Shown: in pieces, positions 1 through 38,575 of the stretch
Layout of the letters: each line of letters begins with the position of its first letter
How positions within the stretch are numbered: the first letter of the stretch is position 1
DNA from: a virus
DNA: 38,575 nucleotides
IMG/VR virus record: IMGVR_UViG_3300030060_006665
Location: 1-38,575 of that record
Strand: one strand, 5' to 3'
Translations under genes and position numbers: made by a program
Notes under the pieces: generated by a model
Databases searched by the model: none
The model's input: only the letters and a program-made list of their open reading frames with translations
What the model was told of the DNA's origin: nothing

Positions 1-79
1 CACCTTTGCTTCCAGGCTTACGCATTTTCTCGCCGCTACCTTTGGCGATCCGCTTACGCTTAGCGTGGATATTAGCGTA
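1..79. repeat. Terminal direct repeat, left copy
   Basis: Bases 1-79 match 38497-38575 at 78 of 79 positions; bases 3-79 are identical. The single difference (base 2 A versus 38498 G) falls at the third position of a Gly codon (GGT versus GGC) in the minus-strand gene crossing the join. The most likely meaning is end overlap of a circular assembly rather than a physical terminal repeat, because a gene is continuous through it. Confidence 0.95.
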
Positions 80-103
80 TAGCCCCTTCTTCTTAACCGG
101 CAT
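1..103 (-). CDS. Small basic phage protein, N-terminal part (gene continues across the circular join)
   Basis: This is the 5' part of a 55-aa protein whose remainder lies at 38432-38496 on the other side of the join. It starts MPVKKKGLYANIHAKRKRI and continues with AKGSGEKMRKPGSKG. Joining the two pieces over the 38,496-bp circle gives exactly 56 codons with no frame change, which is strong evidence that the molecule is circular. The protein is almost entirely Lys, Arg, Gly and Ala, with no hydrophobic segment, so it is probably nucleic-acid binding or a minor virion component. I recall closely similar short proteins in marine phage genomes, but the function is unknown. The start overlaps the end of the preceding gene (93-281) by 11 nt. 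Confidence 0.8.
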   Translation of the reverse strand, partial: MPVKKKGLYANIHAKRKRIAKGSGEKMRKPGSKG

Positions 104-281
104 TACCACCTCCACTTAAGTCCTGCCGTTGCTTGCCAGTTTGGGTCTTGTCCCCATTCACCTGTTGCCAATAGTCCCGCCGTAAGATCAAGCTTCTCAT
201 CAAGTCTGTGACGCATATCAGCAGTAGCACTCCACCTATCAGTGTTCCCACCGAGAGAAAGATCAAGGCCCCCGGATTCAT
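93..281 (-). CDS. Small single-span membrane protein, lysis-region candidate
   Basis: A 62-aa protein with one clear hydrophobic segment (about residues 5-27, ALIFLSVGTLIGGVLLLICV) followed by a charged, polar C-terminal tail rich in Gln, Lys and Gly. There is no lipobox, so it is not an outer-membrane spanin lipoprotein. It lies 12 bp after a holin-like gene (294-533) in the late operon, so a role in lysis (accessory holin or inner-membrane spanin-like) is possible but inferred only from position and topology. It overlaps the following basic-protein gene by 11 nt, which fits translational coupling. Confidence 0.7.
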   Translation of the reverse strand: MNPGALIFLSVGTLIGGVLLLICVTDLMRSLILRRDYWQQVNGDKTQTGKQRQDLSGGGNAG

Positions 282-293
282 CGTCCGCTAAAC

Positions 294-533
294 CTAGGAT
301 TTTGGCTGGTCGGATGAGGGGGCCGGGGAGTTTCCCGATGCAGTCTCTACCGCAGCACGCTTCTGCTTCGCCACGTCTTCGAGGGAGATGCCCATGACAC
401 CGGCCACAGCGCCCAAGGAAGAAGCGATGATCGCCTCGGTAGGCAAGCTGGGAAAGAAGTGCTTAGCCAGGATCGGCAGAACAGCAGCCAGAATACTGAG
501 CCACAGTTTGCGTGATTTCATCTTGTCGGACAT
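294..533 (-). CDS. Holin-like protein with two membrane segments
   Basis: A 79-aa protein with a positively charged N-terminus (MSDKMKSRK), a first hydrophobic segment at about residues 10-27, a short Pro-containing turn, a second weaker hydrophobic segment at about 33-50, and a charged, Ser/Pro-rich tail. Two spans in fewer than 100 residues, a charged tail and a place in the lysis region downstream of the endolysin match the general pattern of small holins. The start is supported by an AAGGAG Shine-Dalgarno six bases upstream of ATG. The identification rests on topology and context, not on a family motif. Confidence 0.65.
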   Translation of the reverse strand: MSDKMKSRKLWLSILAAVLPILAKHFFPSLPTEAIIASSLGAVAGVMGISLEDVAKQKRAAVETASGNSPAPSSDQPKS

Positions 534-551
534 GACAACTCCTTGCGTTTA

Positions 552-944
552 TTAACCTTTAAGTGCGGCGATTAAATCCGCCTTCTTCATCTTCTTGTAG
601 TTGCTCACACTGCGCTCTTTCGCATACTCGCGCAATGTAGAGACCGTCATCGAGTCCCAGTCGTGCTGTGGGGCAGCGGTCTTTTTAGGTGCAGCCTTCT
701 TGGGCGCAGGCTTGTTGTATCCTGCAGCATCCAATGCCTCCTGCATGAGAATCTCAATGCCCTTTACAACGCCATCGAGCCTCGAAACCGTACCCAGCGA
801 CAAGCAATCAACACACTCTGCATGGTCCGCACTCGCTTCGGGCACAAGCAAAGCCACCTTGCTACCCACAACAACGCGCTGCCGAACATCAGCCGCCTGC
901 CATTCCTTCTCGCCACTCTTAGTTACCACCACTAGCTTAAACAT
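552..944 (-). CDS. Protein with C-terminal SAP/Rho-N-like helical domain
   Basis: A 130-aa protein in two parts. Residues 1-75 form a mixed alpha/beta region containing a CVDC pair. Then comes a Lys/Pro/Ala linker (about 77-92, repeated PKKAAPKK type), then a C-terminal 37-residue segment with the pattern MTVSTLREYAKERSV...KKADLIAAL. That pattern is typical of SAP or Rho N-terminal-like helix-extended-helix domains, which bind DNA or RNA. It could be a virion-associated nucleic-acid-binding protein. It is a late gene between structural/adhesin-like genes and the holin candidate. A GGGAG ribosome site precedes the ATG. Confidence 0.75.
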   Translation of the reverse strand: MFKLVVVTKSGEKEWQAADVRQRVVVGSKVALLVPEASADHAECVDCLSLGTVSRLDGVVKGIEILMQEALDAAGYNKPAPKKAAPKKTAAPQHDWDSMTVSTLREYAKERSVSNYKKMKKADLIAALKG

Positions 945-953
945 AACTGCTCC

Positions 954-1253
954 CTACTCGAACCAGACAACACTGTACGTGCCAGTGTTAGCCGCTGCGA
1001 AAACATGAATATTTGCACCTTGTCCGACAGCAAATTCCAGCGAAGCACCAGGCTCAACCAGGATACCCTTGGCTGTGCCGGAGCCACTGCTGCCAACCCT
1101 GATGTTAATCGGACCCAGGTTACTAATGATGCAGTAAGTACCTTTGACTTCCAGCTTCTCGAACGTGTTGTTCGGAGTTGTATCGTCGTCAATCGTTTGA
1201 GTGTCGGCATCCCAAACAAAGTTATTGCGCGCCAGTTTACTGTTGTAATCCAT
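954..1253 (-). CDS. Small beta-rich protein, possible virion decoration or fibre accessory
   Basis: A 99-aa acidic protein without membrane segments. The sequence alternates short hydrophobic strands with Gly, Asn and Ser turns (for example YCIISNLGPINIRVG, then GILVEPGASLEFAVGQ and ending TGTYSVVWFE). This looks like a small beta-sandwich or jelly-roll, a pattern common in phage capsid decoration or tail accessory proteins. I do not recognise the family. It follows the 69-aa gene by 2 bp in the late operon. A GAGGAA ribosome site supports the ATG start. Confidence 0.65.
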   Translation of the reverse strand: MDYNSKLARNNFVWDADTQTIDDDTTPNNTFEKLEVKGTYCIISNLGPINIRVGSSGSGTAKGILVEPGASLEFAVGQGANIHVFAAANTGTYSVVWFE

Positions 1254-1255
1254 CT

Positions 1256-1465
1256 TTACGGTTCCTCATTCCATTCAGGCTTTGCTACTTCCTCAAGTGC
1301 TTCAGCATGTGTTAACTGTGTACACCCAGTCGGAACCGGGTCTAGTTGCGTTAGTCGCTTAGTAAGACCTTTGTCATCCGAAGAGACACGGACCCAAGGG
1401 GTTTCCGTGATAGCCTCTACAGCATCCTTCGGACCAAGGTAATAATAATGAACTGGATAACTCAT
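1256..1465 (-). CDS. Small hypothetical protein following the LamG-like gene
   Basis: A 69-aa protein, beginning MSYPVHYYYLGP and ending in an acidic segment (EWNEEP). No membrane span or motif is recognisable. Its ATG overlaps the stop codon of the upstream LamG-like gene in an ATGA arrangement, so the two are probably translated in a coupled way. That suggests a partner of the adhesin-like protein, for example an assembly factor or tip peptide, but this is inference from coupling only. Confidence 0.65.
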   Translation of the reverse strand: MSYPVHYYYLGPKDAVEAITETPWVRVSSDDKGLTKRLTQLDPVPTGCTQLTHAEALEEVAKPEWNEEP

Positions 1466-2466
1466 CCGTTCCTGCCAATCACAATACCTGCATTGCGAGC
1501 AATCTCATCAACCGTAAGGTGCCTGGTCCATGCCCTGAAAGTATCCATCTGACCCTCAAAGGTTTGATTGTTATAAATGTTCGTACCAATAAAATATGCA
1601 CGCTGCTGTGCAACATTAGTAAGCGGGTGAATACCTAAGTTAAACGTAATGGTGCCACTACCGGAATAGTTGCCGCCCATCATACTGGTGTCCATAATAC
1701 TGAAGGTTGTAGCGTTGATCTTTGTAATTGGAAGAGTCTGATTGTTTAACGCTGACCATGGCATTCCTGATAAACCGGAGAAGACAACAAAGTCCCCTGT
1801 AGATAAATCGTGATTAGCAGTGCAGGTTACAACCCCAGGGTTAGCAGCAGTAATACCACTAATAGTCCTTGTCTGGTTCTGACTTGTGGCGACCAACTCC
1901 CCATCAAGATAAAGATCGCCATAACCATTCGGCGCTACATTCGTTATCCTGTAGTTAATAGCAATGTGATGCCAGGTATTAGCTGTTAGATTCTTGCTGG
2001 CAGCAAGAGTCCAGTTAGTACCCCCATTGTACCCACCAAGCTGAAGGCCGTTAACAGAATCCCAAATGGTTCCAAGGTTGTAGTTCCACCAAGCATGCCG
2101 CATTGTTTTACTTAAATCAGAATAAGCAGCGACCTCGAAGCACCTGTCGACTGTAAACAGTCCGCCGCCCAAATTAGTGTAAGCACAAATGGGATTGGTA
2201 GCATGATTAGAATAGGAGCCAGCAAGACCCGTGTGGCTAGTTCCGTCAAGGCCCTGACCAGATCCGCACTTATCACCAGCACCATCAAAGATCGGCCAAT
2301 CACCGGCAGACATAACTATGTTACCGTAGTCAATATTGACACCAGTCAGGTTCGCCAGGTTGTACCATTTAAGGTTGTCACTATCCCCAGATGCACGCTC
2401 AAAACGCAAACCAAGATTGCCATTAGTCAGAGGACGCTTGCGATTTAAGGTTCTACGCCTAGCCAT
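1462..2466 (-). CDS. LamG/concanavalin-A-like virion protein with inserted E1_FCCH-like module
   Basis: A 334-aa protein starting MARRRTLNRKRPL at ATG 2466; an upstream in-frame start at 2529 is less likely because it lies deep in the endolysin gene. The body has features of a LamG-type jelly roll: GLQLGGYNGGTNWTL, WHHIAINYRI, GDLYLDGELVA, and a closing GQMDTFRAWTRHLTVDEI segment. About residues 202-259 match the small ITAANPGVVTC...GDFVVFSGLSGM...NATTFSI pattern found in phage proteins and named after the E1 FCCH domain. Function is probably carbohydrate or cell-surface binding by the virion. It overlaps the endolysin gene by 8 nt and the next gene by an ATGA. Confidence 0.75.
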   Translation of the reverse strand: MARRRTLNRKRPLTNGNLGLRFERASGDSDNLKWYNLANLTGVNIDYGNIVMSAGDWPIFDGAGDKCGSGQGLDGTSHTGLAGSYSNHATNPICAYTNLGGGLFTVDRCFEVAAYSDLSKTMRHAWWNYNLGTIWDSVNGLQLGGYNGGTNWTLAASKNLTANTWHHIAINYRITNVAPNGYGDLYLDGELVATSQNQTRTISGITAANPGVVTCTANHDLSTGDFVVFSGLSGMPWSALNNQTLPITKINATTFSIMDTSMMGGNYSGSGTITFNLGIHPLTNVAQQRAYFIGTNIYNNQTFEGQMDTFRAWTRHLTVDEIARNAGIVIGRNG

Positions 2467-2845
2467 TCCAACGAGCCTTCCCAGGACGGATGTCATAATG
2501 CACAAATGTATTATACAATCCAAGTCCACCAGGCGGAATATGCTTACTATCTACAAGCGATTCAATAACTTCATGCAGTTCTTCTGTTGAGCAGCCCAGT
2601 GGTTTGAGATCGGCAGCAATGCCACTGAGGTGCTGGGAGTTCTTCGCACCCCCCACGCTCTCGTTGTGCTCTTGGCACCTGTAAGCAGAGTTGATCTTAA
2701 GGGGTACTCCAGCTGCGTTTCTAATCTTCTGCAGCGCCCAGGCAAGATGGCGGGTGGCGTAAGCATTAGGTGGAGCACCAAGGCATTTGCCGCACTTGCA
2801 GTAGAACTCGTTCGGTTTAAAGTTTGGTGGGTATCCTGCGTTCAT
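2459..2845 (-). CDS. Endolysin, M15-family zinc peptidase (D-Ala-D-Ala carboxypeptidase-like)
   Basis: A 128-aa protein that should cleave the peptide part of peptidoglycan at lysis. The M15 signature is clear: SAYRC at about 53-57, then SQHLSGIAAD with zinc ligands His72 and Asp79, and a C-terminal FVHYDIRPGKARW segment with the third ligand His116. An N-terminal CKCGKC cluster (16-21) is also typical of these short phage M15 enzymes. There is no signal peptide, so export requires a holin; candidates lie at 294-533 and 37930-38304. The start overlaps the stop of the giant ejection protein in an ATGA. The length is normal for a single-domain phage M15 endolysin. Confidence 0.92.
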   Translation of the reverse strand: MNAGYPPNFKPNEFYCKCGKCLGAPPNAYATRHLAWALQKIRNAAGVPLKINSAYRCQEHNESVGGAKNSQHLSGIAADLKPLGCSTEELHEVIESLVDSKHIPPGGLGLYNTFVHYDIRPGKARWNG

Positions 2846-5800
2846 TCTACTAAGTCCCCTGCTGCAAATGGTGTGACGCCTGCGTCTCCCAAAGTCGCAT
2901 CAATCTCTTCTGCCAACTTACTCGCTTCTTCCTGCGCTTCCTGCTGCTGCTTGCGTGTCATGCGACCGAAGCCAGCCTTGAGCATTTTAATTGGTTTACC
3001 CTGAGTGCGCTTGCCTGTCTTTGGATCTTGCGGCGCCAGAAAGTCTGCAAACAATATGATTTTCTCGAGACGCTTCTTGATTGCCTCGTCTCGCATTTCC
3101 TCTGTTATGTCTTCGTTTGCTTGCAGCTTTTTAATATCACGCTTTGCTTCGGCAATAATCGCAGTGCGAAAGTGCTCGAGAAAGCGAGTAAATTTAGTCG
3201 GATTTAGCTTCTGAAAGTAACGACCAAGCATCACCTTGATAGGGTACGCACGCAGGGGCATGTTATCTTCCGACACTTCGCTCATGTACTTATGCCAAGT
3301 GCTAAACTCGTTGAGTGGGTTTACGTATGCAGCAACGACATCAGCTGCTCCAGACATGTAACCGGGAGCCAGCGTGTTCACCGCCATGCGCGCCAAGTCA
3401 CCAGTTGTCTTAATCTGCCTGTTAAACTGATCTCGCCCTGTCGCCATGGCGTTAATAAACGACATCATAGGTGGCTGACCCAAAAGCATCTTTGCCAGAA
3501 ATGCAAAGTTTGGCTCCTCTCGCCGCAACTCACGCATGAAATCATCTTCGATGTCCGGTCGTAACGCTTTGTTGATAGCAGCCATCGCATACCCGAACCC
3601 GGTCATGTAGTTCCGAGTGCCGAGAGAAATGTAACCCAGACCTTCTTTGTCAAAGACTGCGCCGAACGAAAGATACTCTGGCAACATGTCGCGCAACTCA
3701 TCTAGCTCTACATTAGACTGCTGCGCTTTGCCGCTATTAAGCAGCATGGATCGACGAACAGCTGCTTGCATTTCATATCTAGCAATATCCATCATAAACG
3801 CTGGGTCTTTGGTGCGAAACGGCAACTCCGTCGACAATGCTGAATGGTACCCGATACCACGTTTTGCAAACGGTATATCTAAAGCCTTTAAACCCCACGT
3901 CAGAAATGGACCAAAGAAGACACCATTCATGCGACGAGCCAGCAGAAGCATTCCTGGTACGTTGCTGTAATCAAAGTAAAGAGCATTCGACCAACTCATA
4001 GCGCTTTCAGCCATCAGCCTACTCATTGCATCTGGCTTGCCAGGTATAGAAACACCATCGACAACCTGACGATTTGGCTTCGCTATATCGACAACTTGAG
4101 ACTTACCGAAGTCCTTACGATCACCAACGACTCGTTGCACCTGAAACTTCGACTCACTAATACGGCGAATGCGCCCGATCGGAGTCCCCTTAACGTGATC
4201 CATCAGGGTAACCTCGCCGCCGATCTGCATCTTGCGCGCATTTCTTTTGCCAAAGCGCATGATCATTAAAGCGTCAGTTTGTTTAAACGTAGCGTCCGAA
4301 GAGCGATACGCCTCGACTGCCTTTCGGGAGATCTGGCGCAATCCTGGCAACGTTTGCGGTGCCTCGACCGCCTTAACGACACCAGCGGTGTATGGGTCCA
4401 TATTTTGAAAGCGCATCGCATCTTCCATAAGACCGCCCTCGGCATCGATGAACGACTTGTCTAGGTACCCGGTTTCCTCTAGGGCTTTCATGCTGTCGAT
4501 GTCATCTGCCAGTGCTGCCGATCTCGGCGACTTGTTGCGCAACAACTCGACCTGCCGCTTCGGGTTATTTGCAATGCGATAAAGACCGTAGGCTTGGTAA
4601 ACTTCTCCCATCACCGTATGTGGCAATGATCCATCTCGTGCACCCTTTGCCAGTGCAGCCGACACCACGTTGGTAATAAACGTCGCAGGACGCAAAGCAG
4701 TTAGGTTTACGTTTTGAGCCCTACCAATACCCTGCATCATTTTAACAAACGAGTTATCACCAAAAGCTGTGAGCGCATTAGACGTGCCGTACATCCACCC
4801 GAGTGACGATGTCATGCCTTGGTCCATAAAGACTTTGGCTCCGCCATCACCAGTAACATTGGTTCTCTGCAGCTGTTCCGCACCTGCATAAGAGCGCTTC
4901 TGCAAAACGTCTTTTGGTTCAACAAGTCCCTTTGGATACTGCAGGGTAGGGTCAGGTGCCATGCCAACCTCTACGCTGCCGCCTGGAATAAGTCCGTCCT
5001 GAAACTCGGTGTATTGGTTTGTTTTCTCCAGCGACTTAATGAATGCCTCACGCGCTGCCGGAATACTATTCGGGGCTACGCCTTCTTCTTTAAGCACGCG
5101 TGCTATTAACGCAGAGCCTTCTTCGCTCAACGCCCACTCACGCATAAACGAGAGTCCTGAATCTTTGGGCACTTGAATTTTACCTGGCAGTCGATCCCTG
5201 ACTGCAAAGAAACGCACGACACTTGCTAGGTATTGTTGCGACCTTGGACCCTGGTTCCAAACCTTGCGCATGGTTTCAAGCTGCCGTGCACGGCTAGGTG
5301 CGCCGGGTACCTCGGCCTGAGAAACTAATCCCATTTCGCTAACAGACCAATCGTTAGCAATCTTGCGCTGCATGTTTCCCTCTAGGTAACTACCCAGAGT
5401 GATCAGCGCCTCCTGCCGGTACTGCTTCATTTTCCTAGGGCTGATCTTCAACGCTTTCATTGCTGCTGGATCTTGCAGAACCTGGAACAACTCATCCTTA
5501 AAGTTAATCGTGTCGTCGCCAATCTTAAACACAGGGTTATTGCGCAGCAGGTGAAACCCACTCTTGCCGCCCTTGGGAATGCTTTGGCCCTGTGTGCGCA
5601 CCATGCCCATATCCATAGCGGCGCTCTCTACCCACATCCTGGTTCTGCTAACTAGCTCACCGCGACTGCGCGCCAGCTTAGCCCTGCTCATGCCGTTCTG
5701 TGCAGCAATGTTATCGAGGACTCTGTTGGTGACATGTGTTACGAACTTGTTGCGGAAGTTGGGCGAGCGAAGCATCGACTGCGTTGCCTGCCCCATTACC

Positions 5801-8800
5801 AACTCAGCAACCACCTGCTGCAAAGCGCGCTGAGCAAACGCTCTTCCGCCAGATCGACCTGGAGATTCCTTTAGTTTCTGCAGCAGATCGTTCAAAGACC
5901 TAAACTTGCCGAGGCTTGCTGCACTGCCCTCACCGAACCCGACACCAGTCTCTGCATACTTAGCAGCAAACTCGTTAATAGCTTTTACGGCAAAGGCAGC
6001 TTCATCGCCCTTCAAATTTGCCAACGTGTTGAGAACAGTAGCCATAGGAAGAGCATCGTCAGAAACGCTTGCCCCCGCTTGGAACGAACTAAACCGCCCA
6101 TCTTCTGGATTGTAAGTGGAAACTTTATCCTGCGTGCGCACAGTTCCTGGTGTTTCGACAACTTCGCCTAGCGATGTGCGAGCCTGTACGCCAACGCTTT
6201 CAGTCCAGCGCTTGTTTATGTCGGCATTAGCATCATCCAGCACGGCCACTTCCGCCTCGTAGCGCGCCTTTTCTTGAGCAAGTCTCTGGTTGCGTATCTC
6301 TTCTGCTCGCTGCAGCGAGGTCTTCGTCCTAGCCGCAATAGTGCCGCCCTCTCGCAATGTAGCTGCTTGCGCCTCAGCAAGTTCTGCCATGCGCGATTCG
6401 TACAGGGACATCTGACCACGGAACTTTGCATTCTCGGCAAGCCGGGCTCGCTCTAGCTGCTCGAGCGCAGCTTCATACCTTGTCTGTTTGTCTTGAATTT
6501 TGTCGTTAAGTTTCTCGATCTTCTTATCTAGTCTTAAGCGACTTGCCTCGTCGCTTGTGGACCGCTGCGCTTGCAACTCTTCCATCTGCTTGCGTAGCTT
6601 TAACAGTTCCTGCTTTCCTGGGTACTTCTGGTTCTTTGTAAAACCAAGAGCTGTAGGAAGCCGACCACCAGTTCCGTTTAGCGTATTTGCTGTAGTATCC
6701 ATCATCGCAGATTTGCGATCCATGTCACGCTGCAGTGCCAGCATCTTCTCACGAGCCCTGCGTGGCGTTTTAACATTAGCAACCGCTTCGGTGTCGAAGT
6801 CAGCAAACTCAGGTGAGTCCGCATCATCGATGCCAAGCCTTTCCCTGGCCTCTGCCTCTGCCTTCTTTGCGTTCTCGTACCGTTGCTCGAGATCAGCTAA
6901 CTTCTCTGCGTTTTCCTTGCGCAGTTTCTCAGTGTACTTATCTGCTCTAGTGCCAGCTTTTTGCGCCACAGATGCTTCAGCATCCATGCGCCGCTTCTGC
7001 AAAGCTAGCTCAATCTTTGCGTTTCTAGCTGCATGCTTTGCGTCAGCGTAAGAGTACCCCTCTCTAACGCGCTCGAACAACTGTATAAATCCAGGCTCTG
7101 GAACATGCTGCGCATAATCAAAAGCAATTTCCCCAGCGATCCTTCCGAACTTGCGATTGTACAGTTTTGGCAGTTCTTCATTAAGAGCGATGCGCTCGTT
7201 TTGCGCCGTCTTTAACTGGTCGTTGAGTTCCTTGGTGCGCAGTTCTGGTGCTGTATCTTCGATAGCTGCGATCGTCTCGCTCAACGACTCAACCTGTTGC
7301 CGCATACCTGCATACTCAGGATCGGCTTCAACTAAAGTCTTTACCTTTGCGTGCATCATTGCTGCTTCTGGGCTTGCATCTCGCAACTGCTTTGCAGTGA
7401 CGCCCATGCCACCTTCAGCCGCAGCAACGCCCTCCAGCTCCATCGCATCGAGCAGTCCACGATTCATCGCAACCACATCAGCAGATGCCTGCTGGCTTTC
7501 ATCGAGAAGACCCCGCATGCTGGACTCAGCATCCCAATTGTTTTGCGCTGTCACTTCAGAAAACGCTCGACGCATTGCAGCCGGAACACGGACGATCTGT
7601 TTGGCAACAGCAAGCCTCGCCCCGGCATTTGTCAAACCACCGAGAAACGCACCAGCAATAGCAGCTTCTGGCCCCGCAATAGAGGCGCCGACTAAAGCCC
7701 CCTTTGCAGCGCCGCCAAGAGTTTTTGAGCGCGCAATAGCTGTAGCCTCTTCCGCCATCGCTACGGAAAGTTCGCTCAGTGCGTTGTTTGCTTTCATGCG
7801 AGCAACCTGCTCAACGACTCGCTTGTTTACCATTTGGTAGAAGGGGTTTTTCTCCATCTTAGCCATGCGATCGCGCAAGATATCGAGCACTTTCGGGTTG
7901 TTCAGCCCCGCAGCGCGTCGCTCTGCATCAGCAACCAACAGATCAAAGTACTCGTCTGCACCAGCTTTCTTCATGGTTGCCTGGATGCGAGCACGCATTC
8001 CGGTTGCGCCTGCGTGACCAACTTTAGCCAGTGCGTTTAATACGGGAGTTACGGCCGCCAAAGTACTTAATAAGCCACCAGACAGGCTCTGACCGAGGCG
8101 AGCCATAATACTGTTTGGCCCACCCAGCTTCCAGCCTCCGACTGGACCCATCTCAAAAAAGAAGGTCTGCTTGTTGTATGGATCGACACCAGTAATAGCC
8201 ACCGTCGCACCGAGAAATCCTGGCGCAAGACCAACAGTGTCTGCGTAACCACGAGCCATGCCAGCAACAAGATTTTCGTCAAATCCCCGGTTGTCTAACT
8301 CCCGTCCAAGTTCTGCAGGCGATGGCAAAATCAATGAACCCATCCAGGCTGTTCCTGCAACGAGATCTGCCAAATCATGCATCTGCGCATCGGTAAACGT
8401 ACCGAAATTCTGCATTGCATTAGTAGTCGAGGTCCAAGTCTTAAAGTCTTTCGTCCTGCCTTCAGTGACGGCACGCATTGCGCTGTAGGCTTCTAAGGAT
8501 CGGCGCAATGGGTTGGAGGCAAGGCGCTCTGGGATCTCGCCGCCGTACATGTGCCGCATCTCATCGGCGACCTTCTTGCCGTACGCCTCGTCCCACTTTT
8601 CTGGAGCCAAAGAGTGATCGAACGTGCGCAACATTGGTGACTTTAATGGGTCTATGTTCTCGACTAGATGCGACCACATTTGCTGCGATGGGTTTTGCCA
8701 CTTGCTGTCGTCAACGAGACCATCGCCACCAGCCTGTCTCGATGCCCAATCTACTGTCATCATGGTGCCATCTAGCAAAGTGCCAGAAACGCTTGCTGTA

Positions 8801-9906
8801 GCACCTCCAAGTCGGCCAAACCACAAGCCGCCATTGTAAGCGAATTGATCACGCAACATGTCATCAGGAACCGACTGCAACGACTGCTGAACGAAATCGT
8901 TATAAGCACTCGCCCCATACATTGACGATCCGAGCCCAATCTGCTCTTGCGTAGTGCCTAACTCAGAAGCTGCTGCCGACATGTCTTTTTGATGCATGGC
9001 CAACTTGTGATCAAACTCAGCATTTATTCGGTCGTACATCTCTCGGTCTGCAATGTACTCGCCGCCGCTTTTGGGCGCTTGCCCAAAAACATTAGCATCG
9101 AGCATTGCCTGTTGCCGCTCTGCCTGATTGAGATCTATGCCTGCTTGCCAGTCGGTGCGCAGGCTTTCGACCGCTTCGCCGTACTTTGCCGCAGCCTGTT
9201 GCGCTTCGCTTTGTGCCTGATTGTGCGCGCTGACGACATGCTGCCCGATAATGTTAACGTAGTTCTGTTGCTTCTGTTCGTCCGTTAAATCCTCAAGCAC
9301 TGGCGTATACGCTGCTGGGCTCATTGACATTTGCTGAGCCTCAGCATCTTGCGCCTGCTTTTCTGCTGCTGCGTACTCAGGGTCTACACTCTGCGCTCCA
9401 GGCATAAGCGACGCAAAGTCAGTGCCAATACTTTCGGGCGCAACTGCATTCCTGGTGAAGACTAGCTTTTGGTACTTGTTTGCATCAAACGAGGCAGGAT
9501 CGGCAGCATCCAAACGAAACACGCTGTCTTCTGGCATGCCGTAGCTTGCAACTCGAGCATCGAGCGTGTCTGGAAGAGTTCTTCCTAGATCAGCTGCTGT
9601 TGGAACAGGTGTTGCCAGTGTGACGCCCGGAGAGTCGAAGTCGATGTCACGCTGCTCTAGCGCTCCACGCAACCTTGCCGCAATTTCCGTTGGGTTTAAT
9701 TTGCGCTGTGTCTCAGGATCGACATGAGCCTGTAGCCGCTTTGCCTCGCTGTGCATAAAGTCGCCCACGGTCTGTGGCGGCACAGGAGTTTGTCTTTGAC
9801 GGGCACGCATCGCAATAGCGCGCACCTCATCATCTGTCGTTCCAATAGGAACTTCTATTTCAAGAATTTCATCATCATACTCAACTTCGACGACTTCGGT
9901 TGTCAT
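2842..9906 (-). CDS. Giant internal virion / DNA-ejection-type protein (2354 aa)
   Basis: This gene takes 18 percent of the genome. The first 40 residues contain an acidic beta motif (EVVEVEYDDEILEIEVPIGT followed by TDDEVRAIA) that I associate with phage internal virion proteins. Hydrophobic stretches lie at about 600-630, and a glycine-zipper-like segment at about 725-765 (GAAKGALVGASIAGPEAAIA). A long charged coiled-coil region spans about 870-1225. The C-terminal half is mostly helical with no enzyme motif I can name. Its place after two smaller ejection-type proteins and before the endolysin matches the position of T7 gp16-type proteins, which cross the envelope and guide DNA entry; T7 gp16 is only about 1300 residues. 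No lytic transglycosylase motif was found by eye. ATG overlaps the upstream TAA (TAATG). Confidence 0.85.
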   Translation of the reverse strand: MTTEVVEVEYDDEILEIEVPIGTTDDEVRAIAMRARQRQTPVPPQTVGDFMHSEAKRLQAHVDPETQRKLNPTEIAARLRGALEQRDIDFDSPGVTLATPVPTAADLGRTLPDTLDARVASYGMPEDSVFRLDAADPASFDANKYQKLVFTRNAVAPESIGTDFASLMPGAQSVDPEYAAAEKQAQDAEAQQMSMSPAAYTPVLEDLTDEQKQQNYVNIIGQHVVSAHNQAQSEAQQAAAKYGEAVESLRTDWQAGIDLNQAERQQAMLDANVFGQAPKSGGEYIADREMYDRINAEFDHKLAMHQKDMSAAASELGTTQEQIGLGSSMYGASAYNDFVQQSLQSVPDDMLRDQFAYNGGLWFGRLGGATASVSGTLLDGTMMTVDWASRQAGGDGLVDDSKWQNPSQQMWSHLVENIDPLKSPMLRTFDHSLAPEKWDEAYGKKVADEMRHMYGGEIPERLASNPLRRSLEAYSAMRAVTEGRTKDFKTWTSTTNAMQNFGTFTDAQMHDLADLVAGTAWMGSLILPSPAELGRELDNRGFDENLVAGMARGYADTVGLAPGFLGATVAITGVDPYNKQTFFFEMGPVGGWKLGGPNSIMARLGQSLSGGLLSTLAAVTPVLNALAKVGHAGATGMRARIQATMKKAGADEYFDLLVADAERRAAGLNNPKVLDILRDRMAKMEKNPFYQMVNKRVVEQVARMKANNALSELSVAMAEEATAIARSKTLGGAAKGALVGASIAGPEAAIAGAFLGGLTNAGARLAVAKQIVRVPAAMRRAFSEVTAQNNWDAESSMRGLLDESQQASADVVAMNRGLLDAMELEGVAAAEGGMGVTAKQLRDASPEAAMMHAKVKTLVEADPEYAGMRQQVESLSETIAAIEDTAPELRTKELNDQLKTAQNERIALNEELPKLYNRKFGRIAGEIAFDYAQHVPEPGFIQLFERVREGYSYADAKHAARNAKIELALQKRRMDAEASVAQKAGTRADKYTEKLRKENAEKLADLEQRYENAKKAEAEARERLGIDDADSPEFADFDTEAVANVKTPRRAREKMLALQRDMDRKSAMMDTTANTLNGTGGRLPTALGFTKNQKYPGKQELLKLRKQMEELQAQRSTSDEASRLRLDKKIEKLNDKIQDKQTRYEAALEQLERARLAENAKFRGQMSLYESRMAELAEAQAATLREGGTIAARTKTSLQRAEEIRNQRLAQEKARYEAEVAVLDDANADINKRWTESVGVQARTSLGEVVETPGTVRTQDKVSTYNPEDGRFSSFQAGASVSDDALPMATVLNTLANLKGDEAAFAVKAINEFAAKYAETGVGFGEGSAASLGKFRSLNDLLQKLKESPGRSGGRAFAQRALQQVVAELVMGQATQSMLRSPNFRNKFVTHVTNRVLDNIAAQNGMSRAKLARSRGELVSRTRMWVESAAMDMGMVRTQGQSIPKGGKSGFHLLRNNPVFKIGDDTINFKDELFQVLQDPAAMKALKISPRKMKQYRQEALITLGSYLEGNMQRKIANDWSVSEMGLVSQAEVPGAPSRARQLETMRKVWNQGPRSQQYLASVVRFFAVRDRLPGKIQVPKDSGLSFMREWALSEEGSALIARVLKEEGVAPNSIPAAREAFIKSLEKTNQYTEFQDGLIPGGSVEVGMAPDPTLQYPKGLVEPKDVLQKRSYAGAEQLQRTNVTGDGGAKVFMDQGMTSSLGWMYGTSNALTAFGDNSFVKMMQGIGRAQNVNLTALRPATFITNVVSAALAKGARDGSLPHTVMGEVYQAYGLYRIANNPKRQVELLRNKSPRSAALADDIDSMKALEETGYLDKSFIDAEGGLMEDAMRFQNMDPYTAGVVKAVEAPQTLPGLRQISRKAVEAYRSSDATFKQTDALMIMRFGKRNARKMQIGGEVTLMDHVKGTPIGRIRRISESKFQVQRVVGDRKDFGKSQVVDIAKPNRQVVDGVSIPGKPDAMSRLMAESAMSWSNALYFDYSNVPGMLLLARRMNGVFFGPFLTWGLKALDIPFAKRGIGYHSALSTELPFRTKDPAFMMDIARYEMQAAVRRSMLLNSGKAQQSNVELDELRDMLPEYLSFGAVFDKEGLGYISLGTRNYMTGFGYAMAAINKALRPDIEDDFMRELRREEPNFAFLAKMLLGQPPMMSFINAMATGRDQFNRQIKTTGDLARMAVNTLAPGYMSGAADVVAAYVNPLNEFSTWHKYMSEVSEDNMPLRAYPIKVMLGRYFQKLNPTKFTRFLEHFRTAIIAEAKRDIKKLQANEDITEEMRDEAIKKRLEKIILFADFLAPQDPKTGKRTQGKPIKMLKAGFGRMTRKQQQEAQEEASKLAEEIDATLGDAGVTPFAAGDLVE

Positions 9907-12122
9907 TACGGAGTCACCTTAATTCTGCGTCTTTTCTTTTGGCCTTGCGACTGCGGCGCTGGTACTCCTGTCGCTGGAGCATTTGTTTCTTGTTGCTGCG
10001 GTTCTCCGCTCAAAAAGTTCTTAAGAATCTCGTTGACCTGCTCTACTTCTAAGCCTGTTTGAACTAATGCCTGTCTTAAGTTTTCACGCTGCTGGCCGGC
10101 TTCTACCAGCACCTCTTGACCACCTTCTGCTATCGGAGCCATCAACGCTGTGACACCGGTTAGTGACTTATCAAGTCTGCCTAACTCAGCACCGAAATAG
10201 CGCCGCCTATTATCAAGAATTCGCATATAGGCGAGAATATCGCTTAGGCCAGTCCCGGAGCCCCGCAGTGCGTTTGCCTTTTCCCTAGCTGACGCATTAC
10301 GCATTCCAACTGCGTATCTAATTCGATTACTAATATCTAACTGGTTCAACTTAGCGAGATCGAGCCGGAACCGACCCTCCTGCACTGCTTTGTCGAAGGC
10401 TTTGTCGTCTAGAAATTTTTGATAATCAACAGACATCCTAAGCCGCCTGTCATTAGAAGCCAATAATGCACGCCCTCTATCCATTCTGGCCCGCAACTCT
10501 GCACGGGAATTAATTTGTCTTTGCTTTTCGGCTTCTAACTTGGCTCGATTGACAACACCTGCTCGCTTAAACAATTCACGAGCCTGGTTAATGTAAGTCG
10601 ATCGTTGTTGCTGTTTCCGCTTATGGTGGTCACCGCTGTATAAATCCCACAGTGACCGAGGCTGTGCTGGGGCTCTCGCATCAAGTAATAACTGGTTGGC
10701 AACCTCCTGCAGCCTGACCGCCTCTGGGTCCATGCCTGTATCAAACTTCGGAGCACTGCCGATCTGCGGCAAAGCAATCGTAGATTGCTGCGGTATATTA
10801 CGACCACGAGGCAACGGAATATTCGGAAGCTGTACGTCACCAACAGTGCCTCCTCGTACTCGCTGATCTAACGAGACGCTTCTGCGCTCACCTGGTGCAA
10901 GTTGCCCCTGCGCCCCCATAAGAGCGCTTACAGCTTGCTGCGCCAAAGCTGCTTGTGCTGGTGCGCCTCCTGCGCTGGCTCTTTCTACCGCCCGGTTTAC
11001 TACTGCGGGAGATGTACTAGTCGCTGCAGTGTTTGCTGCTGCTGCCTGCGCAGTAGTCATCGGCGCTGCAGCCGCTACTGCTCCCTGGCGCGCAGCCTCC
11101 CTGCTGGCAACCTCGTCTAGCTTAATGTCAAACCCTTCACCTCTGTCTTCGGGGAAGACAAAATTAGGTGCAGCCTCATCAACAACCATTGGCTGTTCGA
11201 CATCTATAAGCGGTGTTGCTCCTGAGCGCACATCTGCTGGAATATCTACTGCCGGCGTACTTTCTTCCTGCAGGTAGAACGCATCTGGAAATTGTGGAGC
11301 AGGTGTTGTTCCTGGTGCAGTGCGCTGTTTGCTTTCTTCGTAAGCCTTAAGGGCAGCGCTCGTCATGCGACCAAAGTCGCCGTCAGCACTGCTAATTTCT
11401 TTGCCACTGCGTGTGCGATAAGTAGGCGCTAGAAATCCCTGTTCGATTAAAGCCTCTTGCGCTGCTTTTACTGACGCTTTGTTTTTCCTGTTCAGTCCCT
11501 CGATGCGCTCATCTGGAACTGTTACGGACTCTGCAAGGTTAATAGAGTCAACGATCTCATCAGGTGCTAAATCAGGGATAGTGCGCACCATGCCGAACCG
11601 AGGGTCATCTGGATTAAGACCTACGTTTCTGGGCTGCACTTGCAAGGCAGATGGATCGTCAGACATAAACGACCCTGTTAACTCAACATTTGGCACCTCT
11701 GCAGGCATTGCATCCGCAGTAATAATTTGCTTGTCGAGATCAGGCAGCCCCAGCAATCCAGCCTGCATCGCTATATTATAATCACCAGCTGTTTGCAGAT
11801 CAGCAGCTACAGCATCGAGGCTTCTTTGCTCTTCAGCAGCTTGGTCCAATCCGATTTGCTGCAACATTGCCTGCTGCTGCTCACGCTCTGCTGCTTGCGC
11901 TAACCCAGCCTGTAGCAACTCTTCGCCGACCTGCTCTGCGCCAAACCGATCGGCACCTTCCTGCTCGCCCTCCATTTCTGCAAGTCGCAACTGCAGCAAC
12001 AGATTGCGCATTGTATCTTCGTCTCGCTCTGCCCCGAACGATCTTGGTACGCTCAATGCGCGTGGGTCGACCCTGCTACCCCGCAGGAGCGATAGCGCAG
12101 CCATCTCTTCAGGAGTTGCCAT
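9906..12122 (-). CDS. Internal virion protein with peptidoglycan-binding-like domain
   Basis: A 738-aa Ala/Gln/Glu-rich, mainly helical protein. Residues about 205-262 fit the peptidoglycan-binding type 1 pattern: VKAAQEALIEQGFL, then an ADGDFGRMTSAALKAYEE stretch, the usual Gln-x2-Leu and Asp-Gly-x-Phe-Gly-x2-Thr signature. The C-terminus is Gln/Pro-rich and very basic (GQKKRRRIKV). Such a domain in a virion protein could dock the ejection apparatus on the cell wall during entry. It lies between the 108-aa and the 2354-aa proteins, so all are probably parts of one ejection assembly. There are no membrane segments in the first 200 residues. Confidence 0.8.
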   Translation of the reverse strand: MATPEEMAALSLLRGSRVDPRALSVPRSFGAERDEDTMRNLLLQLRLAEMEGEQEGADRFGAEQVGEELLQAGLAQAAEREQQQAMLQQIGLDQAAEEQRSLDAVAADLQTAGDYNIAMQAGLLGLPDLDKQIITADAMPAEVPNVELTGSFMSDDPSALQVQPRNVGLNPDDPRFGMVRTIPDLAPDEIVDSINLAESVTVPDERIEGLNRKNKASVKAAQEALIEQGFLAPTYRTRSGKEISSADGDFGRMTSAALKAYEESKQRTAPGTTPAPQFPDAFYLQEESTPAVDIPADVRSGATPLIDVEQPMVVDEAAPNFVFPEDRGEGFDIKLDEVASREAARQGAVAAAAPMTTAQAAAANTAATSTSPAVVNRAVERASAGGAPAQAALAQQAVSALMGAQGQLAPGERRSVSLDQRVRGGTVGDVQLPNIPLPRGRNIPQQSTIALPQIGSAPKFDTGMDPEAVRLQEVANQLLLDARAPAQPRSLWDLYSGDHHKRKQQQRSTYINQARELFKRAGVVNRAKLEAEKQRQINSRAELRARMDRGRALLASNDRRLRMSVDYQKFLDDKAFDKAVQEGRFRLDLAKLNQLDISNRIRYAVGMRNASAREKANALRGSGTGLSDILAYMRILDNRRRYFGAELGRLDKSLTGVTALMAPIAEGGQEVLVEAGQQRENLRQALVQTGLEVEQVNEILKNFLSGEPQQQETNAPATGVPAPQSQGQKKRRRIKVTP

Positions 12123-12135
12123 AGTCTTCTCGCTT

Positions 12136-12462
12136 TCAGAACTGTTGCATCAACGGATACAGCTGTTGCATCAATGCCTTTTCATCATCGCTTGCCTGGA
12201 AATACGCAGCCAATAGCTTTGTTTTAGGAATGTCTCCCAGCAACTGACCGATTGCACCCTGTGCAGCTGTGCCTTTTCTCTTTTTACCCTTTAAAGCATC
12301 ACCAAATGATGCGCCATCCTCACCGATAGGTAGTTGCAACGCTGTCTTAGCCATGCCCATAGGCACATCATAAAGCATAGTATTAGCCAGCTTAGCGTCC
12401 ATTTGGCGCGCCAGGCTTGGAGAGTATCTTGTCGGAACACCGCCGTATCTTACGATTGCCAT
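12136..12462 (-). CDS. Small protein of the ejection-protein cluster
   Basis: A 108-aa protein beginning MAIVRYGGVPTRYSPS, with a short basic patch (LKGKKRKG) near the middle and an amphipathic C-terminal helix ending in MQQLYPLMQQF. It has no membrane span or recognised domain. It lies 9 bp after the glycine-zipper protein and 13 bp before the 738-aa protein. It may be a small structural component or a chaperone for its larger neighbours; that is inference from position. Confidence 0.7.
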   Translation of the reverse strand: MAIVRYGGVPTRYSPSLARQMDAKLANTMLYDVPMGMAKTALQLPIGEDGASFGDALKGKKRKGTAAQGAIGQLLGDIPKTKLLAAYFQASDDEKALMQQLYPLMQQF

Positions 12463-12471
12463 CTTTGTATC

Positions 12472-13200
12472 CTAACTTGATAAGAACTTCATAGCCTGAC
12501 GATTGGCTTCGTTATTGTAAGCCTCGTATTCAGGCGATCCTGGTTCATATAAATCACGCTTCTGGCGAAGTGCTGCAACAGCATCGCTGCCAAACCCATA
12601 CTGACCGGAAAGAGCCGCTGCATCTGCAGCAGCTTTGTCTGCAGCCGATGTCGCAGCGGTAATGTCCTCCCTGACGTACTCCATTTGCTTTCCTGCTTTT
12701 TGTAGACCAAGTCGCGCCAACGCTTCTTCCACTTGCAATCCAAGGTTGGTGGTCTGCCTGCCTGCCAATCGAGCTGACTCTCTAGCCTGCGCTGCTGCTG
12801 CACCAGAAGCACCCAACTGCGCAGCGCCGAGTGTCGACAGCATCGATGCAGCAGGAACGCCCATAGCTGACCGCATCAAATCTACTGCCTGCTTTTGGAA
12901 AGCGAGCGTCGACTCCGCAGAGCGATCGAATGCGCCCTGCTCCTGCATGCGTGCGGATTCGAGTTCACCTTCCAGCTGCTCTTGCTGCCTGCGTGTTCCT
13001 TCAAGGCTTCCAGCAACACGCCCCTGACCTGGTCCTGTCTTTTGGCCTAGATAAGCACCTGCAGCACCACCAAGCTGGCTGCCGAGCGCAATACCGCCTG
13101 CCGTACCACCAGGAATAAACGATCCCGCAATTCCTCCGAGAGTACCGCCAACCAGTGCGCCTGTCCCGTAACCTGCCGCCATTCTATTTTCGTTAGCCAT
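12472..13200 (-). CDS. Glycine-zipper internal virion protein (T7 gp14-like position)
   Basis: A 242-aa protein. Residues 8-53 form a Gly/Ala-rich hydrophobic segment with regular small residues (GTGALVGGTLGGIAGSFIPG followed by GGIALGSQLGGAAGAYLG), typical of glycine-zipper membrane-inserting proteins. The rest is Ala/Gln/Glu-rich helix suited to coiled coils. Small ejection proteins of podoviruses, such as T7 gp14, form an outer-membrane channel at infection and often look like this. Being first in the row of glycine-zipper, 738-aa and 2354-aa genes mirrors the gp14-gp15-gp16 order. Sequence homology to T7 gp14 cannot be claimed from reading alone. Confidence 0.75.
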   Translation of the reverse strand: MANENRMAAGYGTGALVGGTLGGIAGSFIPGGTAGGIALGSQLGGAAGAYLGQKTGPGQGRVAGSLEGTRRQQEQLEGELESARMQEQGAFDRSAESTLAFQKQAVDLMRSAMGVPAASMLSTLGAAQLGASGAAAAQARESARLAGRQTTNLGLQVEEALARLGLQKAGKQMEYVREDITAATSAADKAAADAAALSGQYGFGSDAVAALRQKRDLYEPGSPEYEAYNNEANRQAMKFLSS

Positions 13201-13202
13201 AA

Positions 13203-14846
13203 CTACCTCGCTAGATCCATCTTGCCGATAATATAAACATTAACACCCGCCTGATTCCAGAACACATCTGCAGCATTTCCTGTTGCCGCTGTAATATTAG
13301 CCGACAAACCTGAATTCATAAGCATGTAGAACAAGCGAACCTCGATAAACTGCTCAAGGCCAGCTGTCTTCGGAGCGCCCTCTGCTGTGCCTGTGTTTAC
13401 CGCAAACGCTGCATTTTGCCGATCATGCGTGCCGTCAAAGTGAACTTGCCTACCAAAGTACACCGGACGACCCTGGGGTGCCCACCCTCTACCCGTAACA
13501 CCTGTCTCGAAAACAAGCGGTACAGCGTACATTTGCCCCTTTAACAGACCAGTGGTGCCCACTGCGCCTAAGTTAAAAGCATTGTAAGCAATCTGCTGGT
13601 AGGTCTTTGTTTGTGTCTTAATACCGGTACCGAGGCCAACACCAACCTGTAGTTGCCTTTGCTGTGCGGTAGCACCAGGTGTTGACGTGTCGACGTGCCG
13701 AATAGGATCGAAACCTACGTCGACAAGAACATGGTGTATGGTGCCTGGAAACGTAATCGGAATAATTGCTCTGTCAAAGAACCAAAAAGCCGAAGGACTA
13801 CCACCGGGGGCGTCGTTTTGCTCCCAGTAAGTAGCGTTTGTCCCAGTGCAAATAGCATCTGTCTTTAGAAGATTTACATTCCAGCAGAAGTAAGAACTAT
13901 CTTGCGATAACTGTTCTTTGGGTTGCGCAAAGTTACTAGGCGATGAGTTGTGCGTGTATCGATCAAATCTTCCAGCGTGCAGTTGGTCTTGAAACTTTTG
14001 ATCGAGTGTTTCGATATGGGTTTGCAAACCCGTCGTTCCTGCTGCTCGGATCGTCGCTCCTGCTGCAGGCGCTGCAAGTGTAACGCTATCATTGTTGCGA
14101 TTGACATACGCTGCGCCAGGACTGTTCTGGGGATAAGCATTGCTTGCATAGCTTAGCGCCATGTCACGCTCTACAATAGGATGGCTAAACACTAACCGCA
14201 CAACCAACGCATTGTCTCCTGCTACATCAGCAGATGTGTATTGCAGCTGGTAAATGCTATAAGGGTTTATGTTAATGTTTAGGTCGCGCAGCATCTTCGG
14301 GTTGCCGCGATTAATAGGATTAGCCAGCTCAGTCGTTTCTATGGCTAAAGATGCAACAACCTCTTTGTCATTGTCGCGCGCCTGGTTGTTGTTCTTCGTT
14401 AACACGGACAGTTCGATGTTGGCTGCGTTGTCGTGACTGTTGGCAGAAGCATACCCCGCAGTGCCACCCGTATATTGTATTTTCTTAGATGTGTTTGCTG
14501 TATCAAAACCGATAGATATTGCCTCAAGCAACACAGTCGGTGTGTTTATGTCTAAGTCGATATTATGGAATGGTGTTCCTTGCGCCCTAAGGTAGCCGCC
14601 CGTAATTGACGGCAGATACTCTTGCAATGGGGGTAACGAGAACCGCCAAGTCAACGGAGCGGCATCAGTGCCCGTTGCCCTGTTTAAACTGAACGTCATG
14701 CTAAAGCGAGCACGCTTATCCTGACGCTGATCTACATCGATGCTGCCAGATAAAGCTGTAGCAACCTTTGCCAGATTGCCCTGTGTGTGTGCGACCTCTA
14801 ACTCTACACCCAATGGCAGCTTCTTATCGTCAGTTATCTTAGCCAT
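13203..14846 (-). CDS. Virion structural protein, tail/fibre region
   Basis: A 547-aa beta-rich protein with many Asn, Thr and Gly, no membrane span and no coiled coil. It begins MAKITDDKKLPLGVELEVAH and ends NVYIIGKMDLAR. It lies between a fibre-like 273-aa protein and the ejection-protein cluster, overlapping the former by 8 nt. The composition is that of a late structural protein, possibly a fibre, spike or tail accessory component that contacts the host. I see no catalytic depolymerase motif and do not recognise the family. Confidence 0.7.
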   Translation of the reverse strand: MAKITDDKKLPLGVELEVAHTQGNLAKVATALSGSIDVDQRQDKRARFSMTFSLNRATGTDAAPLTWRFSLPPLQEYLPSITGGYLRAQGTPFHNIDLDINTPTVLLEAISIGFDTANTSKKIQYTGGTAGYASANSHDNAANIELSVLTKNNNQARDNDKEVVASLAIETTELANPINRGNPKMLRDLNININPYSIYQLQYTSADVAGDNALVVRLVFSHPIVERDMALSYASNAYPQNSPGAAYVNRNNDSVTLAAPAAGATIRAAGTTGLQTHIETLDQKFQDQLHAGRFDRYTHNSSPSNFAQPKEQLSQDSSYFCWNVNLLKTDAICTGTNATYWEQNDAPGGSPSAFWFFDRAIIPITFPGTIHHVLVDVGFDPIRHVDTSTPGATAQQRQLQVGVGLGTGIKTQTKTYQQIAYNAFNLGAVGTTGLLKGQMYAVPLVFETGVTGRGWAPQGRPVYFGRQVHFDGTHDRQNAAFAVNTGTAEGAPKTAGLEQFIEVRLFYMLMNSGLSANITAATGNAADVFWNQAGVNVYIIGKMDLAR

Positions 14847-15660
14847 GGATCGTTTCCTTGTAGGTCACGACAAAGGTCGGGTGACCAGGCATTTTAGTTT
14901 GCGGCACATTGCCGTTCCACTCAGCTGCACCACTAACGTTGTCAGATTCTGCAAACGCCAGTCTAAATCGCACACGAGCAAACTGATGAATCGGTATATT
15001 CAAATCAGTTCTTTCTAAAACCCAAACGCTTGCTGCAGCGCCTCCGGTCATAGAAACCGGCAGTGCTGGAAGCATATCATCGGTAGGCGCTGTCTTAGGC
15101 GACATCAGCGGCACTAAATGGTAGTTTGAATCATAATCATGCAAATGAAACTCTTTGGAGTTATAACGACGATCCTCTGGAGTTGTGCGATTATCTGTAT
15201 CGATTAGGACTTGTAGCAAACTGCGTTGCGATGACGATTTGTACATAGCGATTGGGTACCAATTTGAGTAACCATCGATATGCACTGCAATGCTATCAAT
15301 AATAACAGGTCGATCAAACACCGTACTGCTTGTCCAGATGCCGCCGTACCCAGCCGCAGGCTGCAAGTCTCCAGACGCTGCTCTTCCTGGTTCTATGCCT
15401 TTTGCCCGCCACGTTGGTGTCGTGTTGTCACTGGACGCATAGAGCCACGGAAACCCTTCTATAGCTCCAGCTGCTGCGGCAATATTCGTAATCATGTGCG
15501 CCTTCAGTACCATTGATTGTACTGACCTAGGCTTGGCAATGTCATCAATGGGTACATTATTGGTGCGCTCTATGACATCGGTTACAGCATTCTGTATGCG
15601 ATCTCCGTCAATCGTGCTTCGATCGCTAAACTGCTCTCTGGTAATCTTGCGAGTGCTCAT
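14839..15660 (-). CDS. Tail fibre-type structural protein
   Basis: A 273-aa protein. The N-terminal segment MSTRKITREQFSDRSTIDGD, followed by a helix ending in NNVPIDDI, resembles the adapter-like start of many marine podovirus tail proteins (an assessment from memory of the family pattern). The middle and C-terminal parts are beta-rich and contain several aromatic and His residues (EFHLHDYDSNYHLV). ATG overlaps the stop of the preceding beta-helix-like gene in an ATGA. It probably belongs to the receptor-binding or tail-tip assembly together with the neighbouring 185-aa and 547-aa proteins. Confidence 0.7.
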   Translation of the reverse strand: MSTRKITREQFSDRSTIDGDRIQNAVTDVIERTNNVPIDDIAKPRSVQSMVLKAHMITNIAAAAGAIEGFPWLYASSDNTTPTWRAKGIEPGRAASGDLQPAAGYGGIWTSSTVFDRPVIIDSIAVHIDGYSNWYPIAMYKSSSQRSLLQVLIDTDNRTTPEDRRYNSKEFHLHDYDSNYHLVPLMSPKTAPTDDMLPALPVSMTGGAAASVWVLERTDLNIPIHQFARVRFRLAFAESDNVSGAAEWNGNVPQTKMPGHPTFVVTYKETIHG

Positions 15661-16214
15661 ACTGCCACCTCGACACCTACAGTCACATTGTTATGCGCAC
15701 GGCTTGTTTCGTCCAGGCAACCTGTTGCTGTGCAGTTTCCAGCCGCACCAGCATTGTTAATAACAAATCCATTGCCCTGTGCGTTGTAGAAATAACACCC
15801 TATTACCGAAATGTGACCACCAGACTCTACGCTTATGTAGCTGTCAGATGCCCCTGTCTGCTGATTTTCGCTTTTAACAATAGCTGCACCAATAAGCACT
15901 AACTTGCCTGTAGCTGTTACGTTAATTGCTGGCGTGTTTCCGTCGCACACAAAAGTGCCACCTCTTATGATGGATGATCCTGACACTACAACTTGTGATT
16001 CGACTGACGATCCTGGCGCTAAAACAACAACACCCTGGGGCTTCTCTAGGCTAAATCCAGTTCTACTACCTGCACCCGCAAAGAAGTTATTGTTGCTGTT
16101 CTTTGTTTCGCGCACGCTGTCTTCTCGAAACACAACCTCAGAACCAAGTGCGTCCTTAATATCAAGTTGGTTTAGCGCTTCACGCTGTTCAATCTGCAAG
16201 TTAGCAGTACTCAT
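15657..16214 (-). CDS. Short beta-helix-like tail protein
   Basis: A 185-aa protein with an N-terminal helical part (residues 1-45) and a C-terminal region of short repeating strands separated by Gly/Asn/Ser turns (VVLAPGSSVESQVVVSGSS, then IIRGGTFVCDGNTPAINVTA and KLVLIGAAIV). This is the look of a right-handed beta-helix or stacked-strand fold used in phage spikes. It is far shorter than a typical tailspike, so it could be a tip, head-binding adapter or decoy module. It is coupled (ATGA) to both the upstream propeller-like gene and the downstream fibre-type gene. Confidence 0.7.
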   Translation of the reverse strand: MSTANLQIEQREALNQLDIKDALGSEVVFREDSVRETKNSNNNFFAGAGSRTGFSLEKPQGVVVLAPGSSVESQVVVSGSSIIRGGTFVCDGNTPAINVTATGKLVLIGAAIVKSENQQTGASDSYISVESGGHISVIGCYFYNAQGNGFVINNAGAAGNCTATGCLDETSRAHNNVTVGVEVAV

Positions 16215-18907
16215 CTGCCTTTCCTCCTGCGATTGCCGACTTCAAGAACTGTCATCTTAAGGCGCTCAAAACTAATGAAGTCTGCCTTGTCATCGGCAAA
16301 CCCGTAAATCATTGCAGCAAGCTGCTCGCCTCTGGCGCTCTGGCTTGTGGCGATTGTGTTTAGCTCCTCGCTGTCTATCAAATAACGCTCTGATGCTGAC
16401 GATGCTCCGCCGCTATACTTAGGAGTTGCATCAGAGGCGTTTGCGAAAAGCCTTTTGCCGCTATTAGCCATGCGTTCCCGCACTGTTTCGATGTCCGCTG
16501 CGCGCTTGTTGGCAACCGTAGGCGATGTGTAATCTGGATACTGGCCAGATCTCAACTTGTGGTCGCTACTCAGGAAGGTATTGTACAAAGAGCCATTCGG
16601 CGATCCGTGCGTAATTAGATCAGCATACAAACCACGAGATCTAATCTGCACCCCTTGATCCAAGCCTACTTGGCCTGAGCGATAGCCCCACTGCACACTG
16701 GTTGCTAGGCGATTATTGTTGGTGCTGTTGGCTGTAGCGTATCGATGGATAGGCTCCCATACATACCCCACGATATCCTTGTAAGTCCCGCCGCCACCAA
16801 CCGGATGGATACGAGCCTTGCTAACCGACAAGGTGGGCACCACGTCAATGTCGTCTGAAGCATAAAAGCGTAACAAGCAAAGAGGCATTCTCGTTCCAAC
16901 TGGACGAGGGTCAGTGCTGCCCCCAAAGCTGCGGTAAATCTGCACAGAAGTTGGACCCACAAGAAAGTCAAAATCACTATACGGAGCACTTTCGGCAAAG
17001 ATTCCGACACTGCCCTCTAGGTCCCAGTCAGCATGAAACTGGAACACTAACTCCAAAGCATCTTTGGTTCCTGCGCCAGTATCAGCAGGATAATAAACAG
17101 TTGCAGTGCTGTCTCGCAGTGTCTCGAAATCGACCTGCACCTCGTAACAAATCTTTGCATTCGTGCGATCGTGAAAGATTCGACGTGGCTCGTTTACATA
17201 GAAGCGATAATGATGATCTATGCTGCTGGAAGACGCAGGTGCACGCTTTGCAGCGTATTTGCCCCAGCCGTAAAGACGATGGTCCTCGGTCTTGCAACTG
17301 CGATCCATCGCACCACCCCTGCCCAGCTCGAGCAGATGAAACGAAGGAGGCTGCGCAGCAGGTGTTGCACCTGCAAAGTTCTTGTCAGTCAGACCGCCTA
17401 CAAGAAATACATTCTGATCATCTGCCAGTACCTGCAAGGGTGCGATGGTTTGATTGCGTTGCACAACACCAGATGCCTGCACCGTGCCTACAGGCCAAAT
17501 CGACCACCCCTGAGTGCGAAACTGATAAATCAACAAACAGTCGGGGTACGAAAGGACCAGTGTTTGATGCAATCTATCATAGGCAATAGTTGGCTTACCA
17601 TGGTGCTTATAGACAATCGATGGCTGTGCGTTTGACCCACCAACACCAGAAGCCGCATAATAATTGCTTACAGGATCGACGATACCGCCATCCCAAAACG
17701 AATGGATAGGGTCAGACAAATCACTGATAGCTTGATTGCCACCAATAATATGCACGCCCCTGTGACTTATCCAGCAAACCCCGAATGGTGTTTCTACTGT
17801 TGCAGCCTGAGATACCGCACCGATAAGATCAGACAAAGGCACATGAATTGCCGACACAAGCGACGCAGATGTTTCTCCCACGTTGACGTTAGGGCGCAAC
17901 TGAAACAAGTGAGTCGACTGCTCTGTAAAGCCATAAAGAACACCGTTGTACTGAGCCAGCGCTTGAATGTCTGTGTCAGTCTGAATGCTAATGAAGTTGT
18001 TAGCCTGAATTGACCCTGGCTGATTTACATCACTAAAGAAGATAATGTTGCGAGCGCCATAAACGACCCTGCCTGCCACATAGGCTACAGCATCTGGTCG
18101 GGGAAACTCTGCTCTGGTCAGGTACGCTGAGTCATCGCCATTAATGCCACGAGTGCCACCAATCGGTATGCACACGCTTCCTTCGCTTTCGCCGGTCGAG
18201 TTATTGTACCCAGTGTATACGCTTGCAGTGCCTGTGTTGTTACCGTTTGGCCCGTAGATCTTTCGTTGCTTTGCTTTCGACACATCGATGCCGTGATAAA
18301 CCCAGGTACCCAGCGTGCCACCAGCAATAACAACGCTGTCTCCGACTTGCACAAATGTCACAACTGAACCCTGTGGCACGTTTGTATAACCACGCTGATC
18401 AAACTTTTGCCTTGTTTCATAAAAACCATATGAGCCTGGTATGTCCGCATTTTCCAAGCATCGCTGGTTTGTCTTTGCAACGAGAGGCTCTTCCCACATC
18501 GTTGATGTTGTCAGATCGTAAATGGTCATCGTAACACAGTCAGCGAAACCGCCTATGGTGTTATGAATATACAAGTCTGCATCGTAACCAGCTTGCAATA
18601 TAATCTGCGTCAGGCTCGTTGTATCCATAACCGTACGAAACACTGAGAGAACCTGGCGGTGACCGTAGTCGCTAGTGTACGCAAACGAGCCCAAGTGCTC
18701 TTGGAAGCCGCCAACAGGGTTTCCTCCTGGTGTCGACTGCATTGTGGTTGCGTCGTTCTGTGTTACCTGCCCAAAGCCTGGACGTATTTGCAACGCAGTT
18801 TCACGGTTAATGCGCCATAGATTAGCCACCCACTCGACCCCACTTGGATCTCCCAACGCAATGCCCGCTTTAGGCATAATGTCGATTTCTGGGTAGCGAC
18901 TAGCCAT
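16211..18907 (-). CDS. Tail nozzle / hub beta-propeller protein (T7 gp12- or P22 gp10-like)
   Basis: An 898-aa beta-rich protein. Repeated strand motifs such as AYVAGRVVYGARNIIFFSDV, followed by NQPGSIQANNFISI, and later FGVCWISHRGVHIIG and VLSYPDCLLIYQF are characteristic of the beta-propeller cores of podovirus tail nozzle proteins. In those phages the nozzle extends the portal-adaptor channel and carries fibres. The position (after the adaptor and a 183-aa protein, before fibre-like genes) agrees. The C-terminal 150 residues become polar and helical and may contact fibres. The assignment is from fold-like repeats and gene order. Confidence 0.78.
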   Translation of the reverse strand: MASRYPEIDIMPKAGIALGDPSGVEWVANLWRINRETALQIRPGFGQVTQNDATTMQSTPGGNPVGGFQEHLGSFAYTSDYGHRQVLSVFRTVMDTTSLTQIILQAGYDADLYIHNTIGGFADCVTMTIYDLTTSTMWEEPLVAKTNQRCLENADIPGSYGFYETRQKFDQRGYTNVPQGSVVTFVQVGDSVVIAGGTLGTWVYHGIDVSKAKQRKIYGPNGNNTGTASVYTGYNNSTGESEGSVCIPIGGTRGINGDDSAYLTRAEFPRPDAVAYVAGRVVYGARNIIFFSDVNQPGSIQANNFISIQTDTDIQALAQYNGVLYGFTEQSTHLFQLRPNVNVGETSASLVSAIHVPLSDLIGAVSQAATVETPFGVCWISHRGVHIIGGNQAISDLSDPIHSFWDGGIVDPVSNYYAASGVGGSNAQPSIVYKHHGKPTIAYDRLHQTLVLSYPDCLLIYQFRTQGWSIWPVGTVQASGVVQRNQTIAPLQVLADDQNVFLVGGLTDKNFAGATPAAQPPSFHLLELGRGGAMDRSCKTEDHRLYGWGKYAAKRAPASSSSIDHHYRFYVNEPRRIFHDRTNAKICYEVQVDFETLRDSTATVYYPADTGAGTKDALELVFQFHADWDLEGSVGIFAESAPYSDFDFLVGPTSVQIYRSFGGSTDPRPVGTRMPLCLLRFYASDDIDVVPTLSVSKARIHPVGGGGTYKDIVGYVWEPIHRYATANSTNNNRLATSVQWGYRSGQVGLDQGVQIRSRGLYADLITHGSPNGSLYNTFLSSDHKLRSGQYPDYTSPTVANKRAADIETVRERMANSGKRLFANASDATPKYSGGASSASERYLIDSEELNTIATSQSARGEQLAAMIYGFADDKADFISFERLKMTVLEVGNRRRKGR

Positions 18908-19458
18908 TACTGGCTCCTCGTTTTGTTACGATGGCGTTTCTCTATTTCTTTAGCCAATTCCTGCAGCAGCATGTTGAAGTGATCTATTTCTTCGCCTCGC
19001 TTCGTTTGCAACTCGCCTACTTCGACAAGGGCATCTTGAAACCCTTCAAAATCATCCCCGTCCTCGAAAGGTTTAACAAGCAACTCTTGTCGCATTTGCT
19101 CAGTCATGCCCCCTGGGCCAGTGCGTTTCTGTTGCAGCAAGTTCTGCCCCATGGCTTTGCCTTGCTGCATTGCCGCTCTTTGTGTTGCAAGCATGTTGGC
19201 TACAGCAGCGTCTGCTAGTTCCTGCCGGAATTCTACCGTGGGTGCCGGAGCGACAGCTGCCTCTGTTTGCTCTACCTCTTCGCCGGTTCTAAAATTTTCG
19301 AGATCTCTTAGATTTCTAGTGGAAGCACGCAGTGCGCCCATAATATTGGACAGGTTTCGATAGTCTATTTTCTGCACCTTTTTAGGTGTAGGAATAATAA
19401 CAGCAGGCTTGAAGACAGTTGGCCTGCCACCAATGCCACCTACGTTCTTTCTATCCAT
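18907..19458 (-). CDS. Hypothetical late protein between adaptor and nozzle
   Basis: A 183-aa mostly helical, charged protein. It has an N-terminal Gly/Pro-containing stretch (VGGIGGRPTVFKPAVIIPTP), then Gln/Ala/Met-rich helices and a coiled-coil-like Glu/Lys C-terminus. No family is recognised. Its place between the gp4-like adaptor and the nozzle-like protein suggests a tail assembly or accessory role, possibly a coiled-coil linker. The last base of its stop codon region abuts the nozzle ATG by one base. Confidence 0.65.
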   Translation of the reverse strand: MDRKNVGGIGGRPTVFKPAVIIPTPKKVQKIDYRNLSNIMGALRASTRNLRDLENFRTGEEVEQTEAAVAPAPTVEFRQELADAAVANMLATQRAAMQQGKAMGQNLLQQKRTGPGGMTEQMRQELLVKPFEDGDDFEGFQDALVEVGELQTKRGEEIDHFNMLLQELAKEIEKRHRNKTRSQ

Positions 19459-19467
19459 TACTGGCTC

Positions 19468-20217
19468 CTAGAACAGCTGGGTCACTCGGACCTGGTTGCC
19501 ACTATCCACCAAACGCTGGTCCTGCAGAAACCTGACGATCCTGCTTTCTTGCAACTGAATCATGCCCTCGACTGGCTGCGAAATCACGCCATCTCGGATT
19601 GCATAACGACGCGTAGCATACAGAACAATCAACTCGTGAAACTGCGCCAGATCACCACCTTCGATATTATCAGTGCCAGCGCTAAAATCCGTTGCCGGCA
19701 CAGGAAAATAGTCGATTACAAAGTTCTCTGGAGGCGTTCCTGCAAACTGCAGCACGTACTTATCCAGCGCATAATTGCGCACTGTTGAAGAGTTCGGAAT
19801 CTGTGCATTGCTAGGCAGCGGTATGCATCGGTCCTGGCGCTCATTCGTACCACTAACAATATAACTGAGGTTAAGAATCTGGTCGATTGGGCCGGTCTTT
19901 AACGTGCCACCATCTAAATAAGACCCCATCAAAGGAGTGTTGGCTGCCTTGCTTGGGTACAGAATATCTTTATCGTTAAGATCCAGGCTGTAACGAAATG
20001 GCTTAGAACTAGCAGGCTGGTCACTGTATGCCGTATTGCTGGCAGCTGAGAGTATAACACTCTTCATAACTGTCGATGGCCCTAGGACTCGAATCAGTGA
20101 AAACCAGTCCTGAATGCCAAAGTCTAAATACTGGATTACTTGCGCATCTGTCAGGAACGTACCGTCTGGATCGTCAACGTAATCCCTGAACAAACTCTTT
20201 GCATCGTTGACAATCAC
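19468..20217 (-). CDS. Head-to-tail adaptor (P22 gp4-like)
   Basis: A 249-aa protein. The N-terminal region AKSLFRDYVDDPDGTFLTDA followed by QVIQYLDFGIQDW is the helical pattern of podovirus connector/adaptor proteins, in which a dodecameric ring docks beneath the portal. The C-terminal third (HELIVLYATRRYAIRDGV followed by a long amphipathic helix) is also family-like. The ATG overlaps the portal stop in an ATGA, consistent with stoichiometric coupled synthesis of two ring proteins that bind each other. Confidence 0.8.
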   Translation of the reverse strand: MIVNDAKSLFRDYVDDPDGTFLTDAQVIQYLDFGIQDWFSLIRVLGPSTVMKSVILSAASNTAYSDQPASSKPFRYSLDLNDKDILYPSKAANTPLMGSYLDGGTLKTGPIDQILNLSYIVSGTNERQDRCIPLPSNAQIPNSSTVRNYALDKYVLQFAGTPPENFVIDYFPVPATDFSAGTDNIEGGDLAQFHELIVLYATRRYAIRDGVISQPVEGMIQLQESRIVRFLQDQRLVDSGNQVRVTQLF

Positions 20218-22148
20218 GACCCCATCCCCATGTTACTGCGTGGCATGTAGTTCTCATAGATCGCAGCGGTTTGCTGGTTTTCAGTACGTGTTGCTGCTCC
20301 CTCTGCCGTCCCTCCTACTGATGTGCCTTGCGCCATTGGCTCACCCGGCACATTAGGAATTGCCGGTCCCTCCGGTAGCATTCCGTCAGGTTGCTGCTGT
20401 CGTGGGTAAATAGGCTGCGCAAGCTGTTGCTCCACCTGTGGGTTACCCTGCGCCAGAACAGCTCTATAAACGGCAAGAACCTGGTCCTGTGTTTCTTCGT
20501 CAACCTCTTGGAATTCATCGGACGCAACATACTCTGCGAAGACTTCCATCATTTCCTTCAGCGGATCGGTCGGCAGGATTTCGACTTCAGCCCCAGACAA
20601 CACAGCCTCGAGCACGTCGAGTGCATGGTTGTAGAAGCGCACCGTCTGAGCAATCTGCTCATCCATGCCGAAGAACCTGATTGCCCGTCGCGCCTCTTCT
20701 GGCGTTAACAGTTGCATCTGGAACATCTGCATAGCCCGCCGTTGACGATCCATTACGCTGCTCGCAAACAGGGTGCCTGCTTCGATAAAGATATCCGGTT
20801 CGTCTGTAAGATCTGTCTTCTTTACCTGCTTGTAGAACATGCCGCCGTCGATGCCGAACATGCGCACCATCATGCCTTTGGGGTAGTACTGCTTCACAAG
20901 CCGCAGCATCTGCTGAGCGATATCCACTGCGCTGTCGACAATGTTGTTCATGACATCAGTCAGCTGACCACTGTCCTGCTGCACCAAGGCGTTAATGGCA
21001 GCACCAGACTCGATGCCGGTTGTCCGCTTGCCCATCGAGGTAGAGTGAACGCTTGCCAAGTCCATAATCTCGCTATGGCAACGAACGACGTTATCCATAA
21101 CAAACCCAGGCAAAGGATTAATGCCAACCGTAGAGGGTGGCGGCGCTGCTGGATTATAACGGATCATTCCACCAGGCTCGTTGTTAATCGCTTCAACGCC
21201 CGAGTTAATCGGAACAAGCCACTGCAGATTTCCCATCAGTTTCGTGTTCGCAACAATCGCTGACCGCTGAGCATTGTACTCTCGCTGTATCTGCATCAAC
21301 GGCTCGATGGCGCTCTTCCCGTGCAGTCTTCCGGGTAGATTGTGGTAGGATAAATGCACAATAGGCCATGGTCCATTCGGGTCCCATTCTCCGTCACCAA
21401 TCTTATTAGAGAATAACTCTTCGTCACCTGAGATAATCTTGTGGTTACCTGTCCGGTCCCAGTACTCGATGATCTCGTACATATCGAGATTCTCGTAACT
21501 TTGCGCCGTATAAGTCCAGTTCGGCACCCGATAGATGTTATTGAACTCTACCGCTTTGTATTTGTCAGGATCGGATTTGGGATACATGCGCTTGATGGCC
21601 TGTTTTGTATGCTGCGACCGACGCATAATATACTCAGCGTCTTCCATGCGCGAGTTTCCCGGCTGGATAATAAGGTCATAAGGCGAAACAACTGAATGCT
21701 TTACCTTCTTCTCTTGCTTGCAGAAGTAAGTGTGGATTCCAACGTTACCGCAAACAAGCAGCCACTTTACCGCCTCATGGTAGACCCTAGTGACTTTGTT
21801 GCGATCCCATAAATACTGGACGACTGCTGCGTCAGCTTTCGCCTTAACAAGATCCACTTTGGTTGGCGATGCCGGGCGCGCAGACACATGCGGTGTTGTC
21901 ATTTCTAGTGTTGCAAGTAAACGCTGATAAATCGGCAACAACAAGTTAATGGTTAGCCTTGTCATGCCTGGCTTGGTGCTTTCAACGCGCCATGAGCCAT
22001 CACGGTATCTTGTACCGTACTGCATACCTTCAACGAACCTTCTGGCGGTATCCCAGCTGTAAAGTTCGCCTACAATATAGTTATCACAATGCCGAACAAA
22101 CTCGTTGATACGGCCTGGGTCGATCTTCTTATAATTGTAATCACTCAC
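20214..22148 (-). CDS. Portal protein (P22-like)
   Basis: A 644-aa portal, the dodecameric channel through which DNA is packaged and ejected. Features are a helical N-terminus (YKKIDPGRINEFVRHCDNYI), a conserved beta-alpha core around YDLIIQPGNSRMEDAEYIM, a wing/stem region with SGAAINALVQQDSGQLTDVM and QMLRLVKQYYP, and a Gln/Pro-rich disordered C-terminus. Length and segments fit P22-type portals. It starts with GTG at 22148, which overlaps the TGA of the upstream 55-aa membrane peptide (GTGA). Unusually, it lies after the capsid gene rather than between terminase and scaffold. Confidence 0.88.
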   Translation of the reverse strand: MSDYNYKKIDPGRINEFVRHCDNYIVGELYSWDTARRFVEGMQYGTRYRDGSWRVESTKPGMTRLTINLLLPIYQRLLATLEMTTPHVSARPASPTKVDLVKAKADAAVVQYLWDRNKVTRVYHEAVKWLLVCGNVGIHTYFCKQEKKVKHSVVSPYDLIIQPGNSRMEDAEYIMRRSQHTKQAIKRMYPKSDPDKYKAVEFNNIYRVPNWTYTAQSYENLDMYEIIEYWDRTGNHKIISGDEELFSNKIGDGEWDPNGPWPIVHLSYHNLPGRLHGKSAIEPLMQIQREYNAQRSAIVANTKLMGNLQWLVPINSGVEAINNEPGGMIRYNPAAPPPSTVGINPLPGFVMDNVVRCHSEIMDLASVHSTSMGKRTTGIESGAAINALVQQDSGQLTDVMNNIVDSAVDIAQQMLRLVKQYYPKGMMVRMFGIDGGMFYKQVKKTDLTDEPDIFIEAGTLFASSVMDRQRRAMQMFQMQLLTPEEARRAIRFFGMDEQIAQTVRFYNHALDVLEAVLSGAEVEILPTDPLKEMMEVFAEYVASDEFQEVDEETQDQVLAVYRAVLAQGNPQVEQQLAQPIYPRQQQPDGMLPEGPAIPNVPGEPMAQGTSVGGTAEGAATRTENQQTAAIYENYMPRSNMGMGS

Positions 22149-22312
22149 CCTAGACCGTCCTCACCTGTCATGTATGTCGGCAGTTGGCTTGCAGCTTCTT
22201 GGTGTTGTCGCATCTCCCGCACACGCAGGACGCTCAGATAGATATTCCACCCTTGCGTCGCTGCGTAGGCGAGACATGCAATAGAAACACAAGCCTCAAG
22301 AAATATTGACAT
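22145..22312 (-). CDS. Small membrane peptide between capsid and portal genes
   Basis: A 55-aa protein starting MSIFLEACVSIACLAYAATQ, with a hydrophobic N-terminal segment of about 20 residues, then an Arg/Gln/Glu-rich helix (YLSVLRVREMRQHQEAA) and a polar tail. It is a real gene candidate because its TGA overlaps the portal GTG start and it fills the otherwise unexplained gap between capsid and portal. It has one predicted span with the C-terminus probably cytoplasmic. Function is unknown; it could tether capsid assembly to the membrane or act in lysis timing. Confidence 0.6.
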   Translation of the reverse strand: MSIFLEACVSIACLAYAATQGWNIYLSVLRVREMRQHQEAASQLPTYMTGEDGLG

Positions 22313-22320
22313 TGATAATC

Positions 22321-22355
22321 CCCCCGGAGGTAGTGTGCGAGGCTACCCCCGAGGG
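22321..22355 (-). other. Strong RNA hairpin after the capsid gene
   Basis: An inverted repeat with arms 22321-22333 and 22343-22355 (11 of 13 positions paired) and a 9-nt loop lies between the capsid stop codon and the start of the 55-aa gene. In the transcript the ATG follows the hairpin by about 9 nt. There is no U-run, so it is not a classical intrinsic terminator. It could stabilise the 3' end of the capsid message, attenuate downstream expression, or limit ribosome access to the 55-aa gene. Confidence 0.7.
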
Positions 22356-22365
22356 AACTCAATCA

Positions 22366-23817
22366 TCAAGCCTTCTTGTACTTGATGCCCACGAGAGCAC
22401 CAATCGAACGTGGCTTCTCACAAACCAGTTCGTAGTACTGCTTCCAGAAGCCCTCACGCTGATCCAGCAAGCGGCCCTGAGTGGCGCCTGCAGTAGACCG
22501 GCTCTGCGTGATGATGTCACCGTTGTCGGTGAACACCTGGAACCCACCAGGACGCAACGTGTAGGTGTTAATCGTGTCCTTCTTAATGAAGTACATCACA
22601 CCGAAGGGGCAACGCTTGGAAACCTTGAGAGGAATTCCATCGTCGAAAGCCAGATCGTAACCATGGCCACCCTGAGCATTCGTCTCACCAGGCAAGAACC
22701 GAATCTGCTCTTGGAACAGCTTGCGGTACTCAGCACGAGTAAAGCGGTGCATAATGACACAATCAATGTCTTCAGCACTTGCATCCTCAATACCGTCACG
22801 GATTAACTGCATGGACTCGAGGTCCAGGCTCGTACCCGAACTGTACTGACCGGCAGCAGCAGCAGCAGATGCACGGGGCATGCTGTAGCCAAACCCACGC
22901 AGCATGGTGTTGTTTACTGCGTCACGCGCATTGCTAAACGCACCATCGGAACTCTGCTCGAAAGCCAGGCTGTTGAGCCCATGGACTTCGTCGCCAGGCA
23001 AGCGAGCACCAGCGTTGTTGCACTCTTCGATAACCAAAGCGCTCGTTCCGTTGTCACCCAAAGCCCCAGCGTCAGCACTGTCAGGACCCTCACCAGCGTT
23101 AGCGGTCGACTCGATCGTCGCAGTCCCCTTAGCCGTGTCTACGGCGAGAACCTTAAAGACCGTTCCCGCTGCGTTGGGCGCACCACCAGTAGCGTCGCGC
23201 AGGTAGTACCAGTTGACAGCAGTGTCGCGTGCGCAGTGAGAAATCTTGACATAAAACACTGTGCCAAGCGCAGCGTGCTCAGCGAGGCGCTCTGCCAACA
23301 CGTTTGCACCGGAAACCTTGCGCTCAGTATGCGCAACGCCACCGCCACCACCTGCGGTGCCTGCAGCAGCATCGATCAGGAAGCCCCAAACGCGACGACC
23401 CGTGAACATGTCACGTTCCATCTTGAAGCGCACGTCACGCTCCATTTCCTTCATTTCGCTGTACATAGCGCCGATAAACGCAGCCTCAGAGCCACCAGCA
23501 TTGCCTGGAGCAGAAGCCTCAGCTTTGCCGGTCACAGCAAACGATGCGTAAAGAGCCTTCGCCCCGACCACCAACTCGAGGTAATCTTGAGAGCCAGCCT
23601 CTGGGACAACCTGTGCTTCGGTCGATCCGTAAACGATATTTGTGGTCTCGCTAATACCAGCAGTGTGCAACGGAATATGAACGTTGCTACCTGCCCACTC
23701 GTGCGGACCTTCTTCGAAGAGCTGATAAATCAACGCCTCACGGTTAAGCTGTTCGCGAATCGGACCTTCGTACTGATTCTTAAGCAGCTGTGAAATTGTA
23801 GTAGTAGATGCAGCCAT
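22366..23817 (-). CDS. Major capsid protein (HK97-fold type)
   Basis: A 483-aa protein directly following the scaffold-like gene. The N-terminus (ISQLLKNQYEGPIREQLNRE) and the segment with IPLHTAGISETTNIVYG resemble capsid proteins of P22/podovirus type. The middle is Gly/Ala/Thr-rich, and the C-terminal strands (GIPLKVSKRCPFGVMYFI, then TYTLRPGGFQVF) are typical of the HK97 A-domain. Its codons look more selected (many AAC, GCA, ATC, CTG) than its neighbours', as expected for the most expressed gene. An AAGGA ribosome site precedes the ATG, and a hairpin follows the stop codon. Confidence 0.85.
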   Translation of the reverse strand: MAASTTTISQLLKNQYEGPIREQLNREALIYQLFEEGPHEWAGSNVHIPLHTAGISETTNIVYGSTEAQVVPEAGSQDYLELVVGAKALYASFAVTGKAEASAPGNAGGSEAAFIGAMYSEMKEMERDVRFKMERDMFTGRRVWGFLIDAAAGTAGGGGGVAHTERKVSGANVLAERLAEHAALGTVFYVKISHCARDTAVNWYYLRDATGGAPNAAGTVFKVLAVDTAKGTATIESTANAGEGPDSADAGALGDNGTSALVIEECNNAGARLPGDEVHGLNSLAFEQSSDGAFSNARDAVNNTMLRGFGYSMPRASAAAAAGQYSSGTSLDLESMQLIRDGIEDASAEDIDCVIMHRFTRAEYRKLFQEQIRFLPGETNAQGGHGYDLAFDDGIPLKVSKRCPFGVMYFIKKDTINTYTLRPGGFQVFTDNGDIITQSRSTAGATQGRLLDQREGFWKQYYELVCEKPRSIGALVGIKYKKA

Positions 23818-23828
23818 TTTATTTTTCC

Positions 23829-24695
23829 TTAGCGCCTACGTCCTCTTCCAAGTTGTTTGCGTAGGTCACGTAATGTTGTTCCCGCTTCAGGTGGCTTGAT
23901 TTGGGATGTTACAGGCTTCGCCGTCGACCCACCGCCAACCGGCCGATCGGGAAGCACCTCTGTTGGGTCTGCTTCAGGCTCGGTCTTTTGACCGGGTCTT
24001 TGCATGCCCAAGCGTGCGAGAATCTTGTCTTCATAGTCTCGCTCTAGCTTGGCGTATTCCGCCGCCGCAGATTTCATGTCTGCCTTGGCGTCTTGGTCAA
24101 GCCGAGTGAGCATAAAGACTCGAGCAGCATCGGCATCACTCACTTTCACTTCATTAAGTGCAGTGTCGATCCTACCCTGAAACTCTCGAACCAGGCGCTG
24201 AACCTCTTGGTTGTGTGCAGAACTCGCAGCTTGGTTTGCAGTTTGCTGAGCAGCTTGGAGTTGGTTTGCCAGATCTTTGATCAGCTGCGCCGACTCGTCA
24301 TGCTCGTTATCTGCAACGTAAGCCTCGATCTTCTCCATCAACGGATTAGGATCAGGTGCCTTTTCTTCCTGCGCTGTTTGCTCCGGTTGTGCGTTGATGC
24401 GCGCCTCTAACTCAGCAAGCCGCTGTTGCAGTGCCTCGTTCTGTGCTGATGCCTCTTTTCGCGCCTCATTAACTTCCTTGAACCGATCGTATGGGATCGA
24501 CTGCTCGGTTGTTGGAGTAGCCTCGGTGGCCGCCGGGCTCTCCGTTTGTGGCGCTTCGGCCTGTGGGGCTTCAGCATTAGAAGTTGGTTCTGCAGCAGGT
24601 GTGCTGGAGACCGGGGCTTCAGTCGTAGCAGCAGGGGACGAGGCTGCAGGTACGTCCATATTTGCTTTGATTTCAGCCAGCTTAGGAAATCCCAT
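23829..24695 (-). CDS. Scaffolding-like protein
   Basis: A 288-aa protein, highly charged and low-complexity. It has an N-terminal Ala/Pro/Thr/Glu-rich disordered region (about 15-65), a central Gln/Glu/Ala coiled-coil region (about 75-215), and a basic C-terminus (TLRDLRKQLGRGRRR). Acidic coiled-coil body plus basic capsid-binding tail is the usual architecture of phage scaffolds. The position immediately before the capsid gene (11 bp gap) agrees. No protease domain is seen. An AGGAG site supports the ATG. Confidence 0.8.
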   Translation of the reverse strand: MGFPKLAEIKANMDVPAASSPAATTEAPVSSTPAAEPTSNAEAPQAEAPQTESPAATEATPTTEQSIPYDRFKEVNEARKEASAQNEALQQRLAELEARINAQPEQTAQEEKAPDPNPLMEKIEAYVADNEHDESAQLIKDLANQLQAAQQTANQAASSAHNQEVQRLVREFQGRIDTALNEVKVSDADAARVFMLTRLDQDAKADMKSAAAEYAKLERDYEDKILARLGMQRPGQKTEPEADPTEVLPDRPVGGGSTAKPVTSQIKPPEAGTTLRDLRKQLGRGRRR

Positions 24696-24782
24696 GATAA
24701 CGCTCCTGGGTTGCGAAGTTTACACACCGGTCCAGGGTCGGTGAGCCACCCATAGAGTCCTCGCGATTATTCTTTTGTTTGG
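24696..24782. other. Intergenic gap between terL and scaffold genes
   Basis: This 87-bp gap is one of the few non-coding spaces in the late block. It holds the scaffold ribosome site and a short imperfect inverted repeat with GGGT/ACCC arms, close to a second CCGG-containing one. I see no convincing promoter or T-run terminator. It could be a processing or attenuation point separating terminase from capsid expression. Confidence 0.4.
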
Positions 24783-26492
24783 TCAGAAGTCAAGCCCATC
24801 GCCTAAAAGATGGTCATGATTATTCCTCTGCCAGTGATCAGTCAGGGGTTTTTTAGTGCGTGCATCTAACCCAGTCGACATCTCAAACTTAATATAATCT
24901 GCGTGCGTCTTCGGTACGAAGTCGGTGATTACTTTCTCACGTACAGGAATCAATTGCTCGAGTCCTTCGAGCGCCAGGCAGGTAGCGAATATCATGTCGT
25001 CATGACAGCCTGGCGAGTGCTGTCCTTCGCCTTTGTCATTGTAAGTAAATGTACTAATTTCGTTGATTAGCACCTGGGGAAGTTTTGTTAATCGCTCCTT
25101 GGCGACCATCTTACGCAGGCGCGTTGTTAGGATCGATCGATTGCTCGAGCTGGTATAGAATCCGAGTTTCTCAATGTAGCGCTCTGCCATCTTATCGTAG
25201 ACAAACCGACGGTAAAGGTGAGGGTACTGCTCAATGCTCAGCTCTTCCTGCAGTGCAGCACCCACGTTGTTAACCTCGACAACTGCGAGCGCTTGTCCGT
25301 ATTTCTTTCCGAGTTCTATTACCTTTGTTGCGAACTCATGGATCGGCAATCGCTCATAGATCCAAGCAGCAATACGCATGTTGTCTGTGTCTGTTGCGTT
25401 GATTACGCATGCAGCGCTAAAGTCACCTTCGCTTGAGCCTGCTGCAGTGTCGACGCCCATGACATAAACATTACCAGGCAGCGGTTCCTCAATATAATCG
25501 ACGACCTTGTTGAGTTCTTCAGGAATCCATTCTCCGTCGAAGAACATATCACCTGAGTGCAGGAAGGCATCTTGCGGTGTAGCGGGGTATTCCTGGCTAA
25601 ATCGGTCCCATTCATCGTCACATTTCTGCGATAATGCCCACTTTAACCACCTAATTTGGCCGTTATCCAGCTTGTGCTCAGCGGCATATTTCTGCTCAAA
25701 ATCGTCTAATTCACGCTCTACAATGGCCTGAACCTGGTCATCTAGCCTTAATGGCACCCCTTCATGGTCCAAATACCCGGTCTTATCCTTGTCGATCCGG
25801 TAGGATTCGAGCGCAAACCACGGCAGAAACACCTTATGGTAACCACGGTTGGTCATCCACCAGTCGTAGAACTGGTTAAAAGAGTTGGCTGTCGTCTCAA
25901 CGAAGGCGGCACCACGATCGGTGAGCGACTGCATGATGGTGGTAAAGACCAGGTGAGGCTTATCCCAGAATGCCATCTCTGAGCAGTGCAGGTAATGGAG
26001 CGTTGTTCCTCGCAGCTTGTCGGGGGTGTTCGCCGTTGCGATGCGGATGTTGCCGGTGTGCTTACGAAACACCAACTCGGTCTTGGTAGAGTGCTTGGTT
26101 GGGAAGTAGTTCTTCATCCAATCCGGCAGGCACTCGTAATAATTCTTATAAATCGTAAAGATTCTTGCAGCGGCATCATTCTCGTGGGCCAGCACGATGG
26201 CGCGTTCATTCTCGTTAAGCAGCACCTTCCAGAAGAAGTATGCAGCAACGAATGTAGTCACTCCTTCTTGGCGAGCCTTAAGAACACCAAGTCTATTGCG
26301 CCCGTTCTGGATGTCGCGCCAAATAATCTCCTGGGGCTCATTCCACTCGAACGGCACCAGGCGCGCTTTCTTGTCGACAATCTTCAGCACCTCTAGGCAG
26401 AAAAACCGAAAATCTTCCCGACAGTGGTTAATGAACGCAGTCTGGATCGGCGACAGCGAGTTTTTAACCTGGCGCTTGCGGCCTCTACTCAC
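24783..26492 (-). CDS. terL: Terminase large subunit
   Basis: A 569-aa packaging motor. The ATPase domain has a Walker A-like motif LKARQEGVTT (71-80), a Walker B region LHYLHCSEMAFWD (165-177) ending in the catalytic Glu, and a coupling-type TAN segment near 201-203. The nuclease domain has the three acidic centres: VMGVDTAAGSSEGDF (Asp348), VVEVNNVG (Glu406) and GCHDDM (Asp498/499). It starts with GTG at 26492, overlapping the candidate small-subunit gene by 8 nt. It translocates DNA into the prohead through the portal. Length and motifs are complete. After the stop, an 87-bp gap precedes the scaffold gene. Confidence 0.95.
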   Translation of the reverse strand: MSRGRKRQVKNSLSPIQTAFINHCREDFRFFCLEVLKIVDKKARLVPFEWNEPQEIIWRDIQNGRNRLGVLKARQEGVTTFVAAYFFWKVLLNENERAIVLAHENDAAARIFTIYKNYYECLPDWMKNYFPTKHSTKTELVFRKHTGNIRIATANTPDKLRGTTLHYLHCSEMAFWDKPHLVFTTIMQSLTDRGAAFVETTANSFNQFYDWWMTNRGYHKVFLPWFALESYRIDKDKTGYLDHEGVPLRLDDQVQAIVERELDDFEQKYAAEHKLDNGQIRWLKWALSQKCDDEWDRFSQEYPATPQDAFLHSGDMFFDGEWIPEELNKVVDYIEEPLPGNVYVMGVDTAAGSSEGDFSAACVINATDTDNMRIAAWIYERLPIHEFATKVIELGKKYGQALAVVEVNNVGAALQEELSIEQYPHLYRRFVYDKMAERYIEKLGFYTSSSNRSILTTRLRKMVAKERLTKLPQVLINEISTFTYNDKGEGQHSPGCHDDMIFATCLALEGLEQLIPVREKVITDFVPKTHADYIKFEMSTGLDARTKKPLTDHWQRNNHDHLLGDGLDF

Positions 26493-26763
26493 CGTTGTTC
26501 ACCAGCTTCAGCACCTTTTCAGGCAGCTTTGCAGCGAGGGAGTCGTCGACTTCGGAGGCATCGTTGCGATCAAGCATGGTCTCGAGCGACTGAATAGCCT
26601 TCAGTGCAACCTCAAGGGCCTTTGCGTTGGAGCTGTCCTCCATAGACCTATCGATGATCTCTAGCTTCATGCGGCGGATATCTTCGAGGGTCAGGTTCTC
26701 GACCTGCCGTCCTCTAATTGATTGCAGAATACCGTGCAGGTTTGGCTTTCTTTGGTCCGACAT
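26485..26763 (-). CDS. Candidate terminase small subunit
   Basis: A 92-aa acidic, all-helical protein beginning MSDQRKPNLHGILQSIRGR and ending in an acidic helix (LPEKVLKLVNNGE). It lies immediately upstream of terL with 8 nt overlap, the usual place of terS. Helices in the middle (LEVALKAIQSLETMLDRND) could oligomerise. It is short for a TerS and I see no clear helix-turn-helix, so the call is from position and size. The ATG is fixed by a strong AAGGAGG site 5 bases upstream. Confidence 0.55.
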   Translation of the reverse strand: MSDQRKPNLHGILQSIRGRQVENLTLEDIRRMKLEIIDRSMEDSSNAKALEVALKAIQSLETMLDRNDASEVDDSLAAKLPEKVLKLVNNGE

Positions 26764-27421
26764 TTGTCCTCCTTAACCATCTTCGCATTTCTTCTTTAGC
26801 ATACTCTACTGCGTCTCGAGCAACACCAAGGTCGCCTTCATGGTCCAACTTGGCTACATCTGACAAGTCAATCATCTCTAGGATGCACGCTGCAACGGCT
26901 GCTCCATGCTCCTCGATTAAGTACCCTGTACACTGTTCAACGAACCTGCGCTCGTAGGCATCCATGGTGTAGCCACCCCAGTTGCCCATGCCCGAACTTG
27001 CCAGTCTATGCTCGTGCGCCACTTCCTTTAGCTCGAGGTGCAACTGCTTGTAGACGTAGTCTTTTCTGCGCTCGTTTCTGTAGCGCTCCGTCGATCTCGC
27101 CCAAGCGGCAGGATCGTCCCATCGCCCCAGCATCCAGTCGTTACCATTGGCTAGGGTAAAGGAAATAAAGTCATCCAGGTGCTTGAGAGCAAAACGAAAC
27201 TCTCGACCATGCTCAGGTAGAGTGGCTTCCCAGAATTTAATGCGATCGCCCACACAAGAAGGGTGCATACAAGGACCATCGTTCCAATAGAGAAAGTATT
27301 CTCGCCCATGATGCATGCAAGGCTCTACTGCTTCCGAGGTTTCACAAAAGACTTTGTCGGTCCTCTTACTAGGCGCTCCAAGCGCGTCACGGATAAGGCT
27401 CGTACTCCGCAGATCTCGCAT
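26714..27421 (-). CDS. Hypothetical protein near the start of the late operon
   Basis: A 235-aa protein rich in Trp, Tyr, His and charged residues (GREYFLYWNDGPCMHPSC, then RDYVYKQLHLELKEVAHEH-like helices and a basic tail VGPKKAKPARY). No family is recognised. Four cysteines (about residues 26, 35, 50, 55) near the N-terminus could bind zinc. The ATG at 27421 has a GAGG site but overlaps the upstream zinc-ribbon gene by 97 nt; a second ATG at 27316 would avoid the overlap but has only a weak ribosome site. The 3' end overlaps the candidate terS by 50 nt. Confidence 0.6.
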   Translation of the reverse strand: MRDLRSTSLIRDALGAPSKRTDKVFCETSEAVEPCMHHGREYFLYWNDGPCMHPSCVGDRIKFWEATLPEHGREFRFALKHLDDFISFTLANGNDWMLGRWDDPAAWARSTERYRNERRKDYVYKQLHLELKEVAHEHRLASSGMGNWGGYTMDAYERRFVEQCTGYLIEEHGAAVAACILEMIDLSDVAKLDHEGDLGVARDAVEYAKEEMRRWLRRTNVGPKKAKPARYSAIN

Positions 27422-27540
27422 TCTACAATCCTCGCTTCATCATAGGCTCCAAGGGGCTTTCTTAGTAAACCATGAATATCAGAAGACTTCTTCCTTCCTA
27501 AGCTACGCATCACGCCAATCTTACAGGTAGGACAGAACAA
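27325..27540 (-). CDS. Zinc-ribbon protein resembling the NrdR N-terminal domain, first late gene
   Basis: A 71-aa protein with start TTG at 27540 preceded by a GAGG site. It begins MFCPTCKIGVM, has a second pair CEIC about 37 residues later, and continues ALSVTRLERLV. This matches the layout of the NrdR zinc ribbon (CPxC, an Arg-rich strand, CxxC, then an ERxE-like helix), although the ATP-cone of NrdR is absent. It may be a small DNA- or RNA-polymerase-binding regulator. As the first gene after the divergent control region it is a candidate regulator of late transcription. Confidence 0.7.
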   Translation of the reverse strand: MFCPTCKIGVMRSLGRKKSSDIHGLLRKPLGAYDEARIVECEICGVRALSVTRLERLVRGPTKSFVKPRKQ

Positions 27541-27596
27541 AACCTTACCTCAAAACTATTCAATGATAATTGCAAATAGAGTACTGAAACCTAAAC

Positions 27597-27626
27597 TTGC
27601 AAAAATAGAAAAACGCATGGTATGGT
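27597..27626 (+). promoter_or_regulatory. Candidate plus-strand promoter overlapping the late promoter
   Basis: TTGCAA (27597-27602), an 18-bp spacer and TATGGT (27621-27626) form a plausible sigma70 promoter that would start near 27633 and read rightwards. The -35 element has a second copy (TTGCAA at 27570-27575), 27 bp upstream. No convincing gene starts immediately downstream, only a possible short RNA. Confidence 0.4.
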
Positions 27627-27630
27627 ACAA
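27602..27630 (-). promoter_or_regulatory. Candidate late promoter, minus strand
   Basis: On the minus strand TTGTAC (27630-27625) and TATTTT (27607-27602) are separated by exactly 17 bp. Transcription would start near 27595 and give a leader of about 55 nt before the TTG of the zinc-ribbon gene. It is the best sigma70-like match facing the late block and overlaps the plus-facing candidate promoter and the TATGGT palindrome. Confidence 0.45.
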
Positions 27631-27635
27631 CCATA
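27621..27635. promoter_or_regulatory. Operator-like palindrome TATGGT-aca-ACCATA
   Basis: A perfect 6-bp inverted repeat with a 3-bp spacer. Its left arm is the candidate plus -10 box and it covers the candidate minus -35 box, so a dimeric protein bound here would affect both directions. No repressor gene is obvious nearby; the sigma-like protein at 31260 or the zinc-ribbon protein at 27325 are possible ligands. Confidence 0.45.
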
Positions 27636-27728
27636 GTCCCAAAGGCAGAAAAGAGCCATAGTAAGAGGCTAACCCAACAGGCGATAATCGACCGTTCCCC
27701 ATAAGGAGAGCAAAGCCTGTTGTCTTTT
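27633..27728 (+). ncRNA. Possible short RNA or attenuated leader
   Basis: Downstream of the candidate plus promoter there is an exact 8-bp inverted repeat, CAACAGGC (27675-27682) and GCCTGTTG (27715-27722), immediately followed by TCTTTTC. The 32-nt loop contains an exposed AAGGAGAG Shine-Dalgarno-like sequence, and an upstream AGGCT (27667-27671) could pair alternatively with AGCCT (27714-27718). This would give a transcript of about 95 nt with terminator-like end. No ORF of useful length starts after the SD. The call is structural only. Confidence 0.35.
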
Positions 27729-27738
27729 CATACAAGTA

Positions 27739-27750
27739 TAATGATCATTA
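27739..27750. promoter_or_regulatory. 12-bp perfect palindrome TAATGATCATTA
   Basis: A perfect palindrome overlapping a TATAAT hexamer (27737-27742). It contains a GATC site and looks like an operator or binding site in the divergent control region. The TATAAT lacks a matching -35 box at 16-18 bp on the plus strand. Confidence 0.4.
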
Positions 27751-28116
27751 ATCGAACAAGAAAACCCTAGGGCCTGACAATCCCGATCAGCCAAGGGGCA
27801 ACTCCGAAACCTGTGGATTGCGTGAAATCGCGAGGGGTACTACCCCCGGAGGGGCCATGCGCTTACAGGGGGGTGGGCAACCCGAATCGGACCTGCCCGA
27901 TCGCATGTGTAAAATCAATGGCTTAGGGTGCAAATCGGGGGAACGGGGGCGGGGAAACCCCTGCAGCAGTGAGTCAAACACCCCTCGAACCGGGTCTCAA
28001 GTCTTCACGTTTCGAAAGGCGCCCATTCACCTTGTCGTCGTGGTCTCAATTGCGCTTGTCGTGCCAGTGCTTTGACCCGGCGCCCCATTACCCTCTGTCA
28101 ATGTTGCGGTATGGGG
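27751..28116. other. Gene-free GC-rich segment of the divergent control region
   Basis: I see no supportable gene in this 366-bp stretch; an open frame on the plus strand (from 27818) lacks a ribosome site and its protein looks random. Structures present are GGGGTA-C-TACCCC (27835-27847), runs of G that could form a quadruplex at 27926-27954 (four G-runs separated by loops of 8, 3 and 1 nt), a CTTGTCGT pair repeated about 30 bp apart near 28031 and 28061, and CCCCAT/ATGGGG arms (28083-28088, 28111-28116). It may be a control or replication region. Confidence 0.45.
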
Positions 28117-28152
28117 TTGACTCTGTCTATTGATTAAGACAAGGTCCCTTTA
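28117..28152 (+). promoter_or_regulatory. Candidate early promoter for operon 1
   Basis: TTGACT (28117-28122), 17 bp, then CAAGGT (28140-28145) and 6 bp to the A that begins the AGACACCAACCA motif. The geometry is the same as in the stronger promoter at 30568, though this -10 box keeps only the key second A and last T. The motif here lies in the loop of a hairpin formed by GTCCCTTT and AAAGGGGAC, whose right arm includes the ribosome site of the first gene. Confidence 0.5.
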
Positions 28153-28163
28153 GACACCAACCA
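28152..28163 (+). repeat. AGACACCAACCA motif, copy 1
   Basis: First of four plus-strand copies of GACACCAACCA. It is 20 nt upstream of the first early gene ATG (28183) and at the predicted transcription start of operon 1. Confidence 0.8.
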
Positions 28164-28182
28164 ACCCTTGAAAGGGGACATC

Positions 28183-28422
28183 ATGCCACATCCTAATATC
28201 TACCACTCAAAAGTTTACATGGTCACCGACTCTGACCTTGAGTCCGCTGTAGAAGCGCTTCGGACTATGTCCTTAGATTGCGAAAGAGCCGCCGCTAAAG
28301 CGAACAGCGAAGGACTGTTCAAAGCCTTCAAGGACTCCGCTGCGAGTTGGCAGGCTGTTGCGCTCCGCATTGAAGCTATTATTGATAGCCGCTTTGCCTG
28401 CGATGTGGAGATAATCCGATGA
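28183..28422 (+). CDS. Small hypothetical early protein, first gene of operon 1
   Basis: A 79-aa protein starting at ATG 28183, chosen over an upstream TTG (28168) because AAAGGGG lies at the right distance. It is helical, beginning MPHPNIYHSKVYMVTDSD and containing ALRTMSLDCERAAAKANSEG. It has no recognised motif and no membrane span. It is immediate-early by position, directly behind the candidate promoter. Such small first-transcribed phage proteins often modify host functions, but nothing here shows which. The stop overlaps the next ATG (ATGA). Confidence 0.75.
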   Translation: MPHPNIYHSKVYMVTDSDLESAVEALRTMSLDCERAAAKANSEGLFKAFKDSAASWQAVALRIEAIIDSRFACDVEIIR

Positions 28423-28877
28423 CTATTTATACTCGCGATATCTCCGAGATTAAGTCCTACGCTAAGCGCGCATTCCATGACTTCAAATACCACTTGCTCG
28501 CGCTTAACCTTGTCGGATTCACTCCGGAGCGACCGAATAGCGGCTTTCACCTATGGCAACATATGGAGTCTTTCGACGGATCGCATGAAGCGCGTTCCGT
28601 CGTTGAATCGGAATTTCATGTTGAGGGATACAGCGCGCCGGAAATGCTATTGCTCCGCATGCCCGACAACGCAACAGCCGCTGATATCCGAGACGCAATC
28701 GACGCCTTGAATGCTTCGGACTTCGGAGAACAGACAAGCGGTGGTATTGTCACCCGGTACGCTGATATTGAATCAGACTTCGGTGACGATAAGCGGTTTA
28801 TCTCATCTTCTACTTTGACCTTGGGTCGTCCCTATTCCGACAAGGATAGGCTGTTACTGCTGGACGTTCGACCCTAG
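28419..28877 (+). CDS. Hypothetical early protein
   Basis: A 152-aa acidic protein beginning MTIYTRDISEIKSYAKRAFH, containing aromatic and His-rich strands (GFHLWQHMESFDGSHEAR) and ending RLLLLDVRP. It is of mixed alpha/beta character without membrane spans. I do not recognise the family. It is coupled by ATGA to the preceding gene and followed by a 77-bp gap holding two tandem hairpins. Confidence 0.75.
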   Translation: MTIYTRDISEIKSYAKRAFHDFKYHLLALNLVGFTPERPNSGFHLWQHMESFDGSHEARSVVESEFHVEGYSAPEMLLLRMPDNATAADIRDAIDALNASDFGEQTSGGIVTRYADIESDFGDDKRFISSSTLTLGRPYSDKDRLLLLDVRP

Positions 28878-28894
28878 CCTATGGCGACGGGTTA

Positions 28895-28940
28895 CAGTGC
28901 CTTCACGGGGGCACTGTGCCCCGTTGCAATGGAGCAACGG
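28895..28940 (+). other. Two tandem perfect hairpins in an intercistronic leader
   Basis: CAGTGCC (28895-28901) pairs with GGCACTG (28910-28916) over an 8-nt loop. CCGTTGC (28921-28927) pairs with GCAACGG (28934-28940) over a 6-nt loop. Both stems are 7 bp without mismatch and lie just upstream of the gene at 28955, with TAGGAG as ribosome site right after the second stem. No U-run follows, so RNA processing, stability or a protein-binding site is more likely than termination. Confidence 0.7.
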
Positions 28941-28954
28941 TAGGAGCATAGAAA

Positions 28955-29149
28955 ATGGGAATTACCTTTGAAAACTGGACGGCGAAAGCAAACGCAATTT
29001 GTGAGCGCAAATTCGGAGTCGGTCTCGATGACCTTGCCGATGGTCCTAGTCGAGACGCCTACAACGACGGATTGACTCCGCTTGAGTACGTAACTGAAAT
29101 TCTGCCTGAGCATGATGATTTGCTCGGGGCTTTCTTTTCGGATTGGTAG
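28955..29149 (+). CDS. Small acidic early protein (DUF5419-like pattern)
   Basis: A 64-aa protein, MGITFENWTAKANAICERKF followed by GVGLDDLADGPSRDAYNDGL and PLEYVTEIL. The layout (F-x-x-W, a Cys-containing helix, G(V)xLDDLxDxxxRDxYxDGLxPxE) is a recurrent small protein of phages and plasmids; I recall it as DUF5419-like, a name I could not check. Function is unknown. It is translated from a GGAG site beneath the tandem hairpins. Confidence 0.75.
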   Translation: MGITFENWTAKANAICERKFGVGLDDLADGPSRDAYNDGLTPLEYVTEILPEHDDLLGAFFSDW

Positions 29150-29159
29150 GGAGAAAAAA

Positions 29160-29354
29160 ATGTTTTTACTTTATGCAAAGCAGCCCGGCGCAAAGCGCTT
29201 TTATCCTATGAATTATACAACGGGCGAGCTTGAGATAAACCGCATTCATGCAACCTTATTTTCTGCAAAAACTGCAGCGAAAATAAAAGAAGACTTGCCA
29301 GCCATGACCGCCGCAAATCCGGGTTGGGCTTTCGAACTAAGGGGGACAAAATGA
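29160..29354 (+). CDS. Small hypothetical early protein
   Basis: A 64-aa protein starting at ATG 29160 behind a TAGGGAG site; a longer frame from 29112 overlaps the previous gene and is less likely. Sequence begins MFLLYAKQPGAKRFYPMNYT and ends PGWAFELRGTK. The pattern (short strand, KRFYPMN, helix with AAKIKEDLPAM, aromatic C-terminal strand) suggests a compact alpha/beta fold. No function can be assigned. It is coupled by ATGA to the GP88-like gene. Confidence 0.7.
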   Translation: MFLLYAKQPGAKRFYPMNYTTGELEINRIHATLFSAKTAAKIKEDLPAMTAANPGWAFELRGTK

Positions 29355-30145
29355 CAACAGCGCTAAACTTACCCGAAAATTGGGCTGATTATGCTTCGGG
29401 TCCTAGCCTTAAGGTACAGCGCGCCGCGCTAGGTGACCTATCCGACCCGGAAAAAATGCCGGACCTAGCCTTTAATATTCCGGCGCAAGCCTGCAGAGTC
29501 GGTAAGACCCTAGCAGCCATCGAAGGCACCCCTTGTTTCGGCTGTTACGCTTTGAAAGGGCGCTATCGTTTCGCCAATGTACAGAATGCAATGGATAGGC
29601 GGCTGGCAATACTCAACGAGGCTTTAAGCGATCGGTCAGGTGACCTTGCGCGAAGGTGGGTTGCTAATTTCGCCTCGGTTCTCAATGGCAGGTGGGACCG
29701 CGCAAAGCGCAAAGCCTCGAAAATGACCGAAACCGAGGCGGGAAAGTACCTTGGGAAGAAAGCATACTTTCGCTGGCATGATTCGGGCGACATCCAAAGC
29801 CTCGGGCACCTTGTCCTAATTGCGCTCGTGGCGAAGGCTACTCCAGAAATCTCGCATTGGTTACCGACCCAGGAACGGAAAGACGTTCGAGCGTTTATGA
29901 AGCAATACGGTGAGTTCCCTGAGAACCTTTGTGTCCGGATCTCCGCCGCCAAAAACGACGCAATCGCAAAGCGGGAGACCCTACCGCAATCGGTCGTTGT
30001 GACAAGCGCCGAAGGCGATGCACTTGTGAAGGACAGCGGCGGCTCTATGTGCCCAGCCTATGAACTCTACAACGGGGAATGCGGACCTTGCCGCTCGTGT
30101 TGGGACAAGTCCAACCCGGTGACAGGCTACCCGCTCCACAATTAA
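29351..30145 (+). CDS. GP88-like cysteine protein
   Basis: A 264-aa protein starting ATG 29351; an upstream frame start is excluded by the ATGA coupling. Its layout matches the phage GP88 family: an N-terminal Cys cluster (CRVGKTLAAIEGTPCFGCYA), the strongly conserved FRWHDSGDIQS segment, a WLPTQ motif, an NLCVRISA strand, and a C-terminal cluster CPAYELYNGECGPCRSCW. The cysteines could hold a metal or Fe-S cluster. The biochemical role of GP88 is unknown to me. It is the last gene of operon 1 and is followed by a strong terminator. Confidence 0.8.
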   Translation: MTTALNLPENWADYASGPSLKVQRAALGDLSDPEKMPDLAFNIPAQACRVGKTLAAIEGTPCFGCYALKGRYRFANVQNAMDRRLAILNEALSDRSGDLARRWVANFASVLNGRWDRAKRKASKMTETEAGKYLGKKAYFRWHDSGDIQSLGHLVLIALVAKATPEISHWLPTQERKDVRAFMKQYGEFPENLCVRISAAKNDAIAKRETLPQSVVVTSAEGDALVKDSGGSMCPAYELYNGECGPCRSCWDKSNPVTGYPLHN

Positions 30146-30167
30146 CCCGGACACATTCTGACGGATT

Positions 30168-30197
30168 GAGCCGCCCCGAGCGGCTCTTTTCGTTTTT
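30168..30197 (+). terminator. Intrinsic terminator of operon 1
   Basis: A perfect 7-bp stem GAGCCGC/GCGGCTC (30168-30174 and 30180-30186) with a CCCGA loop is followed by TTTTCGTTTTT. This is a canonical rho-independent terminator 22 bp after the GP88-like stop codon. Confidence 0.92.
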
Positions 30198-30368
30198 GCC
30201 CTAGGCTGTGCCCTAGGCTGTGCTGTGCCCTGGGCTGTGCCCTCTGCCCTAGGCTGTGCTGTGCCCTAGGCTGTGCCCTCTGCCCTCTGCTGCCCTCTGC
30301 CCTCTGCTGCCCTCTGCCCTCCCCTGCCCTCTGCCCTCCCCTGCCCTCCTCTGCCCTCTGTTGCCGTC
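30198..30368. repeat. Pyrimidine-rich degenerate tandem array (GCCCT units)
   Basis: About 170 bp containing sixteen GCCCT pentamers on the plus strand separated by AGGCTGT, CTGT, CT, CTGCT or CCCCT. Left-hand units are GCCCTAGGCTGT-like; right-hand units drift to GCCCTCT and GCCCTCCCCT. The strand is nearly free of A. A minus-strand open frame through it is an artefact of the repeat. Possibilities are slippage-grown junk, a polypurine/polypyrimidine structure with a role in replication, or an assembly-sensitive region. Confidence 0.85.
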
Positions 30369-30464
30369 CATGCAAATTCAATGACTTAGGCGACAAATCC
30401 GAAAAAATCCGAAGCAAACGGATTGAAAGCTTTTTTTCCAAAAAGATCTCCGTTTGTAATGAAT
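30369..30464. other. AT-rich segment between the two repeat arrays
   Basis: This stretch has A- and T-runs, two AATCCG boxes (30396-30401, 30406-30411) and an inverted CGGATT (30419-30424). No gene is present. An AT-rich stretch flanked by direct repeats is the usual layout of a theta-type origin unwinding element, so it is a candidate origin core. Confidence 0.4.
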
Positions 30465-30590
30465 CGACCGAGTAGCGAGGAGCAAACGACCGAGTAGCGA
30501 GTAGCGAGTAGCGAGTATTCACAAGCGAGGACCGAGGACCGAGGACCGTAACCCATGCGGCTAGGGCTTGACAGACGAGGACCGAGGAGC
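30465..30590. repeat. Iteron-like heptamer repeats GAGTAGC and GAGGACC
   Basis: A 15-bp exact repeat CGACCGAGTAGCGAG occurs at 30465-30479 and 30487-30501. GAGTAGC occurs four times and GAGGACC four times (three in tandem at about 30527-30547 and one inside the promoter spacer at 30578-30584). Both heptamers share GAG at the start and C at the end. The last copies overlap the promoter at 30568, so a repeat-binding protein could control both replication and operon 2 transcription. Confidence 0.8.
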
Positions 30591-30604
30591 GTATAGTGCC
30601 ATCA
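30568..30604 (+). promoter_or_regulatory. Strong sigma70-type promoter for operon 2
   Basis: Consensus -35 TTGACA (30568-30573), an 18-bp spacer and -10 TATAGT (30592-30597). The predicted start is the A at 30604, which is the first base of AGACACCAACCA. The first gene follows with ATG at 30643. The spacer contains a GAGGACC iteron. Confidence 0.85.
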
Positions 30605-30615
30605 GACACCAACCA
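30604..30615 (+). repeat. AGACACCAACCA motif, copy 2
   Basis: This copy sits exactly at the predicted transcription start of the strongest promoter, so here the motif would be the 5' end of the transcript. Confidence 0.85.
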
Positions 30616-30642
30616 CGCGCTCAATGCGCCAAGAGAGGAAAC

Positions 30643-30927
30643 ATGATTCAGTATTACGAATGGTGGCTCCGAGAGCCTAATGGAAATCTAGACTTCAGTG
30701 ACAGCTTGCCGCCTAAGTGGCTCGCCGAGGACGGCGAGGTCATGCTGTGCTTCACGGTCTGGGTTGATGATCATGGGGTGAAGGAGCGTCACTACGCATA
30801 CGTTGATTCCGATACCGGGGAGCTGCCTCGCACCTTTGAGGACTGCGACGGAGATTCCCGCTGGAACCCTGAATCGATACTGGTTCCAGACGAATACCAC
30901 GACGAACTCAGGAGGACCGAGCGATGA
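30643..30927 (+). CDS. Hypothetical early protein, first gene of operon 2
   Basis: A 94-aa acidic protein with start ATG 30643 behind an AGAGAGG site; an upstream TTG frame begins inside the promoter and is rejected. It starts MIQYYEWWLREPNGNLDFSD and is rich in Trp, Tyr, Asp and Glu, perhaps a DNA mimic, but no family is recognised. It is coupled by ATGA to the next gene and transcribed from the 30568 promoter. Confidence 0.75.
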   Translation: MIQYYEWWLREPNGNLDFSDSLPPKWLAEDGEVMLCFTVWVDDHGVKERHYAYVDSDTGELPRTFEDCDGDSRWNPESILVPDEYHDELRRTER

Positions 30928-31133
30928 AACCCAAATTCAAACCAGCAAACGACAAGCAGATCAAGACGTTGAGCGATAGCGTCGCAAGCCTCGAGCACTC
31001 AACAATGGTGCTCGCCTTTGAACTGCAAGAGGAGCGCAATAAGCAGGCTCTTTCTTTTATGGTGCTGGCTGTCCTGCAGTCCTGCGCCGATCTGATGAAA
31101 ACAATGGGGGAGATTTATGATGAGGACGAATAG
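30924..31133 (+). CDS. Small helical early protein
   Basis: A 69-aa mostly alpha-helical protein beginning MKPKFKPANDKQIKTLSDSV with an amphipathic Met/Gln/Leu-rich middle (QALSFMVLAVLQSCADLMKT) and an acidic end. The hydrophobic middle might be a dimer interface rather than a membrane span. No function can be assigned. Both ends overlap the neighbours. Confidence 0.7.
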   Translation: MKPKFKPANDKQIKTLSDSVASLEHSTMVLAFELQEERNKQALSFMVLAVLQSCADLMKTMGEIYDEDE

Positions 31134-31263
31134 CCAAGCACGACCAGCGCCATGGCGGCGATGGACCCGTAACGATTTACACATGCGCGCCATGTATTGT
31201 TTCGCAGCAGGATTTGGCTCTGGTTTTATCTACGCTGCCATCATCTGGAGTTTAACGCGATGA
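31120..31263 (+). CDS. Small single-span membrane protein
   Basis: A 47-aa protein with an Arg/Pro/Trp-rich N-terminal half (MRTNSQARPAPWRRWTRNDL) and a hydrophobic segment (FAAGFGSGFIYAAIIWSL) ending TR. Positive charges before the span predict cytoplasmic N-terminus. A GGGGGAG site precedes the ATG, the start overlaps the previous gene and the TGA overlaps the next ATG (ATGA). This complete coupling makes it a convincing small gene. Early phage membrane peptides often serve superinfection exclusion, but that is speculation here. Confidence 0.65.
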   Translation: MRTNSQARPAPWRRWTRNDLHMRAMYCFAAGFGSGFIYAAIIWSLTR

Positions 31264-31937
31264 AGCCAGGAACCAAAAAGAAATACGGCAAGAAGAAGCA
31301 AGCAAGAGACAAGCAGATCTTGCGACGGTACATTCAATTGATCGGGGAGACCGAGCAAGGGCAAGCAGGTATTACCCCAGATGACACACCAAGGTGGCAC
31401 CATCTGATCGTTGCTCGATTGGCTGTGGAATTCCGCATGGAGCGCGCATACATCAAGAAGTGCATCAGGAGTGCAGCGACGAGGAGCACCAACGATCGCA
31501 TGGTTTCTGCCATGACGGGTTGGATACCAGGAATCCAGATTGCATGGGGTGGCGACGATGCCATCGCAGCTGTTGATATCGACCCGGACGAAGCAGTTCG
31601 AAGACTGGTGGCTGAACTCGAGGGAAAGCCTAGGTCGGTGGGCGACATGCTGCCTACCGAACTGATTCTGCAGATCCAAGAGCACATGCCAGAAGGTGGT
31701 CGTATTACGATTCCGCCACGACCGCGCAGCGAGGACGATGGCATCCGTATTCGGCGCATGATCCCGACCGAGGAGGTCATCCGCCAGGATGTGATGATGA
31801 CATACGACCGAGTGAACAACAGCAGCCTGAGAGCCATCGGCGAGGTTTACGGAATCTCGCATGCACGCGTGGATACGATCTCGGTCGAGACACTAAAGAA
31901 AATTGCACAAACCTGCGTAAAAGGGGTTGACCTTTGA
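31260..31937 (+). CDS. DNA-binding protein with sigma-region-4-like C-terminal helix-turn-helix
   Basis: A 225-aa protein with ATG 31260. The N-terminus is very basic (MKPGTKKKYGKKKQARDKQI). About residues 45-72 contain a helix pair (IVARLAVEFRMERAYIKKCI). The C-terminal segment 188-216 reads LRAIGEVYGISHARVDTISV followed by ETLKKIA, closely following the sigma70 region 4.2 pattern (L-x-x-hydrophobic-G-x-x-aromatic-x-hydrophobic-S/T-x-x-R-V-x-x-I-x-x-x-x-L-K-K). It could be a phage sigma-like or middle/late transcription activator, or a replication initiator binding the repeats. The middle has no recognised domain. Confidence 0.65.
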   Translation: MKPGTKKKYGKKKQARDKQILRRYIQLIGETEQGQAGITPDDTPRWHHLIVARLAVEFRMERAYIKKCIRSAATRSTNDRMVSAMTGWIPGIQIAWGGDDAIAAVDIDPDEAVRRLVAELEGKPRSVGDMLPTELILQIQEHMPEGGRITIPPRPRSEDDGIRIRRMIPTEEVIRQDVMMTYDRVNNSSLRAIGEVYGISHARVDTISVETLKKIAQTCVKGVDL

Positions 31938-31967
31938 CGCATAAGCCCCCCATTAAGGGCGGGAGAG

Positions 31968-31978
31968 GACACCAACCA
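31968..31978 (+). repeat. GACACCAACCA motif, copy 3
   Basis: The last base of this copy is the A of the ATG at 31978. It follows a GGGAGAGG ribosome-site-like stretch and a short C-run/G-run inverted repeat (31945-31963). TTGACC and TTGACG occur 33-40 bp upstream, without a good -10 box. Confidence 0.8.
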
Positions 31979-32184
31979 TGCCAAGACTAGAAGACAAGAC
32001 ACTAAAGATCAGCGGCATCTATCAGTCGCAGCTTGGAGCACCTCGACGCATCAACGTTGAGTTGACCAGCGAGGACCTAGAATACATCGAAGCTGTGCTG
32101 CATTACATGCAGGACGACGGAGAGCCTACATGGGATGAGAATGTGCAGCGCATTGCAGCTGCTGTTACGGAGGCGATGCGATGA
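31978..32184 (+). CDS. Small hypothetical early protein
   Basis: A 68-aa acidic protein, MPRLEDKTLKISGIYQSQLG followed by a strand INVELTSED and a helix EYIEAVLHYMQDD. It looks like a small beta-beta-alpha fold. No family is recognised. It is the first gene after motif copy 3 and coupled by ATGA to the next gene, so it may head a translational or transcriptional sub-unit of operon 2. Confidence 0.72.
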   Translation: MPRLEDKTLKISGIYQSQLGAPRRINVELTSEDLEYIEAVLHYMQDDGEPTWDENVQRIAAAVTEAMR

Positions 32185-32480
32185 GCAACAACGATTACAT
32201 GTACGCACCATTCTGCGCCAAGTGCGGAACACAGGTAGGCGCTCCTCGCCTGGTTCCCGAAGACTACAAACCAGTTCGTACGCTGTGCTTTGTCTGCCCA
32301 GACGGCGAGAAGCAGAGGCCGATGAGCGATGACAAGTTCGAGGTCTTGCAGGCTCTGATCAAGAGTGGCGAGGTCGACCGTCGAGCGCGCCAGTTGGCAG
32401 CGCAGTTGGCGCACAGGATGTTCGAGCAGCCTAGCTATAGGCTTGGCGACGAACTACCGCTGACCGAGGAGGACTTCTAA
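32181..32480 (+). CDS. Small zinc-binding early protein
   Basis: A 99-aa protein with two Cys pairs, CAKC (about 12-15) and CFVC (about 36-39), spaced like a zinc ribbon, followed by an acidic/helical C-terminal part. It may bind nucleic acid or a host protein. It is coupled at the start by ATGA and at the end by TAATG to its neighbours. Confidence 0.72.
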   Translation: MSNNDYMYAPFCAKCGTQVGAPRLVPEDYKPVRTLCFVCPDGEKQRPMSDDKFEVLQALIKSGEVDRRARQLAAQLAHRMFEQPSYRLGDELPLTEEDF

Positions 32481-32887
32481 TGCTCTGGGATGCAATGTTG
32501 AAGGCAGCCAAAGGTGGCATGCCCCTGGATGAGATGCGAGACAAGCTGAAGTCTTGCGGGTACGAACTCTGCACCAAGCGCTTTTACGGATCGTCCGAGA
32601 ATGCGCTGATCGAAAGCGACCTGCACCTGTACAACGCACTCAAAGCTGAGGGTTGGAGCGAGGCAGAGATCCAGCAGGATATGACTGCCGATGCTTGGTC
32701 CGAGGACGAGGAGGAGTGGGCTAATCATCCTGAGTTTATCGATGGTCAGGATTTCTTCCAGGCTGCGATGACAGCGGTAAAGAACAGCAAGCTGATGATC
32801 TGGTGTCGCAAGATCGAGGACGAGCGTCAGAACTTCCCGGAGGCAATGCGCCTGCTGGGATCACCACTTGAGGAGGTGGCGCAATGA
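32480..32887 (+). CDS. Hypothetical acidic early protein
   Basis: A 135-aa protein with strongly acidic helices (GWSEAEIQQDMTADAWSEDE), no membrane span and one CGYELCTKR segment. It appears all helical; the family is not recognised. The acidity could suit a DNA-mimic or protein-protein interaction role. It overlaps the preceding stop by one base (TAATG) and the following 42-aa gene by an ATGA. Confidence 0.72.
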   Translation: MLWDAMLKAAKGGMPLDEMRDKLKSCGYELCTKRFYGSSENALIESDLHLYNALKAEGWSEAEIQQDMTADAWSEDEEEWANHPEFIDGQDFFQAAMTAVKNSKLMIWCRKIEDERQNFPEAMRLLGSPLEEVAQ

Positions 32888-33012
32888 GCATGCAAGATGA
32901 ACTGGAGAAGATCGACTTCTTCAAGCGCACCAAGTTCAAAGGCTTTGCTACTGGGTTAAGCAAGCCAAAGCCTGCAAAGAAGAACTTAAAGCAGGAGGAC
33001 GAGCAGTCATGA
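32884..33012 (+). CDS. 42-aa hypothetical protein
   Basis: MSMQDELEKIDFFKRTKFKG followed by a Lys-rich tail with KPKPAKKNLKQED. It is accepted because the ATG overlaps the upstream TGA and its TGA overlaps the downstream ATG (ATGA both sides), and without it there would be an unexplained 121-bp hole in a tightly packed operon. The AGGAGG-like stretch (GAGGAGG, 32871-32877) upstream gives a good ribosome site. Probably nucleic-acid or protein binding. Confidence 0.65.
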   Translation: MSMQDELEKIDFFKRTKFKGFATGLSKPKPAKKNLKQEDEQS

Positions 33013-33422
33013 AGTGCGACGACCTGCCGATCTTTCAGTGGAGCGATGGCACGAGCACCCCGCTCGAGGATTCACCGATTCCGACTGTTGCCCCAGATTA
33101 CCCTGAGACAAACAGCACGACCGAGATGTTTGCCGAGTACCATCGGCGCAACCCGGCTGTGTACCGTGCCTTGCTGACGCTGGCCTACGACCTGCGCCGA
33201 CGAGGCAGGAAGGGCTTTGGCATGAAGGGATTGTTCGAGGTCCTTCGGTGGCAGCATGCACGCTTCAGTAGCGAGGACGAGCCGCTCAAGCTGAACAACC
33301 TATTCACGTCATACTACTCGCGCTTGATGATGCACAACGAACCTAGCCTGCGTGGCTTCTTTAAGTTGCGACGCATGGTCGATGACTTTGACCCAACCAA
33401 AATAGAAATGGAGACACCATGA
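33009..33422 (+). CDS. Conserved phage protein of unknown function (FAEYHRRNPAVY pattern)
   Basis: A 137-aa protein. The segment FAEYHRRNPAVYRALLTLAY, then GFGMKGLFEVLRW, then LNNLFTSYYSRLMM and LRGFFKLRR form a pattern I know from many phage and prophage hypothetical proteins in replication/recombination regions. It is helical with conserved His/Asn/Arg positions, suggesting nucleic-acid binding. It lies just before the RecE/annealing pair. Confidence 0.75.
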   Translation: MKCDDLPIFQWSDGTSTPLEDSPIPTVAPDYPETNSTTEMFAEYHRRNPAVYRALLTLAYDLRRRGRKGFGMKGLFEVLRWQHARFSSEDEPLKLNNLFTSYYSRLMMHNEPSLRGFFKLRRMVDDFDPTKIEMETP

Positions 33423-33652
33423 GTATTGTAGACCCAGCAGCGTGGAGCAGGCTGCAGCGCTTTATTGAAACAGCGAGGAAGTCCCTCGAGGCTGTCGAGG
33501 ATGCGTTTGATGACACGATGGAGGCTGACGATGCCTCTACCCCTGCAGAAGCAGAGAAACTGCGTAGGGCTTCGGTTCGACTGGAGGCTGCAGGTGTTAA
33601 CCTTTGTTACGAGGTCGGTGTGTTTGTGAAGAAGGAGGTAAGCAATGGATAG
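33419..33652 (+). CDS. Small helical protein
   Basis: A 77-aa all-helical acidic protein beginning MSIVDPAAWSRLQRFIETAR. Amphipathic helices (LEAVEDAFDDTMEADD) suggest a coiled-coil dimer. It overlaps its neighbours at both ends (4 and 8 nt). It lies immediately before the RecE-like nuclease and may be a partner or regulator, but there is no motif evidence. Confidence 0.7.
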   Translation: MSIVDPAAWSRLQRFIETARKSLEAVEDAFDDTMEADDASTPAEAEKLRRASVRLEAAGVNLCYEVGVFVKKEVSNG

Positions 33653-34472
33653 CTACCATAGTCTTAACCCGTTTACCGATGGTGTTAACTGGTCCTTCCT
33701 AGTGAAGGCTCACGCTGGCCTCGGTGGTTCCTGGTCCCAAGCCTACCACGACACGTTCGTTGAGCGACCACAGCCAAATGATGCTATGCGCTTCGGAACC
33801 CTGGTCCACACCATGGTGCTCGAGCCTGACAGCATGAACAGCGAGTTCGTCGTGGCACCCGAGGGAATGAGCAAGCGCACCAAAGCATACAAAGCACTGG
33901 TCGAAACCAACCCGGACAAGATGGTGATTACTCCTGACGATTTGCGCCGTGCTGGAGAAATGAAGGCAGCGCTCATGGCACAGGAGGAAGCAAAGCGCCT
34001 GCTTTGGATGACCGATGGTGCAAACGAACAGGTAGTACAGGAGGTGTTTAAGGTCGACGGACAGGACGTGCCAGTGCGCGCCAAGGTGGATCGGCAGTAC
34101 TGGGACGATGATGGATCGCTCGTCGTTGTTGATCTTAAAACCACCAAGAACCCGAGTAAGGCTAAGTTCGTACGTTCGATTATGGACTTCGGATACTTGG
34201 GGCAGCTTGCGTTTTACGCTGACATGATCGGCGCAGCGCAGGCTAAGATCGTCGCAGTGCAAAGCGTTGCACCCTATCAGGTGACAGTGGTGAGTTTTGA
34301 CACCGAAGCGATGCAGTACGGACGTGAACTCTATAAGGACTTGCTGATCGAGTATGCGCCGAAGAGAGCACAGGAGTTGGTCAACCCTGGTCCACACAAT
34401 TGGCCACAGTGCGACCCTGTTGTACGGTTTACAATCGATGACGTGCCACCATGGCACCGGAGGAAGAAGTGA
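33645..34472 (+). CDS. RecE/exonuclease VIII-like PD-(D/E)xK nuclease
   Basis: A 275-aa nuclease of the recombination module. The N-terminal motif FGTLVHTMVLEP (50-61) and the core VPVRAKVDRQYWDDDG followed by VVDLKTTKNPSKAKF (about 142-175) with GYLGQLAFYADM (about 182-193) are diagnostic of the RecE/PDDEXK_1 group; the Asp of VDL, Lys of KTT and downstream Gln/Tyr are the active-site positions. It would degrade double-stranded ends 5'-3' to give single-stranded tails for the annealing protein encoded next. The gene pair overlaps (TGATG), as expected for partners. Confidence 0.9.
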   Translation: MDSYHSLNPFTDGVNWSFLVKAHAGLGGSWSQAYHDTFVERPQPNDAMRFGTLVHTMVLEPDSMNSEFVVAPEGMSKRTKAYKALVETNPDKMVITPDDLRRAGEMKAALMAQEEAKRLLWMTDGANEQVVQEVFKVDGQDVPVRAKVDRQYWDDDGSLVVVDLKTTKNPSKAKFVRSIMDFGYLGQLAFYADMIGAAQAKIVAVQSVAPYQVTVVSFDTEAMQYGRELYKDLLIEYAPKRAQELVNPGPHNWPQCDPVVRFTIDDVPPWHRRKK

Positions 34473-35182
34473 TGATGTATGTCAGTCCACAAAGCCACAT
34501 GGAATTATGGGACAGCCTCTGCAAGACCGATCCCAAGCACACTCGAGGCTTTAGCACGAGGAGCGGCTTCAAGGGCACGACTATCGATGCGATGTGGCTC
34601 GTAAAGCGCATGACCGAAACCTTCGGACCTGCTGGTAGTGGCTGGGGCTGGGATCAGAGCACACGAGAAGTGTCCGTACCTATGCCTGATGGTCAAATCG
34701 AGATGCTGGCAATCGCTATGGTTAAGATCTGGTGGTGGGACTCGTCTGCGAACGAGCGGCGCTACGTGCCAGAGCAGACCGGCTCAGCTCCTCTGGTCCT
34801 GAAGCGCAAGCGAGGACCATTGCTAGACGAGGAGGCACACAAGAAGGCTACCACCAACGCATTCTCGAAGGGGTGCAGCTACCTTGGGCTGGGCGCCGAT
34901 GTGTTTATGGGTCAGTACGACGACAATCGCTACGTCCAGGAGGTTTCTCGGCATTACGCAGAGAAGGAGCGAGCAGTAGTCGAAACACCGAAAGCCGCAA
35001 AGGCTACAGGCATGGAGCCAACGTACAGGGACGACATACTGGACGCTGACACCGAAGCTGACCTGATCGTCATTGCAGAGTCGATCGGCAAGGACGGAAG
35101 TTTATCAGCAGCGCAGAAGGCAAGCCTGCGTCAGCTGTGGGCAGAGCAGAAAACACGCATCGCAATGAACAGCGATGATTAA
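34472..35182 (+). CDS. Single-strand annealing protein (Rad52/Sak-like candidate)
   Basis: A 236-aa protein starting at ATG 34472, favoured over ATG 34451 because GGAGGA lies 7 nt upstream. The segments HMELWDSLCKTDPKHTRGF, FKGTTIDAMWLVKRMTETFG followed by GSGWGW, and HKKATTNAFSKGCSYLGLGA followed by DVFMGQYDDNRYV match phage proteins usually called Rad52- or Sak-type annealases. It pairs with the upstream RecE-like exonuclease and the downstream SSB to make a recombination and recombination-dependent replication module. The exact annealase family was assigned from memory of these motifs. Confidence 0.8.
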   Translation: MMYVSPQSHMELWDSLCKTDPKHTRGFSTRSGFKGTTIDAMWLVKRMTETFGPAGSGWGWDQSTREVSVPMPDGQIEMLAIAMVKIWWWDSSANERRYVPEQTGSAPLVLKRKRGPLLDEEAHKKATTNAFSKGCSYLGLGADVFMGQYDDNRYVQEVSRHYAEKERAVVETPKAAKATGMEPTYRDDILDADTEADLIVIAESIGKDGSLSAAQKASLRQLWAEQKTRIAMNSDD

Positions 35183-35214
35183 AACAACCGCATAAAGCGG
35201 AAAGAGAGGGTGCA

Positions 35215-35616
35215 ATGGGTCTTAATAGGCAACAAATTCTGGGCAACTTGGGACGAGATCCCGAGGTGCGCCATACCAACAGTGGCACTGCAGTTGCCAC
35301 GCTGAGGATCGGAGCATCCACCAGAGAGAAGGTGGACGGCGAATGGACTAGCGTCACCGAATGGTTCGACTGTGTGGTCTGGGGCAATCAGGCAGAGATC
35401 GCCGGAAAGCACTTGTCGAAAGGCGAGCAGGTGTACATCGAAGGACGCACCAAGACGCGCCAGTACACCGACAAGGAAGGACAGGAGCGATACAAGACCG
35501 AGGTGCAGGTGGATCGCATGGAGTTTGCTGGTGGCAGTCGAAGCCAAAGTAACAACAATAAGCGCTCGCAATACGGCGAGCAACATTACGACCGAGGAGG
35601 GGACGTACCGTTTTGA
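35215..35616 (+). CDS. ssb: Single-stranded DNA-binding protein
   Basis: A 133-aa OB-fold protein with the standard SSB layout: QQILGNLGRDPEVRHTNSGT, ATLRIG, WTSVTEWFDCVVWGNQAEIA, LSKGEQVYIEGRTKTRQY, TEVQVDRMEF, and a short polar linker ending in DVPF, the typical C-terminal tip for partner recruitment. It protects single strands and should recruit the host replication machinery. An AGAGAGGG ribosome site follows a small CCGC/GCGG hairpin in the 32-bp gap after the annealase. Confidence 0.95.
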   Translation: MGLNRQQILGNLGRDPEVRHTNSGTAVATLRIGASTREKVDGEWTSVTEWFDCVVWGNQAEIAGKHLSKGEQVYIEGRTKTRQYTDKEGQERYKTEVQVDRMEFAGGSRSQSNNNKRSQYGEQHYDRGGDVPF

Positions 35617-35975
35617 ATCAGGAACAAAACATAGAAGAGCAGCTGACAGAAGAGCAGGACATAAAGCTAAAGGCAGCAGAAGAGACGGCAAACTTCTTGT
35701 CACAGATCGACAAGATGATTGACCACCACGCTGACTGCTTGGCTTTGTTCACCGAGCAGAAGATGACCTGGTTGCAGCGAGCCTGCATGATCCGGGGAGT
35801 TGACGCAGTACGCACTAACGTAGGCTATGGCATGAGGCTTTACTGGGCGACTGTTGAGGGAGAGGTTGTGAGGGATGATGACGATGAGCCTATGAAGGAA
35901 ATCGCCAGCCTTAACGACATCCTGTCTATTTCGCTACCTAAGCAGGACGCAGAGGTTAACGGTGCCGACACTTGA
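35613..35975 (+). CDS. Hypothetical protein between SSB and RusA
   Basis: A 120-aa acidic helical protein, read from TTG at 35613 overlapping the SSB stop (TTGA). It begins MNQEQNIEEQLTEEQDIKLK, with a coiled-coil-like start, then QKMTWLQRACMIRGVDAVRT and a basic-acidic C-terminal part. No family is recognised. It overlaps the RusA gene by 14 nt. It may be a replication accessory factor by context. Confidence 0.7.
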   Translation: MNQEQNIEEQLTEEQDIKLKAAEETANFLSQIDKMIDHHADCLALFTEQKMTWLQRACMIRGVDAVRTNVGYGMRLYWATVEGEVVRDDDDEPMKEIASLNDILSISLPKQDAEVNGADT

Positions 35976-36372
35976 AGTCTTTGTGCCTGGCAAGCCCGTC
36001 CCCAAACAGAGCGCACGCTTTGGGCGGGGGCGGGCATACCAGAAGAAGCGGATCACCGACTATCATGCCCTGGTGGCTTCCGCTGTGCACAATGCTGTGG
36101 TTACCCAAACAGAAGACTTTGCAAAGATGGTAGGTCCAGTACGAGTCGAGATCGACGCATACTGGGAATGGCCAAAGCGCACTCGCAAGTCCCTGTCGTC
36201 AACCGTTGCACCCAAGATTACACGTCCAGACAGCGACAACATCTGTAAGGCAGCGCTGGATGGGTGCTCTAGAGTGTGGGTTGATGATGCACAGGTTTGC
36301 GATTTGCGTATTCGCAAGTGGTACGCACCACAGGAACAAGTAGGAATCAGGATTAAAATCGAGGCAATATAA
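35962..36372 (+). CDS. rusA: RusA-type Holliday junction resolvase
   Basis: A 136-aa protein from GTG 35962. The core motif ITRPDSDNICKAALDG (87-101) with acidic residues Asp90 and Asp92, the downstream VWVDDAQVCDL with Asp108/109, and Lys119 in RKWY are the RusA metal-binding and catalytic pattern. Length is typical. It resolves four-way junctions, needed before packaging of replicated concatemers. It overlaps the previous gene by 14 nt and the next by TAATG. Confidence 0.93.
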   Translation: MPTLEVFVPGKPVPKQSARFGRGRAYQKKRITDYHALVASAVHNAVVTQTEDFAKMVGPVRVEIDAYWEWPKRTRKSLSSTVAPKITRPDSDNICKAALDGCSRVWVDDAQVCDLRIRKWYAPQEQVGIRIKIEAI

Positions 36373-37184
36373 TGGCTTTTATGGACGAGGTAATGAAGCA
36401 GTTGGGTGGCAGAGAACCGGATCTCTCTGACCCGCAGAGGCAGCCACCACCTAGAAGGTGCGCTGCTTGTGGCGAGAGCGTCGTTTACGAGTGGAAGCGT
36501 ATGGTTTCACGTCGACGCAAGGGATGGTGGGTCCTGTCTGAATGTGCAAGTTGCTCAGAACAAATCGCTTTGAGTAAGCACCTGGATGGCACTGACGAGT
36601 TGATAGCGTCAGCAAATATCCCCAGCATGTTTATCGGTTACAAGACAGGACGCACTACACCGTCACCGCTGCGAGACAACCTTTCTGTCGATAGTGATAA
36701 TAGCCATGTGTACGACAGGTGCCTTACTTATGTGGCGCCTCGATGGATCGTGTTCGCAGGCAGGGTTGGAGTCGGCAAGACAACGTGGGCTACAACCCTG
36801 CTCTGCGACCTGATCGACGAAAGGCAAGCAGGCAAGAAGCCCATGTGGGTTACCGAGTCAGGCTTCTTTCGTAACGCTGATAACGCAGCAGCGACCAGCC
36901 ATAGCGCCAGAGTCAGGGTCCTGCAGGATGCTATAGATGCATCGTTCCTGCTGCTCGATGACGTGGGTGGTAACAGACGAGAGCTGTCGTCATGGCAAGG
37001 TGGTGCGATACGTGACCTGATCGACGCAAGGCACAGCAACCACAAGCCAACGTTTATCACAACGAACTATAAGAGCTGGGATCGTCTCGCCGAGCGCTAT
37101 GGTGAGCACATTGTCAGCAGGCTTATTGATGCATCGAAGGGAATGCTGCTGATGGGCGGACCCGATAGGCGCTTAAAAAAGTGA
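36372..37184 (+). CDS. DnaC/IstB-type helicase loader ATPase
   Basis: A 270-aa AAA+ protein. A zinc-finger-like N-terminus has CAAC (30-33) and CASC (58-61). The ATPase core has Walker A GRVGVGKTT (130-138), Walker B FLLLDDVGG (192-200) and sensor-like TFITTNY (227-233) with an Arg further on (SRLID). It would load the host DnaB helicase on the phage origin, because no phage helicase, primase or polymerase is seen. It is last in operon 2, followed directly by a GC hairpin. Confidence 0.88.
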   Translation: MAFMDEVMKQLGGREPDLSDPQRQPPPRRCAACGESVVYEWKRMVSRRRKGWWVLSECASCSEQIALSKHLDGTDELIASANIPSMFIGYKTGRTTPSPLRDNLSVDSDNSHVYDRCLTYVAPRWIVFAGRVGVGKTTWATTLLCDLIDERQAGKKPMWVTESGFFRNADNAAATSHSARVRVLQDAIDASFLLLDDVGGNRRELSSWQGGAIRDLIDARHSNHKPTFITTNYKSWDRLAERYGEHIVSRLIDASKGMLLMGGPDRRLKK

Positions 37185-37208
37185 AGAGGGGGAACCACCC
37201 CCCCCTTC
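37175..37208 (-). terminator. Intrinsic terminator for late (minus) transcripts
   Basis: Arms 37183-37192 (GAAGAGGGGG) and the reverse-complementary 37199-37208 form a 10-bp stem with one mismatch. On the minus strand the stem is followed by AC and six T (37180-37175). It would stop late transcripts that run past the last late gene (37642) before they enter the helicase-loader gene antisense. On the plus strand the stem is not followed by T. Confidence 0.8.
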
Positions 37209-37209
37209 T

Positions 37210-37221
37210 AGACACCAACCA
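37210..37221 (+). repeat. AGACACCAACCA motif, copy 4
   Basis: It lies directly after the GC hairpin and ends on an ATG (37221) that opens a 9-codon frame, METMTEVIS, stopping before the next real gene. An inverted repeat ATGAC-TGAG-GTCAT (37230-37243) follows inside it. No sigma70 -10 is seen upstream. Confidence 0.8.
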
Positions 37222-37273
37222 TGGAAACCATGACTGAGGTCATTTCCTAACATCGAACATACGGGAGCGGCAA

Positions 37274-37525
37274 GTGGGTTATCGTGCATGTAAACATTGC
37301 GGCGCTGCGCCAGGTTTGGTTGGTACTAACAGAGCGCTGACTCGGCGCTTGGATGATCTGGAAAAACAGATTGCTGAGCTAAGACGAGAGCGCAACGAAT
37401 ACCGCAAGCAAGCACAGAAACTTACGAAGGAACTAGAACACAATGATGAGTGCCTCAAAAAGCTGCTCGACAAAATCGATCCCCTTGGAGAACGACCTAG
37501 CCGTCATGGCTTTCAACGAGATTGA
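37274..37525 (+). CDS. Small zinc-finger plus coiled-coil protein
   Basis: An 83-aa protein from GTG 37274 behind a GGGAG site. It begins MGYRACKHCGAAPGL, a CxxC knuckle with only one visible Cys pair plus a later Cys, followed by a long heptad coiled coil (RRLDDLEKQIAELRRERNEY and KELEHNDECLKKLL). It may dimerise and bind nucleic acid or a protein. It lies beyond the helicase-loader hairpin, headed by motif copy 4. Confidence 0.7.
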   Translation: MGYRACKHCGAAPGLVGTNRALTRRLDDLEKQIAELRRERNEYRKQAQKLTKELEHNDECLKKLLDKIDPLGERPSRHGFQRD

Positions 37526-37652
37526 ACTCGAGGTCATGTTCGCACTGGTGCAAAACGCACTGACGATAGACATTAATGATCCCACAATGCAATGGGCTCA
37601 GCCTTATTTGATGGGTCTGTATGAGCGCTTGAAGGACACCGCTACCATTTAA
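37506..37652 (+). CDS. Small acidic protein, last early gene
   Basis: A 48-aa protein starting at ATG 37506, preferred over 37443 because the upstream part lies fully in the previous gene and looks non-native. Sequence MAFNEIELEVMFALVQNALT then QWAQPYLMGLYERLKDTATI is an amphipathic two-helix type common as small phage proteins of unknown function. The 3' end overlaps the convergent late gene by 11 bp. Confidence 0.6.
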   Translation: MAFNEIELEVMFALVQNALTIDINDPTMQWAQPYLMGLYERLKDTATI

Positions 37653-37920
37653 CTTTGTCAGCCCAGTAGGCTGCAGACATCTTGCCCTTCTTGATGTTCT
37701 TAGCATGACGCGCTTTGAAGCTGGCACGCTTCTTCTTCATGGCTGTCGACTCGCCTTTCTTTGGCTTGCCAGCCGTCTTGGCACCTTGCTGTCCGAAGCG
37801 AATCAGCTTGGTCTTAGTGCCTTCTTTGGCGAGCACAGCATGGCTTTTCTTCGGATGCTTTGGTGTTCGCTTGGGCTTATTGTAGCCAGAGAAGGTTTCT
37901 TTGCCCCTCTTAATTGCCAT
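37642..37920 (-). CDS. Small basic phage protein ending in AYWADKVKW, last late gene
   Basis: A 92-aa strongly basic protein. It begins MAIKRGKETFSGYNKPKRTP and ends with RASFKARHAKNIKKGKMSAA followed by YWADKVKW. The C-terminal pattern (R-x-S-F-x-A-R-H ... S-A-x-Y-W-A-x-K-V-K-W) recurs in small proteins of marine phages as I recall. Net charge suggests DNA binding or a virion-packaged basic protein. It ends the late operon, meeting the early block tail-to-tail. Confidence 0.8.
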   Translation of the reverse strand: MAIKRGKETFSGYNKPKRTPKHPKKSHAVLAKEGTKTKLIRFGQQGAKTAGKPKKGESTAMKKKRASFKARHAKNIKKGKMSAAYWADKVKW

Positions 37921-37929
37921 GAATAATCC

Positions 37930-38304
37930 TCATTTCCTGCGAGCATCGAGCGCAGCGTAGTGCTGGCGCATCTCGCTGAGCCCTGTTTCGACAGAAGCCC
38001 CTACCTTTTCGATCTTCTCGTTCACGTCATGCAGACCCTGCACGGTATTGTCGAGGTTGTTGGTAACTCCCTGCAGTAACGTGTCACGCTCCTGGTTGTA
38101 TCTGCTAACGACATCATCATACCTGGTTCGTATGTCTTCTTCTTTCTTGTCGCAGCGATCCTGCATTTCGCGCACCTGGTCCTGAAAAGACTGGACCATA
38201 ATCTCGCGCTTCTGCGTTTCCTTGATGTACAACCAGGCAACGAAAGCTGCCGATATACCCAGCGGGCCATAGGACTCGATAATGTTTACCCACGCTGGGT
38301 CCAT
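37930..38304 (-). CDS. N-terminally anchored coiled-coil protein (holin/i-spanin-like)
   Basis: A 124-aa protein with one hydrophobic segment near the N-terminus (about residues 8-26, IIESYGPLGISAAFVAWLYI), followed by KETQKRE, then a long charged coiled coil to the end (VREMQDRCDKKEEDIRTRYD and GLHDVNEKIEKVGASVETGL). The N-terminus resembles BhlA-type holin-like peptides, and the anchored coiled-coil architecture also fits inner-membrane spanins. A lysis role is plausible, although it is separated from the endolysin by the adhesin and basic-protein genes. No overlapping lipoprotein frame was convincing. Confidence 0.65.
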   Translation of the reverse strand: MDPAWVNIIESYGPLGISAAFVAWLYIKETQKREIMVQSFQDQVREMQDRCDKKEEDIRTRYDDVVSRYNQERDTLLQGVTNNLDNTVQGLHDVNEKIEKVGASVETGLSEMRQHYAALDARRK

Positions 38305-38306
38305 AG

Positions 38307-38423
38307 CTACTTCCGTTTAGAGGTCTTTTTCTTAGAAGACATCTTGCTGCTCATCTTCTTGGTTGTTTTCTTTTTGGGGGGACGCCCCCGCTTGCTTCCG
38401 TAAGTACCTTTACCCTGTGGCAT
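38307..38423 (-). CDS. 38-aa Lys-rich protein
   Basis: MPQGKGTYGSKRGRPPKKKT followed by TKKMSSKMSSKKKTSKRK. More than a third of residues are Lys or Arg; GRP is an AT-hook-like core (RGRPPKKK), so DNA minor-groove binding is possible. Its stop is 2 bp before the next gene and its start 8 bp after the previous basic gene. I recall very similar tiny proteins in marine phages. Accepted as a gene because of spacing and composition. Confidence 0.75.
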   Translation of the reverse strand: MPQGKGTYGSKRGRPPKKKTTKKMSSKMSSKKKTSKRK

Positions 38424-38431
38424 TCCTGCTC

Positions 38432-38575
38432 CTACCTGCGCGTCTTGCGCTTCTTTGCTGTCTTTGCTGACTTCTTAAAAGCCTTAGCCGTTGGTGCGCC
38501 TTTGCTTCCAGGCTTACGCATTTTCTCGCCGCTACCTTTGGCGATCCGCTTACGCTTAGCGTGGATATTAGCGTA
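38432..38575 (-). CDS. Small basic phage protein, C-terminal part (gene continues across the join)
   Basis: Residues 9-55 and the stop codon of the 55-aa protein whose start is at position 103. The tail reads GAPTAKAFKKSAKTAKKRKT followed by RR. The stretch 38497-38575 duplicates 1-79. The frame is continuous, and the one base difference between the duplicated copies is synonymous. Confidence 0.8.
   Translation of the reverse strand, partial: YANIHAKRKRIAKGSGEKMRKPGSKGAPTAKAFKKSAKTAKKRKTRR
38497..38575. repeat. Terminal direct repeat, right copy
   Basis: Matches bases 1-79 with one mismatch (38498 G versus base 2 A). Removing it leaves a circle of 38,496 bp. Confidence 0.95.

Follow-up and report, generated by a model that had tools for sequence, protein, structure and literature searches.

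Results

Organization of the phage genome

The window analysed here is the whole IMG/VR entry IMGVR_UViG_3300030060_006665 (38,575 bases), from an uncultured tailed phage. It carries a leftward structural operon with terminase, portal, and capsid genes, and rightward early genes encoding GP88-like, HTH regulator, exonuclease, recombinase-like, SSB, RusA-like, and DnaC-like proteins, the names SSB and RusA-like being assigned by reading the sequence. A DNA search returned no close phage isolate, a protein search returned distant terminases only, and a search of bacterial genomes returned no relative of this phage. The near-identical contig G001 (mostly 92–97% DNA identity) runs from window position 38575 into position 1, and about 80 nt are common to both window ends, indicating that the record is near-complete and circularly permuted or terminally repeated. 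A tRNA search and an Rfam search of the window yielded no tRNA, no hammerhead, and no other Rfam RNA. The features considered below are as follows.

28113–28121, plus strand: GGGGTTGAC, extended −35-like element of copy 1
28153–28163, plus strand: motif copy 1, in the leader of the first early gene (ATG 28183)
28183–28422, plus strand: first early gene, 79 aa, Shine–Dalgarno AAAGGGG
30564–30597, plus strand: sigma-70 type promoter GGGCTTGACA-18-TATAGT, 5′ of copy 2, conserved in G001
30605–30615, plus strand: motif copy 2, beginning at the predicted +1, conserved in G001 at 393
30643–30927, plus strand: early gene after copy 2, 94 aa, Shine–Dalgarno GAGAGGA
31260–31937, plus strand: HTH protein, 225 aa, weakly Mor/sigma-70 region 4 like, candidate regulator
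31923–31931, plus strand: GGGGTTGAC, 5′ of copy 3 and within the end of the 31260 gene, conserved in G001
31968–31978, plus strand: motif copy 3, abutting ATG 31978, with SD-like GAGAGG immediately 5′
33410–33418, plus strand: GGAGACACC, leader form of relatives G002 and G004, before ATG 33419, once in the window
37183–37208, no strand assigned: strong hairpin after the dnaC-like stop, scanning on the minus strand as a terminator with a T-run
37211–37221, plus strand: motif copy 4, 3′ of the dnaC-like gene, followed by the nine-codon ORF METMTEVIS

A repeated 11-mer confined to early gaps

The 11-mer GACACCAACCA occurs exactly at 28153, 30605, 31968, and 37211, four times on the plus strand and never on the minus strand. 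The initial annotation had described four exact plus-strand copies, all intergenic and beyond chance expectation, and this is confirmed: all four lie in gaps, which make up only 6.2% of the window in the gene set used here, and the further copies within coding regions that it had named as grounds for refutation are absent. About 0.01 copies are expected by chance per strand, GACACCAACCA is the sole 11-mer of the window with at least four copies spaced at least 200 nt apart, and none of 60 first-order Markov simulations of the window yielded an 11-mer with at least four dispersed copies; a chance origin is ruled out by these three results. With up to two mismatches allowed, 17 matches were found versus 9.06 expected in the window, so that only the exact copies clearly stand out. 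The motif is short and asymmetric, the flanks of its copies have nothing in common beyond the 11-mer, and no copy lies inside the leftward structural operon, all being confined to the non-structural half. Copies 2, 3, and 4 are unchanged in G001, copy 1 being outside its coverage, but at 94–97% identity this lack of changes says little about constraint. Four is a small number of copies for one genome, and the case depends on the parallel repeat systems of relatives described below.

Sequences upstream of the copies

A full sigma-70 promoter was found at copy 2 only, where TTGACA-18-TATAGT ends 7 nt before the motif; the motif thus begins at the predicted +1, as had been proposed for the strong promoter. 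The TTGAC noted earlier upstream of three copies was also recovered, starting 36, 37, and 41 nt 5′ of copies 1, 2, and 3, respectively, as was the string common to two copies, namely GGGGTTGAC at copies 1 and 3, with GGGCTTGAC at copy 2. The extended box GGGSTTGAC occurs three times on the plus strand of the window, each time 36–41 nt 5′ of one of copies 1–3, and once on the minus strand, as GGGCTTGAC at 24797, 5′ of the scaffold/capsid genes and without the motif. No convincing −10 element was found at copies 1 and 3, and no promoter at copy 4. Over all motif copies of the window and its relatives, 7 of 36 promoter scores exceeded the 95th percentile, only a mild enrichment; some leaders in relatives have TATAAT close upstream, and most copies in relatives have no promoter. 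The suggestion of an initially transcribed sequence thus fits copy 2 well, extends to copies 1 and 3 through the −35 box only, and does not fit copy 4.

On the minus strand at 24797–24767, the GGGCTTGAC-like −35 is followed 16 nt downstream by AATAAT, before the scaffold/capsid genes, and this candidate late promoter is conserved in G001. Low-complexity direct-repeat arrays (TGCCCTAGGCTG/TGCCCTCTG units; CGAGTAG and GAGGACC units) lie at 30197–30365 and 30491–30545, just 5′ of the copy 2 promoter. G001 has different repeat arrays at the same place, and these arrays are possibly an origin or a binding-site array.

Start codons and hairpins

The copies had been placed upstream of or touching an ATG, with copies 3 and 4 running directly into it. 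Copies 3 and 4 do abut an ATG, but that of copy 4 opens just nine codons, and copies 1 and 2 stand 19 and 27 nt, respectively, from their ATG with a separate Shine–Dalgarno sequence in between. The motif itself contains no Shine–Dalgarno sequence at copies 1, 2, and 4. A family search with the first early gene returned no match. Regarding the GC hairpins said to adjoin several copies, those beside copies 1–3 fold no better than shuffled sequence, whereas the copy 4 region, alone among the four, folds unusually well compared to shuffles. Upstream of copy 1 (27757–28020), folding was not above that of shuffles and no structured RNA was found. The METMTEVIS ORF (37220–37249) overlaps a small hairpin, and one base differs in G001. 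On the minus strand, the hairpin and T-run at 37208–37183 form the apparent end of a leftward late transcript crossing the record ends.

The HTH protein encoded at 31260

The C-terminal part of the 31260 protein is the portion resembling Mor and sigma-70 region 4, with matches to these families under the curated cut-offs, and a fold search with its structural model (pLDDT 66, poor) gave no significant match. The protein looks like a DNA-binding protein of the Mor/sigma-70 region 4 type and is a putative regulator. Its gene sits directly 5′ of copy 3, and the orthologue in G002 precedes the matching leader; in place of the single window gene, G002, G003, and G004 each have two ORFs side by side.

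Clade-specific repeats in relatives

Relatives at about 60% terminase identity lack GACACCAACCA and have their own one-strand leader repeats instead: GGAGACACC in G002 (six plus, zero minus), GGAGACAC in G004 (six plus, zero minus), the form common to these two being GGAGACAC(C), and GAAACGAGAC in G003 (eight plus, zero minus), which is also found in L005 (five copies) and L148 (two copies). Nearly all these repeats lie 0–6 nt 5′ of start codons, and the G002/G004 repeat consists of a Shine–Dalgarno GGAG and a fixed spacer before ATG. Because repeats at gene starts were what was searched for in the relatives, the placement of their motifs there is partly due to selection; no such selection applied to the lack of copies on the opposite strand or to the recurring copy after dnaC. 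The reverse complement of each clade's motif was searched for in its own genome and not found, giving no antisense partner. The repeat type tracks relatedness: G002 and G004 are mutually closest by the DnaC-like protein (62%), and L005, with 85% terminase identity to G003, has the same repeat form. More distant phages (35% terminase identity) have other leader repeats, such as CCTAGAAAGGTTT in L157. Conservation in related phages, which the initial annotation had looked for, thus extends for the exact 11-mer only to the closest relative, G001; beyond it the positions are kept with clade-specific sequences. Position, strand, conservation of the sites, and the clade-specific sequences are directly established.

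At the copy 3 leader, ACCATGCCAAGACT and the preceding GACACC are common to the G002 leader after the orthologous regulator gene, and at copy 1, ACCAACCAACCC is common to the first early leader of G003 that bears a motif, though matches of 12 letters arise in 0.5 to 4% of shuffles. The first early genes of the window and G003 have 22% identity (E 0.65), leaving their homology undecided. In the 25 nt preceding the motifs of G002–G004, the A/C content was raised (0.65 versus 0.53). Conservation of the single GGAGACACC at 33410 is not firm, G001 having GGAGATATC.

Every complete relative has one copy of its clade's motif just 3′ of the dnaC-like gene, the position of copy 4. In all five phages, this site consists of a hairpin followed by the clade's own motif, and a core AGACA aligns. 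In G002, G003, and G004, no gene follows the motif on that strand, and a hairpin is predicted there whose apical part contains the motif. A stem with a T-run, judged by eye to be terminator-like, comes next in G002 and G004.

A search of all viral contigs for promoter plus motif gave 17 stretches, of which two belong to the near-identical relative and most others are coding-region matches. In the unrelated contigs L050 (3640–3695), L053 (480–535, minus strand), and L057 (369–422), GGGTTGAC, a −10-like site, and GACACCAACC stand at a gene start, two of the three running straight into ATG; this motif behind a promoter-like site is suggestive only. Unrelated phage contigs also contain repeated ribosome-binding-site strings, such as GGAGAAGCA.

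Discussion

Considering these results, we propose that the 11-mer is, on balance, probably a start-associated leader sequence, similar to the SAS/ESAS elements discussed below, placed at early transcription and translation units under promoters with an extended −35 box. Copies 1–3 would stand in the 5′ leaders of early units, and copy 4 would stand alone as an orphan, 3′ of the gene that ends the early replication operon. Host sigma-70 type promoters with GGGSTTGAC would drive copies 1–3, placing the motif at the 5′ end of the mRNA or close to it, although at copies 1 and 3 we infer the transcription start. In the mRNA, the motif may provide a largely unpaired stretch rich in A and C, next to the ribosome-binding site or the start codon, and the raised A/C content before the motifs of G002–G004 is as expected for an unpaired ribosome-loading stretch. 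Most likely, the motif would tune translation start or leader stability of the early gene set, directly or via a common host or phage factor. The presence of clade-differing but genome-uniform sequences at the same sites is expected of functional sites with a single reader and would hardly arise by chance. The placement of the relatives' repeats right before start codons, merging with the Shine–Dalgarno sequence, suggests a role in translation initiation or in mRNA leaders. Against a SAS-like leader, copies 1 and 2 stand 19 and 27 nt from ATG and contain no Shine–Dalgarno sequence, unlike true SAS; no normal-sized gene stands directly behind copy 4; and promoter enrichment is mild. The idea of a leader marking early gene or operon starts is supported by strand, location in gaps, conservation in G001, and matching repeats in relatives; the initial interpretation as a whole is partly supported.

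The motif may alternatively be part of the promoter, occupying +1 to +11 where sigma-70 promoters have the GGGSTTGAC box and acting, as a conserved initially transcribed sequence, on promoter escape or the fate of the RNA 5′ end. The near-consensus promoter of copy 2, the boxes 5′ of copies 1–3, and TATAAT in some relatives' leaders agree with this, but we regard it as unlikely, given that copies 1 and 3 have no good −10, their spacing differs by 5 nt, copy 4 and most copies in relatives have no promoter, and the box at 24797 on the minus strand stands without the motif. The position of the HTH gene directly before copy 3, that of its G002 orthologue before the matching leader, and the changing together of motifs within each clade would also suit a DNA operator bound by a phage regulator, for example the 31260 protein, to coordinate the early genes, with the clade sequence following regulator specificity. 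However, the motif lacks symmetry, every copy is on the coding strand, and in relatives the repeat fuses with the ribosome-binding site, while the 31260 matches are under cut-offs and its structural model is poor, making an operator improbable.

Ribosome-binding-site cassettes copied by recombination between early-gene modules, with no common regulator, would explain the GGAG and fixed spacer of the G002/G004 repeat and have parallels in the GGAGAAGCA-like strings of unrelated phages. Such cassettes are very improbable as an account of the window motif, which has no Shine–Dalgarno sequence at copies 1, 2, and 4 and whose flanks differ beyond the 11-mer; furthermore, the post-dnaC orphan is kept in every complete relative, which does not fit a pure ribosome-binding site and leaves room for an operator or decoy. 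With rather low probability, the repeat may be the recognition site of a co-evolved, phage-made RNA- or DNA-binding factor, all sites being switched together in each clade and the orphan acting as a decoy or small RNA that titrates the factor when reading of the early operon is complete.

In cluster K mycobacteriophages, from which start-associated repeats have been known since 2011, 13-bp SAS repeats (consensus GGGATAGGAGCCC with AGGAG inside; PMC3203893) lie in one orientation at the starts of non-structural genes, a subset being preceded by ESAS, which are 17-bp imperfect inverted repeats holding SigA-like promoters and varying in consensus between subclusters; their role is still called unclear or ill-defined (PMC3203893; PMC11373665). 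The start-associated leader proposed here resembles this system as a short, asymmetric, one-orientation repeat at starts of non-structural genes, with some sigma-70 or SigA-like promoters just 5′. It differs in that the phages are unrelated, the copies are fewer, and GACACCAACCA is not GGGATAGGAGCCC and has no Shine–Dalgarno sequence, whereas SAS has an AGGAG core and the relatives' GGAGACAC has GGAG. SAS lie within a few nucleotides of start codons, as do nearly all repeats of the relatives (0–6 nt) and copies 3 and 4, whereas copies 1 and 2 have the Shine–Dalgarno sequence outside the motif. An ESAS promoter is found at a subset of SAS; in the window, copy 2 has a full promoter, copies 1 and 3 the −35 box only, and copy 4 none. 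The conserved orphan after dnaC is a further difference from cluster K SAS. By its placement, the window element may be filed as a variant of the SAS kind, outside the cluster K family itself.

A 26-bp SAS-like repeat, CCAACAATCCTAAACTGGAGAATCTA, precedes the start codons of eight small genes in one arm of Citrobacter phage Mordin, and like the repeats of the window family it stands before start codons, with an A/C-rich part and then GGAG (PMC4611695). Mordin is a Felix O1-like myophage, and its repeat is longer and of another sequence. What is new here is the clade-by-clade switching of the repeat sequence and the conserved orphan copy after dnaC, the latter indicating that the element is more than part of a ribosome-binding site. 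With at least three clades that carry their own repeat versions at matching sites, this phage family offers a natural experiment to find the reader, and such a putative factor would be expected to vary along with the repeat from clade to clade.

In lambdoid phages, nut sites in early leaders combine a short unpaired element and a small hairpin (boxA/boxB), the boxB hairpin being bound by N. The leaders of copies 1 and 2 likewise have a short unpaired element and a small hairpin, but the motif contains no boxA-like string, the hairpins differ and are not beyond shuffles, and no N-like protein was identified.

Hammerhead ribozymes between phage genes are known (PMC3088659), and type II hammerheads immediately precede these early leaders in the relatives G003 and L005, whereas the window has none, Rfam RF02276 giving no match there even at E 5. 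In G003, four were found (L033 6804–6868, 7177–7241, 7569–7633, and 8616–8680), two of them just below the gathering score, and in L005 two (338–402 and 1991–2057, minus strand), directly 5′ of repeated early leaders. Their placement suggests self-cleavage of early transcripts into gene-sized mRNAs in these two relatives.
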